Assembly: GCA_018608545.1 (NCBI GenBank)
Contig: JABAZI010000075.1
Coordinates: forward strand, 1 to 33,843
DNA length: 33,843 nucleotides
Source: Polaribacter sp.
Lineage (GTDB): Bacteria > Bacteroidota > Bacteroidia > Flavobacteriales > Flavobacteriaceae
Direction of reading: 5' to 3'
Shown: positions 1 through 33,843 of the stretch, piece after piece
How positions within the stretch are numbered: position 1 is the stretch's first letter
Layout of the letters: every line of letters starts with the position of its first letter
Notes under the pieces: generated by a model
Database searches by the model: none
What the model was told of the DNA's origin: nothing
What the model saw: the letters and a program-made list of their open reading frames with translations, nothing else
Program-made: the position numbers and the translations under genes

Positions 1-841
1 CTACATTAGATATGGTATGATGTGGGCTTCTAAAAGGCCGTTGATATAATAAGCCATCATTTTTAGTTTTCCCAACCACAGAATGGATTTTTGTAGTCTC
101 CAATGCTTCATGTAAAGTCATTGGAGGTAAAATAGATGGAAGTCTTTTTGCTAACATGGTTTTTCCAGATCCAGGAGGACCAATTAAAATAATATTGTGT
201 CCGCCAGCAGCTGCAATTTCCATACACCGTTTGATAGATTCTTGCCCTTTTACATCAGAAAAATCAAATTCTGGAAACTCAATATTTTTATAAAACTCAG
301 CCCTTGTATCTACGATGGTAGGAGCAATTTTTTGATTGCCATTAAAATGATCGATCACCTCTAAAATACTCTCAACTCCTAGCACCTCTATATCAGATAC
401 AATCGCAGCTTCTTTAGCGTTTTCTTTTGGTAAGATTAAATAGTTAAAACCTTCTTCTCTGGCTTTTATAGCCATGGGCAAAGCACCCATTATGGGCTGT
501 AAACTTCCGTCCAAAGAAAGTTCTCCCATGATCACATATTGGTGTATGTTTGCTGATTTTATTTGATTGGATGCGGCCAGGATTCCTATGGCTATCGTTA
601 AATCATAGGCAGCCCCTTCTTTTCTAATATCGGCGGGTGCCATATTGATAATAATCTTTTTCCCAGGAAGTTTGAAGTTATTGTTGTTGAGCGCAGCTGA
701 AATTCTGTAGGAACTTTCTCGAACAGCGTTATCTGGTAATCCTACTAAATGATAACCGATTCCTTTGTCAATATTTACTTCTACGGTAATTGTAGTGGCT
801 TCAATACCGAAAACGGCAGAACCATGGACTTTAACAAGCAT
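1..841 (-). CDS. YifB/ComM family Mg-chelatase-like AAA ATPase (C-terminal part cut off by window edge)
   Basis: Reverse-strand reading from ATG at 841: MLVKVHGSAVFGIEATTITVEVNIDKGIGYHLVGLPDNAVRESSYRISAALNNN...; Walker A GPPGSGKTMLAKRLPSILP; ...FRSPHHT at the window edge. Not in the ORF track because it runs off the window. Confidence 0.93.
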   Translation of the reverse strand, partial: MLVKVHGSAVFGIEATTITVEVNIDKGIGYHLVGLPDNAVRESSYRISAALNNNNFKLPGKKIIINMAPADIRKEGAAYDLTIAIGILAASNQIKSANIHQYVIMGELSLDGSLQPIMGALPMAIKAREEGFNYLILPKENAKEAAIVSDIEVLGVESILEVIDHFNGNQKIAPTIVDTRAEFYKNIEFPEFDFSDVKGQESIKRCMEIAAAGGHNIILIGPPGSGKTMLAKRLPSILPPMTLHEALETTKIHSVVGKTKNDGLLYQRPFRSPHHTISNV

Positions 842-888
842 TCTTTTTTCTTTAAAAATAAAGAAAAAAAGAATGCAATTAATTTTTT

Positions 889-3468
889 TTAGGCAGAATT
901 TCTACTTGCGTTGATATTCCCAAATAAAGAACGCATGACCATTTTTTCATACACTTCAATTTCTTGTTGGCTTCCCTCAGATTTTTGAAGTTCTTGAATT
1001 TTCTTTAAAGCAAACTGCTGAATTGTTAACAGAGGCAATACGATATCTTCTCTAACTTCGATAGATGCTTTTCCTACAGGGAAATTCTCCATCAATTCGC
1101 TGTGCCCAGTAAGTTTTAAAAGGAGTCTTTTGGTAGTTTGATATTCTGTATAAATCAATTTCCAAAATTCTCCAAATTCTGGGTCTTCAGCCATGTAAGA
1201 AGTCAATCCAAAGAAAGATTTTGTCAAACTCATCATGCTGTTTTCTAAGAGTGTTTTGAAGAAGTCTGAGGAGTTGTAAAACTCAATAACTTCGTCAAAT
1301 CTGTTTGCATCTTCATATTTTTTGAGGGCAGTTCCAACACCAAAGAAACCAGGAACATTTTGTTTTAATTGACTCCAACTTCCTACAAAAGGAATGGCTC
1401 TCAAAGCAGAAAAATCTAGGGTCTCAGAATTAGAACGCTTACTAGGTCTGCTCCCAATATTAGTTTTAGCATAGTATTTTAACGTACTCATTTTTTCTAA
1501 ATACGGCAAAAACTGAGGATGATTTTTAAAATTAACGTAGGTTTGATAGCTTGTATCCGCCATGTCATTGATCAGTTCTCTGTGGGTATCATTTAGTTGA
1601 TCTTTTGTAAACACATCATTTTTAATCCCAGAGCTTAATAATTGTTCTAAGTTATATTGAGAGGAATTTAAGGTACCAAAATTAGAGCTAATTGTTTGTC
1701 CTTGAATCGTTAATTGAATTTCTTTATCTTCTATTGTTGGTCCCAATGAAGCATAAAATTGATGTGTTTTTCCTCCTCCACGTGCAGGGGGTCCTCCACG
1801 TCCATCAAAGAAAATTACTTCAATGTCATATTCTTTTGAAATTCTTGTCAATGCTTCTTTTGCTTTAAAAATACCCCAATTTGCCATTAAATACCCACCA
1901 TCTTTTGTTCCATCAGAAAACCCAAGCATGATCGTTTGTTTGTTTTTTCTTTTAGAGACATGGTGTCTGTAGGTCTTGTTAGAATATAAGGTACGCATTA
2001 CTTCCTCTGAATTCTCTAAATCTTCTACGGTTTCAAAAAGCGGAATCACATCTACTGGTAATTCATTTTCAAAACCACATAAATTTAACATTGCGAAAGT
2101 TTCCATCACATTCAAAGCAGTTTGATTGTTACTAATAATGTAACGATTTGCTCCGCGTTCACCATTTCTATGCTGAATTTCTTTTAAAGCATAAATGGAT
2201 TCGATGGTTTTAACAGATGTTTCATCCGTTAAGATGTTGGTGTCAATTTCACCTTTTACAACCGATAAAATATCAATTTGTTCTTTTTCAGAAAGCGTTA
2301 AATAATTTTTTGGAAAGGTAGTGTCTCCAATTTTGTGTAAGTCTTCAACAATTTGCGTAAATGCTTTGTGATGAACCCGACTATCTTGTCTAATGTCTAA
2401 AGTAGCAAAGTGGAATCCAAAAATTCTAACTTTATTGATCACATCGTTTAGTTCTTCAACAAACAATGATTGGTGTTCATTTACAATAATTTCTCTTGCA
2501 GCATATAATTCTTCTAGAAGGATGTTTTGAGAGAAATTCACTTTAGCATAACTCCTAACCACATGCTTGTAAAGTCTTTTTTCTACTTTGGATAAAATAT
2601 TTTGAACACCATCAAAAGTAAAACGTCTTTTTAAACGTCTAATATCCCTGTAGTAACTTCTTAAAATGGTTTGACGCAATCTTTCTGCAACATTTAAGGT
2701 TATTTTTGTCGTTACAAAAGGATTTCCATCTCTATCTCCTCCGGGCCAAAAGCCTAGATCTATGATTTCGTTTTCGATAGGTTCTCCATCGTAAACATGT
2801 TGTTGAATATAATTATAGATTTTAGGAACAGAGTGGTAAAATACATGCTCTAAATACCAAATTAAGCTAACTGCTTCATCAAAAGGGGAAGGCTTTTCTT
2901 TTTTGTAGAAAGGAGTTTTCCCAAGTTGCGCTAGTAATTTTTTTATTAATAACAAATCATCATCTTGAATTGCTTTGTCTAAATCTGTAATAATTCCTAA
3001 AACACTTCCTGGATAAAATTGAGTGGGATGAGCAGTTAATACAATACGCACCTTGAAGTCCTCCAAATAAGCTTTTAATTTGTCTTTTTTATCACTAAGA
3101 AATGCCGATTCTTTGGAGTTTCTCAATGTACCAAATCCATTCATGTTATTTACCACGGGAAACGCTGCATCTTCAACAGCATCAAATAAAACAACCTGAC
3201 GTTCTATGAATTGAATAAAAAGAAAAAGCAAGTCTATTTTTTCCTTTTCAGTTGGATTGTCTTGGTATTTTTCAAAAAAATGATCAACAATTTCTGTTGG
3301 ATTTTTTTCTAGTTGAAATCCTTTTTTACAGACCTTATGTAAAAGAGGCAACAAAACTCCAGTATTGTCTATCGTGTCAAAAGGAAGGGTGGTAAAAATA
3401 CTGTTGTATATTTGATATTTAGACAGTACGTTTTCATTAAATCTTTCTAACTTAGGTAAGTTGTTCAT
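889..3468 (-). CDS. ppc: phosphoenolpyruvate carboxylase
   Basis: ORF 889..3510; motifs VLTAHPTQ, GFWPGGDRDGNPFVT, FFDGRGGPPARGGG. Start more likely at MNNLPKLERFN (3468) than the extended MLFFVILFRK. Confidence 0.95.
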   Translation of the reverse strand: MNNLPKLERFNENVLSKYQIYNSIFTTLPFDTIDNTGVLLPLLHKVCKKGFQLEKNPTEIVDHFFEKYQDNPTEKEKIDLLFLFIQFIERQVVLFDAVEDAAFPVVNNMNGFGTLRNSKESAFLSDKKDKLKAYLEDFKVRIVLTAHPTQFYPGSVLGIITDLDKAIQDDDLLLIKKLLAQLGKTPFYKKEKPSPFDEAVSLIWYLEHVFYHSVPKIYNYIQQHVYDGEPIENEIIDLGFWPGGDRDGNPFVTTKITLNVAERLRQTILRSYYRDIRRLKRRFTFDGVQNILSKVEKRLYKHVVRSYAKVNFSQNILLEELYAAREIIVNEHQSLFVEELNDVINKVRIFGFHFATLDIRQDSRVHHKAFTQIVEDLHKIGDTTFPKNYLTLSEKEQIDILSVVKGEIDTNILTDETSVKTIESIYALKEIQHRNGERGANRYIISNNQTALNVMETFAMLNLCGFENELPVDVIPLFETVEDLENSEEVMRTLYSNKTYRHHVSKRKNKQTIMLGFSDGTKDGGYLMANWGIFKAKEALTRISKEYDIEVIFFDGRGGPPARGGGKTHQFYASLGPTIEDKEIQLTIQGQTISSNFGTLNSSQYNLEQLLSSGIKNDVFTKDQLNDTHRELINDMADTSYQTYVNFKNHPQFLPYLEKMSTLKYYAKTNIGSRPSKRSNSETLDFSALRAIPFVGSWSQLKQNVPGFFGVGTALKKYEDANRFDEVIEFYNSSDFFKTLLENSMMSLTKSFFGLTSYMAEDPEFGEFWKLIYTEYQTTKRLLLKLTGHSELMENFPVGKASIEVREDIVLPLLTIQQFALKKIQELQKSEGSQQEIEVYEKMVMRSLFGNINASRNSA

Positions 3469-3643
3469 TTTTGGTATAATTTTACGGAATAAAATTACAA
3501 AAAACAGCAATCATTGAACCTACCTTTTTGTCAATAATCACTTGTTTTTTTACGAAAACGATATAAATTCCGAGATTCTAGTGCTTAAATGTTTAATTTG
3601 TATCAGTCTAAGTGAGTTTTGTTTTGTTTCAAACGGAAGAATT

Positions 3644-4954
3644 TTAGAATAAAGATATTTTGATCAAAGAAGTTGTTTGTTCAGTAACCTGAAAACGCGA
3701 ATCTTGGCGATGATTTATAATTAAAATAACACGATCATCATTATTACAAAGTAACCAAGTAGTTTGTTTTTCTATAAGCGAAAATTTTTCATCTTTAAAA
3801 TACTTACTAAGTTTCTTTTTTCCTTTCATTCCAGTAGGATAAAAGAAATCTCCTTTTTCCCATTTTCTGAGTTTTAATGGGAACAAGATTTTTTCTTTGT
3901 CAATAAAAACCGTTTTTCTGTTTTCTTCCGACTTTTGTTGAGTAGCTTCTATTTTTAAGTGAATTGGAGTGGTTATTTCTTGTTGCTGTTCCGTAATAAA
4001 AATTGTTTTGACATCCTTTGAAACACTGTTTTTAAACAAGAACAAATACGCCCTATCTTTTAATAGTGTATTTGTTTTAGAAAATACTTGTTTGCCAGAC
4101 TGAGCGGTAAGTAGGGTATACACATTGTCCCATTCGGTAAAGTTATATTGTTTTAAAAGTTGATATAAATATGCTTTTGGATTCGATAATTTTTCTAATT
4201 TTTTAATGCTAATTTTAATAGCATCTTCTTCTACGGTAACAATGTTTGATTTAATATTTTCAATTCGATCCTCAATAATTTCTTGACTTTCTCTTAAGTT
4301 ATTGGTCGTCTTTGCAAAGGTGTCGACTAAACTAGGATTTATTTCTTTCAAATAAGGAACAACTTGATGTCTAATTTTATTTCGAATGTATTTTGTTGTT
4401 GCATTGCTTTTGTCTTCCCTCCATTCAATGGCGTATTCTTTTATAAACGTTGAAATTTCTTTTTGAGAAAAGGGTAAAAGTGGACGCACAATATTTCCAT
4501 TAATTTGAGGGATTCCAGTAAGCCCATCTAACCCAGTTCCACGAGTTAAATTAATTAAAAAAGTTTCTATGTTGTCATCTGCATGATGCGCTGTTAATAC
4601 ATAATCAAATGAATTTTGTTCAACCAGTTCTGAAAACCAATGATACCGTAAGTTTCTTGCAGTGATTTGAGTAGATTGCTTATTCTCTTGGGCGATTTCT
4701 TTGGTTTTAAATTGTTTGGTATATACTCGAGCATTTAATTTTTCACCTAATTTTTTTACAAATTCTTCGTCTAAATCACTCTCTTTTCCTCGTAAATTAA
4801 AGTTGCAGTGTGCCAATGAAATCGCAAACCCTAATTTTGAAAGTAAGGTCGTTAAAGCTACAGAATCAATACCCCCAGAAATTGCAACTAAAAGCTTTTT
4901 ATCCTTTAAAAAAGGAAGGTTTTGTTGAATATAATTTGAGAATTTTTGTAGCAT
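3644..4954 (-). CDS. tilS: tRNA(Ile)-lysidine synthetase
   Basis: N-terminal PP-loop LLVAISGGIDSVAL; LTAHHADDNIETFLINLTRGTGLDGLTGI; C-terminal TilS-like region. Confidence 0.95.
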   Translation of the reverse strand: MLQKFSNYIQQNLPFLKDKKLLVAISGGIDSVALTTLLSKLGFAISLAHCNFNLRGKESDLDEEFVKKLGEKLNARVYTKQFKTKEIAQENKQSTQITARNLRYHWFSELVEQNSFDYVLTAHHADDNIETFLINLTRGTGLDGLTGIPQINGNIVRPLLPFSQKEISTFIKEYAIEWREDKSNATTKYIRNKIRHQVVPYLKEINPSLVDTFAKTTNNLRESQEIIEDRIENIKSNIVTVEEDAIKISIKKLEKLSNPKAYLYQLLKQYNFTEWDNVYTLLTAQSGKQVFSKTNTLLKDRAYLFLFKNSVSKDVKTIFITEQQQEITTPIHLKIEATQQKSEENRKTVFIDKEKILFPLKLRKWEKGDFFYPTGMKGKKKLSKYFKDEKFSLIEKQTTWLLCNNDDRVILIINHRQDSRFQVTEQTTSLIKISLF

Positions 4955-4975
4955 TATTTATCAAAAATACGTAAA

Positions 4976-5218
4976 TTAAACTTGAGATTTTAACCAAATA
5001 CGAATCTCTTTTCTCAGAGAAACCTCTGGCTTTGGTAGAGGAATTGTTGTACCATATTGTTTGCTCCTGTTGAATTTCGAAAAAGTGATTTTTAGTTGTT
5101 TCCATTCTTTTGGATTGACTTCTAAAAACTTGGCAAACATATTCTGTTCAGTTGGTTTCTCTTCTAATTGATTTAAGGTTTTTTTAAAAAGCTCCTCTTG
5201 ATGTAACATCATCTTCAT
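4976..5218 (-). CDS. conserved-looking small hypothetical protein (80 aa)
   Basis: ORF MKMMLHQEELFKKTLNQLEEKPTEQNMF... between pabB and tilS on the same strand; start overlaps the 3' end of pabB by 35 nt. Confidence 0.65.
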   Translation of the reverse strand: MKMMLHQEELFKKTLNQLEEKPTEQNMFAKFLEVNPKEWKQLKITFSKFNRSKQYGTTIPLPKPEVSLRKEIRIWLKSQV

Positions 5219-6518
5219 TATTTTGGTTTAATAAAACATATTTCATTGCTTTTGCTTTCAGTAAGCATTCCTCATATTCTTTATCCGGAATAGATTTAGC
5301 GGTAATAGCACCTCCAACGGAGTAAGAAACATACTTTTTTGATGCATTGTACAAAATGCTTCTAATGATCACATTAAAATTAAAATCATTCTCGGGGGTA
5401 AAGTAACCAACAGTTCCAGAATATAAGCCCCGTTTAGATTCCTCAAATTTTTCTATAATTTTCATGGCCGCAACTTTTGGAGCACCAGTCATGCTTCCCA
5501 TTGGGAATGTCTCTCTAATTACATCTACAGGATGTGTATTTTCTTTTACTTCGGAAACTACGGTAGAAATTAATTGATGTACTTGTTTAAACGAATATAC
5601 TTTACACAACTCTTCTACTTTGACACTTCCTTTTTTAGCTGTTTTAGAGAGGTCATTCCTAACCAAATCTACAATCATTACATTTTCTGCACGTTCTTTT
5701 TCATTTTGCATTAAATTCGCTGCTAGTTGTGTGTCATCAAGTTTACTTTGGACTCTTTTAGCGGTTCCTTTTATAGGTTGAGAAATTATTTTTAAACCTT
5801 CCTTTTTAATGTATCGTTCTGGAGAGGCACACAACGCGATTTTGTTATCCAATTTTAAAAAAGAAGCAAAAGGTGGCGCTGATATTTCATTGAGATGCCT
5901 GTATACTTCAACCGGGTTTATGGTGGTGTTTTCTGCATAGAATTCTTGGCAAAAATTAACTTCATAGATATCTCCTCTTTGAATATGAGCTAAAATTTCA
6001 TCTATTTTAGAATGGTATTCTTTTTGAGGTATTCTAAGTTTTATATTGATGTCTGAATTTATTTTTTCAATTTTTGGAGCTTTCACTTTTTTGATTTCTT
6101 CAAAATCACTTTCAATCTCATCATCGATCATTTTTAAATAGTGAAACTCAATAGCTTCCTTTTTGACGAAAATAAGTTTTTTAGGCTGAAAGAAATATAA
6201 GTCAGCAAAATTTAAACCATCAAAATTAGACGAGGAAAGCTGTTCAACGTCATTTTTAACATCATACGTTAGGTATCCGAAAATATAATCTTTAGTAAGA
6301 GTTTGATATTCTTTTAGCTTTTCAAAAGCATTGTAATAATCGGTCTTTATAGATGTAAATTCATCTGCAGCCAACGCACAATCGAAGCTATTATATTGTT
6401 GGTTATGATTGTTCGAATCTAACCAAATGAGAGTTTCAAACTGCTGAGACCAATTCAGTAAATTCGATTTGAATTCACTAATATCAACTGTTTTAAAGAT
6501 TCGAATTGTTCTTTGCAT
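5184..6518 (-). CDS. pabB: aminodeoxychorismate synthase component I (chorismate-binding)
   Basis: Chorismate-binding motifs GDIYEVNFCQEF, CASPERYI, QPIKGTAKR (PIKGT lysine as in PabB), GSMTGAPK, YSGTVGYF. Start probably MQRTIRIFK at 6518; the track extension to 6623 runs through the lpd terminator hairpin. Confidence 0.9.
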   Translation of the reverse strand: MQRTIRIFKTVDISEFKSNLLNWSQQFETLIWLDSNNHNQQYNSFDCALAADEFTSIKTDYYNAFEKLKEYQTLTKDYIFGYLTYDVKNDVEQLSSSNFDGLNFADLYFFQPKKLIFVKKEAIEFHYLKMIDDEIESDFEEIKKVKAPKIEKINSDINIKLRIPQKEYHSKIDEILAHIQRGDIYEVNFCQEFYAENTTINPVEVYRHLNEISAPPFASFLKLDNKIALCASPERYIKKEGLKIISQPIKGTAKRVQSKLDDTQLAANLMQNEKERAENVMIVDLVRNDLSKTAKKGSVKVEELCKVYSFKQVHQLISTVVSEVKENTHPVDVIRETFPMGSMTGAPKVAAMKIIEKFEESKRGLYSGTVGYFTPENDFNFNVIIRSILYNASKKYVSYSVGGAITAKSIPDKEYEECLLKAKAMKYVLLNQNNEDDVTSRGAF

Positions 6519-6548
6519 ATCTTTTGTAAAAATACGAATTATACCCAC

Positions 6549-6576
6549 AAAAAAAGCAACCAATTTGGTTGCTTTT
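6549..6576 (-). terminator. rho-independent terminator downstream of lpd
   Basis: Minus strand: AAAAGCAACCaaattGGTTGCTTTTTTT, a GC-containing stem followed by a T run just after the lpd stop. Confidence 0.8.
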
Positions 6577-6595
6577 GAGAATAAATATAATGTAT

Positions 6596-7996
6596 TTATG
6601 CGTTTAATGGTTTTCCATCCCAAGCAGCTTTTGCAGCCTCTTTAACAGCTTCAGAGTAGGTTGGGTGCCCATGACAAATTCTTGCTAAATCTTCAGCAGA
6701 AGCTCTGAATTCCATCGCAACAGCAGCCTCCATAATTAAATCTGCAACTCGTGCTCCAACCATGTGAACTCCTAAAATTTCGTCCGTATTTTTGTCAGCT
6801 AAAACTTTTACAAAACCATCAATATCTCCACTTGCACGAGATCTTCCTAGAGCTCTCATAGAAAACTTACCAGCTTTGTATTCAATTTTTTCAGTCTTTA
6901 ATTCGTCTTCAGTTTTACCAACTGCAGCAGCTTCTGGCCAAGTGTAAACAATACCAGGAATTAAATTATAATTAATATGTGGCTTTTCACCAGCTAAATA
7001 TTCAGCAACAACGACTCCTTCTTCCTCTGCTTTGTGAGCTAACATTGCGCCTTTTACAACATCGCCAATTGCATATATATTTGAGATATTTGTTTGTAAA
7101 TGGTCGTTTACAGAAACTTGACCACGTTCATTTACATCGACACCAATTTTTTCTAAACCTAAGCCTTTTGTGTAGGCTTTTCTTCCTACAGAAACCAGAC
7201 AATAATCCCCGGAGAATTTAATTTCTCTATTTTTTTTATCAGTAGCTTTCACAACTACGGCATCTCCATTTCTTTGAACAGAAGTAACTTTATGACTGGT
7301 TGCAAACTTGATTCCTTGTTTTTTGAATACTTTTTGCAATTCTTTAGAAACATCAGTATCCATTCCTGGAACAATTTTGTCCATATATTCGATTACCGTA
7401 ACTTCTGCTCCTAAACGCTTGTATACCGAACCTAGTTCTAAGCCAATAACACCGCCTCCAATTACGAGTAAGTGTTTGGGCACCTCAGGAAGTTTTAAGG
7501 CTTCAGTAGAAGTGATTACACGTTCTTTATCTATGGAAATAAAAGGGAGTGTTGAAGGTTTTGACCCTGTTGCAATAATGATATTTATTCCTTCAATAAC
7601 TTCTTCTGAACCATCACTTTTAGACACTTTTACATGGGTAGCATCTTTAAAAGAACCGATACCTTCAAAAACATCAATCTTGTTTTTATCCATTAGATAT
7701 TTAATACCACCTGTTGTAGTTTCTACAACCTTCGCTTTTCTTTCCACCATTTTACCAAAATCGAAAGAAGGCTGTTTCACTGAAATTCCATGCTCTTCAA
7801 AATGATGTACAGCATCGTAGTAGTGGTGTGAAGAATCTAGTAACGCTTTGGATGGAATACAACCAACATTTAAACAGGTTCCCCCTAAAGTTGAATATTT
7901 TTCAACAAGCGCTACTTTTTTTCCTAATTGGGATGCTCTAACTGCAGAGATATATCCTCCAGGACCAGAACCAATTACAATAATATCATATTTCAT
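6596..7996 (-). CDS. lpdA: dihydrolipoyl dehydrogenase
   Basis: IIVIGSGPGGYISAVRASQLG, GGTCLNVGCIPSKALL redox motif, second GxGxxG (VIGGGVIGLELGSVYKRLG), C-terminal HGHPTYSEAVKEAA. Confidence 0.97.
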   Translation of the reverse strand: MKYDIIVIGSGPGGYISAVRASQLGKKVALVEKYSTLGGTCLNVGCIPSKALLDSSHHYYDAVHHFEEHGISVKQPSFDFGKMVERKAKVVETTTGGIKYLMDKNKIDVFEGIGSFKDATHVKVSKSDGSEEVIEGINIIIATGSKPSTLPFISIDKERVITSTEALKLPEVPKHLLVIGGGVIGLELGSVYKRLGAEVTVIEYMDKIVPGMDTDVSKELQKVFKKQGIKFATSHKVTSVQRNGDAVVVKATDKKNREIKFSGDYCLVSVGRKAYTKGLGLEKIGVDVNERGQVSVNDHLQTNISNIYAIGDVVKGAMLAHKAEEEGVVVAEYLAGEKPHINYNLIPGIVYTWPEAAAVGKTEDELKTEKIEYKAGKFSMRALGRSRASGDIDGFVKVLADKNTDEILGVHMVGARVADLIMEAAVAMEFRASAEDLARICHGHPTYSEAVKEAAKAAWDGKPLNA

Positions 7997-8119
7997 GAGT
8001 GTCTTTTTTTTTATAATACAGAACCGTTAAGGTTGTTTTTTTGTAACAGATCACAAAAATAGGGATATTTTAATAAAATAAAGGGAGAATTTAGTAGTTT
8101 TACTTTTAAAATATAGACA

Positions 8120-8593
8120 ATGAGCATTCTAAAAAAAATAGGGATTTTTTTGGTATTAATCCTACTTATCTCTCAATTCTTTGCCCCTGAAAAAAATGAA
8201 GGAAATATCGATTCTGTATCGACTTTTATTGCAGAAACTAATCCACCAGAAGAGGTCATGAAAATTTTACAAACGAGTTGTTATGACTGCCACTCAAGTA
8301 AAACAACATACCCTTGGTATAATAATATTACTCCAATAAACTATTGGTTAGCCCATCATGTTAAAGAAGGGAAACAACATTTAAACTTCTCTAAATGGAA
8401 CGAATATTCCATAAAAAAGAAAGCTCATAAGATCGATGAATTATATGAAGAAGTTGAAGAGGGTGAAATGCCGTTAAAATCGTATACATGGACCCATTCT
8501 GAAGCCAACCTTACAGCACAACAAATCAATGCTGTTGTAAATTGGGGTGAAAAAGTGCAGGCAGATTATTTGCAACAAATCAATTTAAAATAA
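8120..8593 (+). CDS. haem-binding domain-containing protein
   Basis: N-terminal hydrophobic anchor; CYDCHSSKTTYPWYNNITPINYWLAHHVKEGKQHLNFSKW with CxxCH, as in the flavobacterial haem-binding family. Confidence 0.88.
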   Translation: MSILKKIGIFLVLILLISQFFAPEKNEGNIDSVSTFIAETNPPEEVMKILQTSCYDCHSSKTTYPWYNNITPINYWLAHHVKEGKQHLNFSKWNEYSIKKKAHKIDELYEEVEEGEMPLKSYTWTHSEANLTAQQINAVVNWGEKVQADYLQQINLK

Positions 8594-9841
8594 TTGACAC
8601 AACAACAAGTTTTAATTATTGGATCCGTTTGGGTCGAACCCAATTCTTCTGCTGCAGGAAAGAGAATGTTACAGTTGATTACTCAATTTTCAGAAAGAGG
8701 GTATGAAGTAACTTTTGTCTCTGCGGCACAAAAAAGTGAGAAAGCCGTTGATCTAATTTCCATGGGGGTTCATGAATCTTTTATTGAATTAAATAATATT
8801 TCTTTTGATCATTTTATAAAGAAATTACAACCACAAATTGTGCTCTTTGATCGTTTTATAATGGAAGAGCAATTTGGTTGGCGGGTGGCAGAATATTGCC
8901 CCAAAGCAATTAGAATTTTAGATACTGAAGATTTACATTGTTTAAGAAAAACAAGAGAAATATGTCTAAAAAATAATATTGATTTTTCTCAAGAAGAGCT
9001 TCTCAAACAAGATATTTCTAAACGAGAAATAGCGGCAATTTTAAGATGTGATTTATCGTTGATTATTTCTGTTTTTGAGATTGAAATATTAAAGAACATC
9101 TTTAAAATAGAGGAATCTATTTTAATGTATTTGCCTTTTCTATTTGATGAAATTGATATACATCAGCAACAAAGATGGAAATATTTTGAAAAAAGAGAGC
9201 ACTTTATTTTTATTGGAAATTTTATGCACAAGCCGAATGTCGACGCTGTACTCTCTTTAAAAAATGAGATTTGGAGCAAGATAAGAAAAGGGCTTCCAAA
9301 GGTAGAAATTCATGTGTACGGTGCTTATATGAATCAGCAAATAGAGCAACTTCACAATGAAAAGGAAGGTTTTATCATTAAAGGTTTTGTGGAGGATGCA
9401 GCTCAAGTCGTTGGAAATGCCAAAGTAGTTTTAGCGCCTTTAAGTTTTGGTGCAGGAATTAAAGGGAAACTTACAGAAGCAATGCTTTGTGGAACTCCAA
9501 GTATTACGACTTCAATTGGAGCAGAAGGAATGTATGATGAATTTCCTTGGAATGGTTTTATCGAAGATAATTTTGCCGATTTTGCCATAAAGGCAAAAGA
9601 ATTATACCTTAATAAACCCGTTTGGAAACAGGCCCAATTAAATGGCGTAACCATTATTAATAGCATCTATAATAAAGAAAAAAACGGAAAATTGTTTTTC
9701 AATAAAATTCATCAAATTGAACAAAACATCGAGAAACATCGAGTTTCTAATTTTCTAGGAAGTTTATTGCAATATAAAACCCTTCAAGCCTCTAAGTACA
9801 TGAGTAAATGGATTGAACAAAAGAATCGTCTTATTCATTAA
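8594..9841 (+). CDS. glycosyltransferase (GT4-like)
   Basis: C-terminal GVKVVLAPLSFGAGIKGKLTEAMLCGTPSITTSIGAEGM-type donor-binding region (here NAKVVLAPLSFGAGIKGKLTEAMLCGTPSITTSIGAEGMYDE). Apparent TTG start abuts the upstream stop (TAATTG). Confidence 0.82.
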   Translation: MTQQQVLIIGSVWVEPNSSAAGKRMLQLITQFSERGYEVTFVSAAQKSEKAVDLISMGVHESFIELNNISFDHFIKKLQPQIVLFDRFIMEEQFGWRVAEYCPKAIRILDTEDLHCLRKTREICLKNNIDFSQEELLKQDISKREIAAILRCDLSLIISVFEIEILKNIFKIEESILMYLPFLFDEIDIHQQQRWKYFEKREHFIFIGNFMHKPNVDAVLSLKNEIWSKIRKGLPKVEIHVYGAYMNQQIEQLHNEKEGFIIKGFVEDAAQVVGNAKVVLAPLSFGAGIKGKLTEAMLCGTPSITTSIGAEGMYDEFPWNGFIEDNFADFAIKAKELYLNKPVWKQAQLNGVTIINSIYNKEKNGKLFFNKIHQIEQNIEKHRVSNFLGSLLQYKTLQASKYMSKWIEQKNRLIH

Positions 9842-9893
9842 ATTGCGTTTAAATAAAGCCATCTGTTTTTTATCATGAATCGTTTTTTTGAGT

Positions 9894-10403
9894 TTATAAA
9901 GAAAGCTTTACTCCAAAAAAACCGCTAATTAAAAACTCCTTTTTACTATTGTATAGTGTCTTTAGGTCTTTTCTTTGAGTTATTTGTTGTGAGCCGATAA
10001 GTTGTATCCAGTTGTTAATTGTGTAACTCAATTCACCGGTCATACTATAACTTAAGAAAGACCTATTCTTTCTGTAAATATTTCCAATATCAATAAATGC
10101 AGTAGCTCCAATGTTACGATAAATTGTATTCACATGATACGATCCTCCAATTGCATAACGTTGAAAATTTCCCCCTGTTAAATCTGCATATTCAATTGAG
10201 GGGTATACTGCAATGTAATTGTTTTTTAACTTGATAACAGGGATTTCTACTTTCGTTAGTATATTTAATGTTATTGCGCTATTATTTTTACCATCTCCTA
10301 TAAATAATAGTCTGGCATCTTGCTGTAAAGAAAGTTCTATATTTTGACTGTAGTTAAAAAAAGGGGATAGGATACAACTACAGATTAATAATATTTTTTT
10401 CAT
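9894..10403 (-). CDS. hypothetical secreted / outer-membrane beta-barrel-like protein
   Basis: Signal peptide MKKILLICSCILSPFFNYSQ; alternating beta-strand pattern and C-terminal GFFGVKLSL. Confidence 0.65.
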   Translation of the reverse strand: MKKILLICSCILSPFFNYSQNIELSLQQDARLLFIGDGKNNSAITLNILTKVEIPVIKLKNNYIAVYPSIEYADLTGGNFQRYAIGGSYHVNTIYRNIGATAFIDIGNIYRKNRSFLSYSMTGELSYTINNWIQLIGSQQITQRKDLKTLYNSKKEFLISGFFGVKLSL

Positions 10404-10581
10404 AAAACGGTGTTTTTAAAAAATATTAATAAAATGCTCGTATCTTAAGATAAGGGTTTTAAAGTAAAAAAAACCTTTTTCATCGAATAAAGTTCTTTTT
10501 AAGACGGTTTATTCACATGGGTTGACTCTTTTGAAAAGAGTAATTAAAAAAAGTATTTGTTGTTATATTTGAAATAGTTTT

Positions 10582-12597
10582 CTAGATGAGACCTGCTCTT
10601 CTTAACAAAGCATCAGGTTTTGGTTCTTTTCCTCTAAATCGCTTGTATAGCTCCATCGGTTTTTCTGTACCCCCCATAGAAAGTATATGTTCTTTAAATT
10701 TAGTGGCGACCTCTTTGTTAAAAATTCCTTTTTCTAAAAAGTACTCAAAAGCATCAGCATCTAACACCTCTGCCCATTTATACGAATAATATCCTGCTGC
10801 ATATCCTCCTTGAAAAATATGAGAAAAAGCAGTACTCATACAATTTTCGGGAATATCAGGATATAGTTTTGTGTGGGTAAAAGCATTGTTTTCAAATGCT
10901 TTGATTGTTTCTATTTCTTCAGGGTTTGTGCCATGCCATTTCATGTCTAAAAGTCCAAAACTTAACTGTCTTAAAGTCTGCATTCCTTCATGAAAACTTG
11001 CAGATTCTTTGATTTTTTCTATGTATTTCATTGGAAGAGCTTCACCCGTTTTGTAATGTTTGGCAAAAAGTTCTAATGCTTCTTTTTCATAACACCAATT
11101 TTCTAAAATTTGACTTGGTAACTCAACAAAATCCCAAGATACAGAGGTTCCAGATAAACTACTGTAGTTTGTGTTTGCTAACATTCCGTGAAGTGCGTGG
11201 CCAAACTCATGAAATAAGGTAGTCACTTCGTTAAAGGTTAATAAAGAGGGCGTTGTTTTTGTTGGTTTTGTAAAATTGCAAACAATAGAAACTTGCGGAC
11301 GCTCATTTATACCATCTTTAATTTGTTGCGATTTATAAGAAGTCATCCATGCTCCATTTCTTTTCCCTTTTCTAGGATGAAAATCTGCATAAAAAACCGA
11401 TATAAAATCACCTTTCGTATTAGTTACCTGATATGTTTTTACATCTTCATGATATTTGTCAATATTGAATACTTGTTCAAATTGAAGGTCGTATAATTTT
11501 TTTACAATCATAAAAACACCCTCAATTACATTTTCTAATTTAAAATAGGGCTTTAATATTTCTTGATCTAAATCAAATAATTCTTTTTTTAATTTTTCTG
11601 AATAGTAGGCGCCATCCCATTTTTGAAGCAGGTCAATTTTACCTATTTTTTTTGCATAATTTTCTAATTCTTCAAATTCCTTTTCTGCAGCAGGTTTTGC
11701 TTTTTTTAGCAAGGTATTCGAAAATTCAATTACATTTTCGGGAGTTTCTGCCATTCGTTCTTCTAAAACAAAATGAGCATGTGATTTATATCCTAACAAA
11801 TTGGCTCTTTGATAGCGAAGTTTTACAATATCTAGGACATTTTTTTCATTATTAAAATCATTGTTTTGAAATGCTTTTTTTCCTGCAGCAATGGCCATTT
11901 TTTTTCTTAATTCTCTGCTGTCTGCATAAGTTAAAAATGGAATGTAGCTGGGGTAGTCTAAAGTGAAAATCCAACCCTTTTTTTCTTTCTCTTTCGCCAA
12001 CTGGTGTGCTGCCTCTTTTACTGATTCTGGCAGGCCTGCAACTTCTATTTCTTTGGTTAAATGCATTTCGAAAGCATTTGTTTCAGACAATACATTTTCG
12101 CCAAATTTTAGAGATAATTTAGACAGTTGAGCGTCAATTTTCCGCAATTCGGTTTTCCCCGTTTCATTTAAATTCGCTCCGTTTCTTGCAAAACTTTTGT
12201 ATCGTTTATTCAACAACATTTCTTGTTCAGGAGTTAAATCTAGATTTTTTTTATCATCAAAAACTGATTTTACTCTTTTGAATAAATAGTCATTCAAAGT
12301 AATGTCATTGCTAAATTCACTCAATAAAGGTGAAACCTCTTGTGCTATTCTTTGAAGTTCGTCATCTGTTTCAGCAGCATTTAAATTAAAAAAAATACTG
12401 GTAATTCGATCTAATTTTTTTCCAGAAAAATCGAGGGCTACAATTGTATTATCAAAAGTCGATTTGTCCGAATTTAGTGCAATGATATTGATTTCTTCTT
12501 TGGCAATTTCAATTCCTTTTTTGATGGCAGGTTCGAAGTCTGTATTAGAAATTTTAGAAAAAGGCGGGGTGTTAAAATCTTGTAAAAGTGGATTCAT
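10582..12597 (-). CDS. M3 family metallopeptidase (oligopeptidase A / Dcp-like)
   Basis: HExxH zinc motif TLFHEFGHALHGML; C-terminal AGYYSYKWAEVLDADAF; N-terminal NPLLQDFNTPPFSKI. Confidence 0.94.
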   Translation of the reverse strand: MNPLLQDFNTPPFSKISNTDFEPAIKKGIEIAKEEINIIALNSDKSTFDNTIVALDFSGKKLDRITSIFFNLNAAETDDELQRIAQEVSPLLSEFSNDITLNDYLFKRVKSVFDDKKNLDLTPEQEMLLNKRYKSFARNGANLNETGKTELRKIDAQLSKLSLKFGENVLSETNAFEMHLTKEIEVAGLPESVKEAAHQLAKEKEKKGWIFTLDYPSYIPFLTYADSRELRKKMAIAAGKKAFQNNDFNNEKNVLDIVKLRYQRANLLGYKSHAHFVLEERMAETPENVIEFSNTLLKKAKPAAEKEFEELENYAKKIGKIDLLQKWDGAYYSEKLKKELFDLDQEILKPYFKLENVIEGVFMIVKKLYDLQFEQVFNIDKYHEDVKTYQVTNTKGDFISVFYADFHPRKGKRNGAWMTSYKSQQIKDGINERPQVSIVCNFTKPTKTTPSLLTFNEVTTLFHEFGHALHGMLANTNYSSLSGTSVSWDFVELPSQILENWCYEKEALELFAKHYKTGEALPMKYIEKIKESASFHEGMQTLRQLSFGLLDMKWHGTNPEEIETIKAFENNAFTHTKLYPDIPENCMSTAFSHIFQGGYAAGYYSYKWAEVLDADAFEYFLEKGIFNKEVATKFKEHILSMGGTEKPMELYKRFRGKEPKPDALLRRAGLI

Positions 12598-12637
12598 GTT
12601 TTCAATGAATTGTTGTGAAAATTAGTCGTTGATTCTA

Positions 12638-13117
12638 TTATTTCCTAATTCTTTTAGATGCTTTTTCAACTTTCAGTTTTAAACCATCCTTATAGGCAAT
12701 AACTTTATCAAGAACACATTTGTCTGAAGCACCAATAATCTGTGCGGCTAAAATTCCAGCATTTTTCGCACCATTTAGTGCAACTGTAGCGACAGGTACA
12801 CCACCTGGCATTTGTAAAATTGATAAAATTGAATCCCAGCCATCTATAGAGTTGCTACTTTTAACAGGAACTCCTATTATAGGGAGAGGGCTCATTGAAG
12901 CCACCATTCCTGGTAAATGTGCCGCACCACCTGCCCCTGCAATAATTGCTTTTATTCCTCTATTGTGTGCGTTTAAGGCATAATCAAAGAGTTTTTCAGG
13001 AGTTCTGTGAGCTGAGACAATATCTACTTCTATTTGAATGTCAAAACTTTCTAAAATGTCTATTGCTTCTTGCATGATTGGAAGATCAGAATCACTTCCC
13101 ATTATTATTCCTACCAT
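12638..13117 (-). CDS. purE: 5-(carboxyamino)imidazole ribonucleotide mutase
   Basis: GIIMGSDSDLPIMQEA, VSAHRTPE, IAGAGGAAHLPGMVAS, GVPV; directly downstream of purK. Confidence 0.96.
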   Translation of the reverse strand: MVGIIMGSDSDLPIMQEAIDILESFDIQIEVDIVSAHRTPEKLFDYALNAHNRGIKAIIAGAGGAAHLPGMVASMSPLPIIGVPVKSSNSIDGWDSILSILQMPGGVPVATVALNGAKNAGILAAQIIGASDKCVLDKVIAYKDGLKLKVEKASKRIRK

Positions 13118-13119
13118 AA

Positions 13120-14277
13120 TTATTTGCTTATAACTCTAATTGTTTCTTTTACTTTTTGCGCTATTTTCCTTGCGACGTCGATGTCAGAATTTACGATGGT
13201 AACATGTCCCATTTTCCTAAACGGACGTGTTTCTTTTTTTCCATAAATATGAGGTGTAACTCCCTCTATCTTTATGATTTTTTCTATGTTTTGATAAATC
13301 ACTTGACCAGAAAAGCCTTCTTCACCAACCAAATTCACCATAATTCCTGCAACTTTACTCGTGGTGCTTCCTAGAGGAAGATTTAAAACACTTCGTAAAT
13401 GTTGTTCAAATTGATTCGTATAACTAGCTTCAATAGAATAATGTCCTGAATTATGAGGTCGAGGAGCAACTTCATTCACTAAGATTTCATCCTCTTTAGT
13501 TTGAAACATTTCAACAGCTAACAAGCCTATAAAATCTAGGTCATTGACTACTTTTAGGGCAACTTCTCTCGCTTTTTTTGCAATCTTTGAGTCGATTCTT
13601 GCTGGGCAAATTACATATTCTACTTGGTTGGCTTCGGGGTGAAATTCCATCTCAACAACAGGATATGTTTTAGTTTCTCCATCTTCATTTCTAGCAACAA
13701 TTACTGCCAATTCATTTTTAAAAGGAATCAATTCTTCAGTAATACATTCTTCATTTGGTAGACTGTTTAAATCTTCAATATTTCTAACAACTTTAACTCC
13801 ATTACCGTCATATCCAAAACGTGCCGCTTTCCAAACAAAAGGAAACGTGATGCTCTTGTTTTCATAGGATTGTTTTAGTTCTTTAAAATACTCAAAATGA
13901 TGAAAAGCAGCTGTAGGAATTTGATGATTTAGATAAAATTTTTTTTGTATTGCTTTACTTTGAATGATTCTTAAATCTTTTGGTTTTGGAAAGATTTTCA
14001 AACCTTCCGCTTCTAATCTATCTAAGGCATCAAGATTTATATTTTCAATTTCAATAGTTAACAGATCTACTTTTTTTCCGAAGTTATATACTGCATCGAA
14101 ATCTAGTAAGTTGCCAACTACAAATTCATTGCAAATAGCTGCACAAGGAGCATTTTTATTACTTTCTAAAACAGCAGTATGAATGTCGAATTTTTGAGTT
14201 TCTGCCAAAAGCATTCTTCCTAATTGACCGCCTCCAAGGATACCTAGTTTAAAATCTGAAGAAAAATAATTTTTCAC
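13120..14277 (-). CDS. purK: 5-(carboxyamino)imidazole ribonucleotide synthase
   Basis: LGILGGGQLGRMLLAETQKFDI, ATP-grasp features, NEVAPRPHNSGHYSIEAS. Confidence 0.96.
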   Translation of the reverse strand: MKNYFSSDFKLGILGGGQLGRMLLAETQKFDIHTAVLESNKNAPCAAICNEFVVGNLLDFDAVYNFGKKVDLLTIEIENINLDALDRLEAEGLKIFPKPKDLRIIQSKAIQKKFYLNHQIPTAAFHHFEYFKELKQSYENKSITFPFVWKAARFGYDGNGVKVVRNIEDLNSLPNEECITEELIPFKNELAVIVARNEDGETKTYPVVEMEFHPEANQVEYVICPARIDSKIAKKAREVALKVVNDLDFIGLLAVEMFQTKEDEILVNEVAPRPHNSGHYSIEASYTNQFEQHLRSVLNLPLGSTTSKVAGIMVNLVGEEGFSGQVIYQNIEKIIKIEGVTPHIYGKKETRPFRKMGHVTIVNSDIDVARKIAQKVKETIRVISK

Positions 14278-14330
14278 GTTCTGTAATGTTGTCTTTCGAC
14301 AAAAATAAGCAACTTAAATTATGTATGCTA

Positions 14331-14756
14331 TTAAAAATTAGTGATTCGAAGTACTGTGCCATTTTTTTTAACACTGTATTCTATTGCTGGACAAATAAAA
14401 CCTTTTGTTTGTGGAGCTCCTCCAATACCTTTTCCTACACCGTATTCACTCAGGTCACATTGGCATTTTAAAACGATACCTCTTTCAAAAGTCATTGGTG
14501 TATCGCAATCATTCACAGGACATAATTTATCGTAAGCAACAAATTCATTGCCATTCACATTCATTAGAAGGATTCCTTTAGATCCTCCAGGAAGTTCTGC
14601 AAATCCTCCAGGAACAAGAGCATTTAATAACTGTGGATTGTTTAAGTCTGTAATGTAATTTAAGGGTAAAGATTGGATGCAATTATTTAAATCATCATTT
14701 TTAGAGCAATTTAAAAAACATAAAAAGGTACATAAAAAAAGTGTTTTTATATTCAT
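14331..14756 (-). CDS. lipoprotein with Rieske-like domain lacking canonical His ligands
   Basis: Lipobox FLNC|SKNDD; GFAELPGGSKGILLMNVNGNEFVAYDKLCPVNDCDTPMTFERGIVLKCQCDLSEYGV has Rieske-like spacing. Confidence 0.6.
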   Translation of the reverse strand: MNIKTLFLCTFLCFLNCSKNDDLNNCIQSLPLNYITDLNNPQLLNALVPGGFAELPGGSKGILLMNVNGNEFVAYDKLCPVNDCDTPMTFERGIVLKCQCDLSEYGVGKGIGGAPQTKGFICPAIEYSVKKNGTVLRITNF

Positions 14757-14804
14757 AATGATCTATCAGTGATAAAATAACAATGGCAATTTACAAATAT
14801 TTTG

Positions 14805-14812
14805 TACATTTG
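14805..14812 (+). promoter_or_regulatory. putative Bacteroidetes -7 element (TACATTTG) upstream of greA
   Basis: Matches TAnnTTTG; located in the intergenic region between the divergent lipoprotein gene and greA. No clear -33 element seen. Confidence 0.5.
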
Positions 14813-14945
14813 TATAACAATCTCATTCCTCTTTAGGTAATGAGATTTTTAAATTTAAACGCATCCATAAGGGAGTGTTTTAGATAAACAGCTATAATTT
14901 TAGTTATCTTATTAATTAAAGTTGATAAATTTTAAACGAAATCAG

Positions 14946-15419
14946 ATGAGTGATATATCTTATTATACTCCAGAAGGATTAAAAAAATTGAAAGATGAAT
15001 TGGTACAACTTGAGCAAATTGAGCGTCCAAGGGTAACACAAGAAATTGCAGATGCTCGTGACAAAGGTGATTTAAGTGAGAATGCAGAATATCATGCAGC
15101 AAAAGAAGAACAATCGCACCTAGAATTTAAAATTGCTAAATTAAAAAATGTCATTTCAAATGCGAGAATTATTGATGAATCCCAGTTAGATACCTCTAAA
15201 ATTTTGATTCATTCCATAGTAAAAATTAAGAACACAACTAATGGAATGGAGTTTTCTTATACGTTAGTAGCAGATTCTGAAACAGATGTTAGAAACGGAA
15301 AACTATCTGTAAACTCTCCTATTGGAAAGGGTTTATTAGGGAAAAGTGTAGGAGATATTGCAGAAATTAACGTTCCTAATGGAATTATGAAATTTGAGGT
15401 TATCACTATTTCTAGATAA
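14946..15419 (+). CDS. greA: transcription elongation factor GreA
   Basis: MSDISYYTPEGLKKLKDELVQLEQIERPRVTQEIADARDKGDLSENAEYHAAKEEQ; start at 14946 preferred over 14922. Confidence 0.96.
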   Translation: MSDISYYTPEGLKKLKDELVQLEQIERPRVTQEIADARDKGDLSENAEYHAAKEEQSHLEFKIAKLKNVISNARIIDESQLDTSKILIHSIVKIKNTTNGMEFSYTLVADSETDVRNGKLSVNSPIGKGLLGKSVGDIAEINVPNGIMKFEVITISR

Positions 15420-15483
15420 TAAAGCAGCCATCTTCTGTCTTCTCCAACCTCTTTAATCTATGATTTAATAAACGGCTACTACT

Positions 15484-15897
15484 ATGAGTGTATTTACAAA
15501 AATAATTAATGGAGAAATTCCTTGTTATAAGATTGCAGAAGATGATCATTTTATTGCATTTTTAGATATTAATCCGAATGCAAAAGGACATACTTTGGTG
15601 GTCCCAAAAAAAGAAGAAAATAAAATTTTCGATTTATCTAAAGAGGCATATAAAGATTTAATGGATTTTTCATATAGGGTTGCAAAAGCGCTTGAAAAAG
15701 CAGTTCCCAACAATAGAATCGGAATGAGTGTTATTGGTTTAGAAGTTCCTCATGTGCATGTACATTTAATTCCTTTAAATTCAATGGTAGACATACAGTT
15801 TACACAAAAAGTTACATTGACCAATGAAGAGTTTATTTCTTTGGCCAATGGAATTGCCAGTAAATTTGAATACATGACTTTCAATAAGGATTATTAG
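15484..15897 (+). CDS. HIT family protein
   Basis: FTKIINGEIPCYKIAEDDHFIAFLDINPNAKGHTLVVPK; HIT triad VPHVHVHLIP. Confidence 0.95.
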   Translation: MSVFTKIINGEIPCYKIAEDDHFIAFLDINPNAKGHTLVVPKKEENKIFDLSKEAYKDLMDFSYRVAKALEKAVPNNRIGMSVIGLEVPHVHVHLIPLNSMVDIQFTQKVTLTNEEFISLANGIASKFEYMTFNKDY

Positions 15898-15902
15898 CCA
15901 AT

Positions 15903-17054
15903 TTATGCCTTATCTAATAAAATTTCAAAAGTAGTTCCTTTATTAATTTCAGATTTTTGCACAACTATTTTTCCTTTATGATAATCTTGAACAATTCGTT
16001 TAGATAGTGATAGACCGAGACCCCACCCTCGCTTTTTTGTTGTAAACCCGGGTTTAAAAATTAACTTGTAAAGTTTTTTGGGGATTCCCTTTCCCGAATC
16101 AGAAATCGTTATTTTTATCTTTTTAGAAGTAGTTTCTATTTTTACTGTTAGTGCTCCTTTGCCAGACATTGCGTCAATGGAATTTTTGATCATATTTTCT
16201 ATTACCCAACTGTATAATTCAGAATTTAGATGGGTGTTGATCTCATTTTGAGAAGCAATAAAAGAGAAAGAAATTTGTTTAGAACTTCTTGATTTTAAAT
16301 AGTCGAAAGCTTGTTTTGTAATGGGGACGATGTTTTCTTTTTTTAATTCTGGGATGGATCCAATTTTAGAAAAACGATTTGCAATTGTATTTAATCTAGA
16401 GACATCTTTTTCTATTTCTTCGAGATATTGGTGTTCTATTTTTTCCATTTTTAAAATTGCGATCCACCCCAAAAGAGAAGATAAAGGGGTGCCAATTTGG
16501 TGGGCAGTTTCCTTTGCCATTCCTGTCCAAAGCTTATTGGTTTCAGCAATTTTAGTAGAATTGTAGAACATATAAATAACCCCCAGAAAAAGGAATAAAA
16601 CTAAAATTAGCGCAATCGGATAGTAGGTAAGTTTATTTAGTAAGTCTGAGTTTCGATAATAAATAAATTGTTTATTTTCTCCTTTGTAAACGACTTTAAT
16701 GGGCTTGTTTTCAGCCTTCATTTTAGTCAATTGCTTCTCTAGATATTCAGGATTCAAGGACTTTACAGGGTCTAGGTTTTGAGTATCGCTGATCATTCCA
16801 TTTTCATCTACGAGAATCATGGGAATGTTTTTATTATTCTGTATTATTTTTAACAGGATATTATAATCTGCATTTAAATCTGATTGGTTTGCAATTTCTT
16901 TTTGTGCAGCGGCTAAGATTTCTATTTTAATGCGTTCTTCCTGTTTAAACTTTTGAAAGAAGATATACGTATTCCATAAAATTGAGGAGACAATTATTGA
17001 GGAAATTAAGACAGCAATGCGTTTAAATAAAATATTGTTTGTTAAAATTTTCAT
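15903..17054 (-). CDS. membrane sensor histidine kinase
   Basis: Two hydrophobic segments; H-box TAHQIGTPLSSLLGW; N-box ENMIKNSIDAM; G-boxes DSGKGIPKKL and GWGLGLSLSKRIV. Start at 17054 (MKILTNN) likely. Confidence 0.92.
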   Translation of the reverse strand: MKILTNNILFKRIAVLISSIIVSSILWNTYIFFQKFKQEERIKIEILAAAQKEIANQSDLNADYNILLKIIQNNKNIPMILVDENGMISDTQNLDPVKSLNPEYLEKQLTKMKAENKPIKVVYKGENKQFIYYRNSDLLNKLTYYPIALILVLFLFLGVIYMFYNSTKIAETNKLWTGMAKETAHQIGTPLSSLLGWIAILKMEKIEHQYLEEIEKDVSRLNTIANRFSKIGSIPELKKENIVPITKQAFDYLKSRSSKQISFSFIASQNEINTHLNSELYSWVIENMIKNSIDAMSGKGALTVKIETTSKKIKITISDSGKGIPKKLYKLIFKPGFTTKKRGWGLGLSLSKRIVQDYHKGKIVVQKSEINKGTTFEILLDKA

Positions 17055-17131
17055 TAGAACAAATATAAAGTTTTCCACTATATAACCTTTTTAAAGATTA
17101 GATAGTATATTTACCTATCAAACTTTTACAA

Positions 17132-17992
17132 ATGCTATCTATAAATCCACAAGAGATTTCAACTAAAAAACTCCATAGTTATTTGTTAGGGGCAGTTGCC
17201 CCTAGGCCAATTGCTTTTGCTAGTACTGTTGATAGGGATGGAAATCCTAATTTATCTCCTTTTAGTTTTTTTAATGTTTTCGGAGCCAATCCTCCAATAC
17301 TAATTTTTTCTCCTGCAAGAAGAGTAAAAAATAATACGACAAAGCACACCTTAGACAATGCACTAGCCACCAAACAAGTTGTTATAAATGTAGTAAATTA
17401 TGCTATTGTACAGCAAATGTCTTTGAGTAGTTCAGACTATCCTCAGGGGGTTAATGAATTTGAAAAAGCAGGGTTTACCATGCTCCCTTCTGAAAAAATA
17501 CAACCGTTTAGGGTTGCAGAATCTCCTGTGCAATTTGAGTGTAAAGTAAACGATGTTATCTTTACAGGAGAGAAAGGTGGAGCAGGAAACTTAATCGTTT
17601 GTGAAGTCCTAAAAATTCATATTTCTGATCAAGTTCTAGCGGATGACGGAAGCATAGATCAGCACAAAATTGATTTGGTTGCAAGAGCAGGAGGAAGTTT
17701 TTACACCAGAGCTCGAGATGGTTTTTTTGAAATTCCAAAACCAATTACTACTATAGGGATTGGAGTTGATGCACTTCCAATAGAAATCAAGAATAGTAAA
17801 GTTTTAACGGGTAATAATTTAGGATTGTTAGGGAATATAGCGCAATTACCAACTCAAGAGGCTGTTAATAACTTTGGGAAAGAACATCCCAAATTTATTG
17901 GACTAGAAACCACAAAAAAACATACATTTGTTCAAGAGTATTTAAAAAATAATGATGTGGAAAGTGCTTGGAAAGTGCTTTTATTAAATTAA
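17132..17992 (+). CDS. flavin reductase family (FMN-binding split barrel) protein
   Basis: YLLGAVAPRPIAFASTVDRDGNPNLSPFSFFNVFGANPPILIFSP. Confidence 0.9.
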   Translation: MLSINPQEISTKKLHSYLLGAVAPRPIAFASTVDRDGNPNLSPFSFFNVFGANPPILIFSPARRVKNNTTKHTLDNALATKQVVINVVNYAIVQQMSLSSSDYPQGVNEFEKAGFTMLPSEKIQPFRVAESPVQFECKVNDVIFTGEKGGAGNLIVCEVLKIHISDQVLADDGSIDQHKIDLVARAGGSFYTRARDGFFEIPKPITTIGIGVDALPIEIKNSKVLTGNNLGLLGNIAQLPTQEAVNNFGKEHPKFIGLETTKKHTFVQEYLKNNDVESAWKVLLLN

Positions 17993-17997
17993 AAATT

Positions 17998-18366
17998 ATG
18001 GAAGTTATTGGTAAAATAAAAATCATTGGAGACGTTCAAACTTTTGGGGCTAACGGATTTCAAAAAAGAGAATTAGTAGTTACAACAGATGATCAATATC
18101 CACAAATGATCATGATAGAATTTGTTCAGGACAAATGTGATTTGTTAAACAATTATTCAGTAGGTCAAGATGTAAAAGTTTCAATCAATCTAAGAGGTAG
18201 AGAATGGATCAATCCTCAAGGAGAAGCTAAATATTTTAATTCCATTCAAGGATGGAGAATAGAAAACTTGTCTCAAACTAGCTCAAATAATAATGTGCCT
18301 CCAGTAGATCAATTTGAACCAGCGTCAAATGTTTCTAATGAAGAGCCAGACGATTTACCCTTCTAA
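17998..18366 (+). CDS. DUF3127 domain-containing protein
   Basis: MEVIGKIKIIGDVQTFGANGFQKRELVVTTDDQYPQMIMIEFVQDKCDLL...; OB-like ssDNA-binding-type tail ending DDLPF. Start at 17998 rather than 17968. Confidence 0.88.
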   Translation: MEVIGKIKIIGDVQTFGANGFQKRELVVTTDDQYPQMIMIEFVQDKCDLLNNYSVGQDVKVSINLRGREWINPQGEAKYFNSIQGWRIENLSQTSSNNNVPPVDQFEPASNVSNEEPDDLPF

Positions 18367-18397
18367 ATAGCATTTCGTTCAAAATGAAGAGTTCAAA

Positions 18398-18432
18398 CAA
18401 AAAGAGTGCAAAATAATTTTGCACTCTTTTTG
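18398..18432. terminator. bidirectional rho-independent terminator
   Basis: Perfect 16-bp inverted repeat CAAAAAGAGTGCAAAA-taa-TTTTGCACTCTTTTTG between convergent genes, with A/T flanks in both directions. Confidence 0.88.
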
Positions 18433-18475
18433 TTTTGAATAGATCTAAAACTTTAAAAAAACAGCAGTATATAAC

Positions 18476-18721
18476 TTACTTTTTCTCACTCTTTTTAGGC
18501 ATTGGACCTCTTAAATGTATGACCAATCCGTTTAAAAAATTACGTAAAATTTGATCACCACATTCTATGTATTTTGGATGTTCTTCGCTTCTGAATAAAG
18601 CGCCTAATTCTCCTTTACTCACTTTAAAATCAACCAAAGCACAAATTTCTACAATATCAGTATCACGTAATTTGTGAGCTACTCGTAATTTTTTTAAAAT
18701 ATCATTATTTGTTAATCCCAT
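18476..18721 (-). CDS. DUF1456 (YehS-like) family protein
   Basis: MGLTNNDILKKLRVAHKLRDTDIVEICALVDFKVSKGELGALFRSEEHPKY. Confidence 0.85.
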   Translation of the reverse strand: MGLTNNDILKKLRVAHKLRDTDIVEICALVDFKVSKGELGALFRSEEHPKYIECGDQILRNFLNGLVIHLRGPMPKKSEKK

Positions 18722-18741
18722 ACATCAAATATAATTATTTA

Positions 18742-19365
18742 TTAGTCTACCACTTGAAAAATAGCCAATCCATAGAGTGCAAATCTAACAAAACGAAATA
18801 ATCCAAATAAAACCACACTTTTAAATGGATATTTGATCATACCTGCGGCCATACACGAAATTGAAAAAGGGAGTGGTAATAATGCTCCTACGATAATTAA
18901 AATCCCACCCCATTTTTTTGAGTTTTTTAAATGTTTTTCCATTTTAATCTCTAAATAATTTTTAACAGCTTTTATTTTTAAAGATTTTTCTCCAATAAAG
19001 TAAGAAGAGAGTCCTCCAAGATAAGAGAGTGTGGTAAGTATCGTTAAATTTAAAATTGGTTCTGTGGTTTTTTTAGTCCAAGCAATAAATATTTCTGGAG
19101 GAATTAACCCTAGTAAAGTTTCTGACACAAAGAAAAATGAAAAAAGACCCAGTTTAGAAAATGTTTCTGTAATCGATTCTAAAAGTTCATTGATATTAAA
19201 AACATATTTATTAACTAAAAAAAGGAGAATTAAGATACATGAAACGGGGATAAAAGTTTTTTTAACACTCTCCCAAATAAACATGTAAAAACCTGTCCTT
19301 GAATAGTATATATGCATTAATTTAGCAATCTCTTTTTTTGTTTTTAGTCTTTTTTTTCTAGGCAT
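18742..19365 (-). CDS. VTT/DedA-like (SNARE-associated-type) membrane protein
   Basis: Several transmembrane segments; LLGLIPPEIFIAW...YLGGLSSYFIGEK...WGGILIIVGALLPLPFSISCMAAGMIKYPF. Confidence 0.75.
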   Translation of the reverse strand: MPRKKRLKTKKEIAKLMHIYYSRTGFYMFIWESVKKTFIPVSCILILLFLVNKYVFNINELLESITETFSKLGLFSFFFVSETLLGLIPPEIFIAWTKKTTEPILNLTILTTLSYLGGLSSYFIGEKSLKIKAVKNYLEIKMEKHLKNSKKWGGILIIVGALLPLPFSISCMAAGMIKYPFKSVVLFGLFRFVRFALYGLAIFQVVD

Positions 19366-19480
19366 TTTAGTCTTTTAAACTACAATTACAAAAATAAGAA
19401 CTTAATTTTTATAAAATCAAATAATAGTTAAGATTAATATTTTTTTACCAATTTAGTACTTTCGCAGTAAAATATATCAA

Positions 19481-20107
19481 ATGATTTGGCTTAAGGATAC
19501 AATTGAATTTCCTTCCTATGAATCTACCTCCAACGACGGCATCATTGCTTTAGGAGGAGATTTGAGTGAAGAACGGTTAATTCACGCATATAATAACGGA
19601 ATTTTTCCCTGGTATTCTGAGGGAGATCCAATTGTTTGGTATTGTCCACACAAAAGAATGGTCTTATTCCCAGAGGCTATAAAAGTATCAAAATCCATGC
19701 AAAAGATCATGAACAACAACAACTATACAATCACTGAAAACAAGGCTTTTAGTGAGGTGATTTACAATTGCAAAACAATCGACAGAAAAGATGGTTTTGG
19801 AACTTGGATTACGGGAGAAATGGAGCAGGCTTATATTAATTTACACCAAAAAGGACTCGCAAAATCAATAGAAATTTGGCTTGGAAACGAATTGGTTGGC
19901 GGTTTATATGGTTTAGAAATAAATAATATATTCTGTGGAGAAAGTATGTTTAGCAAAGTTTCTAATACTTCAAAATTAGCATTCATACATCTGGCTAAGA
20001 ATAAAGAATATACATTAATAGATTGCCAAATATACAATCAACACTTGGAGCGTTTGGGAGCAAAGGAAATAGATAGAAGTACTTTTTTACAAATCTTAAA
20101 AAGTTAA
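19481..20107 (+). CDS. aat: leucyl/phenylalanyl-tRNA--protein transferase
   Basis: GIIALGGDLSEERLIHAYNNGIFPWYSEGDPIVWYCPHKRMVLFPE; GGLYGLEINNIFCGESMFS; IDCQIYNQHLERLGAKEIDRSTFL. Confidence 0.97.
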   Translation: MIWLKDTIEFPSYESTSNDGIIALGGDLSEERLIHAYNNGIFPWYSEGDPIVWYCPHKRMVLFPEAIKVSKSMQKIMNNNNYTITENKAFSEVIYNCKTIDRKDGFGTWITGEMEQAYINLHQKGLAKSIEIWLGNELVGGLYGLEINNIFCGESMFSKVSNTSKLAFIHLAKNKEYTLIDCQIYNQHLERLGAKEIDRSTFLQILKS

Positions 20108-20164
20108 TTTTTGACAGCTATTTTATGGCATGATAGTTGCTTTTTTCTATTTAAAAAAGAGAAT

Positions 20165-20700
20165 ATGAAAAAAAAATCATTTTAATTTTATTTTTTTTCA
20201 CAAGTCTGATTTCTTTTTCACAGGAGAAATTTGGAGCACCTTATTTTACAGCAGCTGCCAACCTTACTTTTGCAGTCAACGAAAACTATACCTTAGACCC
20301 AGATGATGGAGAGTCTCTTTTAATACCTTCTGCAATCTTTCTTAGAATGGGTTTTGGCTATGAGTTTAAAAAAAGAATCGCTTTGAGTCTAAACGGTGGG
20401 TTTGATTATCACTGGAATCGTGCATTGAGTTCATTTCCAACATACAGTAGTGTAAAATATATTATTACCGAAAATCAAGGAGATCAATTTTTTACAGAAT
20501 TTAGTTATGGAAAAATGTGGAGGCCTTCTAGAAGGTTTTCTGACGGGAGCTATTATCGTCTTGGTCTGGGTACTCAAATAAAAGGATTGGGGAGATGGAA
20601 TACTATTATTCGATTAGATTTTCATAGAAAAGGGATTATTGGCTTCGACAAGAACAAAATAGAGAGTGTTTCTCTAGGAATAGAATTTTCTTTCTTTTAA
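20165..20700 (+). CDS. outer-membrane beta-barrel-like protein; ATG and signal peptide out of frame by one nucleotide at an A9 run
   Basis: Frame of ORF 20347..20700 reads upstream as KKIILILFFFTSLISFSQEKFGAPYFTAAANLTF... (signal peptide), but ATG at 20165 followed by A9 reads MKKKSF-stop. The only in-frame ATG is 20347. Confidence 0.65.
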
Positions 20701-22376
20701 AAATCTGAAGCGATCGTAAAACACATCGTTTTATTTGTAGATGGATGTAAAAATTCAATATATTCTGCATGTAAATGCAATCTATTTTCTTTTTTTCCGT
20801 ACAAATCATCTCCAAAAATAGGAGTATTTAACCCATCTTTATGTGCAGCATGGATTCTTAATTGATGGGTTCTTCCTGTAACTGGATAAAAATAAACACG
20901 GCTTTTACCATTTTCTTTTTTAACGAGCTCCCAATTGGTTTCAGTTTTTTTACCATATTTAAAGTCTACGAGTTGTCTGGGTCTGTCCTCTAAATCAACT
21001 CGTAATGGAAGTTTAATAGTTCCTCTATTTTGTGTTAAATATCCGTCTAATACAGCTACATACCTTTTTTTAACGGTTCTGTTAATAAACTGACTTTGTA
21101 AAGTTGCATTTGCTTCTTTCGTTTTGGTAAGTACTAGAATTCCAGAAGTAGACATGTCTAATCGATGAACAATTAATGGGCCAGTAGCTGATGGATATTT
21201 CTTTTTGATTCGAGTATACACAGAGTCGGTAATATTTTTTCCAGGAACAGATAAAAATTCAGCGGGTTTGTTGACAACAATTAAAACAGCATCTTCATAA
21301 ACAATTTCTAAATCTTGTTTTTCTGACAAGTTTTTTAGTAATAAATTAGGATCCATTTGAATGCCTTGTAGCATATGAGTTAAAATAGGCTTACATCTGC
21401 CTTGGCAGGCAGGATAAAAATTCTCATGCCTTCTTATGGCTGAATTTGGTGAAATTCCCCACCAAAATTCTGCCAAACAAATAGGTGTTAAATTAGTTAA
21501 AAAAGCATATTGTAATAATTTAGGAGCCGAACATTCACCAGAACCAGCAGGTGGTTTTATACTAGGATTATTAAAAATGTCCAATAAGTTTTTTTGTTTT
21601 TTGTCTTTATTTAAGAATGCGTATTTGCTAAAAAGTGTTTGTTGTAGGTAATTAGATTTTTCTTTTCGTTGTTTCTTTAAGGATGCAATTTCTTCTTTAT
21701 AAACAGCAATTTTTTCTTCCTCTTTTTTAATTTTTTTCTGGTAATATTCTTGAAGCTCTCTATAATAAAATTGATCATTAAAACTTTCTTGGACTAGCTT
21801 TTTATCAAGGGAACTAATGGCTGAATTAGTTAACGTAGAAAAACTATTTTTCTTTCTAACTTTTCTGTCAAATTTACGGAGGGTTAATTTTTTTCTCTCA
21901 AGAGTTAAATCAGTAGTTATCTCTTTTGATATTTTTTGAATCGATTTCTTCAAGGACACATACGTTATATCTTGCTTTATAGAAGTTAATCGTTTGTTTA
22001 GTTTGTTTATTTCTTTCTCTCCCTTTAGGTAGAAACTGCCATCGGTCCTCATATTAAAAACAGGAGGAACAAATTTTTCAGGCAAACTATTGTCAGCTAG
22101 CTTCCCAGAAAACGCAGCGAGATAGCCAATTTTATTTTCATTATTTTTCACAACTAATACACCAAACATCTTCCCTATTGGTGGGTTTTCAGATTTTTTG
22201 TTTAGTCCAAAATCATGAATGAAATCAGATTGTGTTTTTAAATATTTTTGTAATTCTTTTGCCGCAATTTTAGCCAAATGATGTGGCTCATAATAAAAAG
22301 GAAATGTAAATTTTTCTGGAAGTGGTATTTCTGAAATATCTTCTTTAAAATTTTGGAAATAATTCAATAGGTACAA
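20697..22376 (-). CDS. RluA-family pseudouridine synthase with long N-terminal extension
   Basis: C-terminal catalytic domain: VVNKPAEFLSVPG, GPLIVHRLDMSTSGILVLTKTKEA, GRTHQLRIHAAHKDGLNTPIFGDDLYG. About 340 aa N-terminal extension with charged coiled-coil-like stretch. Confidence 0.92.
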   Translation of the reverse strand: MYLLNYFQNFKEDISEIPLPEKFTFPFYYEPHHLAKIAAKELQKYLKTQSDFIHDFGLNKKSENPPIGKMFGVLVVKNNENKIGYLAAFSGKLADNSLPEKFVPPVFNMRTDGSFYLKGEKEINKLNKRLTSIKQDITYVSLKKSIQKISKEITTDLTLERKKLTLRKFDRKVRKKNSFSTLTNSAISSLDKKLVQESFNDQFYYRELQEYYQKKIKKEEEKIAVYKEEIASLKKQRKEKSNYLQQTLFSKYAFLNKDKKQKNLLDIFNNPSIKPPAGSGECSAPKLLQYAFLTNLTPICLAEFWWGISPNSAIRRHENFYPACQGRCKPILTHMLQGIQMDPNLLLKNLSEKQDLEIVYEDAVLIVVNKPAEFLSVPGKNITDSVYTRIKKKYPSATGPLIVHRLDMSTSGILVLTKTKEANATLQSQFINRTVKKRYVAVLDGYLTQNRGTIKLPLRVDLEDRPRQLVDFKYGKKTETNWELVKKENGKSRVYFYPVTGRTHQLRIHAAHKDGLNTPIFGDDLYGKKENRLHLHAEYIEFLHPSTNKTMCFTIASDF

Positions 22377-22384
22377 GTATGAAG

Positions 22385-23344
22385 TTAAATGCTAAAAGTG
22401 GCGCGTTGTAATCGATCGTTTATAGATTTCCCTAGGCCAATGTCCGGAAGTCTTTCTGCAATAATTACATCTAATTTTTTACAATCTAATTCATGTAAAG
22501 AATCATATAGTTTTGACGCTGCCTCATGCATGGAGCCTTTTTTTGATAAAATTATTTCTGTCAAAGAAGGATCATGTAAAGAATCTTTAAAAACAAGAAG
22601 CCCAATTTTCTTACCCAATTGAGATTTAACCATACTAGCAATATCTTCTACAAGAAAAGTTTTAGTAGCAGGGGCGTAATGCCTCGCTAACATGCCTGGA
22701 GCATTTGGGCTATGTTCTTTTTTGTTTTTGATAGAAACCTTACCAACAACAGCTTCAATGTCTTCTATTGCTAGGGCTCCCAATCTGTATATTATTGGCT
22801 GGTTGTTTTCAAAACCAATAATGGTAGATTCTATTCCATTTGTACAAGAGCCGCCTTCTAAAACTTGTTGAATATCATTTTTAAAATACCGTTCTACGTG
22901 TATTGGTTTTGTGGGACTAATACACCCAAAAGGGTTTGCGCTTGGAGCCGCCAAAGGAAAGGGTAATTGCTTTAATAGTTTTAAAGTTACCGGGTGATTT
23001 GGCACACGAACTGCAACCGTGTCTTTTCCTGCGGTAATTATATCCGGAATGATATCATTTTTTTTTAAGACCAACGTCATAGATCCAGGCCAGAAAGCAT
23101 CCGCTAATAATTTGGCTTTTTCAGGAATGTGACTTACGATGGTTTTTAAAACTTCCCCACCAGAAATATGAACAATTAATGGATTAAAAAAAGGTCTTTT
23201 TTTAGTTGAAAAAATACGCGTAACAGCTTTTTCACTATAGATATTACCCGCTAAGCCATATACAGTTTCTGTTGGTATGGCAACTAATTCTTCATTGGTT
23301 AGCAGCGTTATTGCTTTTTGTATGTCTTTTGAAACAATGCTCAT
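22385..23344 (-). CDS. L-threonylcarbamoyladenylate synthase (Sua5/YwlC/TsaC family)
   Basis: VAIPTETVYGLAGNIYSEKAVTRIFSTKKRPFFNPLIVH; PLAAPSANPFGCISPT; C-terminal Sua5 domain with SPNAPGMLARHYAP linker. Confidence 0.95.
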   Translation of the reverse strand: MSIVSKDIQKAITLLTNEELVAIPTETVYGLAGNIYSEKAVTRIFSTKKRPFFNPLIVHISGGEVLKTIVSHIPEKAKLLADAFWPGSMTLVLKKNDIIPDIITAGKDTVAVRVPNHPVTLKLLKQLPFPLAAPSANPFGCISPTKPIHVERYFKNDIQQVLEGGSCTNGIESTIIGFENNQPIIYRLGALAIEDIEAVVGKVSIKNKKEHSPNAPGMLARHYAPATKTFLVEDIASMVKSQLGKKIGLLVFKDSLHDPSLTEIILSKKGSMHEAASKLYDSLHELDCKKLDVIIAERLPDIGLGKSINDRLQRATFSI

Positions 23345-23380
23345 AATTTGGTTGCAAAATTACGTATAAAATTCAATTTT

Positions 23381-26230
23381 TTAATGCGCTTCTAGCCAAT
23401 TTTCTCCGGTACCAACTTCTACATCTAGAGGAACTATCATTTTAAAGGCATTTTCCATTTCATATTTTATAATTGGTTTTATGATGTCTAATTCATCTTT
23501 GTGAGCGTCAAAAACCAATTCATCATGAACTTGTAATAACATTTTAGAGGTAAATCCTTCTTTTTCAAATCTGTTATGAATGTGAATCATAGCCAGTTTA
23601 ATGATGTCTGCTGCAGAACCTTGAATTGGTGCGTTTACAGCATTTCTTTCTGCGCCATTTCTTACCATAGCATTCCTAGAATTGATATCTTTTAAATACC
23701 TGCGTCTTTTTAAAACAGTTTCTACATATCCGTGTTCTCTCGCAAAATCTACTTGAGCAGCCATAAAAGCTTTTAATTTTGGATACGTTTCATAATACGT
23801 ATCAATCAATTCTTTGGCTTCGCTTCTTGTTAAATCTGTCTGATTACTTAAGCCAAAAGCAGAAACTCCATAAATAATACCAAAGTTGACTGTTTTTGCA
23901 TTGCTTCTTTGCTCTCGGGTAACTTCATCTATCGGTACATTAAAAACTCTTGCAGCAGTCGCGGCATGTATATCTTCTCCATTTTTAAATGCAGTGATCA
24001 TATTTTCCTCGTTGCTTAAAGCAGCGATGATGCGCAATTCAATTTGACTATAATCTGCAGCTAACAACACATGATTTTCATCTCTTGGGATAAATGATTT
24101 GCGAACTGCTTGACCGCGTTTTGTTCTGATGGGGATGTTTTGTAGATTTGGGTTGTTAGAACTTAACCTTCCAGTCGCAGCAACTGCTTGCATATATTGG
24201 GTATGGATTCTTCCAGTTTTTGAATTCACTTCATTTGGTAATGCATCTACGTAGGTACTTTGTAATTTTTTATATTGTCTAAATTCTTGAATATCTCTAA
24301 TAATTTGATGGTCTTTCGCCAAGTAAGAAAGAACTTCTTCAGCAGTAGAGTATTGCCCTGTTTTTGTTTTTTTTGGTTTGGCCACCAATTGCATTTTTTC
24401 AAATAAAACAATTCCTAATTGTTTTGGTGATGCAATGTTAAATTCTTCACCAGCTTGGTCGTAAATTTCTTTTTCAAGTCTATTGATATCTACTGTTAAA
24501 GTAACAGATAGTTTCTTTAAGAAGTGAATATCAATATTTATACCTTCAATTTCCATCGCTGTTAATACTGAAACTAGAGGTAATTCGACCTCATTAAATA
24601 ATCTAGTAACGTTACCACTCTCTAATTCCTTAGTAAAATGTTCTTTTAATTGCAATGTAATATCTGCATCTTCAACAGCATATTCTGTCTGATCCGCAAT
24701 AGGAACAACCCTCATAGAGAGTTGATTTTTCCCTTTTTTACCAATCAATTCTGTGATAGAAACAGGCTGGTAGTTTAAATAGGTTTCTGCCAGTATATCC
24801 ATATTATGGCGCATGTCAGGATTGATAAGATAGTGCGCAATCATGGTGTCAAATAACGTTCCTTTTACAGCTACGTTATAATTAGACAATACTTTTATAT
24901 CATATTTTAAATTATGCCCAATTTTTTCAATATCACTCTCAAAAAATGGACGAAATTCATTTAAAATTGAAGCAGTTTCTTCTTGGTTTTCTGGAAATGA
25001 AACATAATACCCTTTTCCTACTTCGTAAGAAAAAGCGATTCCAATCAATTCAACTTCTAATGCTTTTAAACCGGTTGTTTCTGTATCAAAACAAACAGAA
25101 TGTTGTTGCATTAACTTCTTTAAGAATAATTTTCTTGATAGCGGAGAATCGATGTGTTGATAAAAATGCTTGGTATTTTTAATGGTCTTGAACCCTGATG
25201 CTACTTCTGCCCCTGAAAGGACTCCAGTTCCTGGTGTTGCAAACAAATCAAATTGGCCATCGGTATGATTCTCTGTACTTTTTTTTGCTGCTTTTGGGTT
25301 TTTTTCAGTTGAATTTTCAGAAGTATTTGTTTTAGAAGAGTCAACATCTAAAGTAAAAGTACGCGTAAAGTTTACCAATAAGTTTCTGAATTCTAATTCG
25401 TTAAAAAGCTCAGTTACTTTTTCTAAATCGGGTTGGTTTAATTCAAAATCCTTTGCATGAAAAGAGACAGGAACATCCAGCATGATGGTTGCTAGTTTCT
25501 TAGAAAGTAACCCTAAGTCTTTCGCTCCTTCCACTTTTTCTTTCATTTTCCCTTTTAGCTCATGTGTATTGGCTAACAAGTTTTCCATAGAGCCATAAGT
25601 TGCTAAAAATTTTTTTGCAGTTTTTTCTCCAACTCCAGGCAATCCTGGAATGTTATCTGCAGAATCCCCCATCATTCCTAAAAAATCAATTACTTGTTCT
25701 GGAGTTTCTACACCAAATTTCTCTTGTATTTCTGGGACCCCCCAAATATCATAACCACCCCCAAAACGAGGTTTGTACATGAAAATATTTTCAGATACTA
25801 ATTGTGCAAAATCTTTATCCGGTGTTACCATAAAAGTTTTATATCCTTCTTTTTCTGCTTGTTTGGATAGTGTTCCGATAACATCATCAGCTTCAAAACC
25901 TTCCTTTACCATTATTGGGATATGCATGGCCTTAAGAATTTCCTGAATATATGGAACTGCAATTTTAATTGCTTCTGGAGTTTCGTCTCTATTGGCTTTA
26001 TAGGCTTCAAACATTTCAACTCTATCAACGCTTCCGCCTTTGTCAAAACAAACCGCTAAATGATCTGGTCTTTCCCGTTTTATAACATCTAAAAGTGAGT
26101 TCATAAAACCCATAATAGCAGAGGTATCTAAACCTTTAGAATTAATTCTCGGATTTTTTATGAATGCGTAATATCCTCTAAAAATTAATGCAAAAGCATC
26201 TACTAAAAAAACTCTTTTTTGATCTGACAT
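23381..26230 (-). CDS. polA: DNA polymerase I
   Basis: N-terminal 5'-3' exonuclease (VDAFALIFRGYYAF, GFEADDVIGTL), 3'-5' exonuclease motif CFDTETTGL, polymerase motifs AADYSQIELRIIAALS, QVHDELVFD. Confidence 0.98.
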   Translation of the reverse strand: MSDQKRVFLVDAFALIFRGYYAFIKNPRINSKGLDTSAIMGFMNSLLDVIKRERPDHLAVCFDKGGSVDRVEMFEAYKANRDETPEAIKIAVPYIQEILKAMHIPIMVKEGFEADDVIGTLSKQAEKEGYKTFMVTPDKDFAQLVSENIFMYKPRFGGGYDIWGVPEIQEKFGVETPEQVIDFLGMMGDSADNIPGLPGVGEKTAKKFLATYGSMENLLANTHELKGKMKEKVEGAKDLGLLSKKLATIMLDVPVSFHAKDFELNQPDLEKVTELFNELEFRNLLVNFTRTFTLDVDSSKTNTSENSTEKNPKAAKKSTENHTDGQFDLFATPGTGVLSGAEVASGFKTIKNTKHFYQHIDSPLSRKLFLKKLMQQHSVCFDTETTGLKALEVELIGIAFSYEVGKGYYVSFPENQEETASILNEFRPFFESDIEKIGHNLKYDIKVLSNYNVAVKGTLFDTMIAHYLINPDMRHNMDILAETYLNYQPVSITELIGKKGKNQLSMRVVPIADQTEYAVEDADITLQLKEHFTKELESGNVTRLFNEVELPLVSVLTAMEIEGINIDIHFLKKLSVTLTVDINRLEKEIYDQAGEEFNIASPKQLGIVLFEKMQLVAKPKKTKTGQYSTAEEVLSYLAKDHQIIRDIQEFRQYKKLQSTYVDALPNEVNSKTGRIHTQYMQAVAATGRLSSNNPNLQNIPIRTKRGQAVRKSFIPRDENHVLLAADYSQIELRIIAALSNEENMITAFKNGEDIHAATAARVFNVPIDEVTREQRSNAKTVNFGIIYGVSAFGLSNQTDLTRSEAKELIDTYYETYPKLKAFMAAQVDFAREHGYVETVLKRRRYLKDINSRNAMVRNGAERNAVNAPIQGSAADIIKLAMIHIHNRFEKEGFTSKMLLQVHDELVFDAHKDELDIIKPIIKYEMENAFKMIVPLDVEVGTGENWLEAH

Positions 26231-26320
26231 ACCTCTTTATTGAAAACTTTTTTTGATAATATAATTCATTGAAACAAAAAATAAATGAACTGTTTCAGAC
26301 AGATCAGAAAGGTACAAAAC

Positions 26321-26358
26321 TTTAACAGAGTGTTAAAATTCATTCGTGTTTTAACACT
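26321..26358. promoter_or_regulatory. operator-like overlapping inverted repeats
   Basis: TTTAACA-gag-TGTTAAA(A) at 26321-26338, then a third half-site TTTTAACACT at 26349-26358; AGTGTTAAAA/TTTTAACACT is a perfect 10-bp inverted repeat with 10-nt spacer. Confidence 0.5.
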
Positions 26359-26366
26359 TATATTTG
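26359..26366 (+). promoter_or_regulatory. putative -7 element TATATTTG for the metallophosphoesterase gene
   Basis: TAnnTTTG match 24 nt upstream of ATG at 26390, adjoining the inverted repeat. Confidence 0.55.
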
Positions 26367-26389
26367 TTCAGCTTTTCAAAACGTAATTT

Positions 26390-27613
26390 ATGTCTCGTTG
26401 GATATTCACTTTTTTCATTTTAATTGTTTTAATAATAGCTTTAGAAATATATACATTTCAGGCATTTAAGACAGTTTCTAAAAGTAAACTAGTTCGTTTT
26501 TCTTTTTTAGCGATGAGTATTGCAGTGTATGTGTACTTTTTTTTCATTACTTTTTCTTACAATAGAAGTGAAGGACAAACACCCCAATTTCAAATGGCAA
26601 TGGGCATATTGCTAACAGTTTCTATTCCTAAGTTAGTCATTATTTTACTCCTTTTTGGCGAAGATATTTACAGGTTAATTCTAAAACTGATTTCTACTTT
26701 TTCTATGGGAGAAATAAAGCCTTTAGCTACCCGAAGAAAATTTATTTCACAATTAGCTATTGCTATAGCCGCAATTCCATTCGCTTCTTTTATCTACGGA
26801 ATCATTCAAGGAAAGTACAACTACAAAGTAATAAAGTATCGTTTATCTTTTGATGATTTACCAGAAGCATTTGATGGATATACAATTACACAAATTTCTG
26901 ATATTCATGCAGGGAGTTTTACAAACAAAGAAAAAATACAATATGGAGTTGATTTAATTAACGATCAAAAATCGGACCTCCTACTTTTTACAGGAGACAT
27001 TGTTAATAATAAGGCTGATGAAATGGACGAATGGATCCCTGTTTTTGATAAGCTGGAGGCAAAAGAAGGAAAGTTTTCGATTCTTGGAAATCATGATTAT
27101 GGAGATTATATGGACTGGAAAGAACCTGAAGATAAAGTTCATAATTTTGAAGAGGTGAAAAATATTCATCAAAAAATAGGTTTTGATTTATTATTGGATG
27201 AACATCGATATTTAGAAAAAGACGGACAAAAGATCGCTCTCATAGGGGTAGAGAATTGGGGGAAAGGATTCAATCAATCTGGAGATTTAAAAAAAGCATC
27301 AAAAGAAGTACAGCAAGAAGATTTTAAAATTTTAATGTCGCATGACCCAAGTCATTGGGAATACAAAGTTAAAAAAGATGATTTTAATTATCAATTAACC
27401 CTGAGTGGACATACTCATGGTTTACAAGTGGGAATAGAAATTCCTGGTTGGTTTAAATGGAGCCCATCTAAGTATGTTTACAAGCAATGGGCTGGTTTGT
27501 ATAAAGAGTTTGGAAGATATATAAATGTAAATCGTGGTTTTGGCTACCATGCTTTTCCGGGGCGAGTTGGAATTTGGCCTGAAATAACAGTGATTGAATT
27601 GAAAAAATCCTGA
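26390..27613 (+). CDS. membrane-anchored metallophosphoesterase
   Basis: N-terminal TM helices; metallophosphoesterase motifs QISDIHAGSF, LFTGDIVNN, ILGNHDYGDY, MSHDP, LSGHTHGLQ. Confidence 0.93.
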   Translation: MSRWIFTFFILIVLIIALEIYTFQAFKTVSKSKLVRFSFLAMSIAVYVYFFFITFSYNRSEGQTPQFQMAMGILLTVSIPKLVIILLLFGEDIYRLILKLISTFSMGEIKPLATRRKFISQLAIAIAAIPFASFIYGIIQGKYNYKVIKYRLSFDDLPEAFDGYTITQISDIHAGSFTNKEKIQYGVDLINDQKSDLLLFTGDIVNNKADEMDEWIPVFDKLEAKEGKFSILGNHDYGDYMDWKEPEDKVHNFEEVKNIHQKIGFDLLLDEHRYLEKDGQKIALIGVENWGKGFNQSGDLKKASKEVQQEDFKILMSHDPSHWEYKVKKDDFNYQLTLSGHTHGLQVGIEIPGWFKWSPSKYVYKQWAGLYKEFGRYINVNRGFGYHAFPGRVGIWPEITVIELKKS

Positions 27614-27640
27614 TAATCAGCACATTTAAATACTTTTAAT

Positions 27641-27648
27641 TATATTTG
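27641..27648 (+). promoter_or_regulatory. putative -7 element TATATTTG for thioredoxin-like gene
   Basis: TAnnTTTG match in the intergenic region upstream of 27701. Confidence 0.45.
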
Positions 27649-27700
27649 TCCTTTAACAAATGATTAGTAATACGTTTTTACCCTTAAAAAACTCTATATT

Positions 27701-27994
27701 ATGGCAAAATTTGGTGAATTAATTGGTGTAGTAAAGCCTGTTTTAATTGATTTTTATTCTGATTGGAATGATGCAGAAAACACAGAAGATACCCTCAGAG
27801 ATGTTGCTGCCGCTTTGGGTGACAGAGCGAAAGTAATTAAAATTGATATAGAAAAAAATGAAACCTTAGCAGAAGCTCTTCGTGTAAAAGGGAATCCTAC
27901 CTTTATGATTTATAAAAACGGAGAAATGAAATGGCGCCAAACAGGAGTTCAAGATGCCAATACATTAATTGGTTTGGTTCAACAATACGTTTGA
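27701..27994 (+). CDS. thioredoxin-fold protein lacking catalytic CxxC
   Basis: KPVLIDFYSDWNDAENTEDTLRDVAAALGDRAKVIKIDIEKNETLAEALRVKGNPTFMIYKNGEMKWRQTGVQDANTLIGLV; thioredoxin pattern with cis-Pro (NPTF) but DWNDAE where WCGPC is expected. Confidence 0.88.
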   Translation: MAKFGELIGVVKPVLIDFYSDWNDAENTEDTLRDVAAALGDRAKVIKIDIEKNETLAEALRVKGNPTFMIYKNGEMKWRQTGVQDANTLIGLVQQYV

Positions 27995-28079
27995 TCTAAG
28001 CACCCTTTTTTTACTTTCATTGTCTTATTATTAACTACTTAAACAGTTGTATGTTGTCTTAATTTTGATGTCAAAATAA

Positions 28080-28724
28080 TCAATTGATTTTAGAAAAAGA
28101 GAATCCTTTATCGGAGAATATTTGTAAAACTTTTGGGAGTACATATTTAATTTTATCAGCAGCTTTAACACTGTCATGAAAAACAATAATACTTCCTTTT
28201 TTTGTGTTTTTTAAAACATTTTGCAAACACTTTTCTTTGCTAACAGAAGTATCAAAATCTCCTGATAAAACATCCCACATGATAATCTTACTCCCATTTT
28301 TGAGAAGCTGTTTGGCTTGAGAATTTTTAATTTTTCCATAAGGAGGTCTAAATAATTTTGTGTTACCAATTTTTTGATCTAATTCAGAAATGATATTCTC
28401 ACACGTTAAAACATTTTTTAGGTATTCTTGGTTATCAGTTTTCCAACCATGTAAGTGATTTTGTGTATGATTTCCGATTGCATGCCCTTCGGAAATAATC
28501 TTACGAAAGATTTCAGATTGATTTATAATGTTTTTTCCAATACAAAAGAACGTTGCTTTCGCATTAAATTTTTTGAGTTCAGAGATTACAAATTCGGTGA
28601 TTTCCGGGGTAGGTCCGTCATCGAAAGTGATGAAAATTTCATTCTTATTAGAAGACAAACGCCAGGTGTATTTTGAGAAAAATCTCATTATAAAACCAGG
28701 AGTTTTTGTAAAATAGCTTTTCAT
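28080..28724 (-). CDS. polysaccharide deacetylase family protein (NodB homology)
   Basis: IFITFDDGPTPEITEFVISELKKFNAKATFFCIGKNI; HAIGNHTQNH; LFRPPYGKI; IIVFHDS. Confidence 0.93.
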   Translation of the reverse strand: MKSYFTKTPGFIMRFFSKYTWRLSSNKNEIFITFDDGPTPEITEFVISELKKFNAKATFFCIGKNIINQSEIFRKIISEGHAIGNHTQNHLHGWKTDNQEYLKNVLTCENIISELDQKIGNTKLFRPPYGKIKNSQAKQLLKNGSKIIMWDVLSGDFDTSVSKEKCLQNVLKNTKKGSIIVFHDSVKAADKIKYVLPKVLQIFSDKGFSFSKIN

Positions 28725-28731
28725 TTAAAAC

Positions 28732-31700
28732 CTACTGTTCGTCCGGAATAAGATGGTCAAACATTTTTACGAGAGTCATAAATTCCTCTTTTAAAGCGTC
28801 TATATATTCTTTATCAACATCTGATGTTTCAGCCTGACTGATTAAATTCTTATACATATACAAGGTGGTATCAATCTCGTCAAAAATTAGTGCCGTATTG
28901 TCCATAGAAAAAGAGCTTAACCAAATCAATTTTTCTTTAAATATAGTTAAAAGGACGTTGGAGGTTTCTCTTGCTTTTTTAGAATCACCCAAGCGGTAAT
29001 ATGCTTCGGGATACCCTAGTGATAAACTATAATGATCAAAGTCTTTAATAGGCATTTTTTCTAGCGATAAATCCAAAATTTCTAACGCTTTTAAAAGATC
29101 ACCTTTATTGCTGAAAGCTTCAGACAAACGAAATAAATTATTACGCATGGAAATAGAATTTCTTTTGGTTTGTTCGTCTAGATAAATTTCCCCATCATTG
29201 ATGTTTCTCCAATCCCATTTTTGAATATTAGCATACATTTTATCGGTGTCAATACGTCCCATGTCAAACATGCTTTTCCCTTCAATTGGTGTTTTAATCG
29301 GAACCAATTTATAGGCCAAACCATCTAATTGCAAATAATCTTTTAACCAAATATATTCTTCGTCTGCATTTGCACCACCTGTAAAGTAAATAGGCCTTTC
29401 CCAGTTATTATTGGCTAGAATATCTAGCATTAGAATTCTGTTTTTTAATAGCGCTTTATCATCTATAGTGATGTCGATGAAGGGTACAATCTTATCTGCA
29501 TCTTTTTGTGCGACAATTCCGTTTTCTAATACTTTTTGTTTGTTTACAGGAATTCGTATTCTATTGGTTGGATAAAATTTTTCTTTTGAATTGTTTTCTG
29601 TTTCAACGTAGGTAACATCACTATCAGAGGCAATCCAACGTAGGAGGTTTTTAATGGTCATTACAGAATCTTTAAAACGAGGATGTTCTAGAGAATAAGC
29701 AACATCTAAAGTTCCGTATTTATACTGATCGTGTTGTAATTGTGATGGAATAGGTGCCGCATCATAGGTGGCACGTTTCATTTGGTCTATATACCAATCC
29801 GTAGCAAAAAGAGAAGTATTTACTAATTTAACATCTGTTCTTATTCCTTCTACTTCTTGCATGTACCACAGCGGGAATGTGTCATTATCTCCAATGGTAA
29901 ACATGATGGCATTTTCATCACAACTCTCTAGATAGGCTTGTGCATTTAAATGAGTTGTATATCGGTTTGAACGATCGTGATCATCCCAGTTTTGAGAGGC
30001 CATTAATGTAGGTACTGCTAAAAAAGCAATCATAGAGACTGCAATTGCAACTATTTTTTGATTCGCAAAATTTTTCAAGTATTCATAGAGCGCAAGAACT
30101 CCAAAGCCAATCCAAATAGCAAAAATATAAAAACTACCTACAACAGCATAATCTCGCTCTCTGGGTTCAAAAGGCTTGGGGTTGGTATAAAATATAATTG
30201 CAAACCCTGTAAAAGCGAAGAATAATAACAATGTAAAGAAGTTTTCTTTATCCCATTTTACCTGGTATAACAATCCAATGATCCCTAATATCAAGGGTAA
30301 AAAGTAGTACGTATTCCTTCCTTTGTTTTCCAGAACTTGTGAGGGAAGCTTTTTCTGAGAGCCAAGTCTTGCTTCGTCAATAGCATTAATTCCGCTGATC
30401 CAATTTCCATTAAAAATATCTAAATTCCCTTGAATATCATTTTGACGGCCTACAAAGTTCCACATAAAATAACGACCGTACATGTAGCCAAACTGAAAAC
30501 TCATCATAAATTGTATGTTCTCCTTAAATGTTGGTCTTCGGGTGCTATTTTGCGGAATTCCAGCGATAGATTTATACATTTTTTCTGAAGCAGGATTTAC
30601 CATCCTTGGAATAACCCCTTTGTGTTTATCAGACCAATTTGGGACCACATTTTTGTAAGTATTTACAATTTCATATTTTCCATTTCTCTTTTCATATTTG
30701 GGTTTGTCGTCTTTGTAAGGACGCTTTTCATCTTGCTGTCTTTTGTAGGAATTTGAATAGTAGGTATGATAAAAAACATTGGCATCTCCATATTGTTCGC
30801 GTTCGTAATACGCTAATAACTCTCGAGCACTTGAGGGATTATTTTCATTAATTGTTGTATTTGCGTTGGCTCTAATTGGGAGCATCATCCAAGAAGAAAA
30901 ACCGATCATTATAAATAAAACGGAGAGGATCAATGTATTCATAAGGACCTTGTTTTTTTTACGAGTAAAATTGAGTCCAACATAGAATAAAGCAATCAAG
31001 ATAATTGCAGCTATGATACTTCCTGAATTGTAGGGCATTCCAATAGAATTGATAAAAAATAATTCTGAAACACTAAAAAACTTTAATGTAAAAGGGAATA
31101 AAAATTTAAAAACAAACATTAAAACTACGACAGAAACCACAGTGGCTACTGCGGTAGTTTTCGCATTGATATTCTTATATGTTTTGAAGAAATATAATAA
31201 TACAATCGCAGGAATTACCAGTAGAGAAAGGATGTGAACACCAAATGATAAACCTACTACAAAACTTATTAAAATCAACCATTTGTGACCTCTTGGGGTA
31301 TGTATTTCACTTTCCCATTTTAAACCTAGCCAGAATAACAATGCCATTAAAAAAGAGGACATGGCGTACACTTCACCTTCTACAGCACTGAACCAAAAAC
31401 TATCAGAAAAAGTATATGCCAAAGAACCTACAATGCTACTTCCTAATATTGCAATGTATTTTCCTTCAGAAATACCCCCTCTTTTTAACGCTAATTTTTT
31501 TGTCAAATTAGTAAGGGTCCAGAACATACATAAAATGGTAAATGCACTTGCTAAGGCAGACATGAAATTAACCATTTTAGCAATTTCATTTACATTTGAG
31601 GTAAACATTGCAAAAAAAGCTCCCAACATTTGAAATAATGGTGCTCCTGGTGGGTGACCAACTTCAAGCTTAACAGAAGTGGAAATATATTCTCCACAAT

Positions 31701-31809
31701 CCCAAGCACTTACAGTTGGTTCTAGTGTTAGAGAGTACGTTATTAAAGCAATGGCGAATACAATCCATCCTAAGATGATATTCCATTTTTTAAAATTTTC
31801 TGAAGTCAT
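28732..31809 (-). CDS. DUF2723 multi-pass membrane protein (putative GT-C-type glycosyltransferase) with C-terminal tetratricopeptide-like region
   Basis: Many TM segments; YSLTLEPTVSAWDCGEYISTSVKLEVGHPPGAPLFQMLGAFFAMF; FEPRERDYAVVGSFYIFAIWIGFG; FTIGDNDTFPLWYMQEVEGIRTDVKLVNTSLFATDWYI. Confidence 0.9.
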   Translation of the reverse strand: MTSENFKKWNIILGWIVFAIALITYSLTLEPTVSAWDCGEYISTSVKLEVGHPPGAPLFQMLGAFFAMFTSNVNEIAKMVNFMSALASAFTILCMFWTLTNLTKKLALKRGGISEGKYIAILGSSIVGSLAYTFSDSFWFSAVEGEVYAMSSFLMALLFWLGLKWESEIHTPRGHKWLILISFVVGLSFGVHILSLLVIPAIVLLYFFKTYKNINAKTTAVATVVSVVVLMFVFKFLFPFTLKFFSVSELFFINSIGMPYNSGSIIAAIILIALFYVGLNFTRKKNKVLMNTLILSVLFIMIGFSSWMMLPIRANANTTINENNPSSARELLAYYEREQYGDANVFYHTYYSNSYKRQQDEKRPYKDDKPKYEKRNGKYEIVNTYKNVVPNWSDKHKGVIPRMVNPASEKMYKSIAGIPQNSTRRPTFKENIQFMMSFQFGYMYGRYFMWNFVGRQNDIQGNLDIFNGNWISGINAIDEARLGSQKKLPSQVLENKGRNTYYFLPLILGIIGLLYQVKWDKENFFTLLLFFAFTGFAIIFYTNPKPFEPRERDYAVVGSFYIFAIWIGFGVLALYEYLKNFANQKIVAIAVSMIAFLAVPTLMASQNWDDHDRSNRYTTHLNAQAYLESCDENAIMFTIGDNDTFPLWYMQEVEGIRTDVKLVNTSLFATDWYIDQMKRATYDAAPIPSQLQHDQYKYGTLDVAYSLEHPRFKDSVMTIKNLLRWIASDSDVTYVETENNSKEKFYPTNRIRIPVNKQKVLENGIVAQKDADKIVPFIDITIDDKALLKNRILMLDILANNNWERPIYFTGGANADEEYIWLKDYLQLDGLAYKLVPIKTPIEGKSMFDMGRIDTDKMYANIQKWDWRNINDGEIYLDEQTKRNSISMRNNLFRLSEAFSNKGDLLKALEILDLSLEKMPIKDFDHYSLSLGYPEAYYRLGDSKKARETSNVLLTIFKEKLIWLSSFSMDNTALIFDEIDTTLYMYKNLISQAETSDVDKEYIDALKEEFMTLVKMFDHLIPDEQ

Positions 31810-31931
31810 AGTTGTTCAATAATATTACAGCGAATTTACTAATAAATATGAATTAAAACAGTTGTAATTTAGATTTATCAAATAGAGATCCCTCATAAAA
31901 GTTTGTTAAAATCAAAATTTCATAAAAAATG

Positions 31932-31962
31932 TTTGTGAAATTAAAACTTTGGGTTAAATTTG
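31932..31962 (+). promoter_or_regulatory. putative Bacteroidetes-type promoter for tRNA-Gln
   Basis: TTTG (31932-31935), 19-nt spacer, TAAATTTG (31955-31962), followed about 17 nt later by the tRNA. Confidence 0.65.
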
Positions 31963-31979
31963 CACCCTCATTAACAGAT

Positions 31980-32050
31980 TGGCCTATGGTGTAATTGGTA
32001 ACACACCGGTTTTTGGTACCGACATTCAAGGTTCGAGTCCTTGTAGGCCA
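31980..32050 (+). tRNA. tRNA-Gln (anticodon TTG)
   Basis: TGGCCTA/TAGGCCA perfect acceptor stem, D arm GTGT..ACAC, anticodon loop TTTTGGT, T arm CAAGG-TTCGAGT-CCTTG; no encoded CCA. Confidence 0.95.
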
Positions 32051-32054
32051 ACAA

Positions 32055-32090
32055 AAAAGTCCTAATAAATTTTTATTTATTAGGACTTTT
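32055..32090. terminator. bidirectional rho-independent terminator between tRNA-Gln and thrC
   Basis: Perfect inverted repeat AAAAGTCCTAATAAAT-tttt-ATTTATTAGGACTTTT. Confidence 0.85.
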
Positions 32091-32116
32091 ACTTTTTCTA
32101 AATAGGATGTCTTTTT

Positions 32117-33400
32117 TTAATTCATTAAAAAATCTTTCAAGTCTTGATAGCTTGATGCTTTTGTAGCAATTTTTTTATGATTCATAATTCCTCTAATTTG
32201 TTCTGGTATTTCAACGCTGACAGGGAGTGTGTCTTCAACAACATCCAAAAATTTAACGGGATGTGCTGTTTCAAGAAAAACCCCAAATTCGTTTTCTTTT
32301 AATCCGTATTTTTTCAAGCCTAAATATCCAACAGCCCCGTGTGGGTCAGAAACATAACCAGAACTGCTGTGAATTTTTTTCATTGCGCTTCTAGTTTCAT
32401 CATCAGTGAAACTATAGGAAGAAAACGCTCTTCTAAGAGCTTCAATGTCGTTGTTAAATAATTCTTGTATTCTAATAAAATTACTAGGGTTACCAACATC
32501 CATTGCGTTTGAAATCGTAGCTTTTGAGGGCTTGGGATTGTAAACACCGTTTACAAGGTAGTTGGGAACAGTATCATTTATGTTGGTGGAGGCTACAAAA
32601 TGCTTGATTGGTAAACCTAATTTTTGCGCCATAATTCCTGCACAAATATTTCCAAAATTACCACTAGGAACTGAAAATACCAGTTCTTTTTGAGTCTTGT
32701 GGAGTGCTTTATAGGCAAAGAAAAAGTAAAACATTTGTGGTAACCAACGTGCAACATTTATAGAGTTTGCTGAAGTGAGTGTTTTGGTAATTTCTTTGTC
32801 TAAAAAAGCTGTTTTCACCATTTCTTGACAGTCATCGAAAACACCATCTACTTCCAAAGCTTTGATGTTCTGACCTAAAGTAGTTAATTGTTTTTCTTGA
32901 ATATCACTTACTTTTCCTGAAGGATATAAAATAACAACATTAACTCCTTTTGTTCCTAAAAAACCATTTGCAACAGCTCCTCCTGTATCTCCGGAAGTTG
33001 CCACCAATACGGTAACCTCATCGTCATTATCTTTGTTAAAATACTCCAAACACTGAGCCATAAATTTTGCTCCAACATCTTTAAATGCCATCGTTGGTCC
33101 GTGGAACAATTCCAGAGAAGCGATGTTGTCATCAACTTTTACTGTTGGGAAATCAAATGAAACTGTTTTTGCGATAATCTCTTTTAATTTCTCTTCAGGA
33201 ATCTCATCACCTACAAATTGTTTGATTACTTCAAAAGCGATTTCATGATTTGTATACTCAGAAATATGATCAATAAAATGTTTGGAGAGTGGAGCAATAT
33301 TTTCTGGAAAATAAAGACCTCTGTCTGGTGCAATCCCATTTACAACTGCATTCTTAAAAGTTGTTTTTGGAGAATTATGAAGTAAACTGTAATAGTTCAT
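32117..33400 (-). CDS. thrC: threonine synthase
   Basis: NYYSLLHNSPKTTFKNAVVNGIAPDRGLYFPE; LELFHGPTMAFKDVGAKFMAQ (PLP lysine); VATSGDTGGAVANGF; VPSGNFGNICAG. Confidence 0.97.
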   Translation of the reverse strand: MNYYSLLHNSPKTTFKNAVVNGIAPDRGLYFPENIAPLSKHFIDHISEYTNHEIAFEVIKQFVGDEIPEEKLKEIIAKTVSFDFPTVKVDDNIASLELFHGPTMAFKDVGAKFMAQCLEYFNKDNDDEVTVLVATSGDTGGAVANGFLGTKGVNVVILYPSGKVSDIQEKQLTTLGQNIKALEVDGVFDDCQEMVKTAFLDKEITKTLTSANSINVARWLPQMFYFFFAYKALHKTQKELVFSVPSGNFGNICAGIMAQKLGLPIKHFVASTNINDTVPNYLVNGVYNPKPSKATISNAMDVGNPSNFIRIQELFNNDIEALRRAFSSYSFTDDETRSAMKKIHSSSGYVSDPHGAVGYLGLKKYGLKENEFGVFLETAHPVKFLDVVEDTLPVSVEIPEQIRGIMNHKKIATKASSYQDLKDFLMN

Positions 33401-33408
33401 GTGTTTTT

Positions 33409-33843
33409 TTATTTAGGTGTCTCAGTAGACACTATTTTTATACCCTCTTGATTTATTTTAGAAATAAACAGTTCAAAATCAATCCCTGTATCTCTATAAC
33501 TTTCTTCAATGTTTTTATAAACAGCTTCAGCAACTGCATCCCCTTTACAAAGTGCAAAAATCGTTGGCCCAGATCCGCTAATTCCAGCTCCTAGTGCTCC
33601 AGCTTTTAAAGCACTGTCTTTTACGTTGTCAAAGAACGGAATTAATTTTTTTCTTGCTGGTTCTACAATAATATCTACCAAAGAATTACTAATAAGATGA
33701 TAGTTGTTTGAATATAAACCGCTAATTAAGCCTCCTACATTTGCCCATTGCGTAACTGCATCTTTTAACTCAATTTTTTTAGGTAAAACAGCTCTAGCAT
33801 CTTTTGTTTTTACCTCTATTTGTGGATGAATTGCAACAACTCT
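33409..33843 (-). CDS. thrB: homoserine kinase (N-terminal part cut off by window edge)
   Basis: Open frame continues to the window edge: RVVAIHPQIEVKTKDARAVLPKKIELKDAVTQWANVGGLISGLYSNNYHLISNSLVDIIVEPARKKLIPFFDNV...GISGSGPTIFALCKGD. Immediately upstream of thrC. The track start at 33681 is an internal TTG. Confidence 0.95.
   Translation of the reverse strand, partial: RVVAIHPQIEVKTKDARAVLPKKIELKDAVTQWANVGGLISGLYSNNYHLISNSLVDIIVEPARKKLIPFFDNVKDSALKAGALGAGISGSGPTIFALCKGDAVAEAVYKNIEESYRDTGIDFELFISKINQEGIKIVSTETPK

Follow-up and report, generated by a model that had tools for sequence, protein, structure and literature searches.

The window analysed here is a stretch of 33,843 nucleotides, contig JABAZI010000075.1 of the Polaribacter sp. 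assembly GCA_018608545.1. Between two intact genes, it carries a small predicted membrane-protein gene whose reading frame is separated from its start codon by a frameshift at a run of nine A residues. The host genome (G000) comprises 2.3 Mb in 92 contigs and is 90.7% complete. The features of the locus are as follows.

19481..20107, + strand: aat, leucyl/phenylalanyl-tRNA-protein transferase, intact upstream neighbour (TIGR00667, PF03588)
20126..20140, + strand: predicted sigma-54 (-24/-12) promoter TGGCATGATAGTTGC (motif conservation in orthologues; sigma-54 in the genome)
20152..20154, + strand: TAA stop preceding the opening of the membrane-protein frame (window sequence)
20165..20185, + strand: ATG with its own six-codon frame, MKKKSF* (window sequence)
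20168..20176, + strand: A9 homopolymer, the frameshift site (window sequence; orthologue start comparison)
20170..20700, + strand: disrupted gene, 176 codons plus stop, of a small predicted outer-membrane beta-barrel family; no usable start in frame (orthologues at no more than 73% identity, alignment, family-wide matches)
20170..20220, + strand: predicted Sec signal peptide KKIILILFFFTSLISFS (Q18, after the hydrophobic stretch, invariant in 30 aligned sequences)
20697..22376, - strand: RluA-type pseudouridine synthase, intact convergent neighbour (PF00849)

The homopolymer lies directly 3' of the ATG at 20165-20167 and is exactly nine residues long. The signal-peptide frame runs one register off this ATG; opening after the TAA at 20152-20154, it reads KREYEKKIILILFFFTSLISFSQEKFGAPYF... 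and continues uninterrupted to the stop at 20698-20700. Its earliest ATG, GTG or TTG in register is at 20347. A previous sequence-only reading had described the same arrangement, namely an ATG followed by nine A residues, an immediate stop in that frame and no start in the continuing frame before 20347. The same bases were found on re-reading the window, the list of open reading frames agrees, and the frame arithmetic at the A9 tract is correct. Translation from 20347 was rejected as an alternative, as the product would be missing its first third, signal peptide included, and none of the orthologues backs such a start. The signal peptide is likely cleaved before the Q, judging from the alignment. 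At its other end, the gene overlaps the convergent rluA-type gene by four bases (20697-20700) at the stop codons.

Gene family and predicted product

The continuing frame was matched in 107 of the 168 Polaribacter genomes, at identities of up to 73%; one of these matches is weak and lies inside a much longer frame, leaving about 106 real ones. Among genomes at least 90% complete, the gene is present in 86 of 130. This conservation upholds the earlier view that the frame is a genuine gene, disrupted and equipped with a signal peptide. Furthermore, a profile built on 30 members, run against 251 genomes from Flavobacteriaceae, detected the family in about 20 additional genera. By sequence comparison, the frame is a real gene and belongs to a family of Flavobacteriaceae whose members are predicted to be small outer-membrane beta-barrels. 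Among named organisms, the closest relatives of the gene are from Polaribacter, and a contig scan gave only two with names, Polaribacter sp. Z022 and Hel1_85. In about ten relatives, aat lies directly upstream as in the window.

Searches of Pfam, NCBIfam and PDB sequences with the window protein gave no family match, and weak matches to PF13505 or PF13568 (OMP_b-brl) appeared in one or two of 30 relatives. The structure model, mostly beta, has seven strands but a low-confidence pLDDT of 52. Fold searches with this model returned mostly outer-membrane barrels as best matches, none of them significant. The signal peptide and an aromatic C-terminus, added to the poor model and the non-significant fold matches, make a small outer-membrane beta-barrel the best guess for the product. 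The protein resembles the OmpX/OmpA/PagL-like barrels of OMP_b-brl (PF13505) and OMP_b-brl_2 (PF13568) in its signal peptide, a mature part of about 160 residues, a C-terminal FF and, as far as the model predicts, antiparallel strands. It differs from them in lacking a Pfam or NCBIfam match, in the isolated and weak nature of the matches in relatives, and in the low confidence of its model.

Some side observations concern phylogeny and the neighbouring gene. Judged by PolA, the closest genomes are G019, G112 and G132 (89-90%), whereas the membrane-protein gene is closest to those of G034 and G139 (73%) and shares only 48% identity with the G019 copy. Ancient paralogy or transfer may possibly account for this mismatch. 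In addition, aat itself contains an in-frame stop in a few genomes (G063:C5:208525, G081:C12:173459 and G133:C177:7863) and gives two matches in some others (G114, G115).

Start codons, promoter and broken copies in Polaribacter

An in-frame start is present at the same place in 96 of 101 full-length congeneric copies (90 ATG and six GTG or TTG), usually as an ATG followed by MKK-type residues at the expected position. This places the genuine start of the disrupted gene at the ATG at 20165, as in the earlier reading. Among the 96 intact copies, 35 have an A-run of A0-A5 behind the ATG, 30 have A6, 22 have A7, one has A8 and two have A9 (L012 and L063, both in frame), the remaining six being the copies with GTG or TTG starts. 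As runs of A8 or longer occur in only three of the 90 intact ATG-start copies, long tracts are no feature of the family. Neither tract length nor offset is conserved among homologues, and only one relative, G141, carries a start tract that is out of frame, in a decayed copy. The sequence-only reading had named orthologues with an intact non-homopolymer start, together with a lack of length variation in populations, as evidence that would refute its proposal; many relatives show an intact start that is not a long homopolymer.

Upstream of the start lies a feature that the earlier reading had not mentioned, a predicted sigma-54 promoter that is family-wide and intact in the window, with a predicted transcription start at about 20151. 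GG-N8-TTG occurs at a consistent distance from the start in 96 of 101 orthologues. The stricter TGG-N8-TTG, mostly TGGAATAGTTTTTG, occurs in 77 of 101, against a mean of 2.5 and a maximum of 8 in simulated sequences with the same dinucleotide statistics. The spacing is that of sigma-54 -24/-12 elements and is exact in the window copy, which is close to the consensus TGGCAC-N5-7-TTGCT (PMC12316311). Moreover, sigma-54 (rpoN/PF04552) is encoded in the host genome (G000:C67). About one chance occurrence of the motif is expected per window, so the evidence lies in its conservation at a fixed place, from which sigma-54 control of the gene is inferred. The -12 region, which is T-rich, seemed shortened relative to that of relatives, and a damaged promoter was considered as a second lesion; this was rejected owing to the exact spacing of the motif. 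The sigma-54 regulon of Flavobacterium psychrophilum (motif SM4) similarly has -24/-12 promoters before exported and envelope proteins and covers envelope stress, gliding and exported proteins; the window gene family was not identified in it (PMC9723704).

Eight broken copies occur in the genus, including that of the window. The signal peptide of the G015 copy ends in a nonsense codon, the copy of G072 has two stops, those of G148 and G121 carry frameshifts outside long homopolymers, and G109 and G115 hold gene remnants. In G141 (L069, G141:C5, about 159200), the start tract is A6 where its sisters have A7, and the promoter motif is damaged or lost as well, which points to decay. From these comparisons, the start tract has mutated at least two times in the genus, independently in G141, although breakage there affects only two of about 100 copies. 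Additionally, about 60 of the 168 genomes, some of them incomplete, have no match to the gene, and none of the candidate remnants beside aat in seven genomes without it was convincing. The broken copies and the missing matches together indicate that the gene is dispensable in Polaribacter. The promoter motif is absent from three of six assessable broken copies versus three of 96 intact ones, with a Fisher p of 0.002 that is indicative only, as the classes were set after the data had been seen.

Homopolymers in the host genome and age of the lesion

The behaviour of other homopolymers in the host genome was surveyed in about 480 kb, sampled by stretches. In this sample, the frames holding 30 coding A/T runs of at least nine and more than 600 of seven or eight are intact, and a search for further genes split at a homopolymer gave none. 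The candidates, sought as a sign of bad assembly, all turned out to be chance frames or normal genes lying side by side. It is therefore unlikely that homopolymers were misread systematically, while a single wrong base is possible. An A9 tract by itself is not rare in this genome, given 25 A/T runs of exactly nine in 274 kb. Across the whole genome, ATG is followed by A9 at ten sites. Six of these are gene starts, five in frame and only that of the window out of frame; the other four fall within other genes or in DNA that seems to be non-coding. Among 55 sites of ATG followed by A8 or more, an out-of-frame gene start was found only in the window. Five further sites (L204, L213, L195, L206 and L192) were rejected as second cases, as no long frame begins at their tracts. 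At three others (L178, L219 and L207, on G000 contigs C23, C92 and C80), a second ATG, in a different frame, comes immediately after ATG-A8; the working start would thus lie beyond the tract and be insensitive to its length.

The remainder of the window gene bears the marks of ordinary protein constraint. No second stop or frameshift occurs along its 176 codons, and differences from the nearest relative are about fourfold more frequent at third than at second codon positions (0.46 versus 0.10). The branch leading to the host is long in the membrane-protein gene but equally long in aat (ratio 1.65, others 1.33-1.99), and constraint on the protein thus appears to have held for most of the branch; gene-specific acceleration as a mark of old decay was rejected for the same reason. 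The window copy deviates at four of 28 highly conserved columns, intact copies doing so at 0.7 on average and at four at most, which could reflect a somewhat longer decay or simply the long branch. Constraint and branch length together suggest that the lesion is recent, that the gene is still used, or that the lesion is not real.

Explanations of the frameshift and known parallels

The explanation given about an even chance is that a small sigma-54-controlled outer-membrane beta-barrel gene has recently been switched off by one genuine slippage indel after its start codon. Slippage during replication of the poly-A tract, immediately 3' of the ATG, would have detached the start codon from a gene that the lineage can spare. 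Ribosomes starting at the conserved ATG would halt after six codons, leaving the protein absent or at trace level. The lesion would be recent, with the promoter and the other 176 codons intact, and the affected family is one that Polaribacter species often lose or break. What the sequences show is the frameshift in the assembly, the orthologues, the conserved promoter motif and the repeated loss of the gene; on this reading, the lesion would be real in the cells, recent, and sufficient to abolish expression. The intact promoter and clean frame also fit a gene still used through phase variation or slippage. The sequence-only reading had offered a phase-variable switch, productive slippage, recent inactivation and a sequencing error; recent inactivation by homopolymer slippage fits best, and a conserved phase-variable switch finds no support in the tract lengths of relatives.

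A sequencing, assembly or strain-mixture error, with an in-frame tract in the cells and an ordinary gene, is unlikely. The draft-like assembly, the otherwise intact gene and promoter, and the position of the break in a homopolymer, where errors of this kind usually arise, speak for it; the many long coding runs in intact frames, the five in-frame A9 tracts among six at gene starts, and the real lesions in relatives speak against it. The host species is represented by one genome, and from one assembly a fixed or polymorphic lesion is indistinguishable from a wrong base. It is distinctly improbable that the tract is a contingency locus undergoing reversible slippage, with the genome caught in the OFF state of a surface protein, even though the tract adjoins the start codon of what is predicted to be a surface protein and its length sets the reading frame. 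The retained promoter and gene body, the independent indel in G141, which shows that the tract mutates, and the in-frame A9 tracts of two relatives would agree with such a switch. However, long tracts are not conserved (52 of the 96 intact copies have A6-A7 and three A8-A9), so the window tract is not a conserved contingency locus. Moreover, breakage at the tract is rare, G141 has also lost its promoter motif as expected of decay, no other out-of-frame poly-A start occurs in the genome, and homopolymer phase variation in Polaribacter was not found in the literature searched.

Productive slippage, in which RNA polymerase adds one A or a -1 ribosomal shift yields some full-length protein from A9, is physically plausible and yet the most doubtful of these explanations. 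The required register is compatible with both events, and the tract reaches the run length of about nine or more (PMC1088944) from which slippage becomes relevant in many bacteria; 'pseudo pseudogenes' of this kind have been described (PMC1088944, PMC5574713, PMC3017870). Transcriptional insertions rise steeply with the length of A/T runs (PMC5574713), and in Blochmannia, poly-A genes are frameshifted yet maintained (PMC3017870). Against this stand the lack of any relative with an out-of-frame start tract besides the decayed G141 and the expected inefficiency of a shift just after initiation without a visible stimulator. Overall, it is unlikely that a poly-A tract joined to the start codon serves to switch a sigma-54-controlled envelope gene reversibly or, by slippage, to hold its expression low; if true, it would combine environmental sigma-54 control with stochastic ON/OFF switching at the start codon.

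A frameshifted gene of a real family is a known kind of event. The 'pseudo pseudogenes' (Baranov et al. 2005, PMC1088944) and the Blochmannia frameshifts (PMC3017870) likewise combine one indel, in a run of about nine A residues, with an otherwise intact frame, an AT-rich genome and a register restorable by +1 RNA slippage. Unlike their mid-gene tracts, that of the window lies at the start codon, and its gene would encode a dispensable envelope protein in a 2.3-Mb genome. Homopolymer length also sets the frame of surface proteins in the phase-variable genes of Neisseria, Campylobacter and Treponema. These commonly use G/C tracts, whereas the window has an A-tract; moreover, its orthologues lack conserved long tracts.

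Two features raise the significance of the locus slightly, namely the conservation of the predicted sigma-54 promoter and the indel that struck the start tract of G141 in parallel. If the A9 tract is real, it would exemplify envelope-protein loss in AT-rich marine bacteria, since MKK-type starts place A-tracts directly 3' of the ATG, where one slip removes the whole protein; G141 would have taken the same route independently. If the tract is polymorphic, it would represent start-codon phase variation in Polaribacter, a genus with no such report in the literature searched. The more durable by-product is the predicted family-wide sigma-54 promoter on a small outer-membrane protein family without a name. 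The TGGAATAGTTTTTG-consensus motif accompanies the gene (L003, L009, L018 and others) even where the upstream neighbour differs.
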